Source: Acidovorax sp. DW039 (GTDB lineage: Bacteria > Pseudomonadota > Gammaproteobacteria > Burkholderiales > Burkholderiaceae_C). From it: a stretch of DNA of 64,000 bases. Of this stretch, positions 1 through 64,000 are shown piece by piece. The stretch is from assembly GCF_037101375.1 (NCBI RefSeq), contig NZ_AP029019.1, positions 3,441,001-3,505,000 of the forward strand. Reading direction: 5' to 3'. A model generated the notes under the pieces. The model worked only from the letters and a program-made list of their open reading frames with translations, did no database searches and was not told the origin of the DNA. Position 1 is the first letter of the stretch. Each line of letters starts with the position of its first letter. A program made the position numbers and the translations under genes.

Positions 1-672
1 GGCGCGGCCTTCGATGATCGCATCGGCGATACCACGGGCGTACAGAGTGACAGCCTTGGCGGAGTCATCGTTACCGGGGATCACGTAGTCGATGCCTTCT
101 GGGGAGTGGTTGGTATCGACCACGCCGATCAGAGGAATGCCCAGCTTCTTGGCTTCAGCCACGGCGATCTTGTGGAAGCCCACGTCGATGATGAAGATGG
201 CGTCTGGCAGAGCAGCCATGTCCTGAATGCCGCCGATGTCTTTTTCCAGCTTGGCGATTTCGCGGCTGAAAGTCAGCTGCTCTTTCTTGCTCAGGTTGTC
301 CAGGCCGCTTTCCATCTGGGCCTTCATGTCCTTCAGGCGCTTGATGGAAGTCTTCACCGTCTTGAAGTTGGTGAGCATGCCGCCCAGCCAGCGCTGATCC
401 ACGAAAGGCACGCCAGCGCGCTGCGCTTCAGTGGCCAGGATTTCGCGGGCTTGACGCTTGGTGCCGACCATCAGGATGGTGCCGCGGTTAGCAGCCAGTT
501 GCTTGGCGAACTTTTGGGCTTCCTGGAACAGTGGCAGCGACTTTTCCAGGTTGATGATGTGAATCTTGTTGCGATGGCCGAAGATGTACGGGGCCATCTT
601 GGGGTTCCAGAAGCGGGTTTGGTGGCCGAAGTGGACACCGGCTTCCAGCATTTCGCGCATGGTAACGGACAT
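1..672 (-). CDS. rpsB: 30S ribosomal protein S2, 3' end cut by window
   Basis: Component of the small ribosomal subunit. The 224 codons visible begin [20 protein letters not shown] and include the S2 family features of a GGMLTNFKT block and a C-terminal [10 protein letters not shown] block. The frame is open to base 1, so only a short C-terminal tail is missing. The ATG is preceded by GGAG seven bases upstream. In most bacteria tsf follows, which would lie beyond the left edge. The roughly 180 bases up to the divergent amidase gene must hold the promoter and 5' leader; I could not pick a clear promoter. Confidence 0.97.
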
Positions 673-854
673 ACAAATACTCCAAAGGTTGGGTCTAAAA
701 TCCAGCTCCATTACTTGCAGCTTCGACACGAAGCGCAACACCTTGACGGGGCTGGTTTGCGATTGGCTTTGCCGCAACCGCCGCGTGAATACTCGGGTTA
801 CCCCCAGCCTTCTCGCCACAGCGCACAGCAAAACCCAAAGATTCTAGCATACCC

Positions 855-2195
855 ATGCAAGCCGACCTGATCGCCACCCGCGCCCGTATCCAGCAGGGCC
901 AATTGACCGCCGCTGAAGTCATGGCTGAATGCGGGCATGCAGCCAGCACCCAAGCCTGCGCGCACGCCTTTGTCTCCTCCTGGTTCGACCAGGAACAGGA
1001 GCGACTCAGCCATACCATCCAGGATCATCTGCCATTGGCAGGGCTCCCCGTATCGATCAAGGATCTTTTCGACATTCAGGGGCAGAGCACCGCCGCCGGG
1101 TCCACTGCCCTGCAATCTGCACCCGCACTTGCGGACGCCCCCGCCGTGGCAAGGCTGCGCGCCGCGGGAGCCAGCATTGTGGGGCGCACGCACATGGTGG
1201 AGTTCGCTTTTTCCGGCGTGGGCATCAACCCGCATTTCGATACACCTGCTGCATACGATTACCGTTTTGGCTCGATAGCGGGCCCCGCCCGCGTTCCAGG
1301 AGGCTCCTCCTCGGGGGCCGCAGTGTCGGTGGCGAGCGGCGCATGCTTCGCCGCTTTGGGGTCCGACACAGGCGGGTCCATCCGTATCCCCGCAGCTTTC
1401 AATGGCATTGTTGGCTTCAAGAGCACTGCGCGTCTGGTGCCCACAGACGGAGCTGTGCCTTTGTCCACTACGCTGGACACAGCTTGCGCCATGACCCGCA
1501 GCGTACGTGACGCGATATGGGTACACGAGGTTCTGGCTGCCCGTCACGTCACCCGAAGCGCCGCTCCTCTGAGCCAATGGAAGCTGGCCGTGCCCACCAC
1601 CACGTTTCTGGAAGGGCTTGCCCCCGAAGTCCAGAACGCTTTTCAGCGCAGCCTCGACAAACTGGAGCAAGCAGGCGCACACATCGAAACCATCGACTTG
1701 CCTCAGTCAGCAGAGCTTGCCCCGATGCAGGCCAATGGCACACTGTCTGCGGCAGAAAGTTACGCATGGCATCGCCCTCTGCTGGAGCGTTCAAGAGACC
1801 TGTACGACCCACGGGTGCTCAGCCGCATCGAGCGAGGGGCCAGCATGAGCGCGGCAGACTACATCAGCCTGCTACAGGCCCGCAGGCAATGGATCGCCCG
1901 GATGGAAAAAGCAATCGCTCCCTACGATGCATTGCTCTCCCCCACCGTGCCCATTCTTGCCCCCCTGCTGGCCGACGTGGCACCTGGGCACGTGCGCGAC
2001 GAAGCGTTTTTCAAGGCAAATGCCCTGCTGCTACGCAACACCAGTGTGGTCAACATGCTGGATGGCTGCGCACTTTCGCTCCCATGCCATGAACAGGGTG
2101 AATTGCCTGTGGGGCTGATGGTGTGGCACGCAGCACTGCATGACGACGCCGTGCTCAACGTCAGTCTTCAAATCGAAAAAATACTACAAAAATAA
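855..2195 (+). CDS. Amidase signature family hydrolase
   Basis: A 446-residue amidase of the GatA/AtzF superfamily, hydrolysing an unknown amide. The Ser-cisSer-Lys triad is visible: Lys69 in SIKD, the GGSSSG loop at 149-154 supplying the cis-Ser, and the nucleophile Ser175 in DTGGS. It is too short and compositionally unlike a true GatA (about 485 residues), and no gatB or gatC lies nearby, so a tRNA amidotransferase role is unlikely. The C-terminal codons and stop run into a dispersed repeat that starts near 2182. A DadA-like oxidoreductase follows 57 bases downstream; together they could handle an amino amide, but that is inference. Confidence 0.85.
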   Translation: MQADLIATRARIQQGQLTAAEVMAECGHAASTQACAHAFVSSWFDQEQERLSHTIQDHLPLAGLPVSIKDLFDIQGQSTAAGSTALQSAPALADAPAVARLRAAGASIVGRTHMVEFAFSGVGINPHFDTPAAYDYRFGSIAGPARVPGGSSSGAAVSVASGACFAALGSDTGGSIRIPAAFNGIVGFKSTARLVPTDGAVPLSTTLDTACAMTRSVRDAIWVHEVLAARHVTRSAAPLSQWKLAVPTTTFLEGLAPEVQNAFQRSLDKLEQAGAHIETIDLPQSAELAPMQANGTLSAAESYAWHRPLLERSRDLYDPRVLSRIERGASMSAADYISLLQARRQWIARMEKAIAPYDALLSPTVPILAPLLADVAPGHVRDEAFFKANALLLRNTSVVNMLDGCALSLPCHEQGELPVGLMVWHAALHDDAVLNVSLQIEKILQK

Positions 2196-2242
2196 TAGCT
2201 GCCTGCGCTTTAAAATCAAGCGTAAGAGCACTTTTTTTGCAC
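2182..2242 (+). repeat. Dispersed palindromic repeat, copy 1
   Basis: Member of a family of roughly 50-60 bp repeats found about nine times in this window. The core reads ATAGCTGCCTGCGCTT, a short spacer, then an AAGCG arm and a T-run. The outer arms are complementary, so it can fold as a hairpin. The stop codon of the amidase lies inside it. Confidence 0.7.
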
Positions 2243-2252
2243 CAAACCTTAC

Positions 2253-3479
2253 ATGAAGATCGCCATTGTGGGCGCCGGCATTGCTGGCGTGACCACTGCC
2301 TATGAGTTGGCCCAGGATGGCCACGAGGTCACGGTGCTGGACCAGCGCAGCGCCGCCGCCGAAGAATCCAGCTTTGCCAACGGAGGATTGCTGGGCCCAT
2401 GCCTGAGCATTCCCGGCTCTTTTGCCCGAAAAGGCGGACTAGGGGCGCTGGAGCACTGGTCCCCCAAAATATCCCTGCGGCTGGCCCAAGGGGCAGGCCT
2501 GCAAGGTTTGGTCTGGCGGTGGCGCTGGTCAGGCAGCCGCACGCCGATCCAGACCCTGGAGAGCATGGCCCGCTACAGCGCCGAGCGCACAGCAAACATC
2601 GCGACACGCCATGAGCTGGACTTCGACGCGACACAGGGACGAATGCTGCTTTTTCGCTCTGCAAAAGAACGCACGCACTTCCAACCCGCCATAGATTGGC
2701 TGCGCGAAGCAGGTACGCCGCTGGAAGACATATCCCCCGACAAGGCACGCCAGCTGGAGCCCGGCCTCTCACCCGAAGCCCCTCTGGACAGCGCGGTGCT
2801 GCTCCCACGAGCCAGCGCAGGCAATTGCCGCCTGTTCGCCCAGCTGCTGCGGCAGGGCCTGCAGACTGCGGGGGTGCAGTTCTGCTTTGGTAGCCAGATC
2901 ACCCGGCTGGCAACCCAGCCCACAGAAATCCACATCGCCAGCGAACCGATCCCCCGAAGATTTGACGCCGTGGTGCTGTGCACGGGCTCCGCCACTGCAG
3001 CACTGCTCAAACCTTTGGGCATCAAGCTTCCGATGGCAGCGGTGTACGGCTACTCGGTCAGCGCCCCATTGCGCGAAGCCACCCACGCTCCATTGGCCAG
3101 CGCGGTGGACATGCAACGCCAGATCACCATTACGCGGCAAGGCCAGCGCATTCGCATTACCGGGGGTTACGAGCTTGGGGCCCATGATGCGCCGCATCAC
3201 CACCCCAGCCTGCAGCAGCTTTATCAAACCATCAACGACTGGTTCCCCGGCGGGGCGCAGCTTTCATCCCAACTGCAAATCTGGCGGGGTGCCCGCCCCA
3301 CCCTCCCCGACGCCGCACCCATTGTCGGAGCGAGTGGCATACCCGGCCTCTGGATCAATGCGGGGCATGGTGCCGCGGGATGGGCTCTGGCCTGCGGCAG
3401 CGCCCGGGCCACTGCAGACCTCATCGCACAGCGCAATCCGGACATCAGCCTGCAGGGCTTTGAGGTGGGGCGCTTTTAG
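2253..3479 (+). CDS. DadA-like FAD-dependent D-amino acid dehydrogenase
   Basis: A 408-residue DAO/DadA-family flavoprotein. The N-terminus has the Rossmann FAD motif (IVGAGIAGVTTAYEL) ending in an acidic VLDQ strand. The C-terminus has the family's INAGHGAAGWALACGS block that closes over FAD. Such enzymes oxidise D-amino acids (or related amines) to 2-oxo acids, passing electrons to the quinone pool. It is slightly shorter than E. coli DadA (432). It follows the amidase gene on the same strand. No alanine racemase is adjacent, so substrate identity is open. Confidence 0.85.
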   Translation: MKIAIVGAGIAGVTTAYELAQDGHEVTVLDQRSAAAEESSFANGGLLGPCLSIPGSFARKGGLGALEHWSPKISLRLAQGAGLQGLVWRWRWSGSRTPIQTLESMARYSAERTANIATRHELDFDATQGRMLLFRSAKERTHFQPAIDWLREAGTPLEDISPDKARQLEPGLSPEAPLDSAVLLPRASAGNCRLFAQLLRQGLQTAGVQFCFGSQITRLATQPTEIHIASEPIPRRFDAVVLCTGSATAALLKPLGIKLPMAAVYGYSVSAPLREATHAPLASAVDMQRQITITRQGQRIRITGGYELGAHDAPHHHPSLQQLYQTINDWFPGGAQLSSQLQIWRGARPTLPDAAPIVGASGIPGLWINAGHGAAGWALACGSARATADLIAQRNPDISLQGFEVGRF

Positions 3480-3590
3480 AGAGGCTCACACGACCCAGCG
3501 AAGCGGCCCTGGCTAGGCGTTCCGTCGCAGGCAGTACATCAGGTACGACAAGACGGGACAACGACGCCAGGGGGTTGTGTTAGCCGCTCT
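3478..3590. repeat. MITE-like repeat, copy A
   Basis: A roughly 100 bp block nearly identical to 49001-49109 and related to 40721-40819. Its ends are imperfect inverted repeats (CTCACACGACCC on the left, GGGTTGTGTTAG on the right). There is no reading frame inside it, which fits a miniature non-autonomous element. It fills the gap between the DadA-like gene and nnr. Confidence 0.7.
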
Positions 3591-3635
3591 GAGCCCAGGC
3601 AATGGCTCTGGCGGTGACCTGAGGCGCGGAGCACA

Positions 3636-5219
3636 ATGAGCAGACCACCCCTCACCCTCAAGGCCTCCCAAGCCATGCAACGCATATCCACCCAACAAAG
3701 GCACCCGCTCTTCGATACCGCCGCTACGCGGCTGATCGAGAAGACCGCTGCATCCAGCCTGCCACCGCACACCTTGATGCAGCGAGCAGGACTAGCGGTA
3801 GCGCGCCTTGCCCAAGCGCTTGCGCCCCACGCTCGCACCATCTGGATCGCCTGCGGCCCCGGCAACAACGGTGGCGATGGCCTGGAAGCAGCCACACACC
3901 TGACAGGGCAAGGCAGGCGGGTAGTCATCAGCTGCGCGAGCGTGCCCGACCAATTACCGCCGGATGCCAGGGCATCGTGGGAAAAAGCACGCAGCACAGC
4001 AGGCATGGATTGGAGCCTGCTGCCGCCCGAGGCTTTGAGCCCGGAGGACCTATGCATTGACGCACTTTTGGGCATAGGGGTTCGCGCCCTCAAGCCCCAG
4101 GCAACCCCATCATCCCATCGTGACGACTGGATGACCATGTGCTTGCGGCACCTGCATCAGACGCAGGCTAAGGTGCTTGCCATCGACATTCCATCGGGCC
4201 TGGATGCAGATACTGGGCAATACGCGCCGGGTTTTGCGCCTGACTCGCACACAGCTCCGCCTGCGCAGCGCGTCACCCCCGTCGGCGAGCGCAGACACAC
4301 ACTCAGTCTGCTCACGCTCAAACCCGGGCTCTTCACCGCGCAAGGCCGGGATGCTGCGGGAACCGTGTGGTGGGATAGCCTGGGCATTCACCCCAACACC
4401 ATTGCAGAGCCATGCGCTTGGCTAGCCACTCGCCCTCAGGCAGCGCCTCGCCTACACACCAGCCACAAGGGCAGCTACGGAGACACTGCAGTCATCGGGG
4501 GGGAAGGCTTGACCCGGCGAGGCATGGGCATGACGGGCGCCGCGTGGCTGGCCGCGTCTGCAGCTCTGCACGGTGGTTCTGGTCGAGTGCTTCTGAGCCT
4601 GCTGGACGACACCCCGATCACGACCGGGATGCAACCCGAGCTGATGCTGCGCCGCTTCGATGCCTTGGAACTGGAGCGCTTGAACGTCGTGTGCGGATGT
4701 GGCGGCGGCGAGGCCGTTCGCTCGGTGCTGGCACCGGTGCTGCAGCGCGCAGAGCAGTTGGTGCTGGATGCCGATGCACTCAATGCACTGAGCGGTGATG
4801 CGGAACTGCAAGGATTGCTGGTCCTCCGATCCGTACAGGGCAAAAACACCGTACTGACACCACACCCTCTGGAAGCCGCACGCCTGCTGGGTAGCGACAC
4901 GCCACACGTCCAGGCAGATCGTTTGAAGGCAGCGCAGGAACTGGCGCGCAAATTTCAATGCACCGTCGTTCTCAAGGGCTCCGGGACGGTGGTCGCAAGT
5001 CCTCAAGGCCCCACCTTCATCAACCCTACCGGCAATGGCCGACTGGCTACGGCCGGTACAGGTGATGTGCTGGCCGGGCTCATCGGAGCCAAGCTCGCCT
5101 CTGGTTTGCCTGCAGCAGACGCTGCAGTGCAAGCCGTTTTCGCGCACGGGGAAGCTGCAGACAACTGGCCTGTGGGCAGCCCCCTCACGGCTGGGCTTCT
5201 AGCCCAGAGTCTCGTCTGA
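3636..5219 (+). CDS. nnr: Bifunctional NAD(P)H-hydrate epimerase / ADP-dependent dehydratase
   Basis: Repairs hydrated NAD(P)H. The N-terminal YjeF_N epimerase domain carries GPGNNGGDG at residues 74-82 and the IDIPSGLDAD substrate loop. The C-terminal carbohydrate-kinase-like dehydratase domain has LTPHPLEAARLLG, a VLKGSGTVV strand and the NPTGNGRLATAGTGDVLAG nucleotide motif. Length (527) fits the E. coli fusion (about 515). The ATG at 3636 has GGAG five bases upstream; an internal ATG at 3675 is an alternative. The stop lies five bases from the convergent rnr stop, with no room for a normal terminator. Confidence 0.93.
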   Translation: MSRPPLTLKASQAMQRISTQQRHPLFDTAATRLIEKTAASSLPPHTLMQRAGLAVARLAQALAPHARTIWIACGPGNNGGDGLEAATHLTGQGRRVVISCASVPDQLPPDARASWEKARSTAGMDWSLLPPEALSPEDLCIDALLGIGVRALKPQATPSSHRDDWMTMCLRHLHQTQAKVLAIDIPSGLDADTGQYAPGFAPDSHTAPPAQRVTPVGERRHTLSLLTLKPGLFTAQGRDAAGTVWWDSLGIHPNTIAEPCAWLATRPQAAPRLHTSHKGSYGDTAVIGGEGLTRRGMGMTGAAWLAASAALHGGSGRVLLSLLDDTPITTGMQPELMLRRFDALELERLNVVCGCGGGEAVRSVLAPVLQRAEQLVLDADALNALSGDAELQGLLVLRSVQGKNTVLTPHPLEAARLLGSDTPHVQADRLKAAQELARKFQCTVVLKGSGTVVASPQGPTFINPTGNGRLATAGTGDVLAGLIGAKLASGLPAADAAVQAVFAHGEAADNWPVGSPLTAGLLAQSLV

Positions 5220-5224
5220 GCGTT

Positions 5225-7576
5225 TTAACCCCTGCGGGTTTTGCGACCGCCCTTTTGCTTGGTCGCTTTTCCTTTGGACGCAGGCTTGGAAGCACCTTTG
5301 ACAGCACGCGCAGGGGGTGCAGCCCTACCCCGGACATTTCGCGGTGCCATATCCATCTCCATCACGGGCTCTGACGGTTTGCGAGCTTTTGGGGAGGAAG
5401 AAGCGTTGCGCGTGCTGCTTCGCCCCTTGCGCCCCGACGTGGACGGAGACACCTCGCCTGCGACACCCTTGTCTTTGAGCGCACGCCCCACGAGCTCATC
5501 CGTATCACGCACCAGACGGAAGTCGATCTTGCGCCCGTCCAGATCCACGCGACTCACCTGCACCTGCACCCTTGTGCCAATGGCGTAGCGAATACCTGTG
5601 CGCTCGCCGCGCAGTTCCTGACGCGCTTCATCGAACTTGAAGTACTCGCCGCCCAGCTCGGTGATGTGCACCAGACCTTCCACGTACATGGCATCCAGCG
5701 TGACGAAGATGCCGAAACTTGTGGCGGCACTCACCACGCCGCTGTACTCCTCGCCCAGATGCTCACGCATGTATTTGCACTTGAGCCAGGCTTCCACGTC
5801 ACGGCTGGCCTCATCGGCGCGGCGCTCGTTGGCGCTGCAGTGCAAGCCTGCGGCTTCCCACGCCTGCACTTCACGACTGGCGGGTTTGGCTTCCTTCTGC
5901 GGCTTGGTGCCCGGAGGTGCCACCCGGGACGCCAGACGCTTGGCCAGCTTGGCATGCGCCTCGCCAGGAGTGGGCAACGCGGGCAACTTGTACTGGGTTT
6001 TGTTCAGAATGGCCTTGATGACCCGGTGCACCAACAAATCGGGATAGCGCCGAATCGGGCTGGTGAAATGGGTATAGGCCTCAAATGCCAAGCCAAAGTG
6101 CCCACTGTTCACCGGTGTGTAGATGGCCTGCTGCATGGAGCGCAGCAGCATGGTGTGAATCTGCTGCGCATCAGGCCGCTCCTTGGTGGCTTCTGCAATG
6201 GCCTGAAATTCTGACGGCTTCGGGTTCTCGCTGATCGACATGCCTACCCCCATCGCTTTGAGGTAGCTGCGCAAAATCTCTTGCTTTTCAGGAGTCGGCC
6301 CCTCATGCACCCGGAACAGCCCTGGTTGCCCCCCTTGGGCGATGAAGTCGGCACTGCAGACATTGGCCGCCAACATGGCTTCTTCGATCAGCCGGTGTGC
6401 ATCGTTACGGGTGCGGGGAACGATTTTTTCGATGCGACCATTCTCGTCACAAATGATCTGTGTCTCGGTGGTTTCAAAGTCCACGGCACCGCGCTCGTGC
6501 CTTGCACCCAGCAATGCGCGATAAACATCGTGGAGATTCAGCAGATCTTTGACGCGCGCCTTGCGCTTGGTAGCCTCCGGTCCGCGGGTGTTGGCCAGAA
6601 TGGCGGCGACCTCGGTGTACGTGAAGCGGGCATGGCTGAACATTACCGCCGGGTAGAACTGGTAGGCATGCACCTCCCCCTTGGCGGTCACGAGCATGTC
6701 GCACACCATGCAAAGCCGTTCCACTTCAGGGTTCAGCGAGCACAGCCCGTTGCTCAGCTTTTCGGGCAGCATAGGAATCACACGACGCGGGAAATACACG
6801 CTGGTGGCCCGGTCGTACGCATCGATGTCGATGGCACTACCGGTCTCCACATAGTGGCTCACATCGGCAATGGCCACCAGCAGGCGCCAGCCCTTGCTGC
6901 GCCCCACCTTCGCAGGCTCGCAATACACAGCATCATCAAAGTCACGCGCATCTTCGCCGTCGATGGTGACGAGTGGTACATCGGTCAGGTCTACCCGGCG
7001 CTTCTTGTCCTGCGCCCGCACCTTGTCGGGCAAAGCCTTGGCCTGGGCCAGACAGTCTTCGGAAAACTCGTGAGGCACCCCGTACTTGCGCACGGCGATC
7101 TCAATTTCCATGCCCGGATCATCCACCTCACCCAGCACTTCGGTGATACGCCCCACCGGTTGCCCAAAGAGCGCGGGCGGCTCCGTCAACTCCACCACAA
7201 CCACCTGCCCTGGTTTGGCAGCCCCCGTGGCCCCCTTGGGAATCAGCACATCCTGACCGTAACGCTTGTCCTCGGGCGCGACCAGCCAGACACCGCTTTC
7301 CTGCAGCAAACGGCCGATGATGGGTTGAGGCGGACGCTCAATGATCTCTACCACCCGACCTTCTGGACGGCCCCGGCGGTCTTGGCGCACGATGCGCACA
7401 CGCACCCTATCTTTGTGCAAAACCGCCCGCATTTCATTGGGGGGCAGGTAGATGTCTCCATCTCCGTCATCACGGATGACAAATCCATGCCCATCCCGGT
7501 GCCCCTGGACACTGCCTTCAATTTCGTCCGAGAGGTGCGCAACGCCTGCGCTAGCTGAGTTTTTTTTGATATACAA
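5225..7576 (-). CDS. rnr: Ribonuclease R
   Basis: A 3'-5' exoribonuclease that degrades structured RNA. Visible are an N-terminal cold-shock-like domain (GHRDGHGFVI), the RNB catalytic core with the Asp cluster in TIDGEDARDFDDAV, an S1 domain (FGIFVTLDAMYVEGLVHI), and a Lys/Arg-rich tail. The frame has no ATG before the first conserved block. I chose TTG at 7576 because AGGAAAG sits seven bases upstream. That places the ribosome binding site in the 5' leader of the divergent tRNA-Leu gene. A longer start reading through the antisense of the tRNA is formally open but implausible. Confidence 0.9.
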   Translation of the reverse strand: MYIKKNSASAGVAHLSDEIEGSVQGHRDGHGFVIRDDGDGDIYLPPNEMRAVLHKDRVRVRIVRQDRRGRPEGRVVEIIERPPQPIIGRLLQESGVWLVAPEDKRYGQDVLIPKGATGAAKPGQVVVVELTEPPALFGQPVGRITEVLGEVDDPGMEIEIAVRKYGVPHEFSEDCLAQAKALPDKVRAQDKKRRVDLTDVPLVTIDGEDARDFDDAVYCEPAKVGRSKGWRLLVAIADVSHYVETGSAIDIDAYDRATSVYFPRRVIPMLPEKLSNGLCSLNPEVERLCMVCDMLVTAKGEVHAYQFYPAVMFSHARFTYTEVAAILANTRGPEATKRKARVKDLLNLHDVYRALLGARHERGAVDFETTETQIICDENGRIEKIVPRTRNDAHRLIEEAMLAANVCSADFIAQGGQPGLFRVHEGPTPEKQEILRSYLKAMGVGMSISENPKPSEFQAIAEATKERPDAQQIHTMLLRSMQQAIYTPVNSGHFGLAFEAYTHFTSPIRRYPDLLVHRVIKAILNKTQYKLPALPTPGEAHAKLAKRLASRVAPPGTKPQKEAKPASREVQAWEAAGLHCSANERRADEASRDVEAWLKCKYMREHLGEEYSGVVSAATSFGIFVTLDAMYVEGLVHITELGGEYFKFDEARQELRGERTGIRYAIGTRVQVQVSRVDLDGRKIDFRLVRDTDELVGRALKDKGVAGEVSPSTSGRKGRSSTRNASSSPKARKPSEPVMEMDMAPRNVRGRAAPPARAVKGASKPASKGKATKQKGGRKTRRG

Positions 7577-7595
7577 TCTAATTCTTTCCTGAAAT

Positions 7596-7680
<85 letters not shown>

Positions 7681-7713
7681 AGTTTAACGACAACCGATGA
7701 CGGTTTTCGAAAG

Positions 7714-7746
7714 AAAAGCCACTGTCTGACACAGTGGCTTTTTTAT
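7714..7746 (+). terminator. Rho-independent terminator after tRNA-Leu copy 1
   Basis: AAGCCACTGTC, a three-base loop, then the complementary arm and a T6 run. It separates the two tRNA genes into independent transcription units. Confidence 0.88.
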
Positions 7747-7832
7747 TTCCAGGCAAGACCGGTAAGCAAAAAATTTTCAGAAATTAGAAAAGCAGCAAAA
7801 AACTGCTCTATAATTCAAATCTTTCCTGAAAT

Positions 7833-7917
<85 letters not shown>

Positions 7918-7921
7918 AACA

Positions 7922-7953
7922 TCAAAAGCCGTTACGAAAGTAACGGCTTTTTT
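7922..7953 (+). terminator. Rho-independent terminator after tRNA-Leu copy 2
   Basis: AAAAGCCGTTAC, loop GAAA, GTAACGGCTTTTTT: a perfect stem with a T-run. Confidence 0.92.
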
Positions 7954-8137
7954 GTTTTGCGCGCTTGCTTTGCAAACCTCTACAAATACAACAGGGCAAG
8001 GAATAAACGCGGTTGCCGAGCACATTGGGAGACGGTAGACATGGCCCAGCCGCAGCAAGCCCCCATTGGCCAAACGCTCCATTCAGAAATCGCATCGCCG
8101 AGCAGCGCTCCACCCCCCAAAAGCGCTCAGAGCTTCG

Positions 8138-8581
8138 TCACAGATCAGATATCAAACGCTTACCAATGGAGTAGGCGTCATCCCGCGTGTATCCCAGTTT
8201 TTCGTAAAAGTGAAGCACCTGGGCGTTGCCCGTACGCACCAGGATGTTGATCTTGGGACAACCAAGAGCGCACAGCCGCCTCTCGATTTCATCCATCAAG
8301 GCGCGACCCAAGCTAGCCCGCTGGTGCTCCGGAGAGATGGCCAGGTAATAGACAGAACCGCGATGTCCATCGTAGCCCGCCATGGCGGTGGCCACCAATA
8401 CCTCGCGACCATCAATATCCAGCACCCCCACCAGAAATAGCTCGGGCTGGAAATCCCGCTTGCGCGCGATGTCCTTGTGCGGGTCATTCCAAGGCCGCAC
8501 CAACCCGCAGGCATGCCACAAGGCCACCACAGCCTGCTCATCAGCAGGCTCAAAGACCCGGACGCGCCAACGGGCAGTCAT
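8138..8581 (-). CDS. ypeA: GNAT acetyltransferase, YpeA family
   Basis: A 147-residue GCN5-related N-acetyltransferase. It matches the YpeA pattern: ACGLVRPWNDP near residue 26, GYDGHRGSVYYLAI at the core beta strands, RASLGRAL as the acetyl-CoA loop, CPKINILVR and a final GKRLI. The substrate of YpeA is not established. It starts four bases after the stop of the upstream DUF349 gene, so the two are very likely one transcript. The 180 bases between the tRNA-Leu terminator and this stop hold no credible gene. Confidence 0.88.
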   Translation of the reverse strand: MTARWRVRVFEPADEQAVVALWHACGLVRPWNDPHKDIARKRDFQPELFLVGVLDIDGREVLVATAMAGYDGHRGSVYYLAISPEHQRASLGRALMDEIERRLCALGCPKINILVRTGNAQVLHFYEKLGYTRDDAYSIGKRLISDL

Positions 8582-8585
8582 GGAC

Positions 8586-11294
8586 TTACTTGCGAAGCAA
8601 AACTTTCAGAACGTTCTGCAGTCGGCGTGCGCTGGATGCATCGCTAGCAGCAGCAAGCACCGCTGCCGTGTCTTCCGCCCAGGTCTGGGCTGGCGCAGGA
8701 TCGTTACGACGCGTGAGCAGTTGCAGTTGCAACATGCGGCGGGCTGCAATGTGCTCAGCCGGGGTAGGGACCTCCGCCGCCATTTCCAGGCGCAGCAGCG
8801 CTTGCGCAGCATCTGCCTTGGGAGCTGCAGAAAGCGCCTGCGACCATGCAGAGCGAACCGACGCCGTGACCCGGCTCCCCAGTTCCTGGGCGGGCGGAAT
8901 CTGCGCTGCATCGCGCTTTTCCCACGCAGTCAGCAGCTGCGTCAGGGCCTCGCCATGGGCCTGTGCCGCCAGCTTCTTCAAGGCTTGCTGGGCATGCTCC
9001 ATGGCCTCGCGTTGCGCGCGGAAAGCAGCGTCACCCAGACGCGGGCCACGGTCCTCACGTTCAGGCCTGTCACCAAAACGGCCACCGCGATCACCAAAGC
9101 GACCTTCGCCACGCGCACCACGCTGGGCATCCCGATCACCAGGACGACCATCCCTGCGATCACCGGGGCGCACACCACGCACCCCTGCCGCGGGTGCCTC
9201 TTTCTTCATTCCAGGGCGATCATCCCCCCGCACGGCCACCACAGACTTCGCAGCAGGCTTGGCAGGTGCAGCCGGGGCCTCAGAGGGAGCCTCCGCAGGC
9301 GCTACATTTTCTGTAGCTTGCTGCGCTGAATCTGCGGGCGCTAGAGCATTTTTTTCCTCATTTGCATTGGCATCAGCCACAGCCTGCGCTGCCTGCGCCT
9401 GGCCACGCAGCGCAGCTTCCAGTGCCTGCATGGCGGCGCGTATCTGCTGTGCATCTCCTGCCGCGTTGGCAGCCTCCAAAGCCTTGGAAGCTTCCAGTAC
9501 CACGCGGTCGCGCGCGCTCAGTTCGGTAGCGGCGCGCTCACGATCTGCCGACTTGCGGTTAAATGCCTCGTCAATCGGCTTACGGAAAGCATCCCAGAGT
9601 TTTTGCTCCTGCTTGCGATCCATGGGCACTGCCTGGGCCTCGGCCTGCCAGCGCTGCTGCAAGGCCTTCACGGCATCAATACGCAGCATAGGTGCAGCGC
9701 CCAAGGCCGTGGCCTCTTCGATCATGGAATGACGGCGTGCAAGGCTCTCCTTCTGGGCGGCTTCCAGCGGAGCGGCAGCCGCAGCAATGGCCTGCTTCCA
9801 CAACGGTTGCAGTTCAGCAAACAGCTTTTCACCCACATGACCGCTTTCACGCCAGCGGTCGCCAAACTGGTACAAGGCGCGCTGAATACCCTTCCAGTCA
9901 CCAGACGCAGCATGCTGCTGCGCCCAAGCCTTGACCTCTTCAATCAGTGCAAGACGCTGGGCTTTGTGCTCTGCAGCCTCTGCCCGCACTTTTTCCAGCC
10001 AGGCCTCCACTACCTTGTGGGCCTGGTTGCAAGCTTCGTCAAATTTCTTCCACAGCGCATGGTTGGCAGCGCCGCCTTGGTCCGCCTGCTTCCACTGCTC
10101 GCGCAACTGGCGCAAGGTTTCCTGCATCTTGCGACCACCCAGCGCCTGGCCGTCGGGGCGCTGCAGCAGGGCCTCCGCCTTGGCAACGAGCTCTTCGCGC
10201 ACCTGGTCGGCGCTCCAGCGCTGCCAGCCTTCCAGTTCACCCGCAGCGACCAGTGCTGCGTGAACCTGCTGCTCCAGAGAACCATCGATATGACGGCCAT
10301 GCACCTTCAGCACCGCACGCAATGCCGATGCTGCCCCGGCGCTGGCCTTGCCATGACCTTCTGAGGTTTCCTTTTCCAGAACGGCCAGAGCTTCCTTCAC
10401 AGCGCTCACAGCCTTGTCGCGCACCTCGGGGGCCACCTTGGGTTTGGCAGCGCGAGCAGGCTTCTGAGCGGCACCTGTCTCCAGGGGAATACCCCGCGCC
10501 ACCCGCAACTCATCGGCCCAGACAGGGACAGGCGGCAAGGGAGCTGCAGCATCTTCGGCCGCTGCTACCGCCTGGGCCAGCGCGGGCTGAAATGCCTCCC
10601 AGACCACCAGCAGTTGTGCACGTGAGGAGTCGAGCAGGGAAGGAAAACGCGCCTCCACACTGACCCAGCTGGGATCGCTGGTCAGTTCCTGGGCCTGCTC
10701 TTGCCAGCGCCCGACATCCGCACGCAGCAACTCCAAGGCCGCCTGCGCATCTCGCCAAGACTTGGTGGACAGCACTTCAATGCGCTGAGCCAGCAGCACA
10801 GCCGCCTCGCGCTGCACCTGAACCCGGTGCTGCAGATCTTCGATGACCTTCACGCGCTCTGCAATTTGCACCTTGAGCAGCGACAGAGGCTCACGCGAAA
10901 GAGGAGCACCCGCTTTGGCCGCGTCACGCTGCCAAGCCAAGGCATCCGCAATATTGAGCTTGGAAGCAGCGAGCAGTGCCTGGGCCTTCTCCGCCCATTC
11001 CGCTGCAATGGCTTCCTGCCCCTTGGCACGCCGGATCTCATCCAGACGCTCGCGGATGGCACGGGCTGCGCCCTTGTCACGTCCGCTCAACTCCTTGAAA
11101 ACCTCCTGGAGCTGCTCAGGTGCGGGCTGGGTGGCCAGCCATTCACGGATGCGCGAAGCACGCTCTCCTGACGTGGCGGCAGAGAAAGCTCCGCCGGTCA
11201 AAGCATCCAGTGGATGCGGCTCTTGGGTTTTGGCCGGGGCCGGATTCACTTCAGGTGCTTCGGACATTTTGTTGCGAGAAAAAAAAGGAAACAT
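8586..11294 (-). CDS. DUF349 domain protein with RGG-like linker
   Basis: A 902-residue largely alpha-helical protein with several DUF349 modules (long Trp-containing helices, roughly residues 250-590) and an N-terminal helical region. Residues 640-700 form an Ala/Pro-rich linker. Residues about 690-740 are a basic GDR/RGG-type tract with repeated G-D-R units, often seen in RNA-binding linkers. A copy of the dispersed palindromic repeat (9299-9353) encodes residues about 648-666. The function of DUF349 proteins is unknown. It appears co-transcribed with ypeA. The first ATG lacks a clear ribosome binding site; a start at 11267 is possible. Confidence 0.85.
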   Translation of the reverse strand: MFPFFSRNKMSEAPEVNPAPAKTQEPHPLDALTGGAFSAATSGERASRIREWLATQPAPEQLQEVFKELSGRDKGAARAIRERLDEIRRAKGQEAIAAEWAEKAQALLAASKLNIADALAWQRDAAKAGAPLSREPLSLLKVQIAERVKVIEDLQHRVQVQREAAVLLAQRIEVLSTKSWRDAQAALELLRADVGRWQEQAQELTSDPSWVSVEARFPSLLDSSRAQLLVVWEAFQPALAQAVAAAEDAAAPLPPVPVWADELRVARGIPLETGAAQKPARAAKPKVAPEVRDKAVSAVKEALAVLEKETSEGHGKASAGAASALRAVLKVHGRHIDGSLEQQVHAALVAAGELEGWQRWSADQVREELVAKAEALLQRPDGQALGGRKMQETLRQLREQWKQADQGGAANHALWKKFDEACNQAHKVVEAWLEKVRAEAAEHKAQRLALIEEVKAWAQQHAASGDWKGIQRALYQFGDRWRESGHVGEKLFAELQPLWKQAIAAAAAPLEAAQKESLARRHSMIEEATALGAAPMLRIDAVKALQQRWQAEAQAVPMDRKQEQKLWDAFRKPIDEAFNRKSADRERAATELSARDRVVLEASKALEAANAAGDAQQIRAAMQALEAALRGQAQAAQAVADANANEEKNALAPADSAQQATENVAPAEAPSEAPAAPAKPAAKSVVAVRGDDRPGMKKEAPAAGVRGVRPGDRRDGRPGDRDAQRGARGEGRFGDRGGRFGDRPEREDRGPRLGDAAFRAQREAMEHAQQALKKLAAQAHGEALTQLLTAWEKRDAAQIPPAQELGSRVTASVRSAWSQALSAAPKADAAQALLRLEMAAEVPTPAEHIAARRMLQLQLLTRRNDPAPAQTWAEDTAAVLAAASDASSARRLQNVLKVLLRK
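9299..9353 (+). repeat. Dispersed palindromic repeat, copy 2 (inside a gene)
   Basis: Matches the family core: GTAGCTTGCTGCGCT, a short spacer, GGCGCTAGAGCA and a T7 run. It lies within the DUF349 reading frame on the opposite strand, in frame, encoding part of the low-complexity linker. It is more diverged than the intergenic copies. Confidence 0.6.
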
Positions 11295-11547
11295 GACAAC
11301 TATGAGTTATTCGGATGGAGGCACAAAGCCCACCAAGGACCACTCGCCGCCCGATCAAGGGATGGCGTGGCCAAGCATCTATTGTCACAGATGGGGCAAC
11401 CCCACCCGTACACAAGACAAACCTCACACAGCAAGACTTCACTCAGGTCTGACATCTGTCAGGCGCCCATGAGCAGATCACTACGTCGGGCACTAGGCAA
11501 GCCTGCTGCGGGGCGCATGTCCATGCGGCCAGAGAGTGATTGATCGA

Positions 11548-11824
11548 GGGCTTGCAGCCCCTGCGCCCAACAGCCCTATCCGCCCCTAACTCGTGCAGAA
11601 GCCCCATCGGCTGAGTGCATATATATAAGCACTCCTGCCCATACACACTGGGGAAAGGACAGACCAATCGGAAGCAGTCTTATACCGCGGCCCCATAAAC
11701 GGAAAGCCCGATGACCGAGTTTCACAACCAGTCACCGGGCTTGACGGCTGACACAAAGGTCTTTGCCATCGAATCGCGACCTGGAGAGTAGCGTCCCGGT
11801 CGCGGGGAGCAAAGGATTGCTCCC
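11548..11824. other. Gene-free region with a run of stem-loops
   Basis: Between the divergent DUF349 and transglycosylase genes lie about 1,045 bases without a credible reading frame. Five hairpins can be drawn: 11548-11560 (GGGCT/AGCCC), 11613-11634 (GAGTGC/GCACTC with an all-AT loop), 11704-11742 (AAGCCCG-TGAC paired to GTCA-CGGGCTT), 11775-11804 (CGCGACC/GGTCGCG) and 11805-11824 (GGGAGCAA, loop AGGA, TTGCTCCC, a perfect 8 bp stem). This density suggests a structured RNA, but strand and function are unknown. The stretch 11930-12112 is strikingly AT-rich. Confidence 0.45.
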
Positions 11825-12112
11825 GAAGGGGCCCTTGGAACCTTGCTCACTGCGCCTTGGCACTGGATGCATGGGGCGGGGAGCTTGGTGTCGCAGGACA
11901 TTGCCCACAAATGCAGGCCCCTGAACGTTATCAAAGTGATTCCTCGCAATCAATCAATATTTTCAATCATATTAAAAATTTGATAGCAAAAAACATCACA
12001 ACAAGGAAACTTCCTCGTAAAAACGATCTAACTCTCGTTGAGTGCGCCCAAAGACTGGTCATGCATACAGCATTTTTATAACTTATTTATCTTTAATTTA
12101 AATTTGATAGTA

Positions 12113-12142
12113 TTGACCATGAATTAAGTACCCTCCTAGAAT
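12113..12142 (+). promoter_or_regulatory. Predicted sigma70 promoter for the transglycosylase gene
   Basis: TTGACC (-35) and TAGAAT (-10) separated by 18 bases, with an AT-rich UP-like tract immediately upstream (12080-12110). The leader to the ATG at 12340 would be about 190 nt. Confidence 0.5.
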
Positions 12143-12339
12143 CCGCCAGCCTTCAACAGCAAGGCAGGTAAACCCCAACCGCTGCCGACCCCGGCTAAGT
12201 CTGTTTCTGCAACCGTGACATCGATCATGGTCATTCCACGCAGGAACTGATGGCGTACCAATCCAAGCGGATGACCGCGAGACAGAACGCTCCATGGTGT
12301 GTGTTCGTCACTGCGCCCCCGCCTCAGAAAGGAAGAGCT

Positions 12340-13197
12340 ATGACAGCGTCAGGAAAAATTGTCTCCGGCGTACGAACTTTCGTGACCGACGTGACGAACG
12401 GTTTTCTTGAAATCACCCACAACAGTTTTGCCCTCATCGGGTTGGCTGTTGCCTTTGTAGTCATTACTTTGACGGCGCGGCCCGATCTGCGCCAAGCAGG
12501 AGAAGAACAGTTGATGAACTGGCTGCAGGCCAGACAGGTTGCCGCACTTGGCATGCCTGTGGAGCCCGAAGCCAGTGAGCGTGCTACTGCCAGCAATCCC
12601 AAAGACCTGCCCAAAGAGCAGGCCGCGGTTGCGTTCTGGCTGAGCAAGAAATACAAGGTTGCCGCCGAGCCGCTGAGTGTGCTGGTGGCCGAGGCCTACG
12701 ATATCGGTACCCGTACCAAACTGGACCCGACTCTCATCCTCGCCATCATGGCGATTGAATCGAATTTCAATCCGTTTGCTCAAAGCGCCGTAGGCGCGCA
12801 GGGCCTGATGCAGGTCATGACCACGGTCCACACAGACAAGTACCAGAACTTTGGCGGTCACTTCGCAGCCTTCGATCCCGTCACCAACCTGCGGGTAGGC
12901 GTCAAGGTACTGCAGGAATGCATTGCCAAGGCGGGCTCCATTGAGGGCGGTCTGCGCTATTACGTTGGCGCTGCCAATATGGCCGACGACGGTGGCTACA
13001 CGGCCAAAGTCATGGCAGAGCATGCACGCTTGCGACAAGTCGCCAATGGCCGAGCCGTGCCGGTCAATGCCCCTGTCATGCTGTCCACACAGGCCCCCGC
13101 TGGTGCGGCCCAAGGTACGCCCGCAGCATCACGAACCAACGCTGGCAGCCAGGAAGCTGGTGACAGCAAGGTGGCACTCCTCTCTACAGGGCTTTGA
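12340..13197 (+). CDS. Membrane-anchored lytic transglycosylase (SLT domain)
   Basis: A 285-residue protein that should cleave peptidoglycan glycan strands in the periplasm. One transmembrane anchor spans about residues 29-46 after a short cytoplasmic N-terminus. The SLT domain follows with the catalytic Glu140 in MAIES, then NPFAQSAVGAQGLMQV and a YYVGAANM block. The tail after residue about 240 is Ala/Pro-rich and probably disordered. The start was chosen at 12340 because of the strong AAAGGAAGAG upstream, not the longer frame from 12250. Confidence 0.88.
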   Translation: MTASGKIVSGVRTFVTDVTNGFLEITHNSFALIGLAVAFVVITLTARPDLRQAGEEQLMNWLQARQVAALGMPVEPEASERATASNPKDLPKEQAAVAFWLSKKYKVAAEPLSVLVAEAYDIGTRTKLDPTLILAIMAIESNFNPFAQSAVGAQGLMQVMTTVHTDKYQNFGGHFAAFDPVTNLRVGVKVLQECIAKAGSIEGGLRYYVGAANMADDGGYTAKVMAEHARLRQVANGRAVPVNAPVMLSTQAPAGAAQGTPAASRTNAGSQEAGDSKVALLSTGL

Positions 13198-13288
13198 AGT
13201 CTTGAACTGGGCATCCTTGGAATTGTCCGGTTTCCCGACTACAGGCTGATGACAACAGCTCGCGCGCAGAAGTCCTCAGCTACACTAT

Positions 13289-13446
13289 CCGGGTACGCGA
13301 CTGGCGATAGGCGCAGGATTACAAAATCCTGCCGCTGACGTGGAAACCGGCAAGAACCCGCTTCTTGCGAACCACTGGGGAGCGTGCCGCAGGGGCTTTC
13401 AGCCTGTGTGTTCCGCCGTTCGCCTGGGCAGCCCTTGTTTCAAGGG
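13289..13446 (+). ncRNA. ZTP (pfl) riboswitch upstream of glyA
   Basis: Carries the conserved pfl-motif landmarks in order: CGCGACTGGCG at 13297, GTGGAAACC at 13340, GAACCACTGGGGAGCGTGCC at 13369-13388, and CGCCTGGGC at 13421 for the pseudoknot. This aptamer class senses ZTP/ZMP, which builds up when 10-formyl-tetrahydrofolate is short, and commonly controls glyA, purH and folate genes. A perfect CCCTTG/CAAGGG hairpin (13432-13446) follows and may be the expression platform. It has no T-run, so control may be translational. Confidence 0.85.
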
Positions 13447-13473
13447 ACACAAGTTCTTAGGACTGCCAACACC

Positions 13474-14718
13474 ATGTACGACCGCAACATTCTTGTCGAA
13501 CAAACCGACCCCGAACTCTTTGCCGCCATCCAGGCTGAAAACGCCCGGCAAGAGCATCACATCGAGCTGATCGCCAGCGAAAACTACGCCTCCCCTGCAG
13601 TGATGTGGGCCCAGGGCACCCAGCTCACCAACAAGTACGCAGAGGGCTATCCAGGCAAGCGTTACTACGGTGGCTGTGAGCATGTGGACGTGGCCGAGCA
13701 ACTGGCCATCGATCGCGTCAAGAAGATCTTCGGCGCCGATGCTGCCAATGTGCAGCCCCACTGCGGCGCATCGGCCAATGAGGCCGTGTTCCTGGCCTTC
13801 CTCAAGCCCGGCGACACCATCATGGGCATGAGCCTGGCCGAAGGCGGTCACCTGACCCACGGCATGCCGCTGAACATGTCGGGCAAGTGGTTCAACGTGG
13901 TCAGCTACGGTCTGGACAAGAACGAAGCCATTGACTACGACGCGATGGAAGCCAAGGCCCGTGAGCACAAGCCCAAGCTGATCGTGGCTGGCGCCTCTGC
14001 CTACAGCCTGCACATCGACTTCGCTCGTTTCGCCAAGATCGCCAAGGAAATTGGCGCGATCTTCATGGTGGACATGGCCCACTACGCAGGCCTGATCGCC
14101 GCGGGCGTGTACCCCAACCCCGTGCCCCACGCTGACGTGGTCACATCCACCACGCACAAGAGCCTGCGTGGCCCCCGTGGCGGCATCATCCTGATGAAGG
14201 CCGAGCATGAAAAGGCCATCAACAGCGCCATCTTCCCCGGCCTGCAAGGCGGTCCGCTGATGCACGTGATTGCAGCCAAGGCCGTGGCATTCAAGGAAGC
14301 GCTGACACCCGAGTTCAAGGCCTACCAGGAACAGGTGGTCAAGAACGCCAAGGTGGTGGCCGAGACGCTGACACAACGTGGCCTGCGCATCGTGAGCGGT
14401 GGAACGCAAAGCCACGTGATGCTGGTGGACCTGCGTGCCAAGGGCATCACCGGCAAGGAAGCCGAGGCCGTGCTGGGCGCTGCCCACATGACCATCAACA
14501 AAAACGCCATCCCCAACGACCCTGAAAAGCCGATGGTGACCAGCGGTGTGCGCATTGGCACCCCCGCCATGACCACACGCGGCTTCAAGGAAGAAGAAGC
14601 GCGCATGACGGCCAACCTGATCGCCGACGTGCTGGACAACCCACGCGACGAAGCCAACATCGCTGCGGTGCGTGAAAAGGTCAATGCGCTGACTGCGCGT
14701 TTCCCTGTCTATCGCTAA
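13474..14718 (+). CDS. glyA: Serine hydroxymethyltransferase
   Basis: A PLP enzyme of 414 residues interconverting serine and glycine while loading tetrahydrofolate with a one-carbon unit. Recognised from IELIASENY near the N-terminus, YPGKRYYGG, the [17 protein letters not shown] block and the PLP lysine in [12 protein letters not shown]. The start at 13474 follows the riboswitch and matches the family N-terminus; the longer frame from 13384 runs through the aptamer. It is followed 14 bases later by nrdR, an arrangement common in beta- and gammaproteobacteria. Confidence 0.97.
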
Positions 14719-14732
14719 GCGCCTGCTCGCCC

Positions 14733-15182
14733 ATGAAATGCCCCTTCTGCGGACACCTGGAAACGCAAGTCGTTGAAACGCGGGTGTCTGAAGACGGGGT
14801 TTTCATCCGGCGCCGCCGCCAGTGCGGTGCCTGCGACAAACGGTTTACCACCTACGAACGGCCGGAAGTGAATTTCCCGGCCATCGTCAAGAAAGACGGA
14901 CGCCGCATCGAATACGAGCGCGGCAAGCTACTCGCCTCTTTCAACCTGGCGTTGCGCAAGCGCCCGGTCAGCACCGAACAGATCGACAGCGCCATTGAGC
15001 GCATTGAAGAAAAGCTGCTCAACCTGGGGCAGCGCGAAGTCAACTCCGGCAGGATTGGCGAGTTGGTCATGCGCGAGCTCAAGAAGCTCGACAAGGTGGC
15101 CTACATCCGGTTTGCCAGCGTCTATCGCAGCTTTGAAGACATCGACGAGTTCCGCGCACTTGTGGATGAAGTGCGCAAGTAA
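14733..15182 (+). CDS. nrdR: Transcriptional repressor NrdR
   Basis: A 149-residue regulator of ribonucleotide reductase genes. The N-terminal zinc ribbon shows two Cys pairs (MKCPFCGH and CGACDKRF). The ATP-cone domain follows, with [23 protein letters not shown] and a C-terminal [19 protein letters not shown]. Length is exactly typical. It lies 14 bases behind glyA and is probably co-transcribed, so it may indirectly fall under the ZTP riboswitch. Confidence 0.97.
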
Positions 15183-15208
15183 TCCCTTCCGCAGCTCCGG
15201 CGACCACG

Positions 15209-15267
15209 CTCGCTATCGTTTCAATAGCACCTTGCGCTGGATTGACGGGCGCGATCAGGCATTTTCT
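15209..15267 (+). repeat. Dispersed palindromic repeat, copy 3
   Basis: CGCTATCGTTTCAATAGC, CTTGCGCTGGATTGA, GGGCGCGATCAGGCATTTT. It lies between the convergent nrdR and nucleotidase genes. Confidence 0.65.
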
Positions 15268-15343
15268 TCAAAGCCCAACCATGGCATCTCAGCAAACGGC
15301 ATAGACCCGCCCGTGGCAGGGGGCGCGCAGCCCCCACATCGAA

Positions 15344-17137
15344 TTACTGCACTCGCTGGATGCGGTTGGTGGGAGGCGGTGATACCGGGCTCTGCGCCTT
15401 CACATAGGCCTCCAGCACGTCCAAATCCAGATCGCCCCCAGTGGTGTCCCGTCCCTCGGTGAACACCGTGAATCCATCCCCGCCACTGGCCAGGAAGCTG
15501 CTGATGGCGACACGCACCTGGGCGCTGTCCTCCAGCGGCTTGCCCATCAGCATCACCTGGCTGACACGAGCCCCTGGAGGCTGTGACAGGTCGTACCGAT
15601 AAGTAAACCCCTCCGACACAGAGAGCACACGCGCAGACTGGGGCCTGCTGTCACCCTTGGCAAATTGCTGCTCCAGCACGGCGCGAATCTGCGCGCCGGT
15701 ATAGGTGCGCACCATGATGTTGTTGCCAAAAGGCTGAACGCTGAACAACTGCCCGTACCGCAACTGCCCCTGCGCATCGGGCACCAGATCTGCCCGCAGG
15801 CCGCCGGGATTCATGAACGAAAGCTGCGCCCCACCCTCTTCTGGGGCGCGGGTGGCTGCCAGCTGTGCATCTGCAATCAGATTGCCCAGCGTGCTTTCCT
15901 GCGAAGCCGTACGCACACGCAGCAGGGGCGCGTTGGCCTTGCCGACAGGCCGCTGGGCCAGCGGCTCCGCAGCAGCCTTGTAACGCACCACCAGTTGCTG
16001 CACAAAAGGATCGGCAGGGAACACCGGCATGGCCGGGTTGAGGGGCACCACCCCTTGGCTACCCGTGAAAGCCTCACCCTGAACGATGTGGTTATGGGCC
16101 GTCTTGCGCACCACCTTGCGGGTCACCGGGTCCACACGCAGCGAAACTTCGGTGAGCAGTGAGCCGTACTGGCCCGCGCTGGTCAACAAAAATGGGCGTG
16201 CAGGGTTGATGCGCCCATAGTCGCAGACATACGCTTGGTGGGTATGGCCGGACACCACCACATCCACCGAGGGGTCCAGCCGCTCCAGGATAGGCACGAT
16301 ATCGCCATTGATGCCGGAGCACTGCTGCTCCAGCACCTGGGCATCGGTATAGCCCCCTTCGTGGATGGCGACCACGATCACATCGGCCCCTTGGGCGCGC
16401 AACTGGGGCACCAGTGCATTGGCTGTGGCTGCTTCATCCTCAAAGCGCAGGCCTTTGACGCCCGCCGGGCTCACCATGGTAGGGGTGGCCTTGAGCGTCA
16501 TGCCAATGAAGCCGACCGTCACCGTCGTATTGCCCTGGGTAAAGCGCTTGAGCCCCGTGGCAGGCAACAGGGGCTGACCATCCTCGCGCACCGTGTTGGC
16601 GGCCAGAAACCTAAATTTCGCCCCTTCAAACGGCTTGCTGATCTGACAGGGTTCACGCACGGTGAACTTCTCGCACCCACCCTGCTGCAACCGCAGCAAC
16701 TCCTGCCAGCCCCGATCAAATTCGTGATTGCCCACGGCAGAAAAATCAATCTGCATGTGGTTCACGGCTTCGATGGTGGGCTCGTCCAGAAACAGGGCTG
16801 ACACCAGCGGCGAAGCACTCACCATGTCACCCGCCGTGATGACCGCATGGTGAGGGTGCTTGGCCTTGAGCTGCGCTATGGCGCTGGCCATGTACGCGGC
16901 ACCGCCGGCGGGCACACGCTCCACACCACCCGCTCCACGGATCGGGACGGCAATGCGCGGCGGCTCCAGATTGCCGTGGAAGTCATTGAATGCGATCAAG
17001 CCAATGTCGACCAAGCCAGACTCGGCGGCCGTGGGGGATACATCGGGGCGGTGTGCGCATCCGGCTATGGCAAGCACTGCTAAAGCCAAAGAGGAAGCCA
17101 ATCCAATACCCATGCGGGCTGATTTTTTCATCATCAT
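15344..17137 (-). CDS. UshA-like 5'-nucleotidase lipoprotein
   Basis: A 597-residue metallophosphoesterase that should dephosphorylate extracellular nucleotides (or NAD-type substrates). The N-terminal lipoprotein signal ends in a lipobox LAIAGC near residue 27. Dimetal motifs follow in order: FNDFHGN, TAGDMVS, GNHEFDRG, and GHTHQAY. The C-terminal 5'-nucleotidase domain has NPGGLRADL and FGNNIMVRTYTG. Its ATG abuts the TGA of the upstream MFS gene, so the two are translationally coupled. Exact substrate is not decided by sequence. Confidence 0.9.
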   Translation of the reverse strand: MMMKKSARMGIGLASSLALAVLAIAGCAHRPDVSPTAAESGLVDIGLIAFNDFHGNLEPPRIAVPIRGAGGVERVPAGGAAYMASAIAQLKAKHPHHAVITAGDMVSASPLVSALFLDEPTIEAVNHMQIDFSAVGNHEFDRGWQELLRLQQGGCEKFTVREPCQISKPFEGAKFRFLAANTVREDGQPLLPATGLKRFTQGNTTVTVGFIGMTLKATPTMVSPAGVKGLRFEDEAATANALVPQLRAQGADVIVVAIHEGGYTDAQVLEQQCSGINGDIVPILERLDPSVDVVVSGHTHQAYVCDYGRINPARPFLLTSAGQYGSLLTEVSLRVDPVTRKVVRKTAHNHIVQGEAFTGSQGVVPLNPAMPVFPADPFVQQLVVRYKAAAEPLAQRPVGKANAPLLRVRTASQESTLGNLIADAQLAATRAPEEGGAQLSFMNPGGLRADLVPDAQGQLRYGQLFSVQPFGNNIMVRTYTGAQIRAVLEQQFAKGDSRPQSARVLSVSEGFTYRYDLSQPPGARVSQVMLMGKPLEDSAQVRVAISSFLASGGDGFTVFTEGRDTTGGDLDLDVLEAYVKAQSPVSPPPTNRIQRVQ

Positions 17138-18340
17138 TCAACTCCGTTCGTTCAAGGCGCTGCGCTCTACCCGCCAAGCACACCCAAGCGCTAGCAGGCT
17201 GGCAGCCATAGCCGCCCAATACACGGCGGCCAAGCCTGCGGCAGCGCCCAGCGCCCCACCCGCCAGCGCGCCCACCACACCAGGCAACCCGTAGGCCAGC
17301 ACGGTGTACAGGGCCTGTCCACGCCCGCGCAGACGGCCAGGGAAAAACTGCGAGATCAGTGCAATGCACACGGTATGGTGCGCAGCAAAAGTCAGCGCGT
17401 GCAGGACCTGCGCAATCACCAGCGCCAGCAACCACGGGCCTGCCGCTGCCGTGATGCCCATGCGCAAGGCCATGGCCGCAGCACACACCAGGAGCCAGCG
17501 GGTCAACGGCCAGCGCGGTAGCCACCGGCCCTGGGTGAAGAACCACGCAATCTCCACCACCACGGACACCGCCCACAACACACCGATGGTGGATTTGCGG
17601 TACCCCAGGGCATCCAGATACAGCGAAAAGAACACGTACACCGCAATATGGGCCAGCACATGGAAGCAGGCGGATGCAAAAAACCACCGCACCTGCGGCA
17701 GACGCAACACGGGGGCTATGGCGGGTCGTGTACTGCCTGCGTCAGCTGCGGCTGATGCATCCTCAGCCAAACGCGGCAACAACCAGGTGCTGACGACCAG
17801 CGCCAGCAAAGTCGCCAGCGTCCATCCCGGAAAGTCAGCCATGCCATATCGCTCAAACCATGCACCGGCTACAAACACGGTGACCAAGAAGCCCAGCGAG
17901 CCCCACAGCCGCACGCGGCCATAGCGCCGGGCATCGAAGCTGCCCTGCTGACTCACCAGATGCGCCATGGCGGCCTCGCTCATCGGCATCATGGCGCTGG
18001 TGTGGGTGAACATGAGCAGCAGCACCGCAGCCAGCCACCCTACCCCAGCATCCACCCACAAACCTGCAGAGATCACCAACGCGAGTGTCGCGCACCAGCG
18101 CAACAATGGGATGCGCTCTCCGGTGTGGTCACTCAACATGCCCCATCCGTAGGGGGCAAACAGCCGCGTCAGCGACTGCAGCGAGGTGAGTACCCCGATG
18201 GTGACCAGAGGCAGCCCCAGGCTTTTGAGCCACAGCGGCAGGTAGGGATTGAAGAACCCGATATGCGCAAAGTAACTGGCCGACAAAGCGGCAAAAGGCA
18301 CCAGAGGCTGCCGAGCCCCCAGGCTGCGCAAACGCTGCAT
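17138..18340 (-). CDS. MFS permease, HcaT/nucleoside-permease-like
   Basis: A 400-residue membrane protein with about 12 hydrophobic segments. It resembles the MFS_1-like branch that includes phenylpropionate permease HcaT and nucleoside:H+ symporters (PLWLKSLGLPLVTIGVLTSLQSLTRLFAP-type opening, and an acidic/basic DHTGERIPLLRW loop). It is directly upstream of, and overlaps by zero bases with, the secreted nucleotidase. A scavenging pair is suggested: the nucleotidase releases a nucleoside and the permease imports it. This link is inferred from context only. Confidence 0.8.
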   Translation of the reverse strand: MQRLRSLGARQPLVPFAALSASYFAHIGFFNPYLPLWLKSLGLPLVTIGVLTSLQSLTRLFAPYGWGMLSDHTGERIPLLRWCATLALVISAGLWVDAGVGWLAAVLLLMFTHTSAMMPMSEAAMAHLVSQQGSFDARRYGRVRLWGSLGFLVTVFVAGAWFERYGMADFPGWTLATLLALVVSTWLLPRLAEDASAAADAGSTRPAIAPVLRLPQVRWFFASACFHVLAHIAVYVFFSLYLDALGYRKSTIGVLWAVSVVVEIAWFFTQGRWLPRWPLTRWLLVCAAAMALRMGITAAAGPWLLALVIAQVLHALTFAAHHTVCIALISQFFPGRLRGRGQALYTVLAYGLPGVVGALAGGALGAAAGLAAVYWAAMAASLLALGCAWRVERSALNERS

Positions 18341-18363
18341 GTCAAAAGGTCATGCAGCCGGGG

Positions 18364-19461
18364 TCACAGAAAAGACGCCTTGATAGGAGGCACCTCGTGC
18401 ACCACATCGCCGCACTGGGCGCGGTGACGCAGGGCGTGGTCCATCACCACCAGGGCCAGCAACGCCTCGGCAATCGGCGCGGCACGGATACCCACGCAGG
18501 GGTCGTGACGGCCTTTGGTAATGACTTCGGTAGGGTTGCCATGGATATCGATGGAGTCCCGTGGGCTGATGATGGAACTGGTGGGCTTGATGGCAATGCT
18601 CACCTCCAGATCCTGCCCGGTGCTGATACCGCCCAGCACACCACCCGCGTTGTTGGACATGAAGCCGTTGGGCGCCATGGAGTCCCCGTGGGTAGTGCCC
18701 CGCTGGGCCACGCTGGCAAAACCGGCACCGATCTCAACGCCCTTGACGGCGTTGAGCCCCATCATCACGAATGCGATGTCCGCATCCAGCTTGTCGTACA
18801 AGGGCTCGCCCAGCCCGACTGGAATGCCCGTGGCCTGCACGCGAATACGGGCACCACACGAATCACCCGCCTTGCGCAATGCATCCATGTATTCCTCGTA
18901 GCGAGACACGTCGGCCACCGGGGCGAAGAAAGGGTTGTGGGGCACATGGTCCCAGCTCTCGAACGGAATCTCCAGCTCGCCCAACTGCGTCATGCAGGCA
19001 CGGAACTGGGCACCGTACTTCAGGTTCAGCCATTTCTTGGCCACGGCACCGGCGGCCACCGTGGGCGCTGTCAGGCGCGCCGATGACCGACCGCCACCAC
19101 GGGGGTCACGAATGCCGTACTTGTGCCAGTAGGTGTAGTCAGCGTGTCCTGGGCGAAAGCTCTGGGCAATGTTGCCGTAGTCCTTGCTGCGCTGGTCGGT
19201 GTTGCGAATCAGCAAGGCAATCGGCGTACCGGTGGTTTTGCCTTCGTACACGCCCGAGAGAATTTCAACGGCATCCGGCTCATTGCGCTGGGTCACATGT
19301 CGGCTGGTGCCGGGCCGACGGCGGTCCAGGTCGGTCTGGATATCTGCCTCGGTCAGCGGCATGCCCGGAGGGCAGCCATCAATCACGCAGCCAACGGCTG
19401 GGCCATGGGATTCACCAAAGTTGGTGACAGCGAAAAGGGTGCCTAGGGTATTGCCGCTCAT
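18364..19461 (-). CDS. aroC: Chorismate synthase
   Basis: Last shikimate-pathway step, converting EPSP to chorismate with reduced FMN. The 365 residues begin [10 protein letters not shown] and show the family signatures [29 protein letters not shown] and the C-terminal [16 protein letters not shown]. The start at 19461 was preferred to an upstream ATG because it matches the family N-terminus. It precedes the MFS gene by 23 bases on the same strand. Confidence 0.97.
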
Positions 19462-19573
19462 GCCGGGGATTATCCCAGAGCCGAACTTGCCGAAATGGCG
19501 CATTCACCACGCATTCACCGCTTGGCAGAGCGTGCGCCAGGGACTAGCATGGGATAGCACTCGTGATACGCCC

Positions 19574-21826
19574 ATGCAAGCCAAATTTCTACCCTCAGGG
19601 GAACCAGCCAAGCATGGCCATTTGCCGGCAGAACATGGGCTTGCCCCCATAGCTGACGGGCCGCTACGCAAAGCCTTGGACTGTAGCGACAACGCCATTG
19701 TTCTCACCAACCGCCATCGCGAGGTGGTGTACGTCAACAAGGGCTTCACCCGGCTTTTTGGTTTCACCATGGAGCAGGCCTGTGGGCGCTACCTGAGCAC
19801 CATGCTGCCCGGCCCGCATACCCAGCAAGACCTGCCAGAAGCCATACGCTACGGCTTACGGGTTCACGGGCACTACCACGGGGACGCACTCATCTACAGC
19901 AGGGACGGGCAGCCGCGCTGGGTGTCCATGGTGGTCAATGTGGCTGACGAGGCATCTGGCGGGCCCGGCGGCTCCATCACGGTCTTGACCGATATCACGC
20001 TGACCAAGATGCACGAAGTGCTGCAAAAGCGCGTGCTGGAAAGCATGGTGAGTGAAACCACCCTGCCCGAGTTGATGAGCCAGGTATGCAAGGAAGTGGA
20101 GAGCATTGCCCCCGAAGTGACAGCCTCCATCTTGGCGGTGGACCCCTCAGGCAAGATACGCCCGCTGGCTGCGCCAGGTTTGCCACCCTACATCTGCGCT
20201 GCCTTGGATGGGTTAGCCATTGGCCCCAACGCAGGCTCGTGCGGGACTGCGGCTTATTGGGGCAAGCCCGTCGTCACTACGGACATAGCCACCGATCCGC
20301 GCTGGGACGACTACCGCGACCTCTTCGCACCCACAGGTTTGCGCGCCTGCTGGTCCAGCCCCATACGCGACCACCAGGGCCTGGTCATTGGCACCTTTGC
20401 GTTTTATTTCAAAGAGCCCCGAGAACCCAACGCATTGCACAAAAGCTTGGTGCAGGTATGCCTGCACCTGTGCGCCGTTGCTATCGAACGCGATGCAGCG
20501 CGCCAGCGCATCCACCAACTGGCGTTTTTTGATGTGCTCACAGGTCTGCCCAACCGCGCCATGTTCCGCAGCAATGCAGAGCGGTCGCTGGCGCAGATGG
20601 AGCGCGAACACCAGACCGGCGCCCTGCTCTTTGTGGACCTGAACCGGTTCAAGCAGGTCAATGACACACAAGGCCATGCCGCCGGGGACGCGCTGCTGCG
20701 CACAGTGGCACAGCGGCTTAGCGATTGCGTGCGGGCGCAGGATGGGATTGGCAGACTGTCGGGTGACGAATTCGTACTGCTGCTGTCCCACTGCACCACC
20801 GAGCAGGCAGTGCAGACTGCCCAAAGGGCGCTGAGCGCAATTGCCCAACCGGTAGAGATCCAGGGGCAGATCAACCTGCCCAGCGCCAGTGTGGGCATCG
20901 CCATCTACCCCGAAGATGGAAGCGACATCGATACGCTGCTGCGCCATGCAGACCAGGCCATGTACCAGGCCAAGGGTGACCAGCAGCACAGCCTGCAACT
21001 GTTCAGCGTGGAAATGAATCGCCGCACCCAGGAGCGGGCCGCCATGGAGCGCGCGCTGCGGCATGCGCTGGAACAACGCCAACTCACACTGCATTACCAG
21101 CCGCAGCTCACGGCAGCACCCCGGCTGGCACTGCATGGGGTGGAAGCCCTGGCTCGCTGGCACCATGCGGACTGGGGTGCCGTGCCCCCGGCACAGTTCA
21201 TCCCGCTGGCGGAAGAAACAGGTTTGATACACCCCCTCACCCAATGGCTGGTGGATGAATCCTGCACCCAGCTCAAGGCATGGCGGGCGCAAGGCCTGGC
21301 AGTGCCGCATGTGGCGCTGAACCTGTCAGGCCGCAGCTTTCAGCAAAAGGGGTTCGCGCAAGGTGTCAGCAACCTGCTCCAGCTACACGGCTTGACACCG
21401 CGGGATGTGCTGCTGGAGATCACGGAAAGCGTGGTCATGGATGGAAGCCCTGTCACGCAGGACAACATTGAAACCCTTCGTCAGCAGGGCTTTCAGCTGT
21501 CGCTCGATGACTTTGGCACCGGCTACTCCAGCCTGAGCTACCTGCACCGCCTCCCTATCGCCGAACTGAAGCTGGACCGCAGTTTTGTGCAAGACCTGGA
21601 AACCAGCGATACCGCCCGCGCACTGACCATTTCAGTGCTCAGCATCGCCAAGAGCCTGAACATGACGGTTGTGGCAGAAGGGGTGGAAACACCCCAGCAA
21701 TGCCAGTGGCTCAAGGACCACGGCTGCGAGGTGATGCAGGGCTATCTGCTGGGGCGGCCCATGGCTGCAGACATGCTCAAGGGATGGCTGCCCGGGGGAA
21801 CAAGCAACCCAAGTTGCTGCGCTTAG
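19574..21826 (+). CDS. PAS-GAF-GGDEF-EAL cyclic-di-GMP enzyme
   Basis: A 750-residue sensor that makes and/or breaks c-di-GMP. A PAS domain occupies about residues 30-145, a GAF domain about 150-305 (GSCGTAAYWGKPVVTTDI), a GGDEF domain about 315-475, and an EAL domain about 490-745. The active-site loop is SGDEF (396-400), a tolerated variant. An RxxD inhibitory site (387-390) sits five residues before it. The EAL domain keeps EAL (524-526), LEITES, DDFGTGYSS and AEGVE, so phosphodiesterase activity is expected. No membrane segment is seen. The start at 19574 is my best choice; no strong ribosome binding site is visible. Confidence 0.85.
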   Translation: MQAKFLPSGEPAKHGHLPAEHGLAPIADGPLRKALDCSDNAIVLTNRHREVVYVNKGFTRLFGFTMEQACGRYLSTMLPGPHTQQDLPEAIRYGLRVHGHYHGDALIYSRDGQPRWVSMVVNVADEASGGPGGSITVLTDITLTKMHEVLQKRVLESMVSETTLPELMSQVCKEVESIAPEVTASILAVDPSGKIRPLAAPGLPPYICAALDGLAIGPNAGSCGTAAYWGKPVVTTDIATDPRWDDYRDLFAPTGLRACWSSPIRDHQGLVIGTFAFYFKEPREPNALHKSLVQVCLHLCAVAIERDAARQRIHQLAFFDVLTGLPNRAMFRSNAERSLAQMEREHQTGALLFVDLNRFKQVNDTQGHAAGDALLRTVAQRLSDCVRAQDGIGRLSGDEFVLLLSHCTTEQAVQTAQRALSAIAQPVEIQGQINLPSASVGIAIYPEDGSDIDTLLRHADQAMYQAKGDQQHSLQLFSVEMNRRTQERAAMERALRHALEQRQLTLHYQPQLTAAPRLALHGVEALARWHHADWGAVPPAQFIPLAEETGLIHPLTQWLVDESCTQLKAWRAQGLAVPHVALNLSGRSFQQKGFAQGVSNLLQLHGLTPRDVLLEITESVVMDGSPVTQDNIETLRQQGFQLSLDDFGTGYSSLSYLHRLPIAELKLDRSFVQDLETSDTARALTISVLSIAKSLNMTVVAEGVETPQQCQWLKDHGCEVMQGYLLGRPMAADMLKGWLPGGTSNPSCCA

Positions 21827-21846
21827 GGCAACCCTCAGCAAGCCCC

Positions 21847-22299
21847 TCAGGCCTTGGCGTCGTCCTCTGCAGGCCAGTCGCGAATGTAGGCCTTGAGCAT
21901 CTGGTTCTCGAAATTCTGGCTGTCCACCACGGCCTTGGCCACGTCGTAGAAGCTGATGACGCCCATGAGCATGCGCTTGTCCATCACGGGCATGTAGCGG
22001 GCGTGGCGGTCCAGCATCATGCGGCGCACCTCGTCCATCTCGGTTTCCAGCGTGCAGGTCAGGGGCGCATCGTCCATGGCCGATCTCACACGCAATGTGC
22101 CCACACTGCCCCCGTTGCGCACGATGGCCTGGATCACTTCACGGAAGGTGAGCATGCCCACCAGGTCACCCAGCTCCATCACCACCAGCGAACCAATGTC
22201 TTTCTCAGCCATCACCTGGGCGGCCTCGGCCAAGGGCTCGTCCGGCGTCACGGTGTAAAGGGTGTTGCCTTTGACGCGAAGAATATCGCTGACTTTCAT
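21847..22299 (-). CDS. Tandem CBS domain protein
   Basis: A 150-residue protein made of two CBS domains (about residues 5-60 and 75-130), the pair that forms a Bateman module binding adenine nucleotides. It has no attached catalytic domain. The start at MKVSDILR has GGAGA eight bases upstream; the longer frame is not needed. It converges with the GGDEF-EAL gene with only 20 bases between stops. Target is unknown. Confidence 0.88.
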   Translation of the reverse strand: MKVSDILRVKGNTLYTVTPDEPLAEAAQVMAEKDIGSLVVMELGDLVGMLTFREVIQAIVRNGGSVGTLRVRSAMDDAPLTCTLETEMDEVRRMMLDRHARYMPVMDKRMLMGVISFYDVAKAVVDSQNFENQMLKAYIRDWPAEDDAKA

Positions 22300-22425
22300 G
22301 GTGCAAGGTCTCCGAGGGGGATGCGCGCTGTGCCGAGGGTGTGCGCGATGCTCTAGATGGGATAGTTGCGGGTAAATATAGCCCACAATTTGCGCCCATA
22401 TCGACAACATCGGAGACAGAGACCT

Positions 22426-23736
22426 ATGCCCGGATATTCAGACCCCGGCTTTGACACGCTCGCCCTGCACGCAGGCGCGGTGCCCGACCCCGCCACCGGC
22501 GCCCGCGCGGTGCCCATCCACCTCACCACCTCGTTCGTTTTTGAATCGAGCGACCACGCAGCCTCGCTGTTCAATCTGGAACGGCCCGGCCATGTCTACA
22601 GCCGCATCAGCAACCCCACCAATGCGGTGCTGGAGCAGCGTGTGGCAGCCCTGGAAGGCGGCGTGGGCGCGATTGCCGTGGCCAGCGGCCAGGCGGCGCT
22701 GCACCTGGCCATTGCCACGCTGATGGGGGCGGGCAGCCACATCGTGGCGAGCACAGCGCTGTATGGCGGCAGCCAGAACCTGCTGCACTACACGCTCAGC
22801 CGCTTCGGCATTGAAACCACGTTTGTGAAGCCCGGCGACATCGACGGCTGGCGCGCAGCCGTGCGCCCCAACACCAAACTCTTCTTTGGCGAGACCGTGG
22901 GCAACCCGGGCCTGGATGTGCTGGACATTCCCACCATCAGCGCCATTGCGCACGATGCCGGAGTACCGCTGCTGGTCGATTCGACCCTCACCTCGCCCTG
23001 GCTGATGAAGCCGCTGGAGCATGGAGCCGACCTGGTCTACCACTCGGCCACCAAGTTCCTCTCGGGCCACGGCACGGTGGTCGGCGGCATTGTGGTGGAT
23101 GGGGGCAGCTTTGACTGGGACGGCCCGCGCACGCAAGGCCGCTTTGCCGAGCTGACGGCGCCCTACGCAGGCTTTCACAACATGGTGTTCACCGAAGAAA
23201 GCTCCGTAGGCGCCTTCTTGCTGCGCGCACGGCGAGAAGGCCTGCGCGACTTTGGGGCCTGCATGAGCCCGCACACGGCATGGCTCATCCTGCAAGGCAT
23301 TGAGACCCTGCCCCTGCGCATGGAGCGCCACATGCGCAACACAGCGCGGGTGGTGGAGTTTCTGGCCAGCCACCCCTTTGTGGCCCGTGTGGGTCACCCC
23401 TTGCTGGAGAGCCACCCCAGCCACCAGCTTGCACAAAAGCTGCTGCCGCGCGGTGCGGGCTCCGTGTTCAGCTTCGACCTCAAGGGCAACCGCGAACAGG
23501 GCAAGAAGTTCATAGAAACCCTCAAGGTTTTCAGCCACCTGGCCAACGTAGGCGACTGCCGCAGCCTGGTCATTCATCCCGCCAGCACCACCCATTTCCG
23601 CATGAGCGACGAGGCGCTGGTACAGGCAGGCATTGCCCAGGGCACCATTCGCCTGTCCATCGGGCTGGAAGACCCGGACGACCTCATCGACGACCTGCAG
23701 CGCGCCCTCAAAGCTGCAGAGAAAGCGGGGGCCTGA
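22426..23736 (+). CDS. metY: O-acetylhomoserine aminocarboxypropyltransferase
   Basis: A 436-residue Cys/Met-metabolism PLP enzyme that makes homocysteine from O-acetylhomoserine and sulfide. Visible are VYSRISNPTNAVLEQRVAALEGG, the GGSQNLLHYTL segment, and the PLP lysine in HSATKFLSGHG. Length and the FETGN-like block favour MetY over the shorter MetZ/MetB, but O-succinylhomoserine cannot be excluded. The ATG at 22426 is preceded by CGGAGACAGAG. An alpha/beta hydrolase begins four bases after the stop and is probably co-transcribed. Confidence 0.9.
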   Translation: MPGYSDPGFDTLALHAGAVPDPATGARAVPIHLTTSFVFESSDHAASLFNLERPGHVYSRISNPTNAVLEQRVAALEGGVGAIAVASGQAALHLAIATLMGAGSHIVASTALYGGSQNLLHYTLSRFGIETTFVKPGDIDGWRAAVRPNTKLFFGETVGNPGLDVLDIPTISAIAHDAGVPLLVDSTLTSPWLMKPLEHGADLVYHSATKFLSGHGTVVGGIVVDGGSFDWDGPRTQGRFAELTAPYAGFHNMVFTEESSVGAFLLRARREGLRDFGACMSPHTAWLILQGIETLPLRMERHMRNTARVVEFLASHPFVARVGHPLLESHPSHQLAQKLLPRGAGSVFSFDLKGNREQGKKFIETLKVFSHLANVGDCRSLVIHPASTTHFRMSDEALVQAGIAQGTIRLSIGLEDPDDLIDDLQRALKAAEKAGA

Positions 23737-23739
23737 GCC

Positions 23740-24549
23740 ATGTACACCACCGTCAACGGACACAGCACCTACTGCTACACCGGCGGCAAGCCCTTCGATG
23801 CCGCCAAACCCACCGTGGTGATGATCCACGGCGTGCTCAACGACCACAGCGTGTGGGCCTTGCAAAGCCGCTACCTGGCCCACCATGGCTACAACGTGCT
23901 GGCCGTGGATCTGCCCGGCCACTGCAAAAGCGCGGGCGATGCGCCCGCCACAGTGGAGCAGGCTGCCGACTTCATCGTGGCGCTGCTCGACGCCCTGGGC
24001 ATAGCCCGCGCGGCGCTGGTGGGCCACAGCTGGGGTTCGCTCATTGCGCTGCAGGCTGCCGCCCAGCTGGGTGAGCGCGCCACGCACCTGGCGCTGGTCG
24101 GCACGGCCTACCCCATGAAGGTGTCGCCCGCACTGCTGGAGTCAGCCCTGAACGAGCCGGAAAAGGCACTGCGCATGGTCAACGTGTTCTCGCGCTGCTC
24201 GCTGGCATCGCCCTCGGGGGCCGGGTTCTGGGTGTTTGGCGCAGGCATGGCCTTGGGGCGCAAGGTGCTGCGCAGCAATGCCGCGGTCAATGTGTTCCAC
24301 CGGGGCTTCAACGCCTGCAACACCTACGCCAACGGCGAACAGGCGATTGCACAAGTCACCTGCCCGGTACTGTTCGCCCTGGGCGTGCAGGACCAGATGA
24401 CGCCCCCCAAGGCGGCGCAGACCCTGGTGAAGGCCGCCCAGGCCGCAGGCAAGGCCGTGCAGGTTCGCCATCTGCCCAGCGGCCACCACCAGATGACCGA
24501 AGCCCCCGAGGAGACGCTGGCAGCGCTGCGCGATTTTCTGGCGCAGTAA
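23740..24549 (+). CDS. Alpha/beta hydrolase
   Basis: A 269-residue alpha/beta hydrolase fold protein. The oxyanion HGVLNDHSVW lies near residue 30, the nucleophile Ser is in GHSWGS (about 92-97), the acid Asp is in VQDQMTPP and the His is in GHHQM near the C-terminus. No signal peptide. It follows metY by three bases, so it is likely in that operon; a direct link to methionine synthesis is not established. Substrate unknown. Confidence 0.85.
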   Translation: MYTTVNGHSTYCYTGGKPFDAAKPTVVMIHGVLNDHSVWALQSRYLAHHGYNVLAVDLPGHCKSAGDAPATVEQAADFIVALLDALGIARAALVGHSWGSLIALQAAAQLGERATHLALVGTAYPMKVSPALLESALNEPEKALRMVNVFSRCSLASPSGAGFWVFGAGMALGRKVLRSNAAVNVFHRGFNACNTYANGEQAIAQVTCPVLFALGVQDQMTPPKAAQTLVKAAQAAGKAVQVRHLPSGHHQMTEAPEETLAALRDFLAQ

Positions 24550-24561
24550 AGTTAAAGTGCG

Positions 24562-24636
24562 CTCTCACGAGGAATGCAGCGGGGCCACCGCCTGCCCAGC
24601 GAAGGCAGGCATCCCGGGCCCGGTTCCTCGAGGGAG
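24562..24636 (+). promoter_or_regulatory. Rod-like leader hairpin masking the DUF2157 ribosome binding site
   Basis: The 75 bases before the DUF2157 ATG fold into one long imperfect hairpin. The segments are CTCTC(24562)/GGGAG(24636), CGAGGAA(24568)/TTCCTCG(24630), GGGCC(24582)/GGCCC(24621) and GCCTGCC(24590)/GGCAGGC(24610), about 24 pairs in all. The outermost arm pairs with the Shine-Dalgarno GGGAG itself. No T-run follows, so it is not a typical terminator. It looks like a translational control element (thermometer, protein- or ligand-responsive). Confidence 0.5.
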
Positions 24637-24641
24637 AACAC

Positions 24642-25655
24642 ATGAACTTGCGCACCGCCTGGCTGGATCTCATCCAGCGCCATGGGCTGGACCGCACCAC
24701 CGCGCTCCAGCTCGAATCTCTGGCCCCGTGGCACGAGCCACCGCCCCATCTGCAGCGCCACCTGTGGCGCACCGTAGCCGTGCTGGCCGCAGCTCTGGGG
24801 GGTCTCGGCATCGTGATGTGGATTGCATCCAACTGGGACACCCTGGGCCGCCCCGCCCGCTTTGCACTACTGCAAGGCTTTGTGGCCGTGATGTATGGGG
24901 GGGCCTTGTGGCGCGCCGCCGTGCGCGTGCCCCTGGGCATCCTCGCGCTGCTGGGCACCGGGGCACTGTTTGCCTACTTTGGGCAGACCTACCAGACCGG
25001 GGCCGACCCCTGGCAACTGTTTGCCCTGTGGGCCGTGCTCACCCTGCCCCTGGCGCTGGCTGCGCGCAGTGATGCCCTGTGGGCACCCTGGGTCCTGGTG
25101 GCCATCACGGGCGTTGCGCTGTGGTCGCAGGCACACACAGGGCACCGCTGGCGCGTGCTGCCGCAGGACCTGAGCGTGCATCTGATGGCCTTGTCTGCAG
25201 CACTGGGCATCACTGCAGCCATGCTGCCCGTGCCAGCGCTGCAACGCATCACGGGTGCAGGGCTGTGGTCCTTGCGCGTGGCTGGCAGCCTGGCCATCAC
25301 CCTGGTCACCTCATCGGCCTTGCCTGCGCTGTTCCACTCGCCCGTGGCTGCGCACTACGCGCTGGGCCTGCTGCTGTTGGCTGGCACGGTCGCCGTTACC
25401 GCCCAGCGGCGCTCTTTCGACCTGTTTCTGCTCAGCGCTGCGGCGCTGGGCCTGAATGTGCTGCTCGTGGCCGGGCTGGTGCGGCTGATGCTGGAGGGAT
25501 CGCGTGGGGACTTCATCGGCTCCCTGCTCTTCATCGGTCTGGTCGCCGCGGGCCTGCTGGCCGCCACCGTGCAGGGCGTGATGCGCCTGGCACGCAATGC
25601 CCAGGCCCTGCCGCACGCTGACAAGCCACACCACCCCACAGAAGGTGCCGCATGA
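24642..25655 (+). CDS. DUF2157 integral membrane protein
   Basis: A 337-residue protein with a short soluble N-terminus (about 45 residues) and some ten hydrophobic segments. The segment IVMWIASNWDTLGRPARFALLQG is the DUF2157 signature region. Function unknown. The stop overlaps the start of the next gene by four bases (ATGA), so the two are coupled. Shine-Dalgarno GGGAG is predicted to be buried in the leader hairpin upstream. Confidence 0.85.
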   Translation: MNLRTAWLDLIQRHGLDRTTALQLESLAPWHEPPPHLQRHLWRTVAVLAAALGGLGIVMWIASNWDTLGRPARFALLQGFVAVMYGGALWRAAVRVPLGILALLGTGALFAYFGQTYQTGADPWQLFALWAVLTLPLALAARSDALWAPWVLVAITGVALWSQAHTGHRWRVLPQDLSVHLMALSAALGITAAMLPVPALQRITGAGLWSLRVAGSLAITLVTSSALPALFHSPVAAHYALGLLLLAGTVAVTAQRRSFDLFLLSAAALGLNVLLVAGLVRLMLEGSRGDFIGSLLFIGLVAAGLLAATVQGVMRLARNAQALPHADKPHHPTEGAA

Positions 25656-27376
25656 ACGAAACGCTCCTTCCAACCCCGCCCGCCGCTACCGATGGGCCAC
25701 GCAGCCCAACCGATGCCCTCGGCCATATGGTGCATGAAGCCAAGGCACAGGGGCTGCTGCCGCCCCATGCCCAGCCACCGGCAGACACGGGCCGCCCCTG
25801 GCCCGTGGTGGTGCTCACCGCGCTGGGGGCCTGGCTTGCTGCGCTGCCCATCCTTTCCATCTTCGGGCTGTTTGGTGCGCGGTGGATCATGGAAGGCTCT
25901 GGCGCCTACCTGGTGGGCGCAGCCTTGGTGGCAGGTGCCGTGGCGCTGCTGCGCAGCAAAGACCTGGCCCTGTTTGTAGAGCAGCTGAGCATACCTGCCC
26001 TGTGTGTGGGTGGCAGCCTGCTGGGCATAGGCCTGGGTCGGGATCTGCCGAATGAGGCTGCGGCCGGGGCACTGGCCGTCATCACCCTGGGCGTGGCGGC
26101 AGCCACTCCGCTGCCCTGGCTGCGCATGGTGCTTGGGGCTACGGCAGGCACCCTGTTTGCGTGGATGCTGACCACCGCCACAGGCAGCCTGCGCCATGCA
26201 TCCATGCTGCCCCTGTGGGCGGTGGCGCATACGGGTCTGGCGGTCTGGGTCGGCCTGCTGGTGTCCCAACACCACGCTGTAGGGCACAGCCCCATTGCCA
26301 GCCGCCTGGCCGCTGCGCTGGAACCGCTGGCCGGTGGCTGGCTGGTGCAGGCGCTGGTATGGCTCGCCATGCTGTCTGGCATGACCTTTTTGGCGGGCGG
26401 GGTGCTGGGGGGCGGAATCAACGCCGCATGGCACAGCACGCAACCCCATGGGCCGGGGGCGGGTGCAGAGCGTCTGTGGCAAGTGCCCCAGGTAGGCTCT
26501 GCCCTGCTGGTGTTGGCAGCCGCCTGGGTGGTGCACCGGGCCTGGCCTGCCGCGCGCCAGGCGCAGGCGGCGCTGCTGGTGGTGGTGCTTGCGGGGCTGG
26601 GCTTTTTCATTCCCATGCTGGGCGGTGCCCTGCTGGCCCTGGCGATCGCGGGCACCACACAGCGCTGGCGTCTGGCAGGGTTGGCAGCCCTTGCAGCGGC
26701 GTGGATTGCGGGCAGCTTTTACTACCAGCTTGCCTGGCCGCTGGCGACCAAAGCCATGGTCCTGACTGGCAGCGGCGCTCTGCTGGGGTTGCTGGCATGG
26801 TTCACCCTGCGCGCTCCGGGTTCCCGGGCACTGCAGATGGCTCAACCGCCTGGCGCTACAGGAACCATGGGGGTGCAAGGCCGCCGTGCCGCTGCGGTGG
26901 CACTGCTGCTGGGCCTGGGGGCCACCCTGCTGGTGGCCAATGTAGGCATTGCGCAAAAGGAGCGCACCATCGCCCAGGGCCGCAAGGTGTATGTGGCGCT
27001 GGCCCCGGTAGACCCCCGTTCGCTGATGCAGGGGGACTTCATGCGGCTGAACTTCAACCTGCCCCCGGAGGCGTCAAGCCATCAGGAACTGGCCTGGGGC
27101 GAGCGCCCCCACGCCATCGGCACGCTGGACGAGCGAGGGGTGGTGCAGTGGCGGCGGGTTGCCACAGCCCAAGAGCCGCTGCAACCCGGCGAGCTGCGCT
27201 TTGAACTGACACCGCGCGATGGTCGCTGGACCCTGGTGACGGATGCCTGGTACTTCCGCGAAGGCGATGCCGCCCGGTGGGGGGCCGCGAAATTTGGCGA
27301 GTTCCGGGTCGAACCCAGTGGCAAGGCACTGCTGGTGGGCCTGGCCGATGCCCAGCTGCAGGGCATTGCACCGTAA
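25652..27376 (+). CDS. DUF4401 and GDYXXLXY fused membrane protein
   Basis: A 574-residue protein. Residues about 50-400 contain many transmembrane helices (DUF4401 type). Residues about 420-574 are a predicted extracytoplasmic GDYXXLXY domain, seen as the motif MQGDFMRLNF, where Tyr is replaced by Phe at both positions. In many bacteria these are two proteins encoded next to DUF2157; here they are one chain. The operon partner is the DUF2157 gene. No biochemical role is known for the family; an envelope function is inferred from topology. Confidence 0.82.
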   Translation: MNETLLPTPPAATDGPRSPTDALGHMVHEAKAQGLLPPHAQPPADTGRPWPVVVLTALGAWLAALPILSIFGLFGARWIMEGSGAYLVGAALVAGAVALLRSKDLALFVEQLSIPALCVGGSLLGIGLGRDLPNEAAAGALAVITLGVAAATPLPWLRMVLGATAGTLFAWMLTTATGSLRHASMLPLWAVAHTGLAVWVGLLVSQHHAVGHSPIASRLAAALEPLAGGWLVQALVWLAMLSGMTFLAGGVLGGGINAAWHSTQPHGPGAGAERLWQVPQVGSALLVLAAAWVVHRAWPAARQAQAALLVVVLAGLGFFIPMLGGALLALAIAGTTQRWRLAGLAALAAAWIAGSFYYQLAWPLATKAMVLTGSGALLGLLAWFTLRAPGSRALQMAQPPGATGTMGVQGRRAAAVALLLGLGATLLVANVGIAQKERTIAQGRKVYVALAPVDPRSLMQGDFMRLNFNLPPEASSHQELAWGERPHAIGTLDERGVVQWRRVATAQEPLQPGELRFELTPRDGRWTLVTDAWYFREGDAARWGAAKFGEFRVEPSGKALLVGLADAQLQGIAP

Positions 27377-27392
27377 CTCGGCTGTGATTCAA

Positions 27393-27456
27393 GCAAAAAG
27401 TGGCTCCAACGCTTGATGAATGAGCGCTGGCAGCTACCAAATCAATAGCAAAAATT
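27393..27456 (-). repeat. Dispersed palindromic repeat, copy 4
   Basis: Reverse-oriented copy: AACGCTTGATGAATGAGCGC followed by TGGCAGCTACC and ATCAATAGCAAAAA. It fills the gap between the convergent DUF4401 and yihY genes and touches the yihY stop codon. Confidence 0.65.
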
Positions 27457-28702
27457 ACAGCACATCCTGCAACTTCAGGCGGGCAAATCCGGCGGTGTTC
27501 CACAAAGGGGCCAGGCGCTCGGTCTGGTCCAGCAGCAGCCGCTGCACCAGTGGCTCCAGCGCGGTGCGCTCGGGGTCTACCAGCAGCACGTAGCGCAACT
27601 CGGGCACATCGGCAGCGCTGACCACCGGGTCACTGACCTGACCGATCCAGTCCAGCGCTGCCAGCGCCTCCAGCACAGGCTCCAGCTGCAGCACATCCAC
27701 CCGCAGGGATTGCGCCAGCTGGGCCGCGCGCAGGCCCTTGAAGGGCAGTTGCCGGGCGTGGTGCAGCTCCTGCAGCACTTCCACCGCCAGCTGGAACCCC
27801 CACCCCGCCACCGTGCCGCGGCGTGCCACCCCCGCCAGCAGACTGGGCAGGTAGGCCGTCACCACGGCCCCCAGCAACACAATCACCCAGGCCACATAGA
27901 TCCACACCAGCAAGATGGGCAGGGTGGCAAAAGCGCCGTACACCACCGAATAGGTGGGCACCTTGGTCAGGTAGGCGGCGAGCACCTTTTTGGCCAGCTC
28001 CATGCACACCGCCACAAACAGGCCGCCCACCCAGGCGTGCTGCCATTTCACCGTGGTGTTGGGCACAAAGTGGTACAGCCCCGCCATGCCTGCAGCCAGG
28101 ATGAAGAACTGGATGGAATCGACCAGCAAGGCCACGCCGTCCGGCAGGGTGCGCACCAGCCCGCTGGATGCTGACATCACATACGACGTGAGCGCCAGGC
28201 TGCCCCCCAGCAGCAACGGCCCCAGCGTGATGGCAGCCCAGTAGATCATCAGCCGCTGCCCCAGTGGGCGCAGCCGCCGCACGCGCCAGATGTTGTTGAG
28301 CGTGCGGTCAATCGTCAGGATCAGCATCAGCGCGGTGCCCAGCAAAATGCTGAAGCCCGCCGCCCCCAGACCACTGGCTTTGGACGCAAACTGCGTGAGG
28401 TAACCCAGCACCTGGCGCGAGATGCTCTCGGGCACCAGGCTTTCCACCAGCCACTTCTGCACCACGCCCTGCAGCTTGCCGAAGATGGGAAACGCCGTGA
28501 ACACCGCCAGCGCCACGGCCAGAAACGGCACCAGCGCCAGCACGGTGGTGAAGGTCAGGCTGCTGGCCGTCAGGCCGAGCTGGTCCTCGCGGAAGCGCTC
28601 GCGCAGCGTCTGCGCCGTGGTGCGCCACGGAAACTTCGACAGCTCTGCCAGCAAAATTTCCAACCGCCGTGCGGCGGTCTTTAAGGGCATGTTCAATCGC
28701 AT
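27455..28702 (-). CDS. YihY/BrkB family inner membrane protein
   Basis: A 415-residue protein with about six transmembrane helices in residues 35-290 and a soluble C-terminal domain. The opening DQLGLTASSLTFTTVLALVPFLAV and the IDRTLNNIWRVRRLRP block are YihY-family hallmarks. Once proposed to be ribonuclease BN; that assignment was withdrawn in the literature and the function remains unknown. The C-terminal 130 residues are longer than in E. coli YihY, as in other betaproteobacteria. Confidence 0.87.
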   Translation of the reverse strand: MRLNMPLKTAARRLEILLAELSKFPWRTTAQTLRERFREDQLGLTASSLTFTTVLALVPFLAVALAVFTAFPIFGKLQGVVQKWLVESLVPESISRQVLGYLTQFASKASGLGAAGFSILLGTALMLILTIDRTLNNIWRVRRLRPLGQRLMIYWAAITLGPLLLGGSLALTSYVMSASSGLVRTLPDGVALLVDSIQFFILAAGMAGLYHFVPNTTVKWQHAWVGGLFVAVCMELAKKVLAAYLTKVPTYSVVYGAFATLPILLVWIYVAWVIVLLGAVVTAYLPSLLAGVARRGTVAGWGFQLAVEVLQELHHARQLPFKGLRAAQLAQSLRVDVLQLEPVLEALAALDWIGQVSDPVVSAADVPELRYVLLVDPERTALEPLVQRLLLDQTERLAPLWNTAGFARLKLQDVL

Positions 28703-28884
28703 GGCCTATATGATCCAAGGCCCGTCAGGGGCCCAAGGTTGAAAGAGGGAGGGTGCCACGTCCTGGACTTGCACAGATACCCCCACCCGTGCATGCCGTG
28801 GCTGCAGCGCGCATTGTGACTGCTGCGCCATCCGCCCGCTATCAGCCTGCCACCCTTCATGACGCCCTGTTGCCCACTTTTGCC

Positions 28885-29436
28885 ATGACAGAGAACACTG
28901 CCGCCCTGCCCTCCAACCCCATCGCACCCGAGGTCGCAGCCACCCGCTGGCTGGCGGTGGGCAGCCTGGTGGCGCTGATTGCGCTGTGCCTGGCGTGGGA
29001 GCTGGTGCTGGCCCCCGTGCGCCCCGGCGGCTCCTGGCTCGCCATCAAGGCCCTGCCACTGTGCATCCCGTTGCCAGGCATTCTCAAAAACCGCATGTAC
29101 ACCTACCGCTGGGTCAGCCTGGTGATCTGGCTTTATTTCACAGAAGGTGTGGTGCGCGCCTGGAGCGACAAGTCGCCCGGCAACTGGTTGGCCATGGCAG
29201 AAATTGCGCTGTGCCTGGTGCTGTTTACCGCCTGCACCCTGCATGTGCGGCTGCGCCAGCGCAATGCCAAGCTGCAGGCTGCGGCCGTTGCCGCACAGCA
29301 CGCCACCACGCAGGCAGACCCACTTGGCAACACACCATTCGCTACACCTTTTACCCCAGCCTCCCCCATTAACGCGCAAGCCGATATCGCCAGCGCACCT
29401 CCCGCATCCACAGAACCTGTTGCGCGAAAGGACTGA
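28885..29436 (+). CDS. DUF2069 membrane protein
   Basis: A 183-residue protein with four hydrophobic segments in residues 15-125 (AVGSLVALIALCLAWELVLAP; KALPLCIPLPGILKNRMYTYRW; WLYFTEGVVRAWSD; ALCLVLFTACTLHVRL), matching the DUF2069 pattern, then a polar Ala/Pro-rich tail. Function unknown. It is divergent from yihY and five bases upstream of the FAD oxidoreductase gene. An ATG at 28885 fits the family better than the longer frame from 28753. Confidence 0.8.
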   Translation: MTENTAALPSNPIAPEVAATRWLAVGSLVALIALCLAWELVLAPVRPGGSWLAIKALPLCIPLPGILKNRMYTYRWVSLVIWLYFTEGVVRAWSDKSPGNWLAMAEIALCLVLFTACTLHVRLRQRNAKLQAAAVAAQHATTQADPLGNTPFATPFTPASPINAQADIASAPPASTEPVARKD

Positions 29437-29441
29437 ACTTC

Positions 29442-30896
29442 ATGGCTATCCCTACTGCATCCCCCCTCACATCTGAGTTCGCATCTTTGATCGACACCCT
29501 GCGCTCCATCGTGGGTGATGCCCATGTGCTGACCGAGGGTGACCTCACCGCCTGGGAACAAGACTGGCGCCGCCGCGTGCGCGGCAAGGCCCTGGCCGTG
29601 GTACGCCCGGCCAGCACACCTGAAGTAGCGGCCGTGGTCAAGGCCTGCGCAGCGGCGGGCACCGCCATCGTCCCGCAAGGGGGTAACACGGGGCTGGCCG
29701 TGGGCTCCACGCCCGACGCATCGGGCACGCAGATCGTGCTGAGCCTCACCCGCATGAACGCCGTGCGCAGTGTGGACACCGCCAACCTCACCATGACGGT
29801 AGAGGCCGGATGCATCCTGCAAACCCTGCAGGAAGTGGCGCGCAATGCAGGCCTGCTGTTCCCGCTGTCGCTGGCGGCCGAAGGCAGTTGCACCATTGGC
29901 GGCAACCTGGGCACCAACGCAGGCGGCACGCAGGTGGTGCGCTACGGCAACACGCGTGACCTGTGCCTGGGGCTGGAAGTCGTCACCCCGCAGGGCGAGG
30001 TGTGGAGCGGCCTCAAAGGCCTGCGCAAGGACAACACCGGCTACGACCTGCGCGACCTGTTCATCGGCAGCGAAGGCACGCTGGGCATCATCACCGCAGC
30101 CTGCATGAAGCTCTACCCCCAGCCCGCAGCCAAGCTCACCGCCTGGGCCGCCGTGCCCTCCATGGAGCATGCCGTGCAACTGCTGGGCATGGCGCACAAG
30201 CAGCTGGGCGCAGGCCTGACGGGCTTTGAGGTGATGGGCCAGTTTGCGCTGAGCCTGGTGGGCAAGCACATGCCCCAGTTGCGCGTGCCCTTCCTGGGTG
30301 ATGAAACCGCGCCTTGGTGTGTGCTGCTTGAAAACTCCGACAGCGAATCCGAAGAACACGCCCGCGCCCGGTTCGAATCGCTGCTGGAAGCCGCCTTTGA
30401 AGCAGGCTGCGTGACCGACGCCGTGGTGGCCGAGAACCTGACCCAGGCGCACCAGCTCTGGCACATCCGCGAGAGCATTCCGCTGGCCCAGGCCGAAGAG
30501 GGCCTGAACATCAAGAACGACATCTCCATCCCCATCTCGCGCATCCCCGCCTTTGTGGCGCACACCGACGCGCTGCTGCAAGCCCAGATTCCCGGCGTGC
30601 GCCTGGTCAACTTTGGCCATCTGGGCGATGGCAACCTGCACTACAACGTGCAGGCCCCGGCCGAGGGCGATCCAAAGGCCTTCCTGCGCGACTACGAAGC
30701 CCAGGTGAACCACTTGGTCTACGAGGCTGTAGCGGAGTTTGGCGGCTCGTTCTCTGCCGAGCACGGCGTGGGCGAACTCAAGGCAGACAAGCTGGAGAAG
30801 TACCAGTCCCCGGTGGCGCTGGGCATGATGCGCGCCATCAAGCAAGCGCTGGACCCACAGGGCATCATGAACCCGGGGCGGGTGTTGAAGGCCTGA
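29442..30896 (+). CDS. GlcD/D2HGDH-type FAD-linked oxidoreductase
   Basis: A 484-residue 2-hydroxyacid dehydrogenase of the FAD_binding_4 / FAD-oxidase_C family. The FAD loop VPQGGNTGLAVGSTPD lies near 70-85, GGNLGTNAGGTQVVRYGNTRDLCLGLE near 150-175, and the C-terminal signature NFGHLGDGNLHYN plus FSAEHGVGELK and MNPGRVL. Likely substrates are D-2-hydroxyglutarate, D-lactate or glycolate; sequence alone does not decide. GlcE/GlcF partners are absent nearby, which favours a single-subunit enzyme. Shine-Dalgarno AAGGA precedes the ATG. Confidence 0.88.
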   Translation: MAIPTASPLTSEFASLIDTLRSIVGDAHVLTEGDLTAWEQDWRRRVRGKALAVVRPASTPEVAAVVKACAAAGTAIVPQGGNTGLAVGSTPDASGTQIVLSLTRMNAVRSVDTANLTMTVEAGCILQTLQEVARNAGLLFPLSLAAEGSCTIGGNLGTNAGGTQVVRYGNTRDLCLGLEVVTPQGEVWSGLKGLRKDNTGYDLRDLFIGSEGTLGIITAACMKLYPQPAAKLTAWAAVPSMEHAVQLLGMAHKQLGAGLTGFEVMGQFALSLVGKHMPQLRVPFLGDETAPWCVLLENSDSESEEHARARFESLLEAAFEAGCVTDAVVAENLTQAHQLWHIRESIPLAQAEEGLNIKNDISIPISRIPAFVAHTDALLQAQIPGVRLVNFGHLGDGNLHYNVQAPAEGDPKAFLRDYEAQVNHLVYEAVAEFGGSFSAEHGVGELKADKLEKYQSPVALGMMRAIKQALDPQGIMNPGRVLKA

Positions 30897-30948
30897 ACAG
30901 CAGCTACAGTGCAGCGCTGGTAACCCCTCTTTGGCCCAAGGCTTCCCC

Positions 30949-31425
30949 ATGACCGCATCTGTCACCGTACGTCCCGCAGCCCCGCAAGACTACGCGGCAT
31001 GGCGGCCGCTTTGGGATGGCTACAACGCCTTCTACGGCCGTTTTGGGGCCACCGCGCTGCCCGAGCACATCACGCAGGCTACCTGGCAACGCTTTCACGA
31101 CACGGCAGAGCCCATGCTCTGCCTAGTGGCGCAAGACGAAGCCCGTGGCGAGCTGCTGGGCTTGGCGCACTGCATATTCCATCGCAGCACTACGCGCATG
31201 CAGCCGGTGTGCTATCTCAGCGACCTCTTCACCCGCGAAGCGGCGCGGGGCCGCGGCGTGGGCCGGGCCTTGATCGAAGGGGTGTACACCGCCGCCCGCG
31301 CTGCCAACACACAACGGGTGTACTGGCAAACCCACACGGACAATGCCGCAGGGCGCCAGCTGTACGACAAGCTGGCCAAGCACCACGGGTTTGTGGTGTA
31401 TTCGCAAGAGCTGTCAACGTTCTGA
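30949..31425 (+). CDS. GNAT N-acetyltransferase
   Basis: A 158-residue acetyltransferase. The acetyl-CoA loop RGRGVGRAL follows the YLSDLFT strand, and a YWQTHTDNAAGRQLYDKLA block gives the typical GNAT C-terminal half. It resembles aminoglycoside/amino-acid acetyltransferase relatives, but no substrate can be named. The ATG at 30949 was chosen over the upstream TTG. Confidence 0.82.
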   Translation: MTASVTVRPAAPQDYAAWRPLWDGYNAFYGRFGATALPEHITQATWQRFHDTAEPMLCLVAQDEARGELLGLAHCIFHRSTTRMQPVCYLSDLFTREAARGRGVGRALIEGVYTAARAANTQRVYWQTHTDNAAGRQLYDKLAKHHGFVVYSQELSTF

Positions 31426-31445
31426 CCCGGCTGCCCAACAATTCT

Positions 31446-31500
31446 TGCTACTAAAAATGTAGCTTCTTGCGCTTTCATAAAGCCGGCTTCAGGCACTTTT
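31446..31500 (+). repeat. Dispersed palindromic repeat, copy 5
   Basis: TGCTACTAAAAATGTAGC, TTCTTGCGCTTTCATAAAGC, then TTCAGGCACTTTT. It lies between two convergent GNAT genes. Confidence 0.65.
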
Positions 31501-31562
31501 CATCTAAAACGCCCCGCAACACCTGCGGCGTGCTTTTGCCGCCAAGGACCCCAGCCCTTGCG

Positions 31563-32045
31563 TCACAGTCGCTTGCGCAGCGGCTGGGCGCACAAACCAG
31601 CCCATGCTTGCACCGCACCGGCAGGTACATAGCCCTTGCGCAGATAAAACGCCTGCGCCGTGCGGGTGCTCTCCAGCGCCAGTTCGGACACCCCGGCTTG
31701 CCGTGCGCCCTCTTCTGCCGCCTGGAGCAAAGCGCCACCTACCCCTTGGTGCAACACTGCTGGCACCACATAGCACAGCGCCAGCGTGGCATGGCTGACG
31801 AGCGCGAAACCGACCATCTCGTCACCACGGTATGCGCCCCACGCCATCGCACGCGGCGCGGCCATACAGGCCGTGAACTGCTGCTCCGTCTTGTTCGCAA
31901 GCCAAGCGTTCAGCACCTTTGGATCACCTGCGTGGTCCAGCACACAGCAGTGCGTGATGGACTGGCGCACCACCTCGCAGGCTTGAGCGGCGGCGTTAGG
32001 GGTCAGCTGGCGGATTTCCATCAAAAGAGGAGCGGTGTGGGGCAT
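31563..32045 (-). CDS. GNAT N-acetyltransferase
   Basis: A 160-residue acetyltransferase with a VVPAVLHQGVGGALLQAAEEGAR acetyl-CoA loop and the ALESTRTAQAFYLRKGYVPAG end typical of the family. An internal ATG at 32021 (MEIRQL) is an alternative start and matches GNAT N-termini better; neither has a clear ribosome binding site. Substrate unknown. Unrelated in sequence to the neighbouring GNAT at 30949. Confidence 0.8.
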   Translation of the reverse strand: MPHTAPLLMEIRQLTPNAAAQACEVVRQSITHCCVLDHAGDPKVLNAWLANKTEQQFTACMAAPRAMAWGAYRGDEMVGFALVSHATLALCYVVPAVLHQGVGGALLQAAEEGARQAGVSELALESTRTAQAFYLRKGYVPAGAVQAWAGLCAQPLRKRL

Positions 32046-32195
32046 ACCTGCATTTCAACACGCTGAATGCGTCCCCCGATGAGGAGCCCCGGCCTCTGCC
32101 CTGCCCCAATCGCATGTCCGTTTCTGGCGCGACGGCATGCGCCCTTCGGCTGAGACTGATCGCTCATTCACAACCATAGTTTGAAGGGAAGATTC

Positions 32196-32960
32196 ATGAA
32201 GGCATTGAATGGCAAGGTCGCTATCGTGACGGGCGCCAGCTCGGGCATTGGCCGCGCTGCTGCGCTGCTGTTTGCACAAAACGGTGCGCGCGTCGTTGCG
32301 GGGGCACGGCGGCAGGCGGAGCTGGACAGCCTGGTTGCAGAGATCCAGGCTGCCGGTGGTGAAGCCTGCAGCGTGGCGGGAGATGTGCGCGAGGAAGCCT
32401 TTGCCCAGCGTTTGGTAGACCGGGCTGTGGAACACTTTGGCGGGCTGGATGTTGCCTTCAACAACGCAGGCATCATTGGCGAGAGCGGCCCCACGCCCGG
32501 CATTTCTGCCGCGGGCTGGCAAGAGGCCATCGACACCAACCTCACCAGCGCCTTTTACGCGGCCAAGTACCAGATCCCCGCCATGCTGGAGCGGGGCGGT
32601 ACCTCGATCATCTTCACATCCACCTTCGTGGGGCACACCGTCGGCTTTCCGGGGGTGGCTGCCTACGCTGCCAGCAAGTCAGGCCTCATCGGCCTGACGC
32701 AGGCCCTGGCCGCCGAGTACGGCCCCCGCGGCATTAGGGTGAATGCGCTGCTGCCCGGAGGCACCATGACCCCCATGGCCCACGCCATGAACGGCACACC
32801 TGAGGCACTCGCCCATGTCGCCAGCCTGCACGCCCTGAAGCGCCTGGCCCAACCCGAGGAGCTGGCCCAGGCTGCGCTGTACCTGGCCTCTGATGCATCG
32901 TCGTTCATGACCGGCACAGCCATGCTGGTGGATGGCGGGGTGTCGATCAACAGGACGTGA
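32196..32960 (+). CDS. Short-chain dehydrogenase/reductase
   Basis: A 254-residue classical SDR, NAD(P)-dependent oxidoreductase. TGASSGIG cofactor loop at about residues 12-19, NNAG near 90, and the catalytic YAASK near 157-161 with an upstream Ser in FTSTFVG. GGTMTPM and LVDGG complete the fold. Substrate not inferable. A good ribosome binding site (GAAGGGAAG) precedes the ATG at 32196. Confidence 0.88.
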   Translation: MKALNGKVAIVTGASSGIGRAAALLFAQNGARVVAGARRQAELDSLVAEIQAAGGEACSVAGDVREEAFAQRLVDRAVEHFGGLDVAFNNAGIIGESGPTPGISAAGWQEAIDTNLTSAFYAAKYQIPAMLERGGTSIIFTSTFVGHTVGFPGVAAYAASKSGLIGLTQALAAEYGPRGIRVNALLPGGTMTPMAHAMNGTPEALAHVASLHALKRLAQPEELAQAALYLASDASSFMTGTAMLVDGGVSINRT

Positions 32961-32968
32961 ATGAAGAT

Positions 32969-33238
32969 TCAGGCGATCGTTGCGACCACTGCAGCGATGG
33001 CACCCAGGAGTGTGTAAAACGCCAATCCCAAGAAGAGGAGCCCGGACGAGGTCAGCACACGATGACCGTCGCGCTGAAATGAGAGCGCGCCTGCGGGCCC
33101 GTACAGACGGCCTTCCGGGCCGTCTGACCGCTCACTGCGCCAACGCCCCCAACTGATGGGGTGGACGATCAACTTTCCGGTGAGAACAAGGAAAAGGTCA
33201 ACCGCAGTCCACAAGAATAGAGCAAGGGCATTCAGCAT
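32969..33238 (-). CDS. Small predicted inner membrane protein
   Basis: An 89-residue protein with a hydrophobic segment at each end (about 1-22 and 66-89) and a polar basic middle containing GRWRSERSDGPEGRLYGP. The ATG at 33238 has GGAG upstream, which I preferred to the longer frame. Its stop is only eight bases from the convergent SDR stop. I do not recognise the family. The 190 bases up to the mtlZ stop hold nothing I can name. Confidence 0.6.
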   Translation of the reverse strand: MLNALALFLWTAVDLFLVLTGKLIVHPISWGRWRSERSDGPEGRLYGPAGALSFQRDGHRVLTSSGLLFLGLAFYTLLGAIAAVVATIA

Positions 33239-33430
33239 TTCGTTCTCCACGTCCAATCCAGGAGACACGATACACCGCCTTGATAAAAACCTCACATAGG
33301 GCAAAGGAAAAGCACCTCGCCCCCTCACCTCCTTGATGCATTTGTCTGAACAGGCACGAAATACGCCGAGGAAACTGGCACAGGGTCCGTGCTGTGTATC
33401 AACCGAGACAAGAAGACGGAAGCGGCACGG

Positions 33431-34453
33431 TCACCCCATCCGAGCCGGACGCTTGTGCGCCCAATCCACCGCAGCCTCCCACCCCGGCGGCACACACCCT
33501 GGCTCCATCACGCACAGGCTGGCACTCGCCAAGGCGTGGCGCAAGGCCTGTTGGCAGGCGGTGTCTGACAGCGTCTCCACACACTGTGCAAACGAGCCAG
33601 CCCCTGCTGCTTGAGGCTGGCGCAGCAGGTGGGCCAGCAGGCCCGCCAGAAAGCTGTCGCCTGCGCCCACGGTGTCAGCCACGGGCAAGGGCTGGCCCTC
33701 TTGGGCGAAGCAATCGACTCCGTTGCGATGCAGCAGCCATGCGCCATGGGCACCGAGTGTGAGGGCCAGCAGATGGGCCTGGGGATTGGTGGCCAGCAGG
33801 TGGCGGGCGCGCTCTAGCGCGTTGGTGCCGGGCACGGCCAGGTGTTCCAGGTCTTCGTCGCTGGCCTTGATGAGGTGGGCGTGGGCCAGGGCGGCGTGCA
33901 CGGTGCGGCGGTAGGCGGCCATGTCGGGCATGACCGAAGGGCGCAGGTTGGCATCGACCACCACGCAGTGGCCTGCGGCGCGCTGAGCCGCCAGCCAGGG
34001 CAAATAGGTCGTGGCATCGCGGGCATCGAGTGCCAGGGCGCCCGTGCAGACCACTTGCAGGTCGGGCAAGGCGGCACAGGCTGCGCCCAAACCATGCGCC
34101 GATACGGCCCGATCGGCCACGCCTTCGCGGTAGAAGGCGTAGTCGGGGTGGCCGTGGGCATTGAGATTAACGACGGCCAGCGAGGTCACTTGCTGCACCG
34201 GCTCAGGCTGCGCCAGGTGCACTCCATCGGCCACCAACTGCGCCGCCAGTTCGCGGCCAAAGCGGTCGCGGGACAAGGGGTTGAGGTACTGGGTGCCCAC
34301 GCCCTGGCGGGCGAGCGCGCGGCACAGGTTGTAGAGCGCGCCGCCCAGGCACGGCAGGTAGCTGCCATCGGGGCGGCGGATCAGGTCGATAAGCGCCTCG
34401 CCCGCGATGGCGACCTGGACGGTGGGGGGCTGATGTGTGGCGGAGACAGTCAT
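33431..34453 (-). CDS. mtlZ: PfkB-family fructokinase
   Basis: A 340-residue sugar kinase, expected to phosphorylate D-fructose made from mannitol. PfkB features include the N-terminal GEALIDLI and GGALYNLCRALARQG blocks and the catalytic DTVGAGDSFLAGLLAHLL near residue 265. It is the last gene of the polyol cluster, matching mtlZ of the Pseudomonas mtlEFGKDYZ operon. The gap to the xylulokinase stop is short (60 bases); a TTG start at 34492 would reduce it to 21. A symbol by position and family, not by direct proof. Confidence 0.82.
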   Translation of the reverse strand: MTVSATHQPPTVQVAIAGEALIDLIRRPDGSYLPCLGGALYNLCRALARQGVGTQYLNPLSRDRFGRELAAQLVADGVHLAQPEPVQQVTSLAVVNLNAHGHPDYAFYREGVADRAVSAHGLGAACAALPDLQVVCTGALALDARDATTYLPWLAAQRAAGHCVVVDANLRPSVMPDMAAYRRTVHAALAHAHLIKASDEDLEHLAVPGTNALERARHLLATNPQAHLLALTLGAHGAWLLHRNGVDCFAQEGQPLPVADTVGAGDSFLAGLLAHLLRQPQAAGAGSFAQCVETLSDTACQQALRHALASASLCVMEPGCVPPGWEAAVDWAHKRPARMG

Positions 34454-34513
34454 GGCAGGGATGGCAAAACGGGCAATAAAAACGGTAACCAACAGGGCGT
34501 GGATCAGGGCCGA

Positions 34514-35986
34514 TCAGAACTGCGCTTGCAGCGCCGGATACAGCGCCACAAAGCGGGCATAACGCTCGGCCAGCAGGGCTTGCTGGGCGGGCTCGGGTTG
34601 GAACGTGGCATCGGCTGCCAGGGGTTGGCACCAATGGGCTTCGTCGCCGCCGCAGGCCATGGCGGCCAGGCGGGCTGCGCCCAGCGCGGCAGCGGCGTGG
34701 GCGCCCTCGGGGCGCTGTAGCGGCGTGCCCAGGGCGCTGGCCAGCAGCTGGGCCCAGGGGTTGCTGCGCGCGCCACCGCCGACCAGGGCGAGGGCGGCCT
34801 CGGCATCGCGCCCCTGCCCGCCTGCTGCGCGCATGGCGTTGAGGCCATCGAGCAAACCAAAGCCCACGCCTTCCATGACGGCATAGGCCAGGTCGGCCGC
34901 GTCGTGCTCAGCCCGCAGGCCCATGAAAACGCCAGTGGCCGCCGCGTTGTTGTGCGGGGTGCGTTCACCACTCAGGTAGGGCAAAAACAGCGGGGCCTGA
35001 GCCTGACGGCTGCTGGGCAAAGCCCCGACGGCGGCGGACAGCTGGGCCTCGTCGCCCCGGCCAGTCAGGCGGGTGACCCAGCCAAAGGCACTGGCCGCGC
35101 TGAGCATGACGGACATGTGATGCCAGCGCTGCGGCAGCGCATGGGCAAAGGCGTGCACGGCACGCTCGGTGGCGGGGGCAAAGGCATCGGTCACCCGAAA
35201 CACCACACCCGAGGTACCCAGCGACACAAAGCCCTGCCCGGCAGTGCGCGCGCCCACGCCCACGGCGCTGGCGGCGTTGTCGCCCGCGCCTGCGGCCACG
35301 ACCACCCCTTCGCCCAACCCCCAGCGGCGGGCTACGTCGCCCAGCAGCGTGCCGGTGGGGGCATTGCCTTCGGCCAGGGCGGGCATGTGCGACACATCCA
35401 GCCCGCAGGCCTGCAGCATGGCCGGGCTCCAGGCGCGGGCCTGTACGTCCAGCCACAGGGTGCCGGATGCATCAGACATGTCGCTAACCGCCGTGCCCGT
35501 GAGCTGCAGGCGCAGCCAGTCTTTGGGCAGCAGCACGGTGCGGATTTGGGCAAACACGGCGGGCTCATGCGTGCGCAGCCACAGCAGCTTGGGGGCGGTG
35601 AAGCCGGGCATGGCGAGGTTGCCGGTGATCTGGCGCGAGGTGGGCACGGCCTGCTCCAGCGCCGCACATTCAGCACTGGCGCGGCCGTCATTCCACAAGA
35701 TGGCGGGGCGCAGCACCTGGCCCTGCGCCCCCAGCACCACGGCGCCGTGCATGTGACCCGACAAGCCGATGCCGCGCACTTGGGCCCAAGCGGCGGGCAC
35801 CTGTGCGCGCAGCTGGGCCACAGCGGCTTCGACTGCGGCCAGCCAGTCTGCCGGGTGCTGCTCGCTCCAGGTGGGTTGAGGGCGATACTGGGGCACGGCG
35901 GCATCGGCCGTGGCGATGACGGTGTGCGCTTCGTCCAGCAGCAAGAGCTTGACGCCGGAGGTGCCTAGGTCGATTCCGAGGTACAT
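34514..35986 (-). CDS. xylB: Xylulokinase
   Basis: A 490-residue FGGY kinase making D-xylulose 5-phosphate. It begins YLGIDLGTSGVKLLLLD, contains GLSGHMHGAV and the MSDASGTLWLDV xylulokinase block, and has a C-terminal ALVGGGARSNPWAQLLASALG. In this cluster it would act on D-xylulose from D-arabitol and corresponds to mtlY of Pseudomonas. Upstream lies the AraC regulator, 192 bases away, with a dispersed repeat in the gap. Confidence 0.92.
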   Translation of the reverse strand: MYLGIDLGTSGVKLLLLDEAHTVIATADAAVPQYRPQPTWSEQHPADWLAAVEAAVAQLRAQVPAAWAQVRGIGLSGHMHGAVVLGAQGQVLRPAILWNDGRASAECAALEQAVPTSRQITGNLAMPGFTAPKLLWLRTHEPAVFAQIRTVLLPKDWLRLQLTGTAVSDMSDASGTLWLDVQARAWSPAMLQACGLDVSHMPALAEGNAPTGTLLGDVARRWGLGEGVVVAAGAGDNAASAVGVGARTAGQGFVSLGTSGVVFRVTDAFAPATERAVHAFAHALPQRWHHMSVMLSAASAFGWVTRLTGRGDEAQLSAAVGALPSSRQAQAPLFLPYLSGERTPHNNAAATGVFMGLRAEHDAADLAYAVMEGVGFGLLDGLNAMRAAGGQGRDAEAALALVGGGARSNPWAQLLASALGTPLQRPEGAHAAAALGAARLAAMACGGDEAHWCQPLAADATFQPEPAQQALLAERYARFVALYPALQAQF

Positions 35987-36100
35987 GGGGTGGTGATGGA
36001 ATGGGTCAGCCCAAGCGGGCCAGGACGGTGTGAAAGCGAATGCGGCGGGCTTGCTTCGACAGGTGCAGTTCGGAGGACGGTCGCGATGGCATTTTTGAAT

Positions 36101-36155
36101 AAAAATAGCCTGCAGGGCTTGTGAATCAAGCGCTGGCAGCTATGGTTTTTGATGG
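36101..36155 (-). repeat. Dispersed palindromic repeat, copy 6
   Basis: Reverse-oriented copy: AAAAATAGCCTGCAGGGCTT, spacer, CAAGCGCTGGCAGCTATGG and TTTTTGAT. It sits between xylB and the AraC gene inside the polyol cluster; a hairpin here could affect readthrough from mtlR to xylB. Confidence 0.65.
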
Positions 36156-36178
36156 TTACATGGGCAGCGAAACGCGCA

Positions 36179-37108
36179 TCACACCTTGCCAAACCGCCCT
36201 GCCCCCTGCTTGCGGTATTCGCTGGGCGTCATGCCCTTGATGTCCAGAAAGCGGCGGTTGAAGTTGGCCATGTTGTTGAAGCCCACGTCGTAGGCGATGT
36301 GGGTGATGTAGCGGTCGGTCTCCATCAGCAGCTGACAGGCGCGGTTCACGCGCACCAGGTTCACAAAGTCGGTGAAGGTGTTGCCCGTGGCACGGCGAAA
36401 GAAGCGGGAGAAGCGGCTCTCGGTCATGTCCAGCTCTTGGGCCAGATCGGCTGCGGACAGCGGCTCGGCCAGGTGGTCGGTGATGCGGCTGACGATGGCG
36501 TTGATCTGCGCGAGCTGGGTATCGCTGTCCTCGCTTTGCAGCTGGGCGCTGGACAGCAACCGGTAGTCCGTGCAGCGAGCCAGCTCGCCCATCCATTCGC
36601 AAAACGCGGCAAAGCGTGCCAGGCCCTGGGTGGACTTGATGCGTTGCCAGTGCTCGGTGGCCTGGGCCTGCATTCCGAAAAACTCGATGCCGTGGCGGGC
36701 ACGCTCCAGCAGGGGCAGCACTTCGCGCAGCTCAGGAATGCCCTCGCTGGCATCGACCAGCGGCTGGTGCGGAAACTGCACCACTAGGTCGCGCTCGGGG
36801 TAGCCCGCCTCGGGCACGTCCATGCTGATCCAGTTGTGCGGCAGGCGCGGGCCGGTCAGCACCAGTTGGCCGGGAGCGAACTGGCCGATCCAGTCGCCCA
36901 CAAACACCTTGCCCGATGAGGCGGTGATGAGGTGCAGTTCGTACTCGTCGTGGTAGTGCCAGCGCGCCAGCGGCGTGGGAAAGCCGTGCGACAGGCAGCG
37001 GATAAAGCCCGCCGTCTCTGGTGGCTCGTAGCCCAGCTCGGGCGAGCGGGAGTAGGCATGCTCCAGCTCGGGCTTGGTCTGGCGCGGCAGTGCATGAAGC
37101 GAGGACAT
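36179..37108 (-). CDS. mtlR: AraC-family regulator of the polyol cluster
   Basis: A 309-residue activator. The N-terminal cupin-like sensor (HYHDEYELHLITASSGKVFVGDWIGQF) is followed by a C-terminal double HTH (about 205-305) with LAQELDMTESRFSRFFRRATGNTFTDFVNLVRVNRAC and ITHIAYDVGFNNMANFNRRF. MtlR of Pseudomonas controls an equivalent operon from outside it; here the gene lies within the cluster between the dehydrogenase and xylB, same strand. It probably binds the 21-22 bp direct repeats upstream of mtlE. Confidence 0.85.
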   Translation of the reverse strand: MSSLHALPRQTKPELEHAYSRSPELGYEPPETAGFIRCLSHGFPTPLARWHYHDEYELHLITASSGKVFVGDWIGQFAPGQLVLTGPRLPHNWISMDVPEAGYPERDLVVQFPHQPLVDASEGIPELREVLPLLERARHGIEFFGMQAQATEHWQRIKSTQGLARFAAFCEWMGELARCTDYRLLSSAQLQSEDSDTQLAQINAIVSRITDHLAEPLSAADLAQELDMTESRFSRFFRRATGNTFTDFVNLVRVNRACQLLMETDRYITHIAYDVGFNNMANFNRRFLDIKGMTPSEYRKQGAGRFGKV

Positions 37109-37149
37109 GGCGTGCAGCGTAAACGTGGTGGGGCGTGACGGCAGGTGGC

Positions 37150-38586
37150 TTATTGTGCGGCGGCGCTGCCCTGCGCTGCGGTGCGCGGGTGCCGGGCCAC
37201 AAAATCCGCCACCTGGGCGCTGGCAGCGCGCAGGGCCTGCACCAGGCGCGCATCGCCCGCCAGCTCGCCCCACAGCACCTTATCGGCTGCAAACGCGGCC
37301 ACGGGGTCAGCGGCCTCGCAGATGGCATGGGCGGCGGCCGGGTCCATGGCCTGGTCCTGGTAGGTGTACGGAATGCGCCCCGCATGCCAGCGCTGCAGGT
37401 AGGCCAGGAACAGTGCAGGCAACACGGCCACGGCGGCAATGCCCTCGCTGCGTGCCAGTCTTTCGCGGATGGTGGGCGCGATGAAGCCAGGGATCTTGCT
37501 GTAGCCATCCATGGCCACGCGCTGGTTGGTGTCTTCAATGGCGGGGTTGCCAAAGCGCTCCAGCACCACGTCGCGGTAGGCCGCCAGATCGATGGGGCTG
37601 GGCTGCAGCACGGGGATGGTGTCTTGCGTCACGTAGTCAAACGCCAGTTGGCGAATGGCGGCGTCGTGCGTGCCTTCATGGATGAAGCGGTAGCCCACCA
37701 GCGTGCCCGCCCAGGCAATGCAGCTGTGCGTGGCGTTGAGCAGGCGGATCTTGGCCTCTTCATAAGGCGCAACGGACTCGACCAGCTCCACACCCACGCG
37801 CTCCCATGCGGGGCGGCCGTTGGCAAAGCGGTCTTCAATGACCCACTGGATAAAGCTCTCGCCCATCAGCGCGGCGGGGTCGGTGCGGCCGGTGGCGGCC
37901 TGCACGCGCGCCGCCACATCGGGCGTGGGCCTGGGGGTGATGCGGTCCACCATGGCGTTGGGGCTGGTGGTGTGGGCTTCGATCCAGGCGGCCAGTTCGG
38001 TATCGCCCAGCGCCTGCACAAACTGCAGCAAGCCGCTGCGCGAGCGGTCGCCGTTGTGGCGCAGGTTGTCGCAGTTCAGCAGCGTCACAGCCCCGGCACC
38101 GGCCTGCCTGCGCGCGCGCAGCAAGGTGGTGAGGGCGCCGTAGATGGTGCTGCCAGCGCGGCCTTCGCGCAGGGCTTGCAGGTCGGCCTGCAGATCGGGC
38201 GCGCTGGCCCAGTCGAGCTGGTGGCGGCTGTCGAGGTAGTAGCCCGCCTCGGTCACGGTGAAGGAAATGATGCGCGTGCCGGGCTGCGCGGCAATGGCAA
38301 TGAGCCCCGCCAGATCGGGCGTGTAGGGCACCACGGTGCGGATGGACTCGACCCAGGTGTAGCTGCGCTCGCCCTGGGCGGTCACCGTCTCCAGCGTGTA
38401 GGCGCCGCCCTGGGCTTGCAGGGCGGCAATGGTGTCTTGCATGTCGGGGCGCAGGTTGCCACCGGCCAGCACCCAGCGGGTGTCGCCCAGCTGGTGCAAC
38501 TGGTGCAGGTACAGCGCCTGGTGCGCGCGGTGGAAGGAGCCCAGCCCGAGGTGCAGGATGGTGAGCGTGTCTTGTGCGGTGGTCAT
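37150..38586 (-). CDS. mtlD: Mannitol/arabitol 2-dehydrogenase family polyol dehydrogenase
   Basis: A 478-residue long-chain polyol dehydrogenase using NAD. The Rossmann start HLGLGSFHRAHQALYLHQL, the GGNLRPDM block and the catalytic KIRLLNATHS motif (Lys, Asn and His) are present. Members oxidise D-mannitol to fructose and D-arabitol to D-xylulose; both a xylulokinase and a fructokinase lie in the same cluster, so both may be used. The alternative name dalD (arabitol 4-dehydrogenase) cannot be excluded. Located between the ABC ATPase and the AraC regulator. Confidence 0.85.
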   Translation of the reverse strand: MTTAQDTLTILHLGLGSFHRAHQALYLHQLHQLGDTRWVLAGGNLRPDMQDTIAALQAQGGAYTLETVTAQGERSYTWVESIRTVVPYTPDLAGLIAIAAQPGTRIISFTVTEAGYYLDSRHQLDWASAPDLQADLQALREGRAGSTIYGALTTLLRARRQAGAGAVTLLNCDNLRHNGDRSRSGLLQFVQALGDTELAAWIEAHTTSPNAMVDRITPRPTPDVAARVQAATGRTDPAALMGESFIQWVIEDRFANGRPAWERVGVELVESVAPYEEAKIRLLNATHSCIAWAGTLVGYRFIHEGTHDAAIRQLAFDYVTQDTIPVLQPSPIDLAAYRDVVLERFGNPAIEDTNQRVAMDGYSKIPGFIAPTIRERLARSEGIAAVAVLPALFLAYLQRWHAGRIPYTYQDQAMDPAAAHAICEAADPVAAFAADKVLWGELAGDARLVQALRAASAQVADFVARHPRTAAQGSAAAQ

Positions 38587-38641
38587 GGAATGCGGCTCAA
38601 AAATCAAATCGACGAGAAATCAGCGGGCCATCAAAGGGCCA

Positions 38642-39697
38642 TCAACGCGCGTTGGCTTGGGCCGGGGCCAGCACCACGCGGCCAGCGTTGTCAAACCAGT
38701 GGGCCTGCTCGGTGGCAGCGTTGAGCGACACCGCATCGCCCGGCAGCAGCAGCGTGCGCTCATTGAGGCGAGCCACCAGCTGCGCGCCTTCGGCGGTGCG
38801 CACATACAGCAGCGTTTCGGCCCCCAGGGCTTCCACCAGCTCCACCTGGCCGGTGATGGCGCCCTGCCCTTTGGGCTGCACCGTTACGGCCTCGGGCCGC
38901 AGGCCGATGGAGCCCCCCGCAGCCTTGGCAGGCGCGAGTTGCTGCACCGCCGCAGGCAGCTGCGCCAGGGGCACCACGTTCATCTGCGGGGTGCCGATGA
39001 ACTGGGCCACAAACTGGTTGGCAGGCCGGTCGTACAGCTCCAGCGGGGTGCCCACCTGCTCGATCTGCCCATCGCGCAGCACCACCACTTTGTCGGCCAG
39101 CGTCATGGCTTCAACCTGGTCGTGCGTGACGTAGATGGTGGTGGCGCCCAGGTCGCGGTGCAGCTTGGCGATCTCCACACGGGTCTGGCCGCGCAGGGCG
39201 GCGTCGAGGTTGGACAAGGGCTCGTCAAACAGAAACACCTTGGGTGCACGCACGATGGCGCGGCCAATGGCCACGCGCTGGCGCTGGCCGCCTGACAGCT
39301 CTTTGGGGGTGCGCTGCAGGTACTGCGTGAGGTTGAGAATGCGCGCGGCGTTCTGCACTTTTTCGTCGATGACCTGCTTGTCCACCTTGGCGAGCTTGAG
39401 CGCAAAGCTCATGTTCTCGTACACGCTCATGTGGGGGTACAGCGCGTAGCTCTGGAACACCATGGCCAGGTCGCGCTTGCTCGACGGCTGGTCGGTGATG
39501 TCGCGCTCGTCGAGCATCAACGTGCCGCCGTCGATGCTCTCCAGCCCCGCGATCAGGCGCAGCAGCGTGGATTTGCCGCAGCCCGAAGGGCCGACGAAGA
39601 CGATGAACTCGCCCTGGTTGATGGTGAGGTCGATGCCTTTGATGGCGCGGTGTTCGCCAAAGAATTTTTCGATGCCGCGCAGTTGAAGGTAGGCCAC
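38642..39697 (-). CDS. mtlK: Polyol/sugar ABC importer ATPase
   Basis: A 351-residue MalK-type ATPase with Walker A GPSGCGKST, Q-loop, signature LSGGQRQRVAIGRA, Walker B VFLFDEP, and H-loop YVTHDQ in residues 1-235. A TOBE regulatory region forms the C-terminal 110 residues. The start is GTG at 39697 with CGGAG seven bases upstream. It powers the two permeases encoded next to it, and is separated from them by a GC-rich hairpin block. Confidence 0.92.
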   Translation of the reverse strand: MAYLQLRGIEKFFGEHRAIKGIDLTINQGEFIVFVGPSGCGKSTLLRLIAGLESIDGGTLMLDERDITDQPSSKRDLAMVFQSYALYPHMSVYENMSFALKLAKVDKQVIDEKVQNAARILNLTQYLQRTPKELSGGQRQRVAIGRAIVRAPKVFLFDEPLSNLDAALRGQTRVEIAKLHRDLGATTIYVTHDQVEAMTLADKVVVLRDGQIEQVGTPLELYDRPANQFVAQFIGTPQMNVVPLAQLPAAVQQLAPAKAAGGSIGLRPEAVTVQPKGQGAITGQVELVEALGAETLLYVRTAEGAQLVARLNERTLLLPGDAVSLNAATEQAHWFDNAGRVVLAPAQANAR

Positions 39698-39780
39698 TCT
39701 AGTGCTCCGAATAACAGGTTGATTCCGATCCGCCAGCAGCGGTGGTTTGAACAGGGGCGCAAGGCGCGGTAGCCGCGGAA

Positions 39781-39840
39781 CCGGCTTTGCCGGGCCGCTG
39801 GCTGCGCCCCCTGCAGGGGGAGGCGCCGAAGGCGCTTCGG
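39781..39840. repeat. GC-rich triple-hairpin repeat
   Basis: Three palindromes in a row: CCGGCTTTGCCGG (39781), CCCCCTGCAGGGGG (39807-39820) and GGCGCCGAAGGCGC (39822). Placed between mtlG and mtlK on the minus strand. Similar GC-rich blocks are, from memory, common between Comamonadaceae genes. Confidence 0.55.
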
Positions 39841-39847
39841 GGGGGTG

Positions 39848-40687
39848 TCATTTCACGGCGCCGAACGTGAGGCCCTGCACGAGCTGCTTCTGGCTGAACC
39901 AGCCAAACACCACGATGGGCGCAATCGCCATGAGCGACGCGGCAGACAATTTGGCCCAGAACAGGCCCTCGGGGCTGGAGTACGAGGCGATGAGCGTGGC
40001 CAGCGTGCCCGCCTTGGCGGCGCTCAGGTTCAGGCTCCAGAAGGCTTCGTTCCACGACAGGACCAGGCACAAGAGGCCGGTGGATGCCAGGCCGCCCATG
40101 CCCAGCGGCAGCAGCACCAGGCGCACCTCTTGCCACAGCGTGGCACCGTCCATGCGCGCGGCCTCCAGGATCTCGCGTGGGATGTCCTTGAAGTGCGAGT
40201 ACAGCATCCAGACCATGATGGGCAGGTTGGACAGCGCGAACACGATGATCAGCGCAAGCTGCGTATCGAGCAGGTGGCTCTTTTGCGCCAGCACGTAGAT
40301 GGGCACCAGCGCGCCCACGGCGGGCATCATCTTGGTCGAAAGCATCCACATCAGGATGTCTTTGGTGTACTTGCCCTTGAAGAAGGCCATGGCATACGCA
40401 GCGGGTGCGGCGAGCATGAGCCCTAGCACGGTGGACAGCACGCTGGTGATGACCGAGTTCTTGGCGTACAGCAGGTAGTCGCTGCGCTCTTGCACCTCGT
40501 GGAAGTTCTCCAGCGTGGGCGTGAAGACAAACAGCGGCGGCACCGCAATGGCCTGCAGCTCGGTCTTGAACGCGGTGAGAAACAGCCAGGCCAGCGGAAA
40601 CACCAGCAGCAGGGCCACGGCCCAGGCCACAGCAGTGCGCAGGGCCAGCAGGCCCAGCGGGAATTTGGAACGGCGTCGGGTAGTCAT
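39848..40687 (-). CDS. mtlG: Polyol ABC importer permease, MalG-like
   Basis: A 279-residue permease with six predicted helices. The EAA coupling motif is EAARMDGATLWQEVRLVLLPLG near residue 185. N-terminal helix AWAVALLLVFPLAWLFLTAFK is typical of MalG/SmoG proteins. The start at MTTRRRSK was chosen over a longer frame. Works with the mtlF permease, mtlE binding protein and mtlK ATPase. Confidence 0.9.
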   Translation of the reverse strand: MTTRRRSKFPLGLLALRTAVAWAVALLLVFPLAWLFLTAFKTELQAIAVPPLFVFTPTLENFHEVQERSDYLLYAKNSVITSVLSTVLGLMLAAPAAYAMAFFKGKYTKDILMWMLSTKMMPAVGALVPIYVLAQKSHLLDTQLALIIVFALSNLPIMVWMLYSHFKDIPREILEAARMDGATLWQEVRLVLLPLGMGGLASTGLLCLVLSWNEAFWSLNLSAAKAGTLATLIASYSSPEGLFWAKLSAASLMAIAPIVVFGWFSQKQLVQGLTFGAVK

Positions 40688-40720
40688 GAGGTGTACGGTG
40701 GTTTCAGAGCGGTCAAGAAA

Positions 40721-40819
40721 GCTCAGCGAAGCGGTTCTGGCTAGGCGCTGTGGCGCAGGCAGTACGGGCAGTACGACAAGACACAGCAACGACGCCAGAA
40801 GAGGTTTATGGGCCGCTCC
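40721..40819. repeat. MITE-like repeat, copy C
   Basis: Related to the copies at 3478-3590 and 49001-49109: shared CAGCGAAGCGG, GGCTAGGCG, GCAGGCAGTAC and AACGACGCCAG segments. It fills the gap between the two permease genes and reaches the mtlF stop codon. More diverged than the other two. Confidence 0.6.
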
Positions 40820-41679
40820 TACTTGTCGAGGTTTTTACCGACCATGCGGATCAAGAACACCGCCGCAATGTTGGCCAGCACCACGGCAAACAGTGCCCCG
40901 GCCGAGGCCACACCGGCGTCGAAGTTGAGCAGTGCCTGCTTGAAGATGAGGAAGGTGACGTTGGTGCTCGCATCACCCGGGCCTCCGCCCGTGGTGGTGT
41001 AGATCTCGGCAAAGATGCTGAGCAAAAAGATCAGCTCGATCATCACGACCACCGCCACCGAGCGGCCCAGGTGCGGCAAGTACAGGTAACGCAACTGCTG
41101 CAGGTAGGTGGCGCCGTCCATGCGGGCGGCTTCGAGCTGCTCGTGGTTCATGCTCTGCAGCGAGGTCATGAAGATCAGCGTGGCAAACGGCAGCCATTGC
41201 CACGACACCATGACGATGACGGAGAACAGCGGAAAGTCGGTGAGCCAGTCCACCGGCTGCGAGCCAAAGAACATCCACACCTGCGCCAGCACGCCGTAGA
41301 TGGGGTTCATCATCATGTTCTTCCACATCAGCGCGTTCACGGTGGGCATGACGAAGAACGGCGAAATCAGCAACACCCGCACGATGCCGCGCCCCGGAAA
41401 CGGGTCGTTGATGAGCAACGCAATCGCAATGCCCACCACCACCGTGATCAGGATCACGCTGCCCAGCAACCACACGGTGTTGAGCACCGCAGTGCCAAAC
41501 GACGGGTCGGTGACGAAGAACTCAAAGTTCTCCAGCCCCGCAAAGCCCGACTGGTCGGGCTGCATGAGGTTGTAGCGGATGAGCGAGAAGTAGATCGTCA
41601 TCACCAGCGGCACGATCATCCACAGGAAGAGCGTGGCCATGGCTGGCGTGAGCAGCAGGCGGGGGAGCAGGCGGTTCAT
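40819..41679 (-). CDS. mtlF: Polyol ABC importer permease, MalF-like
   Basis: A 286-residue permease with six helices. The EAA motif is EAARMDGATYLQQLRYLYLPHLG near residue 187. The opening LLPRLLLTPAMATLFLWMIVPLVMTIYFS and the GGPGDASTNVTFLIFKQA segment are MalF/SmoF-like. Two tandem 21 bp units and a hairpin lie in the 165-base gap to mtlE upstream. Confidence 0.9.
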   Translation of the reverse strand: MNRLLPRLLLTPAMATLFLWMIVPLVMTIYFSLIRYNLMQPDQSGFAGLENFEFFVTDPSFGTAVLNTVWLLGSVILITVVVGIAIALLINDPFPGRGIVRVLLISPFFVMPTVNALMWKNMMMNPIYGVLAQVWMFFGSQPVDWLTDFPLFSVIVMVSWQWLPFATLIFMTSLQSMNHEQLEAARMDGATYLQQLRYLYLPHLGRSVAVVVMIELIFLLSIFAEIYTTTGGGPGDASTNVTFLIFKQALLNFDAGVASAGALFAVVLANIAAVFLIRMVGKNLDK

Positions 41680-41696
41680 GGGAGTCTCAGGAAAAG

Positions 41697-41738
41697 TCCA
41701 GCCGAAATAGGGATTCATCCAGCCGAAATAGGCATTCA
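41697..41738. repeat. Two-unit 21 bp tandem repeat
   Basis: Two head-to-tail 21 bp units built on CCAGCCGAAATAGG with one mismatch (G or C at position 16). Lies just before the mtlF start. Confidence 0.75.
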
Positions 41739-41758
41739 GTCGACACAGCGAGGGCCGA

Positions 41759-41809
41759 GGTGGCGGTGCTGTACCGCAGCCGTACTTTCGTACGGCGACG
41801 AACACCACC
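41759..41809 (-). promoter_or_regulatory. Intergenic stem-loop after mtlE
   Basis: Inner stem GCCGTAC, loop TTTC, GTACGGC (41779-41796), extended by GGTGG/CCACC arms. In ABC operons a hairpin after the binding-protein gene often protects its mRNA and lowers downstream expression; I infer that here. Confidence 0.55.
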
Positions 41810-41843
41810 GACAGATCAGCCCACGCAGTCGCCAGATGAATGC

Positions 41844-43175
41844 TTACTTGTAATAACCGCCCTTTTTCATCTCGCGCTCGGCCGTTACCTGGCTGGCTTT
41901 GAGGGCCGCGTCCACCGTCGTCTTGCCTGCCAGGGCAGCGCTCATCTGCTGGCCCACGGCGATGCCAATGGCCTGGAACTCAGGAATGGCCGCAAACTGC
42001 ACGCCCACATACGGGCTCTTGGGCAGGGTCGAATCGTTGGGGTTGGCCGAGTCGATGGCCGTCTTTTCAGCTGCGGCAAAACGCGCGGCCTTCTGGAACT
42101 CGGGCGAGGCGTAGGTGCTCTTGCGCGTGCCGGTGGGCACGTTGGCCCAGCCATTGGTCTTGGCCACGAGCTGGATGTATTCCTTGCTGGTAGACCAGGT
42201 GATGAACTTCTGCGCGGCATCGACCTTCTTGGAACCCGCAGGGATCGCCAGATTCCACGACCACAGCCAGTTGGCGCCCTTGGGCGTGTTCATGGTGGGC
42301 GCCTGGGCAAAGGCCATGTGCTCAGCCACCTTGGACTGCTTGGGGTCGCTCACGAACGAGGCCGCAATGGTCGCGTCGATCCACATGCCGCACTTGCCGG
42401 AGTTGGTCAGCGCCAGGATTTCATTGAAGCTGTTGGCCGACGAGCCGGGTGGGCCGTAGTTCTTGAGCAGGTCTACGTAGAAGGTGATCGCGTCCTTCCA
42501 GGGCTTGGATTCGAGCTGGGGCTTCCACTGCATGTCAAACCACTGGCCGCCAAAGGTGTTGACCAGGGTGGTGATGAAGGCCATGTTGTCGCCCCAGCCG
42601 GGCTTGCCACGCAGGCAGATGCCGTACACGCCGTTCTTGGGGTCGTGCATCTTGGCCGCCAAGTCCTTGATCTGCGGCCAGGTGGGGCGCTCGGGCACCT
42701 GCACACCCGCCTTGTCGGCCAGGTCCTTTCGGTACATGAGCATGGAGCTTTCGGCATAGAACGGCGCAGCAAACAGCTTGCCGTCCACCGACAGGCCGCT
42801 GCGCACGGCGGGCAGCAGGTCGTCTGCGTCGTAGGCGGCATCGGTCTTCAACTCTTGCAGCCAGCCCTTCTTGCCCCAGATGGGCGCCTCGTACAGGCCG
42901 ATGGTCATCACGTCGAACTGGCCGCCCTTGGTGGCGATGTCGGTCGTCACGCGCTGGCGCAGCACGCCCTCTTCCAGCGTTACCCACTTGAGTTTGATAT
43001 CAGGGTTGGCCTGCTCGAAGTTCTTGCTGAGCTTCTGCATCTCGATCATGTGGCCGTTGTTCACGGTGGCGATCACCAGCTCGGTCTGCGCCTGGGCGGC
43101 ACCGCCGCACACGGTCAGCGCCAGGGCGGCAGCCCAGGCCAGGCGGGCGGGCACGGCACGAAGGGAAGAGGACAT
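41844..43175 (-). CDS. mtlE: Polyol ABC importer substrate-binding protein
   Basis: A 443-residue periplasmic solute-binding protein with a signal peptide (ARLAWAAALALTVCGGAAQAQ, cleavage near residue 29). The mature part opens with TELVIATVNNGHMIEMQKLSKNFEQANPDI, typical of the SmoE/MtlE sorbitol-mannitol family. The start at 43175 has AGGAGA upstream. It is the first gene of the polyol cluster, and its promoter region carries direct repeats for an AraC-type regulator. Confidence 0.92.
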   Translation of the reverse strand: MSSSLRAVPARLAWAAALALTVCGGAAQAQTELVIATVNNGHMIEMQKLSKNFEQANPDIKLKWVTLEEGVLRQRVTTDIATKGGQFDVMTIGLYEAPIWGKKGWLQELKTDAAYDADDLLPAVRSGLSVDGKLFAAPFYAESSMLMYRKDLADKAGVQVPERPTWPQIKDLAAKMHDPKNGVYGICLRGKPGWGDNMAFITTLVNTFGGQWFDMQWKPQLESKPWKDAITFYVDLLKNYGPPGSSANSFNEILALTNSGKCGMWIDATIAASFVSDPKQSKVAEHMAFAQAPTMNTPKGANWLWSWNLAIPAGSKKVDAAQKFITWSTSKEYIQLVAKTNGWANVPTGTRKSTYASPEFQKAARFAAAEKTAIDSANPNDSTLPKSPYVGVQFAAIPEFQAIGIAVGQQMSAALAGKTTVDAALKASQVTAEREMKKGGYYK

Positions 43176-43289
43176 CGAAAGGTCTCCTGGAGTGTGGTTA
43201 TGAATGCAGGGTTCAACGCCACCCCGGCCTTTCACGGCACAGCCAGCGCTGAAGGCCTGAACGATACCGATCTGCGCTTGCCGAATTGG

Positions 43290-43326
43290 TACTCAAAACA
43301 CCAAGTCAGATACTTCATTGCACCAA
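43290..43326 (-). promoter_or_regulatory. AraC-type direct-repeat operator candidate
   Basis: Two similar half-sites in the same orientation, TACTCAAAACACCAA (43290-43304) and TACTTCATTGCACCAA (43311-43326), offset by 21-22 bp, two helical turns. They sit about 115 bases upstream of the mtlE start, where an AraC-family activator would bind. Confidence 0.5.
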
Positions 43327-43412
43327 AAACCTAGTATTTATCCCTAGACCTGCCAAATGGGTATGCAAATACCTCCAGGACATATCCCTTGCTGCACCTG
43401 AGCATCAACCCA

Positions 43413-43465
43413 CTATCAAAACAATAGCTACCTGCGCTTTATTGATAAGCGCTAGAAGCACATTT
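43413..43465 (+). repeat. Dispersed palindromic repeat, copy 7
   Basis: Best-preserved copy: CTATCAAAACAATAGC, TACCTGCGCTTTATTGAT, AAGCGCTAGAAGCACATTT. It lies in the 449-base gap between the divergent mtlE and thyA genes. The rest of that gap holds the mtl operator candidate and the thyA leader. Confidence 0.75.
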
Positions 43466-43624
43466 AATGCGCAATCGCTCCCCAAAAGTCTTGGGTCATT
43501 CCCGCAGCCGTTGGGCAGCCCGTTTCAGCCGGACAAGACGCTCAGCGTGACGAGGCCGTCCCGCTTAAAATCGCCCGCTTGCTCCGGCCCCTGCCGGGTG
43601 CCGTTTCACCTTGCGAGCCCCTCC

Positions 43625-44479
43625 ATGAACCAGCCAGCCCCCACCACACCGCAACGCCCCATCCGGTCGCAGTACGAAGACCTCATGCGGCTGGTGTTCA
43701 CCCAAGGGGTGGCAAAGGCCGACCGCACCGGCACCGGCACCAAGAGCGTGTTCGGCCACCAGATGCGGTTCGATTTGAAGGAAGGCTTTCCGCTGGTCAC
43801 GACCAAGAAGGTGCACCTCAAGTCCATCATCCAGGAGCTGCTGTGGTTCCTCACGGGGTCGAGCAACAACAACTGGCTCAAAGAGCGTGGCGTGACGATC
43901 TGGGACGAGTGGGCGCGCGAGGACGGCGAGCTGGGCCCCGTGTACGGCGTGCAGTGGCGCAGCTGGCCCACGCCGGACGGCGGGCACATCGACCAGATCA
44001 GCGATGTGATCCAGACGCTCAAGACCAACCCTGACTCGCGTCGCATCATCGTCAGCGCCTGGAACGTGGCCGACCTCAGCAAGATGGCGCTGATGCCCTG
44101 CCATGCGTTCTTCCAGTTCTACGTGGCCCCGGCGCAAGAGCCCGGCGGGCGCGGCACCCTGAGCTGCCAGCTCTACCAGCGCAGCGCCGACATCTTCCTG
44201 GGCGTGCCCTTCAACATCGCCAGCTATGCGCTGCTGACCCACATGGTGGCGCAGCAGTGCGATCTGGACGTGGGTGACTTCATCTGGACGGGTGGCGATT
44301 GCCACATCTACAGCAACCACTACGAGCAAGTCACCACCCAACTGGCGCGCGCGCCCTACCCCTACCCCACGTTGAACATCAAGCGCAAGCCTGCCAGCAT
44401 CTTCGAATACGAATACGAAGATTTTGAAGTGTTGGACTACCAGTGCCACCCCGCGATCAAGGCTCCGGTTGCGGTATAA
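43625..44479 (+). CDS. thyA: Thymidylate synthase
   Basis: A 284-residue enzyme making dTMP from dUMP with methylene-tetrahydrofolate. Signatures in order: [23 protein letters not shown], the catalytic Cys in [35 protein letters not shown] and HIYSNHYEQ. The ATG at 43625 was chosen over a longer frame. With folA downstream it forms a thymidylate-folate pair. Confidence 0.97.
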
Positions 44480-44582
44480 CCCCGACCGCAGGTTGGGTGA
44501 CCTCAAAAACCGGCATTCAACCGGCTTTTGATCCGTTCTCAACTGGCTTGCTGACCTGAGCAAGGTCTCAACATTTCTAGCG

Positions 44583-44621
44583 CACCGCAGTCTGGGCACA
44601 CCCGAGTCTGCGGTGGTTTTC
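44583..44621 (+). terminator. Terminator between thyA and DUF4337
   Basis: CACCGCAG (44583) pairs with CTGCGGTG (44608-44615), with an inner GGG/CCC, followed by GTTTT. A weaker CAAAAA-CCGG hairpin lies just before it at 44504-44530. Confidence 0.65.
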
Positions 44622-44652
44622 TGCAAACTCCCATCGACTGACCCATACCACC

Positions 44653-45285
44653 ATGTCTTCCGGCGGATTTCACGTACACGGCCCCCACGACCATGCCATT
44701 GAACACGCCACCCACGGCCATGGGGACGGGCACGGCTCTGACCATGCCAGCCACGGCGACGAGGGACACGGCGGCGGCAACAGCAGCACCAACAAGATTG
44801 CGATGTTCACAGCCATCGTGGCTACGGTGGGCGCCATCTTTGCCTACATGGGAGGCGCCACGCAGGCCAATGCGGGGCTGATGAAGAACGACGCCGCGAT
44901 CAAGAAGACCGAGGCCTCCAACCAGTGGAATTACTTCCAGTCCAAAAGCACCAAGCAATCGCTGGCCGAACTGGCCCGCGACCTGACGCCTGGCGAGCAG
45001 GAGAAGGCGAAGTACCAGGCCAAGATTGACCGCTACGAGACCGAGAAGAACGAGATCAAGAAGGTGGCAGAAGGCCTGGAGGCAGATGCCCACGCCTTTG
45101 ACCAGAAGAGCGAAGCGCAGATGCACCAGCACCACCGCTGGGCGCAGGCCACCACCGCGCTGCAAGTGGCCATTGCCCTGGCCGCCATTGCGCTGCTGAC
45201 CCGCAAGAAGTGGCTGGAATGGGGCATGTACGGCGTGGCCGCAGTGGGCCTGGGCGTTGGCACCATGGCGCTGCTGCACATCTGA
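44653..45285 (+). CDS. DUF4337 protein with His-rich N-terminus
   Basis: A 210-residue membrane protein. Residues 7-39 contain twelve histidines alternating with Gly and Asp, a likely metal-binding segment. One hydrophobic helix follows (about 48-68), then a charged alpha-helical stretch rich in Lys/Glu (about 75-155), then two hydrophobic helices to the C-terminus, fitting DUF4337. Function unknown. It is sandwiched between thyA and folA on the same strand, with a predicted terminator before it. Confidence 0.82.
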   Translation: MSSGGFHVHGPHDHAIEHATHGHGDGHGSDHASHGDEGHGGGNSSTNKIAMFTAIVATVGAIFAYMGGATQANAGLMKNDAAIKKTEASNQWNYFQSKSTKQSLAELARDLTPGEQEKAKYQAKIDRYETEKNEIKKVAEGLEADAHAFDQKSEAQMHQHHRWAQATTALQVAIALAAIALLTRKKWLEWGMYGVAAVGLGVGTMALLHI

Positions 45286-45350
45286 CCGGATTGACCCGAC
45301 TGAGCGCCACAGAACCTGAGCCCTGCAGAACCCCTTTAGACACCCTCGCC

Positions 45351-45854
45351 ATGCAACCCGTGCACCTCATCTACGCCCGCGCGTCCAACGGCGTCATCGG
45401 CAAGGACAACGCCATGCCCTGGCATCTGCCTGAAGACATGGCGCACTTCAAGCAGTTGACGGGAGGGTGCGCAGTGATCATGGGGCGCAAAACGTGGGAC
45501 TCGCTGCCGCCACGCTTCAGACCCCTGCCCGGGCGCACCAACATTGTGGTGACACGGCAAGCCCAATGGCAGGCCGAAGGCGCATTGCGTGCAGACAGCC
45601 TGGAACAGGCGTTGGAGCAAGCCCACGCTGCCACGGCACAAGCCGGTAAGCCCGTGTGGGTCATGGGCGGCGCGCAAATCTATGCCCAGGCGCTGCCCCT
45701 GGCCAGCCGGGTGGAAGTGACGGAAATCGCCCAGGCTTTTGAGGGCGACGCCTACGCCCCCACGCTCGGAACAGAGTGGGTCGAAGCAGAACGCTCCACG
45801 CACGTGAGCGGCAACGGACTGCCTTTTGCCTTTGTGAGCTACGTGCGCGCCTGA
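45351..45854 (+). CDS. folA: Dihydrofolate reductase
   Basis: A 167-residue DHFR regenerating tetrahydrofolate after the ThyA reaction. Visible are IYARASNGVIGKDNAMPWHLPEDMAHFK with the catalytic acidic residue, the NADPH strand VIMGRKTWDSLP, GRTNIVVTRQ and VMGGAQIY. The ATG at 45351 was chosen from the family N-terminus. DUF4337 lies just upstream. Confidence 0.95.
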   Translation: MQPVHLIYARASNGVIGKDNAMPWHLPEDMAHFKQLTGGCAVIMGRKTWDSLPPRFRPLPGRTNIVVTRQAQWQAEGALRADSLEQALEQAHAATAQAGKPVWVMGGAQIYAQALPLASRVEVTEIAQAFEGDAYAPTLGTEWVEAERSTHVSGNGLPFAFVSYVRA

Positions 45855-45881
45855 GGCGGGCCCGCACTGCGCGTCACAGCA

Positions 45882-45935
45882 GCTATCAAATTGGTAGCTG
45901 CCACCGCTTTCCCATCAAGCGCCAGTGTCATTTTT
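45882..45935 (+). repeat. Dispersed palindromic repeat, copy 8
   Basis: GCTATCAAATTGGTAGCTGCC, ACCGCTTTCCCATCAAGCGC, then CAGTGTCATTTTT. In the 202-base gap between folA and the flavoprotein oxidase. Confidence 0.68.
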
Positions 45936-46010
45936 GTGACCAGGTCTTTAGCCTGAGTGGACGATGCACAACGCCCCACGAGCGCCCGTCATTTTTCGCT
46001 TCTAGCCGGG

Positions 46011-46026
46011 GTAACAATCGTGTTAC
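46011..46026. promoter_or_regulatory. Palindromic operator candidate
   Basis: GTAACAATCGTGTTAC is a dyad (GTAACA, four bases, TGTTAC) 30 bases before the oxidase ATG, well placed to block transcription or translation start. No regulator gene is adjacent. Confidence 0.45.
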
Positions 46027-46056
46027 AAGTTATCTTTCTTTAGAGGGAAAACTTGT

Positions 46057-47553
46057 ATGGCCCACAGAAAGAGCGCAAACCGCGTTGCCAAACAGCGCCA
46101 CGTTGCACAGTTGCGGCAGCATGCCGCACAACACCCCCCAGCCACCGCCGCTGCAGGCCAAGGCCCCCAACTGGCAGCCGAGCACAAGGCCAGGCTGGTC
46201 ACACAGACCGTGGGGCATGTGGTGTTTCCGGGGGACCCGGAGTACGAGAACGACCGTCAGGAGTCCAACCCCGCGTTTCAGTTTTACCCTCTGGCCATCG
46301 TCTACTGCGCCTGCGAGGCGGATGTGCTGGTGTGCATCCAGTTTGCACAACTGTTCCAGTTGAAGGTGTCGGTACGCTCTGGTGGGCACAGCACTGCAGG
46401 CTACTCGGTCAATACCGGTGGCATCGTGATCGACCTGAGCGAGATGAAAGGCGTGGTGCTGGACGAAGACCACGCCGTGGTGCATGCACTGCCCGGCACA
46501 CCGTTTGAGGTCTTCAACGCCGCACTGGACCACACGGGATGGCATGTGCCCACCGGAGCCTGCGGTGACGTGTGCGTGGCAGGCTTCGTGCAAGGCGGGG
46601 GCTATGGCTACACATCGCGCGCGTACGGCATCCAAAGCGACTGCGCGGTGGCGTTCAGGGTGGCTCTGGCCGATGGCCGGGTTGTCACCGCCAAGGCCGA
46701 TGGCGAACATGCCGACCTCTTCTGGGCCTTGCGTGGTGGAACGGGAGGCAACTTTGGCATCGTGCTGCAGATCAGTTACCGGGCCGTGAAGCTTCCATCG
46801 GTATGGGGCTGGTCCATCACCTGGAACGAAGCCCAGGCCGCCGAGGTGCTGGAACTGCTGCAAACCCGCTACACCCGGCAGCATGCCCCCGAGCAACTGG
46901 GCTACATGATGAACCTGGGCTACTACAACGACCAGGTGGTCTACATGGTGCAAGGCATGTACTGCGGCCCACGGGACCAGGGCATGGCAGCCATCAAGCC
47001 TTTGCTGGACATCCCCGGCGCACAGTTGGTGGTGGACATGACAGGCACCTATGCCGAGCTGAACAACTACTTCGAAGACCACCCCTACCCTCTGCCCCAG
47101 AACCTGCCCGACGGTATCTGCGAAACCAAGGCCAGCGGATACGTGGACAAGCCCATTCCCAAAGAGGTGTGGCAGAAAGTGATCGACCAGTTCCACCAGG
47201 CAGTGAACCCTTGGAGCATGGTTTACACCGAGCCCTACGGTGGCGCCATCGCACGCTACCCCGTGGAAGACAGCGCCTTTGTGCACCGCCATGTGGATAT
47301 GGACATCGTGATTGACGGCTGCTGGCGCGACGAGGCGGAGCGTGTGAAGGTGCAGGCCTGGATAGATGGGCTGTACGAACTGCTGCGCCCTTACATGAAC
47401 GGGCACAAGTACCAGAACTACCCGGTGCGCGGGCTGCCCGACTTTGCGTGGGCGTATTGGGGAGAAGAGGCCTATCTCAAGCTGCGGGCCGTCAAGTCAA
47501 TGTACGACCCCAGCAATTTCTTTCAGTATCAGCAGAGCATTGAGCCTCTGTAA
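46057..47553 (+). CDS. Berberine-bridge-type FAD-linked oxidase
   Basis: A 498-residue flavoprotein of the FAD_binding_4 plus BBE family. The FAD His is in SVRSGGHSTAGYS (near 110), and a Cys in PTGACGDVCVAGFVQGGG (near 170) suggests bicovalent FAD attachment. The C-terminal BBE segment with YDPSNFFQY is intact. Such enzymes oxidise sugars, alkaloids or phenolics. The N-terminus (about 45 residues) is basic and Ala-rich with no clear signal peptide. GAGGGAA precedes the ATG. Substrate unknown. Confidence 0.85.
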   Translation: MAHRKSANRVAKQRHVAQLRQHAAQHPPATAAAGQGPQLAAEHKARLVTQTVGHVVFPGDPEYENDRQESNPAFQFYPLAIVYCACEADVLVCIQFAQLFQLKVSVRSGGHSTAGYSVNTGGIVIDLSEMKGVVLDEDHAVVHALPGTPFEVFNAALDHTGWHVPTGACGDVCVAGFVQGGGYGYTSRAYGIQSDCAVAFRVALADGRVVTAKADGEHADLFWALRGGTGGNFGIVLQISYRAVKLPSVWGWSITWNEAQAAEVLELLQTRYTRQHAPEQLGYMMNLGYYNDQVVYMVQGMYCGPRDQGMAAIKPLLDIPGAQLVVDMTGTYAELNNYFEDHPYPLPQNLPDGICETKASGYVDKPIPKEVWQKVIDQFHQAVNPWSMVYTEPYGGAIARYPVEDSAFVHRHVDMDIVIDGCWRDEAERVKVQAWIDGLYELLRPYMNGHKYQNYPVRGLPDFAWAYWGEEAYLKLRAVKSMYDPSNFFQYQQSIEPL

Positions 47554-47569
47554 GCGTTTTTGCGCTCTT

Positions 47570-47608
47570 GGATGGAGCCCGCCGGGCCTGCGGCGGCGGG
47601 TTCCATCC
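47570..47608. terminator. Large hairpin between convergent genes
   Basis: GGATGGA-CCCGCC pairs with GGCGGG-TCCATCC over 13-14 positions, between the oxidase and the GGDEF gene. Few T residues follow, so it may be a weak bidirectional terminator. Confidence 0.55.
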
Positions 47609-47634
47609 ACCAGCCTCTCACCAGTACCGCCTGA

Positions 47635-48954
47635 TCACACCGGCAAGGCAGGCAACGCGTAATGCACCGTACCTTTGCCGCCGCGCTTGGCCTCGTACAT
47701 GGCATGGTCGGCCCGGGTCAGCAGCTCATCCACCTGGGCGGGTAAAGGTGGATGAGATGCCACGCCAATGCTGACACCCAGCGTCACAGGCACACCGCTG
47801 GGCAGCACGAAGGGCGCCGCAAATGTCTCCATGATGCTGTCGATGTAACGCACCAGCCCCTGCGGCCCGGGGTTGCCGCGCATGAGCACCGTGAACTCAT
47901 CCCCCCCCAGTCGGGCCAGGGTATCGTCCGCCCGCACCACAGAGGCCAATCGCTGTGCAACCAAGCGCAGCACGGTATCCCCCATGTGATGACCGTGGTG
48001 ATCGTTCACATCCTTGAATCCATCGAGGTCCATGAACAGAATCACGATGCCACCACTGGCCTGGGCAGGATTTTCGACAGCCTCTTCGGCCTGCACCATG
48101 AAGGCCCCACGGTTGAGCAGGCCGGTAAGTGAGTCGTGCTGGGCCAGATGCATCAGCCGGTCTGCTGCAGCCACGCGCTCGGAGATGTCTTCAATCTGGC
48201 ACATGATGGAGACGGTTTCGCCACGCAGATTGATGAGTGCCGAGTTGAACCACATGCAGTGCTGCACGCTTCCATCGGGCCTGGCGAGCGAAGCTTCTAC
48301 CCGGTTCTGGCGGTCACTTCCAGTCAAAAGCCGCTGCAAAGCCTTGCGCAGCGGCTCAACCCGGGCCCCTTCACCCACCAGATTGAGCACGGATTCACCC
48401 TGGTGCGATGCGTGGTGCCAGCCAAACCACTCCGTCGCACGGCTGGAGCAATGCACAAGGCCCAGTTTGGCGTCCAGCTCCACGACCGCCAGCGGACTGT
48501 TTTCCATGTGCGAAAACAAGCGCTGGTTTGCAGCCCGCAGTGCGTTGGTGGTGACCTTGAGTTCGTGAACCTCCAGCGCGCTGTTGACGACGCCACCCAC
48601 CTGCCCTTCGGGCGTGTACCAGGGGTTCAGACTGATGGAGAACCACATCTCCTGCCCATCTGCCCCGCAGATCTGCCGCTGGTAGGTGACCTGCTGCCCT
48701 GACATGGCTTTGTCGATATGCGGCTGAAACTGCACCCGGGCAGCTTCGCTGTACAGCGATGGCAAAAACCGCCCGATCAGGTCAGCAGGCCGCACCTTGA
48801 ACCAGTTGGCATAGGCCTCATTGACGTAGAGAACATGCAGATCCTTGTCGACCACACAGATGGTCGCACCCGTATGGCGCGTCACGATCTCCATCAACTG
48901 AAGATCAGGCAGTGACGACTCGGGGGCTGAGGGACAAGAAAGGCAATGGTTCAT
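47635..48954 (-). CDS. PAS-PAS-GGDEF diguanylate cyclase
   Basis: A 439-residue cytoplasmic protein. Two PAS domains span about 20-130 and 150-265; the GGDEF domain is 270-435. The active loop is canonical GGDEF at 350-354 and the inhibitory RxxD site (RADD, 341-344) stands five residues before it, so it should synthesise c-di-GMP under product inhibition. It differs from the GGDEF-EAL protein at 19574 in lacking a phosphodiesterase. The signal sensed is unknown. Confidence 0.9.
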   Translation of the reverse strand: MNHCLSCPSAPESSLPDLQLMEIVTRHTGATICVVDKDLHVLYVNEAYANWFKVRPADLIGRFLPSLYSEAARVQFQPHIDKAMSGQQVTYQRQICGADGQEMWFSISLNPWYTPEGQVGGVVNSALEVHELKVTTNALRAANQRLFSHMENSPLAVVELDAKLGLVHCSSRATEWFGWHHASHQGESVLNLVGEGARVEPLRKALQRLLTGSDRQNRVEASLARPDGSVQHCMWFNSALINLRGETVSIMCQIEDISERVAAADRLMHLAQHDSLTGLLNRGAFMVQAEEAVENPAQASGGIVILFMDLDGFKDVNDHHGHHMGDTVLRLVAQRLASVVRADDTLARLGGDEFTVLMRGNPGPQGLVRYIDSIMETFAAPFVLPSGVPVTLGVSIGVASHPPLPAQVDELLTRADHAMYEAKRGGKGTVHYALPALPV

Positions 48955-49000
48955 AGATAAGGCAACACCGCTTGGCCTTGCACGCCATCCACCCCGTTGG

Positions 49001-49109
49001 AGCGGTTAATACAACCCAGCGAAGCGGCCCTGGCCAGGCGTTCCGTCACAGGCAGTACATCAGATACGACAAGACGGGACAACGACGCTAAGGGGTTGTG
49101 TTAGCGGCT
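49001..49109. repeat. MITE-like repeat, copy B
   Basis: Closest relative of 3478-3590. Inverted ends AGCGGTTAATACAACCC and its complement near 49092-49109. It sits upstream of the GGDEF gene and may carry part of its promoter region. Confidence 0.72.
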
Positions 49110-49468
49110 CTTGGGAACTTGCACGACGCAAAACCTCCTCCTGTGCCAGCATGCACGACGGTACGCTCATCAGAGCCATCATTTGGCGCACATTACTCAC
49201 ACTTTGTCACGGCAAGGATACCTGACTGCAGAGGAAACGCCATCCATCAAATGCAGGGTTTATTGCTGCGGTGTCGGAATTCTTCCAGTCGGGCCGACCG
49301 GGGGTTGACAGTGACAGGTTTCCTTCCTTTTGCCGTGTGAAGCAAGGGCCAGCCGGTCTGCCTATACTCCAGCCACCCCAGACACACCGCACCTTGCCCA
49401 GCCGATAGCTACGCGGCTAGTCAGTCCCGTACGTTTTTGCGCAAGCGCACGCACTTCACCCACTGCCT
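49110..49468. other. Gene-free gap before xthA
   Basis: About 360 bases with no credible reading frame. A TATACT box at 49363-49368 could be a -10 for xthA, but no good -35 is seen. Otherwise I see nothing distinctive. Confidence 0.4.
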
Positions 49469-50245
49469 ATGAAAATCGCCACCTGGAACGTCAATTCGCT
49501 TTCTGTTCGCCTGCCGCAGGTGCTGGCATGGCTGGCAGCCAACCCAGTCGATGCACTGTGCCTGCAAGAGCTGAAGCTCACAGACGACAAGTTTCCCCAT
49601 GCTGCCCTGCAGGAGGCCGGCTACCACGCGGTGGCTTTTGGGCAGAAAACGTACAACGGTGTCGCCATCCTGTCGCGCAGCCCAGTCCGCGACGTCGTAC
49701 GCAATATTCCCGCTTTTGATGATGAGCAGGCACGCGTAATTGCCGCGACGCTCGATACACCCCAAGGCCCCCTGCGGTTGTTCAATGGCTACTTCGTGAA
49801 CGGTCAGGAGCCAGGCTCAGAGAAATTTGCCTACAAGATGCGATGGTTGCAGGCGCTTCAAGACTGGATTCGGGCAGAAATGGCCCTTCACCCACGTTTC
49901 GTGCTGGTGGGTGACTTCAACGTCGCACCTGAAGACCGCGATTCCTATGACCCGGTGGGATTGAAGGAAACGATCCACCACACGACGGAAGAGCGTGCGC
50001 ATTTCCAGGCCCTTCTGCAACTGGGGCTCACGGATGCCTTCCGCATGTTTGAGCAACCTGAAAAAAGCTATTCGTGGTGGGATTACCGCATGCTGGGTTT
50101 TCAGAAAAACCGTGGGCTGCGTATTGACCACATTCTGGTGAGCGAAGCGCTGAAGCCCCATGTCACTGCGTGCGCGGTGGACCGGGCTCCACGCAAGAAT
50201 CCCCAGCCCAGCGACCACGCGCCTGTCGTCGTCACACTGGACTGA
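49469..50245 (+). CDS. xthA: Exodeoxyribonuclease III
   Basis: A 258-residue AP endonuclease/3'-5' exonuclease of the EEP family. Signatures: KIATWNVNSL at the start, DALCLQELKLTDDKFP with the metal Glu, GVAILSR, VLVGDFNVAPEDRDSYDP, and SYSWWDYR plus LRIDHILVS and SDHAPVVV. Length is typical. A GGCCCCT/AGGGGCC hairpin follows the stop. Confidence 0.96.
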   Translation: MKIATWNVNSLSVRLPQVLAWLAANPVDALCLQELKLTDDKFPHAALQEAGYHAVAFGQKTYNGVAILSRSPVRDVVRNIPAFDDEQARVIAATLDTPQGPLRLFNGYFVNGQEPGSEKFAYKMRWLQALQDWIRAEMALHPRFVLVGDFNVAPEDRDSYDPVGLKETIHHTTEERAHFQALLQLGLTDAFRMFEQPEKSYSWWDYRMLGFQKNRGLRIDHILVSEALKPHVTACAVDRAPRKNPQPSDHAPVVVTLD

Positions 50246-50262
50246 AAGATTGGACTGAGGAT

Positions 50263-50281
50263 GGCCCCTTCTTGAGGGGCC
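50263..50281. terminator. Hairpin between xthA and the PA2169-family gene
   Basis: GGCCCCT, loop TCTTG, AGGGGCC between two convergent stops. T-run is poor (TGCCGTTT). Confidence 0.55.
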
Positions 50282-50290
50282 TGCCGTTTA

Positions 50291-51229
50291 TCAACGCGCC
50301 ACAAATGAGTCGCGCAGGCTGCGGACTTCATCATGGTTTCGCTGCGCGCCTTGGGCCTGACGCTCCACCAGAGCCCGAACTTGTGCGGGCAGCGGCTCCT
50401 TGAGCGCCTTGCGGTAACGTGCCACAGCAGCATCTTCGCCGCGCTCACATTCCTCCAGCACCGCCTTGTCGTCTCGGGTCGACAGGGCCGACTTCACTGA
50501 AACCCAGCCACGGTGCAAGGCACCCGCCACGGTGCCACCCGAGGCTGGTTCGCCCCCAAGGCGACGGATCTCATGTTCCAACTCCACGGCTGCAGCTGCG
50601 CACTCCTGCGCGTGACGCTGGAACAGCGTGCGCAACTGAGGAGAGTCGGCATTTTCTGCACAGGACGTAAAACCATACTCCCCGTCACGGGCAGACTCCA
50701 GCAGATCGTTCAGCACGTCCACCACATCGTCTGTGTCCATGACTCCCGTGGACAGATCATTGTTCAGGCCAGAGCCCGAGGCACGCATCCATGCCGCGCG
50801 GGCGGCAGGTCGCGCATCGTTCCACGCCATGCCATCCGAATGGCGGGCGCGCCAGTCATCGGCCAAACGAGGTTCGAAGCTATCGAAATCACCGTCGTAA
50901 CGGCCTACCGAAGACCAGCCCAGTTCGTAGGCGGGACGGTAGTCGTCATACGTACGGCCTGTGGTGTAGTAAGGCTCGCGCTGATAGCTTTCGCGCCAGT
51001 AAGCATCCTCGGCGGTAGGGTTCACGGCCTCTGCTGCGGCCTTGCCTGCGAGCCCGCCCGCCACAGCACCAGCAACGCCGCCGATGGCAGCGCCTACTGG
51101 ACCACCAAAGGCACCGGCGGCAGCTCCCGCAGCAGCACCGCCCATAGCGGCCCCAACGCCTGTTCCGACAGGATGGGAGCCGGGTTCATTGGTGATGGGG
51201 TCGCGGTTGGCATCATTGAAATCCGACAT
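50291..51229 (-). CDS. PA2169-family four-helix protein with glycine zipper
   Basis: A 312-residue protein. Residues 20-68 are an almost uninterrupted Gly/Ala zipper (repeated GGxxGA), often membrane-inserting. A tyrosine- and acid-rich middle (about 75-145) follows, then a C-terminal ferritin-like four-helix domain (DUF2383/PA2169) from about 155, beginning DDVVDVLNDLLESARDGEYGF. PA2169 proteins are stress-associated and uncharacterised. The ATG at 51229 is preceded by GGAGAG five bases upstream. Confidence 0.82.
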   Translation of the reverse strand: MSDFNDANRDPITNEPGSHPVGTGVGAAMGGAAAGAAAGAFGGPVGAAIGGVAGAVAGGLAGKAAAEAVNPTAEDAYWRESYQREPYYTTGRTYDDYRPAYELGWSSVGRYDGDFDSFEPRLADDWRARHSDGMAWNDARPAARAAWMRASGSGLNNDLSTGVMDTDDVVDVLNDLLESARDGEYGFTSCAENADSPQLRTLFQRHAQECAAAAVELEHEIRRLGGEPASGGTVAGALHRGWVSVKSALSTRDDKAVLEECERGEDAAVARYRKALKEPLPAQVRALVERQAQGAQRNHDEVRSLRDSFVAR

Positions 51230-51335
51230 GAAAACTCTCCGGTTGGTTAACAGTGACTTCATTGTTGAAATCACTTCCGGCGAGACAGGTCGGCACAAAG
51301 AGCCCCCCTGTGTAGGACGTGTGCCCACGAACACG

Positions 51336-51359
51336 AAGGGCGGCACAAGCCGCCCTTCC
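51336..51359 (-). terminator. Terminator after ntrC
   Basis: Perfect GAAGGGCGGC/GCCGCCCTTC stem, 37 bases beyond the ntrC stop on the minus strand, with a short T-poor tail. Confidence 0.6.
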
Positions 51360-51395
51360 ATTCAACGGCTTTGCCGAATGGCCTGGTAGAAGACT

Positions 51396-53051
51396 TCAGG
51401 CCTCGTCAGCCGCATCAAGGCCCAGTTCCTGGATCTTGCGTGTGATCGTGTTGCGGCCAATGCCCAGACGCTGTGCCGCCTCCATCCTGCGCCCATGGGT
51501 AGCAGCCAGGGCTGTACGGATGAGGCGCGACTCGAACCGCCGCGTGAGGGTATCCCACACATCGGGCTGCCCCGTGGCGAGCAGCTTCTGCGCATCGCAT
51601 TCCAGCGACTGCTCCCAGCCCATGGCTGGGCCCGCAGCAACGGCTGGCACAGCATATCCGGCAGACGACAGATCGTCAGCACGGTGGGCACCTGGGGAGG
51701 CATGAACAGGAGCCACAGGCAGCCCTGGAGTGTGCGGGTCTGCAGCGTGGCTGGAGGGCACAACCAGAGCTGGCTCAGCATGCCCGAAAGTGACCTGTGA
51801 TGACGCCATATCCGCAGCCGGTACAGCAGATGGAGCCGCAGGAGCACCTTGCACAAGTGCGGCCGGATTGACGGGCGCTTCCAGCACCTCAGGAGGCAGA
51901 TCCTGCAGCGAAATGACCTGGGCTGGAGCCATGACGGTCAGCCAGTGGCAAATGTTCTCCAGTTGCCGCACGTTGCCCGGAAACGGAAACTGCTCCAGCC
52001 TTTGCAGCGCGGCATCCGAAATCCGCTTGGGTTCCACCCCCAGTTGTCGAGCGCTTTGCTGTAGAAAATGCCGGGTCAGCATGGGAACGTCTGCATGCCG
52101 CTCACGCAATGCGGGCAACCGCAGGCGAATCACATTGAGGCGGTGGAACAAGTCCTCGCGGAAGTTCCCTTCCTTGACGCGCTGTTCAAGGTTTTGATGG
52201 GTTGCAGCAATGACGCGAACATTCGACTTCACTGCAGCATGGCCACCCACACGATAGAACTGCCCGTCGGACAGCACGCGCAGCAGACGGGTCTGCAGGT
52301 CAAACGGCATGTCGCCAATTTCGTCCAGGAACAGCGTTCCCCCCTCGGCCTGTTCGAACCGCCCACGTCGCTGGGTCTGGGCTCCCGTAAATGCGCCACG
52401 CTCATGTCCGAAAAGCTCAGACTCCAGCAGGTCCTTGGGAATGGCTGCCGTGTTGATGGCGACAAATGGACCATCCGCGCAGGGGGAGTGTTTGTGCAAT
52501 GCACGGGCGACCAACTCCTTGCCGGAGCCCGATTCACCCGTAATCAGCACAGTGACCAGACTCTGGCTCAACCGCCCGATGGCGCGAAACACATCCTGCA
52601 TGGCGGGCGCCTGCCCCAGCATCTCGGGGGTAGCCGTCTGACGTTCTTCCGTCACCTCTTCGCGCTGGCTTTCCTCTACAGCGCGGCGGATCAGTTCGAC
52701 GGCCTTGGGCAAGTCAAAGGGCTTGGGCAAATACTCAAAGGCCCCACGCTGGAAGGCAGACACTGCGCTGTCCAGATCAGAGTAGGCCGTCATGATGATG
52801 ACGGGCAGGCCTGGCTGCAGTTCGCGGACCTTCTCAAGCAATTGCAGACCGGAACCGCCAGGCATTCGGATATCACTCACCAGGACCTGCGGCCCCTGGC
52901 GTGCGGGGTCTCCCGGAACGACGTCTGCCAGCGCATCCAGCACCTCGCGGGGCTGAGTGAAGCTGCGCGTGGGCAGGTTCTCACGCGCCAGCGCTTTTTC
53001 CAGAACGAAGCGGATCGACGGGTCATCATCTACTAACCAGATCGGCTTCAT
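51396..53051 (-). CDS. ntrC: Nitrogen regulator NtrC
   Basis: A 551-residue sigma54 activator. Receiver domain with phospho-acceptor Asp60; AAA+ domain with Walker A GESGSGKE, the sigma54-contacting GAFTGA loop and Walker B GTLFLDEIGD; and a C-terminal Fis-type HTH (AATHGRRMEAAQRLGIGRNTITRKIQEL). The linker between AAA+ and HTH is Ala/Pro-rich and about 80 residues longer than in E. coli NtrC. It follows ntrB by 38 bases; together they form the nitrogen two-component pair. Confidence 0.95.
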   Translation of the reverse strand: MKPIWLVDDDPSIRFVLEKALARENLPTRSFTQPREVLDALADVVPGDPARQGPQVLVSDIRMPGGSGLQLLEKVRELQPGLPVIIMTAYSDLDSAVSAFQRGAFEYLPKPFDLPKAVELIRRAVEESQREEVTEERQTATPEMLGQAPAMQDVFRAIGRLSQSLVTVLITGESGSGKELVARALHKHSPCADGPFVAINTAAIPKDLLESELFGHERGAFTGAQTQRRGRFEQAEGGTLFLDEIGDMPFDLQTRLLRVLSDGQFYRVGGHAAVKSNVRVIAATHQNLEQRVKEGNFREDLFHRLNVIRLRLPALRERHADVPMLTRHFLQQSARQLGVEPKRISDAALQRLEQFPFPGNVRQLENICHWLTVMAPAQVISLQDLPPEVLEAPVNPAALVQGAPAAPSAVPAADMASSQVTFGHAEPALVVPSSHAADPHTPGLPVAPVHASPGAHRADDLSSAGYAVPAVAAGPAMGWEQSLECDAQKLLATGQPDVWDTLTRRFESRLIRTALAATHGRRMEAAQRLGIGRNTITRKIQELGLDAADEA

Positions 53052-53088
53052 GTGTGTCTACCTTCCCTGTGGTTGTGTGCCTGGGACC

Positions 53089-54195
53089 TCAGGGGAGCGG
53101 GATGAGAATCCGGAAATCGGTACGCCCAGGAACACTGTCGCACTCAATCAATCCGTGGTGCCGCTGAACAAAGGTCTGTGCCAGCGTCAATCCCAATCCT
53201 GATCCGCCATCGCGCCCCGATACCAGAGGGTAAAAAATACGCTCCTTGATCGCATCCGGCACGCCCGGTCCGTTGTCGATGACATGCAATTCCAATGCCA
53301 GCCGATAGCGCTGCCTTCCAAACGTGACCTGCCGCGCCACACGGGTGCGCAAGGTGATCACGGCATCACCCTGCGCGATGCGGTCGGTGAGCGCTTGGGC
53401 AGCGTTCTGCACCACGTTCAGCAAGGCCTGAATGAGCTGGGCACGATCGCCGCGGAATTCGGGAATGGATGTGTCGTAGTCGCGTACAACCTTGAGGCCT
53501 TGCGGATACTCCACCAGCACCAAGGACCTGACCCGCTCGCAAACCTCGTGGATATTCACGTCCCCCACCAAATGCGGGTGGCGATGAGGGGCCAGCAAGC
53601 GGTCCACCAGGCTCTGTAGCCTGTCTGCCTCATGGATGATGACCTGTGTGTATTCCTTGAGATCACGGCTGTCCAGTTCCATTTCGAGAAGCTGTGCAGC
53701 ACCGCGTATGCCACCCAGGGGGTTTTTGATCTCGTGAGCCAGATTACGGATGAGTTCCTTGTTGGCCAACGCCTGCTCACGCAAGCGCTCTTCACGGTCT
53801 TGGCGGGCTTGCTGCTCCAAAGGCCACAGCTCTACCAGCATCTCGCCCGAGCGCTCGGAAGCAGCCACGTTCACATGGACAGGCAAGGCATCCTGGGTGA
53901 GGCGGCGCAAACTGGCCTCGAACCTCAACGCCGCGAAATCCTGCACCTTGGCCCCGGACAAGGCTGTCTGCAGCAAGGCGGGATCGGTGAAAAAAGTGGA
54001 GAAGTCTGCCCCCTCCAAAGTACGGCGGGACAACCCCAAGGTGTTTTCCAAAGCCGCATTTGCAAATTGCACCGCCCCATCCGACTGAAGCACGGCAATC
54101 AGCGTGGATAACAGATCGAAGGACTGAAAGCGCTCTTCACCCGCCAAGGCGTCAGAGGAGGAAGGGGTGTTCACATGTCCCATCAATTCACGCAT
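53089..54195 (-). CDS. ntrB: Nitrogen sensor kinase NtrB
   Basis: A 368-residue soluble histidine kinase. PAS domain about 20-130, phospho-acceptor His in NLAHEIKNPLGG near 151-162, and ATP-binding G boxes DNGPGVPDAIKERIF and GGSGLGLTLAQ. No transmembrane segment, as expected for NtrB, which is controlled through PII. The ATG is three bases from the DUF4124 stop, so translation is probably coupled. An internal ATG at 54183 is an alternative. Confidence 0.95.
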   Translation of the reverse strand: MRELMGHVNTPSSSDALAGEERFQSFDLLSTLIAVLQSDGAVQFANAALENTLGLSRRTLEGADFSTFFTDPALLQTALSGAKVQDFAALRFEASLRRLTQDALPVHVNVAASERSGEMLVELWPLEQQARQDREERLREQALANKELIRNLAHEIKNPLGGIRGAAQLLEMELDSRDLKEYTQVIIHEADRLQSLVDRLLAPHRHPHLVGDVNIHEVCERVRSLVLVEYPQGLKVVRDYDTSIPEFRGDRAQLIQALLNVVQNAAQALTDRIAQGDAVITLRTRVARQVTFGRQRYRLALELHVIDNGPGVPDAIKERIFYPLVSGRDGGSGLGLTLAQTFVQRHHGLIECDSVPGRTDFRILIPLP

Positions 54196-54198
54196 CCA

Positions 54199-54714
54199 TC
54201 AATTGGCTGGCAGGCGACTCAGTTCACGCTTGATACCTGCAATATCACTTTCGCTGCGCCCAATAGCAGCTTTCAATTCGGCCGTACGCTCCATGTAGCG
54301 CTGGGGGTTACGCAAGTCCAGTGCGTTGCGCTCTGGAGCACCGCCGTTGTACTCCTTCACCAATTCGGCATGCTTGGTTTCTGCCTTGCGCAGTTCAGCC
54401 TCCAAAATGGCGCGCGCATCAGAATCCCTGGCCTTCTGGTCATTGTTGCTGACCTTCGGAGCACCCGGTGGTGAGGCAGAGGAAGCAGACGACGAACTGC
54501 CTGACGCACCACCGCCCCCACCAGAACCGCCACCTGCAGGACGGGAGCCCTGGATGACCGTGACGTTGCCGCCCTCGACCATTTTGCAACCACGCTCCTT
54601 GGCCTGAGTCGCGTTATTGGTGTATTCGTTGCCACAGCGATAGATGCGATCCTGGGCCAGCGAGATCGCAGGCACAGCCACTGCAATACAGAGAATTAGT
54701 AGCGTTTTCTTCAT
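54199..54714 (-). CDS. DUF4124 secreted protein between glnA and ntrB
   Basis: A 171-residue protein with a signal peptide (MKKTLLILCIAVAVPAISLAQ). The short DUF4124 domain (DRIYRCGNEYTNNATQAKERGCKMVEG) has a Cys pair. Then comes a Gly/Ser-rich linker and a charged coiled-coil-like C-terminus (about 105-165) rich in Glu/Lys/Arg. It stands in the glnA-ntrBC block, which is common in Burkholderiales; no role in nitrogen control is known. Confidence 0.82.
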   Translation of the reverse strand: MKKTLLILCIAVAVPAISLAQDRIYRCGNEYTNNATQAKERGCKMVEGGNVTVIQGSRPAGGGSGGGGGASGSSSSASSASPPGAPKVSNNDQKARDSDARAILEAELRKAETKHAELVKEYNGGAPERNALDLRNPQRYMERTAELKAAIGRSESDIAGIKRELSRLPAN

Positions 54715-54871
54715 AGATTTCCTCGCACAGCACATGCAGGGTTGGTTGGGAGTATCCCCCAATAGCCGGACATCTCCAACGTGGTGATGCGCAGGGCACA
54801 AGGGCATTTGTGTACGGATGCAACGATCACACAACCCCGAAGCTCCGCATGCATGAAAGGCACTGCACAAA

Positions 54872-54899
54872 GAAAAAGGCGGCCGAAGCCGCCTTTGTT
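54872..54899 (-). terminator. Terminator after glnA
   Basis: AAAAAGGCGGCCGAAGCCGCCTTTGTT, about 25 bases after the glnA stop on the minus strand. A strong, nearly symmetric hairpin. Confidence 0.75.
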
Positions 54900-54921
54900 G
54901 TGATAGCTGCCCAAAAGGCAA

Positions 54922-56337
54922 TCACAGGGAGTAGTACATGTCGTACTCGACAGGGTGCACTGCCATACGGAAGCGAGTCACCTCGGTCATCTTCAGATCG
55001 ATATAGGCGTCGATCATGCTGTCGGTGAAAACGCCGCCCTTGGTCAGGAACGCGCGGTCCTTGTCCAGATGTTCCAGCGCTTGGTCCAGGCTATGGCACA
55101 CGGTGGGCACCAGCTTGTCTTCTTCTGGAGGCAGGTGGTACAGGTCCTTCGTTGCAGCTTCGCCGGGATGGATCTTGTTTTCCACACCGTCCAGACCAGC
55201 CATCAGCAGAGCTGCGAAGCCCAGATAGGGGTTCATCAGTGGATCGGGGAAGCGAGCTTCCACACGACGGCCCTTGGGGTTGGCCACGTAAGGAATGCGG
55301 ATCGAAGCGGAGCGGTTCTTGGCAGAGTAAGCCAGCTTCACTGGAGCTTCGAAGTGAGGAACCAGACGCTTGTAGCTGTTAGTGCCAGGGTTGGTAATGG
55401 CGTTCAGCGCACGTGCGTGCTTGATGATGCCGCCGATGTAGTACAGGGCGTAGTCAGACAAGCCTGCGTAGCCGTCGCCTGCGAACAGGTTCTTGCCATC
55501 CTTCCAGACCGACTGGTGAACGTGCATGCCGGAGCCGTTATCACCGTGGTAAGGCTTGGGCATGAAGGTCGCTGTCTTGCCGTATGCGTTGGCCACGTTG
55601 TGGATGACATACTTTTGCAGGATGGTCCAGTCGGCGCGCTCCACCAGGGTGCTGAACTTGGTGCCGATTTCGTTCTGACCTGCGCCAGCCACTTCGTGGT
55701 GGAACACTTCGACAGGGATGCCCAGAGATTCGAGAATCAGGGACATCTCAGCGCGCATGTCTTGCGTGCTGTCGACCGGAGGGACAGGGAAGTAGCCGCC
55801 CTTGACGGTGGGACGGTGGCCACGGTTGCCGCCTTCGAGCTTGGCACCAGTGTTCCAAGGAGCTTCGTATTCTTCGATTTCGTAGAAAGTGCTGTTGGGC
55901 TCTGTGCTCCAGCGAACGCCGTCGAAGATGAAGAATTCTGGCTCAGGGCCGAAGTAGGCAGTGTCGCCCAGACCAGACGCCTTCAGGTAGGCTTCAGCGC
56001 GCTTGGCGATGGAGCGTGGGTCACGGTCATAAGCCTTGCCATCGCTGGGCTCGATCACATCGCAAGTCAGGATCAGCGTTGTTTCTTCAAAGAACGGATC
56101 GATGTTGGCAGTATTGGGATCGGGGATCAGCTGCATGTCCGAGGCTTCAATGCCCTTCCAGCCAGCGATCGAGGAGCCGTCAAATGCGTGGCCCGATACA
56201 AACTTGTCTTCGTCAAAGTGAGAGACTGGCACCGTGGTGTGCTGCTGCTTGCCACGGGTATCGGTGAAACGGAAATCAACGAACTTGACTTCGTTCTCCT
56301 TCACCATCTTCATCACGTCTGCAACGGTCTTGGCCAT
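54922..56337 (-). CDS. glnA: Glutamine synthetase type I
   Basis: A 471-residue GSI-beta enzyme making glutamine from glutamate and ammonia. Recognised from [58 protein letters not shown] and NRSASIRIP. The adenylylation segment [10 protein letters not shown] keeps the target Tyr, so control by GlnE is expected. The ATG has CCAGGAGAA upstream. Sigma54 and NtrC-type sites are in the upstream gap. Confidence 0.97.
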
Positions 56338-56387
56338 CAGGTTCTCCTGGATAAAGCGCTTGTTGAAAAAAGAGTTTGCAAAATAAA

Positions 56388-56404
56388 AGCAGTTTGCGTG
56401 CCAG
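56388..56404 (-). promoter_or_regulatory. Sigma54 promoter of glnA
   Basis: On the minus strand, CTGGCACG, four bases, then CTGCT: a perfect -24 element and a one-mismatch -12 (consensus TTGC), with correct spacing. It lies about 55 bases upstream of the glnA ATG. Confidence 0.75.
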
Positions 56405-56418
56405 CCAAGTGCGGTCTT

Positions 56419-56485
56419 GCACTATGAAGGAGCGCCCACTACGGCAGTTGAGCAGGATGCACGTTCAAAAGCACCAACACAGTGC
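56419..56485. promoter_or_regulatory. NtrC-type binding dyads upstream of glnA
   Basis: GCAC-N7-GTGC at 56471-56485 (GCACCAACACAGTGC) fits the NtrC consensus. A second site with one mismatch, GCAC-N7-GAGC, is at 56419-56433. Both lie upstream of the sigma54 promoter on the minus strand, at spacing suited to enhancer binding. Confidence 0.6.
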
Positions 56486-56508
56486 AAATAACGGTCAATA
56501 CCTTCAAA

Positions 56509-57330
56509 CTAGAGGTTGCGCACCAATTCCGGGCCAAGGTTTGCACCAAATTCGTGCAAACCTGTTTTCAGGGCCTGCCATGCAGCAGGCACCGACGACG
56601 CAGGCCCCTTGACGCCCAGTTCGATATGCCGCCCGTATTGTGGATGATCTACGCTGGGCAAACTGAACACCCGCACATCTGGGTGCGATTTTTCAATCTG
56701 CTCCATCAGAGGCGTCAGTGCCGCCTCCATGGCGCCGTACACCACCACTGACTGCTCGGTCTGTGGTGCACGATTGAAATGGACCGCATAGTGCTCTTCA
56801 AGCACCCATTCGATCATCGGCCAGGCCATGACCGGAAAACCTGGAACGAAATGCACACAGCCCCCGCCCGCACCATCGCAGCTGAAGCCGGGGATCTTGT
56901 TGTATGGGTTGGGAATGATGCGCGCCCCCTGCGGAAACATGCCCATGTTGAGGCGGTGCACGTTGTCAGGTCGGTCTGGCTCATAGGGCACGCCCTGCTC
57001 CCTTGCCACATCCTGCATCCGTTCGCGGATCAGGACCTCAGCCTCAGGGTGCAGGGCGAGTTCACGTCCCAGAGCACGTCCAGCACATTGACGGGTGTGA
57101 TCGTCGGGTGTCGCGCCAATACCGCCGCAGGAAAACACCACATCTGCCGATGCAAATGCGCGCGCCAGCGTGGCGGTGATCCGATCAGGACTATCGCCTA
57201 CGTAGTCAGCGTAGGCCAATGACAGGCCCCGCGCTGCCAGAAGCTCAATCACCTTGGGCATGTGCTTGTCGGCCCGCTTCCCCGACAGAATCTCGTCGCC
57301 CACGATGATGAGACCGAAAGTGGGGGTCAT
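56509..57330 (-). CDS. CinA N-terminal/MoCF-fold protein
   Basis: A 273-residue molybdopterin-binding-fold protein related to the N-terminal half of CinA. GLIIVGDEILSGKRADKHMPKVIELLAARGL and SCGGIGATPDDHT are present; the deamidase half is absent. Members lacking that half are annotated as competence/damage-inducible or ADP-ribose pyrophosphatase-like proteins. Translationally coupled to the next gene upstream (four-base overlap). Confidence 0.82.
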   Translation of the reverse strand: MTPTFGLIIVGDEILSGKRADKHMPKVIELLAARGLSLAYADYVGDSPDRITATLARAFASADVVFSCGGIGATPDDHTRQCAGRALGRELALHPEAEVLIRERMQDVAREQGVPYEPDRPDNVHRLNMGMFPQGARIIPNPYNKIPGFSCDGAGGGCVHFVPGFPVMAWPMIEWVLEEHYAVHFNRAPQTEQSVVVYGAMEAALTPLMEQIEKSHPDVRVFSLPSVDHPQYGRHIELGVKGPASSVPAAWQALKTGLHEFGANLGPELVRNL

Positions 57331-58268
57331 GGTGAATTTTCTCCTGATTGCGAAGTTGTGGAAGACGGGTGCACCGGCCTTGGGGACACTGACGTGTTCG
57401 CGTCTTGGATTCCTGAGGGGGGCGGAAACGGTTCGGCCATCGGCGCGATGTCATTCATCCGCACATTGGTAGTTTGCTCGTTTCGCAAACGTTGCAGGGC
57501 AGCCAGACCATAGTGCGTGAACCACAGCGAAGAGAACGCGAAAACCAGGGTATAAATCCAGATAGCCAGCGGCACCAACACAAAGAATGCGGCTGCGAAT
57601 ACCACGCCTGACGCCCATACGATGCTAGGCGCTGCACCCAGGTAGCCTGTGATGACGCCTATGCCCAGAAGGCTGCTGCGATGGCGACGGAATATCTCCG
57701 CGCGCTCCTCCTTGCTCGCATGTTCGGCCAGCGCATCAAACACCATCACGCGATAAGTCAGCCAACCCCAGATCAAGGGAGGCAGAATGAGTACCAACGG
57801 AGGCACCAGCCAGAGCGGAACCGAGACCAACAGTGCCACTAGCGCCAACACGGTAGACCCCACCGACCAAGCGACACTGGCGACGAAAGATCCGCCTTTT
57901 TTACGCTCCAGATCAGGAAAGCGCCGAGCGGCCACCAAGGTCACAAGAGCGGGAGTCATCAGTACCGCCACAGCCAGCAGTGACACAACCACCAGCACCG
58001 GAATCACCAAGAGTACCACCATCAGCGGCGCCATCACAGCATTGAGGTCTCCGAAGCCCCAACCCTGGAGCCAACTCCACACACTGGTCAACAGTGTGGA
58101 GGCATCCAGCAAAGTCCGCATTGCCTGTACGGCAGCGTCCCAGTAGAAGTAGCCGAAAAGCAGCGCCAGACCAGCCATCAATAACAATGGCAGTAGCGAC
58201 AACGCAATCACACGCGGGCGCAGGCAATAGGTGGCGGCACGCCAGAAGGAATCGAACAGTAATCCCAT
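57327..58268 (-). CDS. EI24-domain membrane protein
   Basis: A 313-residue protein with about six hydrophobic segments in residues 20-245. The pattern (SFWRAATYCLRPRVIALSLLPLLL, a wide PLWLVPPLVLILPPLIWGWLTYR region, and a final FSSLWFTHYG) fits the EI24/CysZ-like family. The C-terminal 50 residues are polar and Pro-rich. Its stop overlaps the CinA-like start by four bases. Transport role is possible but unproven. Confidence 0.78.
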   Translation of the reverse strand: MGLLFDSFWRAATYCLRPRVIALSLLPLLLMAGLALLFGYFYWDAAVQAMRTLLDASTLLTSVWSWLQGWGFGDLNAVMAPLMVVLLVIPVLVVVSLLAVAVLMTPALVTLVAARRFPDLERKKGGSFVASVAWSVGSTVLALVALLVSVPLWLVPPLVLILPPLIWGWLTYRVMVFDALAEHASKEERAEIFRRHRSSLLGIGVITGYLGAAPSIVWASGVVFAAAFFVLVPLAIWIYTLVFAFSSLWFTHYGLAALQRLRNEQTTNVRMNDIAPMAEPFPPPSGIQDANTSVSPRPVHPSSTTSQSGENSP

Positions 58269-58303
58269 GGGGGCAAGCATACAGGCAGTGCCCACCCACT
58301 GAC

Positions 58304-59317
58304 TCAGGCCTTGCCCACCAACCGCAGAACCCCACGCCACTGCTGCGACCAGAACCCCGCCCCGTAGTCACGCACGCGGCCATCTGGGCCAGGTTCAACC
58401 TGATCGCGAACACCGGTGGGGTCAAAGCGCTTTTCAAAGTTGGCCGTACCCATCAGCATGTCCCACCAAGGCAGAAGCACCCCAAAATTGTGACCACCGA
58501 GCACCACACGGGGCTGCGAGGCGGGTGTGCCCCCTTGAGCATTGGTAGATGGTTTGACCGTCTCATGCCCGATGCCGATGCTGTGGTGTCGGCGATGAAA
58601 CCGGGGGCTGATCCACAGCCGCTCACCGATGTGACCAAACCACAGGCGCACATTGGCATGCTGAAAGCTCTCGCTGAGCTGGGTAATGGCCACGATGGCA
58701 ATGAACTGCCCAGGCGCAACACCAATCAACTGCGCCACCGTCACCAGAATCACATCCCGCAGCAAATCATCGAGCAGGTGATTGCGGTTGTCGCTCCACA
58801 TCGTCATTTGACGTTGGGCGTGATGCAACGAATGCAGGCGCCACCACCACTCGAAGTGGTGCTGCCCTCGATGGATCCAATAGTCCACGAAATCAAACAC
58901 CAGCAGGTACAGCAGCAAGCTGACCCAGGAGATGTCCGTCACTCCAGGCCAGATGCCATCCAGCTGAAAGGTGCTGACTCCCGCGACACGCAAGGCTCCA
59001 AAGAACGAGTCCGCCAGCGGATCGACAGTGAAAAACAGGGCCAACCGGAACAAGCCCAGACGGTGTATCAAGGTGTAGAGAATGTCTGTACGGATGGTGG
59101 CGCGGTCGTTGACCTGCTCCACGGGCCACCAACGCTGCATAGGCCCAATAACAGCCACGATGACCACCAGTTGCAACAACCCGACCAACAGCCATCCAGC
59201 GGCCTCGTAGCCGTTTTCGAGCAGGCTTGCCAAGCCTGTGGTGAACATCAGTGGCTGCAGCACGCTTTCAAAAAGCCATTGCTGCACGCTGTCAAATACG
59301 CTGCTCAGCCATCCCAT
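58304..59317 (-). CDS. Fatty acid hydroxylase / sterol desaturase family protein
   Basis: A 337-residue integral membrane di-iron oxygenase. Three histidine clusters supply metal ligands: HRGQHH, HSLHHAQ and HRRHHS. Several transmembrane helices precede and flank them. Substrate (fatty acid, sterol or hopanoid) is not inferable. The stop lies 35 bases before the EI24 start. Confidence 0.87.
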   Translation of the reverse strand: MGWLSSVFDSVQQWLFESVLQPLMFTTGLASLLENGYEAAGWLLVGLLQLVVIVAVIGPMQRWWPVEQVNDRATIRTDILYTLIHRLGLFRLALFFTVDPLADSFFGALRVAGVSTFQLDGIWPGVTDISWVSLLLYLLVFDFVDYWIHRGQHHFEWWWRLHSLHHAQRQMTMWSDNRNHLLDDLLRDVILVTVAQLIGVAPGQFIAIVAITQLSESFQHANVRLWFGHIGERLWISPRFHRRHHSIGIGHETVKPSTNAQGGTPASQPRVVLGGHNFGVLLPWWDMLMGTANFEKRFDPTGVRDQVEPGPDGRVRDYGAGFWSQQWRGVLRLVGKA

Positions 59318-59416
59318 CGTCTTGCACTCCCGACACCCCAGTTATTCATCAAACCAAATAGGCGGCTAGGCCAAGCCAGTGCACTTGCATCTTTATCACC
59401 AGCTCTGCCTGACAAA

Positions 59417-60238
59417 CTAGCGAGCCTGCGCCGCCAAAGCCGCATAGTCTGGGTGATCCCGCAAGGTGCGAAAGCAAAAGCCCTTTTGCTTGAGCCCTTC
59501 GATCAAAGGCTCCAGCACGGCGGGTGCCCAAGCGTCCTTGCGTGACCAGATACCCAAATGGGCCAGCAAGATGTCTCCGCTGCGCACGTCGCGCAGCGCC
59601 TTGTTGAGCAGCATGGTGTTGCTGGCAGTTTCGCTCGGCAACTCATCTCCCAGAAAGCCCGCGGGAGACCAGCCGACATGCGCATAGCCGCAGGCCTTGG
59701 CGCTGGCAATCAGTTGCGCAGAGGTTTTGCCGCCAGGCGCACGGAACAGTGGCAAGGGTGCCTTGCCAGTGATGGCCTTCAAACGATCTGCTGCGTGGGT
59801 AATTTCTTCGCAATACTCGGCCGCAGAAATCACGAAGCTTTGGCCTTCACGCAGTCCTGCCGAGGGGCGAACCCGAAAAGTCGGGTGCTGCGCATCGCCA
59901 GCGTCTGATCGCCAATAGGTGTGATTCCATGTGTGGGAAGCAAACTCATGCCCCTCAGCAGCGCGCGCCCGCCACCAAGGTGCCCAGTAGTCTCCCAAAC
60001 TTCCATCCCCCTGCTTCGTGCGCTCATTCGCAGCAAAAAAGGTGACGCGTACCTGCTGGCGCTGGAGGATCTCTGCAACCAAAGGCGCAACCTCCATGTG
60101 GCCAGTGTCAAAGGTCAGGTACAGAGGTTTCTTACAGTCATTAGACGCACTGGCGCACGCTACATAAGCGCAAGCAGCTATCAATACAATAGCACATCGA
60201 CACCTTCCGCTTGCGGAGCCCATACTGCTGAATGGCAT
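59417..60238 (-). CDS. Secreted polysaccharide deacetylase
   Basis: A 273-residue NodB-fold esterase. The signal peptide h-region (AIVLIAACAYVACASAS, residues 16-32) is encoded by a copy of the dispersed palindromic repeat. The NodB core begins YLTFDTGH; the second Asp of the usual TFDDG is replaced by Thr. It continues GHEFASHTWNHTYWR with two metal His, LFRAPGGKT and ILLAHLG. It should remove acetyl groups from an envelope or external glycan. The start at 60238 has GGAG eight bases upstream. Preceded by a beta-propeller gene 26 bases away. Confidence 0.85.
   Translation of the reverse strand: MPFSSMGSASGRCRCAIVLIAACAYVACASASNDCKKPLYLTFDTGHMEVAPLVAEILQRQQVRVTFFAANERTKQGDGSLGDYWAPWWRARAAEGHEFASHTWNHTYWRSDAGDAQHPTFRVRPSAGLREGQSFVISAAEYCEEITHAADRLKAITGKAPLPLFRAPGGKTSAQLIASAKACGYAHVGWSPAGFLGDELPSETASNTMLLNKALRDVRSGDILLAHLGIWSRKDAWAPAVLEPLIEGLKQKGFCFRTLRDHPDYAALAAQAR
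60145..60193 (-). repeat. Dispersed palindromic repeat, copy 9 (encodes signal peptide)
   Basis: On the minus strand GCTATTGTATTGATAGC, TGCTTGCGCTTATGTAG and CGTGCGCCAGTGCGTC align base for base with the left half of the family. It lies wholly inside the deacetylase reading frame, in frame, giving residues 16-32. Confidence 0.68.
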
Positions 60239-60263
60239 ACAGCTCACTCCGGAAGTACTGTGC

Positions 60264-61250
60264 TTAACGTGGAGCGTGCTGCAGAGTCCAAACGCCATGG
60301 GGTGATTTCCCCACATTGACCTGGCGTACGACCTTCTTCGCCTGGGTGTCCACCACAGACAGTTTTCGAGCCCAGCGCGAGCTGACGTAGATGTAGCGCC
60401 CATCAGCCGACACATCCATGCAATCTGGTCCACCCGGTACGGGGTAGGACTCGACAACCTGTTGAGTCACCATGTCAATCTTGCTGATGGAGTTGGCTAC
60501 CCGGTTGCTCACATAAAGATGGCGCCCGTCTCCAGCGCCGCGAAAGGCATGCGCCCCATCGCCTGTCTTGATTTTCTTGATGCTGACTGCTTCGCGGCCG
60601 GAAACATCAAACACCTCTACGCTATCAGCACCCGTCAGCCCCACAAACAGATATTTGTCGTCGGGGCTGCCATACACGTCTGCAGGCATCGCCCCGGTTT
60701 TGACCCGCCATTTGATAGCCTGGGTTGCGATATCAATGGCCACCAGCTCATCGCTGTCCTGCATCGTGGAATAGACCGTGGCACTCCGGCTGTCGATCCA
60801 CAAATGACTAGGGGTACGTGAAGTGGCGACGCGCCGTACCAGCGTCAGGTCCTTACCATCCCAGCGATAAAAATCTACATGGTTCAATCGGTTGGCAGCC
60901 GTGACGAACCACTTCATGTCGGGGCTGAACCGAAGTTGGTAAGGGTCCACAATTCCACGCACCGTGCGTTGCACCTCGGCGGTACGAGGATCCACAAACG
61001 TCAGCGTATCCCCAAGTGCATTCGCCACGATGAGGGACTTTTCGTCTGGCGTTAGATACAGGTGATGCGGCTCTTTGCCAGTGGGAATTCGGGCGGTCTC
61101 GGTCCAGGTCGTCGGATCAATGACGCTGACATTGGCCTCCAACGAGTTAAGCACGAAAAGAGGTGGAGTTCCGGTCGCAACACTGGCAACGGAGTACCAC
61201 ACCCCGCCAAGGGCCACCACACAGGCACGAGCAATCGAGAGAATCTTCAC
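60264..61250 (-). CDS. YncE-like beta-propeller protein
   Basis: A 328-residue seven-bladed propeller of the YncE/40-residue-repeat type, with a signal peptide (ARACVVALGGVWYSVASVATG). Blade repeats of the form VSVIDPTTW and LYLTPDEKSLIVAN recur roughly every 42 residues. Start is GTG at 61250. It is 26 bases upstream of the deacetylase gene on the same strand and almost surely co-transcribed; both products are predicted to be exported. Ligand unknown. Confidence 0.83.
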   Translation of the reverse strand: MKILSIARACVVALGGVWYSVASVATGTPPLFVLNSLEANVSVIDPTTWTETARIPTGKEPHHLYLTPDEKSLIVANALGDTLTFVDPRTAEVQRTVRGIVDPYQLRFSPDMKWFVTAANRLNHVDFYRWDGKDLTLVRRVATSRTPSHLWIDSRSATVYSTMQDSDELVAIDIATQAIKWRVKTGAMPADVYGSPDDKYLFVGLTGADSVEVFDVSGREAVSIKKIKTGDGAHAFRGAGDGRHLYVSNRVANSISKIDMVTQQVVESYPVPGGPDCMDVSADGRYIYVSSRWARKLSVVDTQAKKVVRQVNVGKSPHGVWTLQHAPR

Positions 61251-61408
61251 AAAACCACTTTCAACACAGCCTTAGAGTGTAGCGCTGCACTTCCACCGAT
61301 CCCGAACGTCCCCACGTAACATGATGGTGTTTTGGCAAACATTGATCAGGGTCATGCCTGCACTGAGATTGCCAAGACGCGCCGCAAACCAGCCCTTTGC
61401 GTGGAGGT

Positions 61409-62161
61409 TCACACGTTACTATTCAACAGATTCAGCTCAGCCGCATTCAGCCACCGCCATTGGCCGGGAGCCAGATCTGCCGGCAACTCCATCCCTCCAA
61501 TACGCGAGCGGTGCAATCCTTCCACTCGGTTTCCTACCGCTGCAATCATCCGTTTGACTTGGTGGTACTTGCCTTCGGTCAGCGTCATATCCAACCGGTG
61601 GGAGTCCGCCACGATGCAATTCGCAGCACGCACTGGTTTGGGATCATCATCCAGCACCACCCCCGCCAACAATCTCGAAACTTGAATCTCGTCCACAGGA
61701 TGTTTGGTTGTTACTTGATAGACCTTCGGTACATGCTTTTTGGGCGAACTGAGGCGATGGATAAACTGACCATCATCACTCAGCAAAAGCATACCGGTGG
61801 TGTCTTGATCCAGACGGCCTACAGCCTGCACTCCTTGCACAGCACTCTTTGTAGGCCTCTGGCGCAATGGTGAAGGCAGCAATGTGTAGATACTAGGATA
61901 GGTGGACGGCTTTTGAGAACATTCCGTACCTGCAGGCTTGTGAAGGAGCACGTAGGCTTTGGCATGGAAGGGCCAATCCACCCCCTGCACGCGAAGCAAA
62001 AGGCCCTCAGGCTCAAATTCAGCGCTTGCATCAGTGCATAGCGCATATTCAACGGTGGGTGAAGGTGAATCACTCACCAAAACCCATCCCTGCTGAATCA
62101 GCCCCGCACACACGCGGCGCGTACCAAATCCCTGGGAATACAGAATATCTTGCAGTTGCAT
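61409..62161 (-). CDS. rsuA: 16S rRNA pseudouridine(516) synthase
   Basis: A 250-residue RsuA/RluE family enzyme. S4-like start QDILYSQGFGTRRVCAGLIQQGWV, then the catalytic Asp in VGRLDQDTTGMLLLSDDG, then KVYQVTT and LTEGKYHQVKRMIAAVGNRVEGLHR. RsuA modifies 16S U516; assignment to a particular uridine is by family. The ATG at 62161 fits family N-termini better than 62185. Confidence 0.88.
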   Translation of the reverse strand: MQLQDILYSQGFGTRRVCAGLIQQGWVLVSDSPSPTVEYALCTDASAEFEPEGLLLRVQGVDWPFHAKAYVLLHKPAGTECSQKPSTYPSIYTLLPSPLRQRPTKSAVQGVQAVGRLDQDTTGMLLLSDDGQFIHRLSSPKKHVPKVYQVTTKHPVDEIQVSRLLAGVVLDDDPKPVRAANCIVADSHRLDMTLTEGKYHQVKRMIAAVGNRVEGLHRSRIGGMELPADLAPGQWRWLNAAELNLLNSNV

Positions 62162-62276
62162 GATCGGTTGTATTGGCTGAAGCACAGAGCCGCGCCAGCT
62201 GTTTACTCATTGTCCCCGCTGAATTCCAAGGTACAAGCCGACGACAAGAGTATGCATGGGCGAATCGCCAAAAAGC

Positions 62277-62308
62277 AAAAAACCCCAGTCTGAGTAGACT
62301 GGGGTTTT
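62277..62308 (-). terminator. Terminator of the rRNA operon
   Basis: AAAACCCCAGTCT, loop ACTC, AGACTGGGGTTTTTT on the minus strand, just beyond the 5S gene. Perfect stem with T-run. Confidence 0.93.
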
Positions 62309-62320
62309 CTGGGCTGTAAG

Positions 62321-62436
62321 AGCCTGACGATGACCTACTTTCACACGGGAACCCGCACTATCATCGGCGCAAAGTCGTTTCACTGTCCTGTTCGGGATGG
62401 GAAGGAGTGGTACCAACTTGCTATGGTCATCAGGCA
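62321..62436 (-). rRNA. rrf: 5S ribosomal RNA
   Basis: On the minus strand it starts TGCCTGATGACCATAGC, contains CCCATCCCGAACAGGACAGTGAAAC-type core and ends GTAGGTCATCGTCAGGC, closing helix I. About 116 nt. It lies after 23S in the same operon, as usual. Confidence 0.95.
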
Positions 62437-62575
62437 TAACTTGGTGCTGAGCAGTCTTGGGACTGCTCGGCGAATTCATAGAGTTTGGAATCAGTTTTTT
62501 GTATTTGACTGCGTCTAACTTGGCATAACAATCTTTGAGCTTTTGCATTGAAGTGCATAGGCTATCAAAGTTATA

Positions 62576-64000
<1,425 letters not shown>

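Follow-up and report, generated by a model that had tools for sequence, protein, structure and literature searches.

A dispersed palindromic motif encodes the predicted signal-peptide core of a polysaccharide deacetylase in Acidovorax

Results

The deacetylase gene and its predicted signal peptide

We analysed a stretch of 64,000 nucleotides (hereafter the window), bases 3441001-3505000 of contig 1 of the two-contig, 5.22-Mb genome of Acidovorax sp. DW039. A polysaccharide deacetylase gene lies on its minus strand, downstream of a gene for a YncE-like propeller (PF21783), and its 5' part carries a copy of a dispersed repeat:

59417..60238, minus strand: polysaccharide deacetylase, 273 aa (ORF and translation; PF01522, E 3.8e-21)
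60146..60238, minus strand: predicted signal peptide, residues 1-31 (hydropathy and charge)
60148..60194, minus strand: repeat copy, model positions 2-48 of 56 (nhmmer E 1.9e-9)
60247..60250, minus strand: GGAG, likely ribosome-binding site (judged from the sequence)

The predicted start of the deacetylase is the ATG at 60238; L031 and L032 have an ATG at the matching place. Its first 31 residues, MPFSSMGSASGRCRCAIVLIAACAYVACASA, resemble a Sec signal in layout, with a basic n-region, a predicted hydrophobic h-region (CAIVLIAACA, Kyte-Doolittle mean 2.92) and small residues at -3 and -1. Cleavage is likely after A-S-A (residues 29-31), and many orthologues have an AxA-Q ending at the homologous place. 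By the lipobox rule, the stretch L-I-A-A-C is lipobox-like. A lipoprotein was nevertheless set aside: that Cys codon varies among orthologues, and only a very short hydrophobic run would precede it. By tree path, the deacetylase lies nearest to those of an Acidovorax MAG, Acidovorax benzenivorans and A. delafieldii. The deacetylase of L051, a record titled Pantoea sp. 18069, groups inside Comamonadaceae, and that assembly is likely misnamed or mixed.

A first-pass annotation had placed a repeat copy inside the deacetylase frame, at 60145-60193, and described the rest of the signal as basic. Both observations hold: the copy is found at 60148-60194 with a model iterated from own-genome copies, the deacetylase copy included (the E-value of 1.9e-9 above), and, in a small search whose model excluded this copy, at E 1.5e-11; the net charge ahead of it is +2. 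Its 17-nt core is matched exactly. Counted from the ATG, A16 begins at 60193, and the last base of A31 is 60146. The repeat was also said to encode exactly the hydrophobic core and the cleavage region; it does encode the whole predicted core, but only most of the cleavage region.

At higher coordinates, also on the minus strand, lie a 5S rRNA gene (62322-62434) and part of a 23S rRNA gene (62575-64000). Over positions 55000-64000 of the window, no Rfam family other than 5S and LSU rRNA reached its gathering score, and the repeat was dropped as a candidate Rfam RNA.

A repeat family of hundreds of copies

The dispersed repeat family is real: its 17-nt core, allowing at most two mismatches, occurs 258 times in the genome and the reversed pattern not once. 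A first profile, built from 29 seed copies (deacetylase copy left out) with one iteration on the first 824 kb, retrieved 184 copies at E<1e-3 from a genome sample of 1.624 Mb and none from the reversed sequence. This sample comprised the window and 78 pieces of 20 kb each, three from contig 2 and 75 from contig 1, the latter with few exceptions at even intervals. By either count the copies number in the hundreds, far above chance, as with a DNA uptake sequence. A second profile of 56 positions, made from 109 copies with window positions 60001-60300 left out, has the consensus ttgCTatttatTtgATAGCTgCttgCGCTtgttggataaGCGctagaggccatTTT; three of these training copies are the genome's own Sco1, HupE and L177 copies (see below), and the motif model and the choice of orthologues both derive from this one genome. 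The 60 kb sampled from contig 2 (L186-L188) held no copy, where about 7 would be expected at the density of contig 1. Contig 2 may be a plasmid that came from a source beyond the range of the motif.

Within the window, nine rows have E<1, and for eight of these the value is below 1e-5. In the list of further copies, the label "intergenic" comes from a home-made gene finder that shortened genes, the deacetylase included, and gives rough context only:

2184..2236, plus strand: copy (E 5.8e-8)
9301..9353, plus strand: copy within a coding-like ORF that reads it antisense (E 2.7e-6)
15211..15264, plus strand: copy (E 4.8e-6)
27396..27451, minus strand: copy judged intergenic, the window's best match (E 1.1e-11)
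36102..36143, minus strand: copy judged intergenic (E 5.5e-9)
43413..43465, plus strand: copy judged intergenic (E 9.8e-10)
45882..45935, plus strand: noncoding copy just 3' of a gene (E 9.7e-8)

The last of these is present at the same place in 9 of the 11 Acidovorax relatives alignable there (of 15 searched); this copy outside genes has therefore stayed put too. At this locus, the only one examined for an empty site, no clean one was seen: the two motif-less relatives carry unrelated sequence.

The predicted fold of the consensus has two hairpins (z -1.9). Drift in the right arm of the deacetylase copy has left it folding no better than shuffled sequence (z +0.6). Among 22 arm pairs followed through up to 174 copies, none covaries after correction (lowest uncorrected p 0.024). 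Their pairing follows from the near-invariance of each arm, which points to a constraint on sequence, not on structure. An orientation bias between replichores, first suggested among the copies listed, was abandoned, as the even sample has both orientations on both sides. In two genomes of genus group g32, the listed cores are most commonly the variant TTGATAGCTGCTTAGGC (7 of 13 in G239, 5 of 12 in G031), possibly a dialect of the motif.

The frame used in the deacetylase takes its codons from model position 3 and is stop-free in 98 of 158 nearly complete copies. Of these 98, 68% reach a Kyte-Doolittle value of at least 1.6 over 10 aa, against 0-20% for the other frames and 7.8% for random stop-free genomic 54-mers at the same cut. 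A typical open copy reads A-I-x-L-I-A-A-C-A-Y-P-S-S-A-x-G.

The repeat in deacetylase orthologues

As orthologues we took the best 80 of 259 related loci in named genomes. The deacetylase copy is neither unique nor of recent date: in 38 of these orthologues the repeat profile matches the signal region in sense orientation at E<0.01 (E<1e-5 in 24), with an identical codon frame in every case. The register to the mature protein is that of the window's copy in 32; in the other six the repeat is shifted upstream by whole codons (by 7 to 10 in L064, L071, L080, L090 and L109, by 3 in L047).

A signal copy is present in 38 of the 49 genomes with at least 10 core copies and in none of the 31 with fewer (Fisher 4e-13, kinship ignored), the cut of 10 being our own choice and one that would undercount lineages with a different motif dialect. 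The remaining 11 high-copy genomes have no signal copy at E<0.01. On a tree of 81 mature proteins, the character changes state 12 times, compared with 27.3 in shuffles, and its association with genome copy number is not significant on this tree because there is only one supported independent pair.

The other 42 orthologues have mostly signal-like N-termini, as judged by eye, many of them GC-rich; a signal therefore does not require the repeat. The first-pass annotation would have been contradicted by the same sequence in orthologues from repeat-poor genomes. At E<0.01 this is not what we find, since those orthologues are without the repeat (0 of 31). Below this threshold, weak in-frame sense matches in four low-copy genomes (L076, E 0.013; L095, 0.017; L049, 0.12; L083, 1.2) may be relics; two further weak low-copy matches, L068 and L094, are out of frame or antisense.

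Probable constraint at the DNA level

Codon usage was compared in 31 in-register repeat-type deacetylases, and because these rows were chosen for their motif matches the contrast is inflated: amino acids agree in 47% of pairs at the signal codons and in 74% in the mature part, while the codon is identical in 66% and 49% of the agreeing pairs, respectively; Ala codon identity is 64% in the signal vs 37.5% in the mature part, and, of the Ile codons, ATA accounts for 31 of 59 in the signal vs 9 of 191 in the mature part. In the unselected orthologues, third-position conservation correlates with motif information at rho 0.73 across the 49 high-copy and 0.49 across the 31 low-copy genomes, and the mean third-position match to the motif consensus is 0.46 vs 0.21. 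This unselected test takes the place of a third-position rank correlation of 0.92, discarded as inflated because its orthologues had been picked for motif matches.

Other proteins with repeat-encoded predicted signals

In the sample of the own genome, the same frame forms the predicted signals of a SCO1/SenC protein (PF02630), a HupE/UreJ protein (PF04955) and an unnamed protein, L177:3697-4422, which matches no Pfam family above cut-off and is cupredoxin-like by eye. Relatives of Sco1 and HupE were sought in 30 chosen genomes of the 80. The repeat is carried by 23 of 30 Sco1 relatives (23 of 27 in high-copy, 0 of 3 in low-copy genomes) and by 14 of 25 HupE relatives (14 of 23 and 0 of 2; best match per genome, five genomes unmatched), leaving 4 of 27 and 9 of 23 high-copy genomes without a signal copy. 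It is likewise found in 10 of 13 L177 relatives (the closest 13 of 30 loci returned), one of which, L273, has a stop codon within its match. The codon frame is the same in all 23 Sco1, 14 HupE and 10 L177 matches. The likely cleavage point, at a probable AxA site, falls after model position 50 in the in-register deacetylases, HupE and L177; in Sco1 the last part of the repeat, in many cases GGCCTTTTT, continues into the lipobox. For all four families, Sec export by the repeat-encoded peptides is predicted only.

Three other proteins have repeat-encoded N-terminal parts. In the amidohydrolase-like L115:1011-1958 (PF04909), the hydrophobic part of the predicted signal is the repeat in an antisense frame. 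The CysN-like L131:6109-7479 and the Era-like GTPase L140:16889-17926 (names by eye) have short repeat-encoded N-terminal extensions that are not signal-like.

Among plasmids, 1750 records match the motif, most of them enterobacterial; of the 25 matches listed, 19 fall under a DUF1010 gene. In the E. coli plasmid NZ_MZ513635.1, a copy (L295:594-639, E 7.6e-13) lies antisense in a DUF1010 ORF between dfrA12 and aadA2, a cassette which we take to be gcuF. This integron-cassette gene may derive from a Comamonadaceae chromosome. DUF1010 (PF06231) overlaps the motif at both places examined, L295:452-742 (minus strand) and L298:1544-1588, the own-genome DUF1010 match being below Pfam's cut-off; part of the family may therefore be an antisense reading of the repeat.

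Overwriting versus insertion

Insertion of a repeat into a gene would add 17-18 residues. We compared six interior coding copies with solved homologues of their proteins, which we take to be PurK, RlmI, Gph, RfbD, TruB and DapF. Against the best homologue, PurK, RlmI and Gph have no extra residues at the repeat (Gph has one just after), RfbD has 2 and TruB 4; DapF has 10 in three gaps, partly before the repeat. The second-best homologues give similar figures (11 for DapF, small gaps for RlmI), except that Gph then has 15 additional residues within and around the repeat.

For the signals, two pairs of sequences were compared. Sco1 L202, with no match, and L203 (E 2.5e-5) align without gaps, and 9 of 22 signal codons differ between them, 8 silently. 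The deacetylase of L050, also without a match, is collinear with its sister L053; 14 of 18 codons differ, 8 silently. In each pair the motif may have been gained in one member or lost in the other. The collinearity and the interior copies, rather than any dated series, make overwriting of signal codons by substitution likely.

Discussion

We favour, with moderate confidence, a history in which a dispersed motif of ~50 nt, now encoding the core of the deacetylase signal, was written by substitution over the codons of an older signal. Such a motif would be maintained by selection or transmission bias acting on the DNA sequence as such, as a binding site or through an uptake-sequence-like drive, because its silent positions are more conserved than those of the mature gene and its arms do not covary. 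Signal peptides would be a favoured landing place, since they tolerate many hydrophobic sequences and one frame of the motif is a near-complete signal; changes near the motif end would then give Ala at -3 and -1. A bolder version, which we put forward tentatively and think doubtful as it stands, is that Acidovorax and related Comamonadaceae possess an unrecognised ~50-nt uptake-sequence-like drive motif that rewrote the export signals of at least four families, and that serves both DNA-level transmission and secretion.

The repeat could instead have been inserted long ago, once per gene in an ancestor of the bacterial family, then inherited and eroded in repeat-poor lineages. This would account for a region fixed across genera, for the clustering on the tree, for the weak partial matches in low-copy genomes, and for Gph and DapF being longer than some homologues around the repeat. 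It accords poorly with silent sites that retain the motif in a gene whose mature part has lost most codon identity, and with interior copies that are mostly uninserted relative to the best homologue; we regard it as rather unlikely. Still harder to sustain is the proposal of the first-pass annotation, that a mobile sequence recently inserted itself and thereby created the enzyme's secretion. The repeat is indeed dispersed in hundreds of copies, and the deacetylase copy matches the core exactly. However, repeat-less orthologues mostly keep signal-like N-termini (by eye), the repeat occupies the same signal region in other genera, interior coding copies overlie existing residues with no repeat length added relative to the best homologue, and one intergenic copy is likewise fixed in position; moreover, the two Y1 transposase genes have no copy at E<1e-3 in either ~3.3-kb locus, and the contig 2 sample has none at all. 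We consider this improbable. The data fit a motif that is tolerated in signals and overlies them, rather than an export-creating mobile element. The earlier interpretation is partly supported: its observation is confirmed, its mobile origin of secretion is not supported.

Could the element act in RNA, as a transcription terminator or an mRNA element, its overlap with signal codons being coincidental? The consensus has a hairpin and a T-run, and between tandem genes 32 copies lie along transcription vs 13 against (first 824-kb sample, home-made gene finder). But the arms lack covariation, an internal terminator near codon 16 would presumably be harmful, and many copies lie inside coding-like sequence, so that this explanation is very improbable. 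As to chance, or convergence of proteins on a common kind of signal peptide, such peptides do contain much A, I and L, yet E-values reach 1e-12 and below, one frame is used throughout and repeat-poor genomes have no match at E<0.01; moreover, silent sites match the motif, and these sites already refute the idea. We give it hardly any credence.

The usual view of signal peptides is that they evolve rapidly and that their DNA is little constrained. Here a dispersed motif, one frame of which is a nearly ready-made signal, seems to dictate signal codons in several families across genera. This offers a concrete system for testing how DNA-level motifs shape proteins, and raises the question of whether Comamonadaceae have an overlooked sequence-specific DNA process, such as uptake or binding.

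Comparison with known systems

In the open literature searched, the letters of the core appear in neither orientation, and among the papers listed we recognised no description of the motif, of its role in signals, or of a Comamonadaceae uptake sequence. PMC2755013 was rejected as a precedent, "palindromic" referring to CRISPR in the accessible portion of that paper.

REP/REPIN sequences with their RAYT genes are, in the sections available of PMC3116915 and PMC3733652, similarly short, palindromic and present in hundreds of copies, many of them noncoding. The motif differs in that its arms do not covary (22 pairs). Neither L248 nor L249, the loci of the two PF01797 genes, holds a copy at E<1e-3, the best match being 0.0047 over 20 nt.

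Rickettsia palindromic elements (RPE), as presented in excerpts of PMC2229807, measure 105-146 bp and are found in intergenic DNA as well as, in frame, within conserved protein genes. Our motif is likewise dispersed, palindromic and found in both settings. It is shorter, with a model of 56 positions and a length of ~50 nt, and its six interior copies mostly overlie residues (0, 0, 0, 2, 4 and 10 extra against the best homologue; 15 for Gph against the second-best). The same partial text provides the nearest printed precedent: at Yersinia locus YPO1552, the repeat YPAL/RU-2 supplies part of the predicted signal in a putative exported protein of 144 aa, which was suggested to be a new protein. 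There, within that text, one protein is highlighted; here the repeat forms part of the predicted signals of four families, known ones among them, in one frame and across genera.

The motif also resembles DNA uptake sequences, for which the available passages report a proposed molecular drive (PMC1939737) and a preferred orientation with a gene-end bias (PMC2346458). Our motif, at most a candidate for such a role, is set apart by its ~50 nt and two inverted repeats. Like the uptake sequences of Neisseriaceae and Pasteurellaceae, as far as these two papers' accessible text describes them, it exists in hundreds of sequence-constrained copies, in noncoding DNA and in parts of coding DNA. It resembles them, too, in coding copies that are mostly without insertion against the best homologue and, in the variant core TTGATAGCTGCTTAGGC, in a possible dialect.
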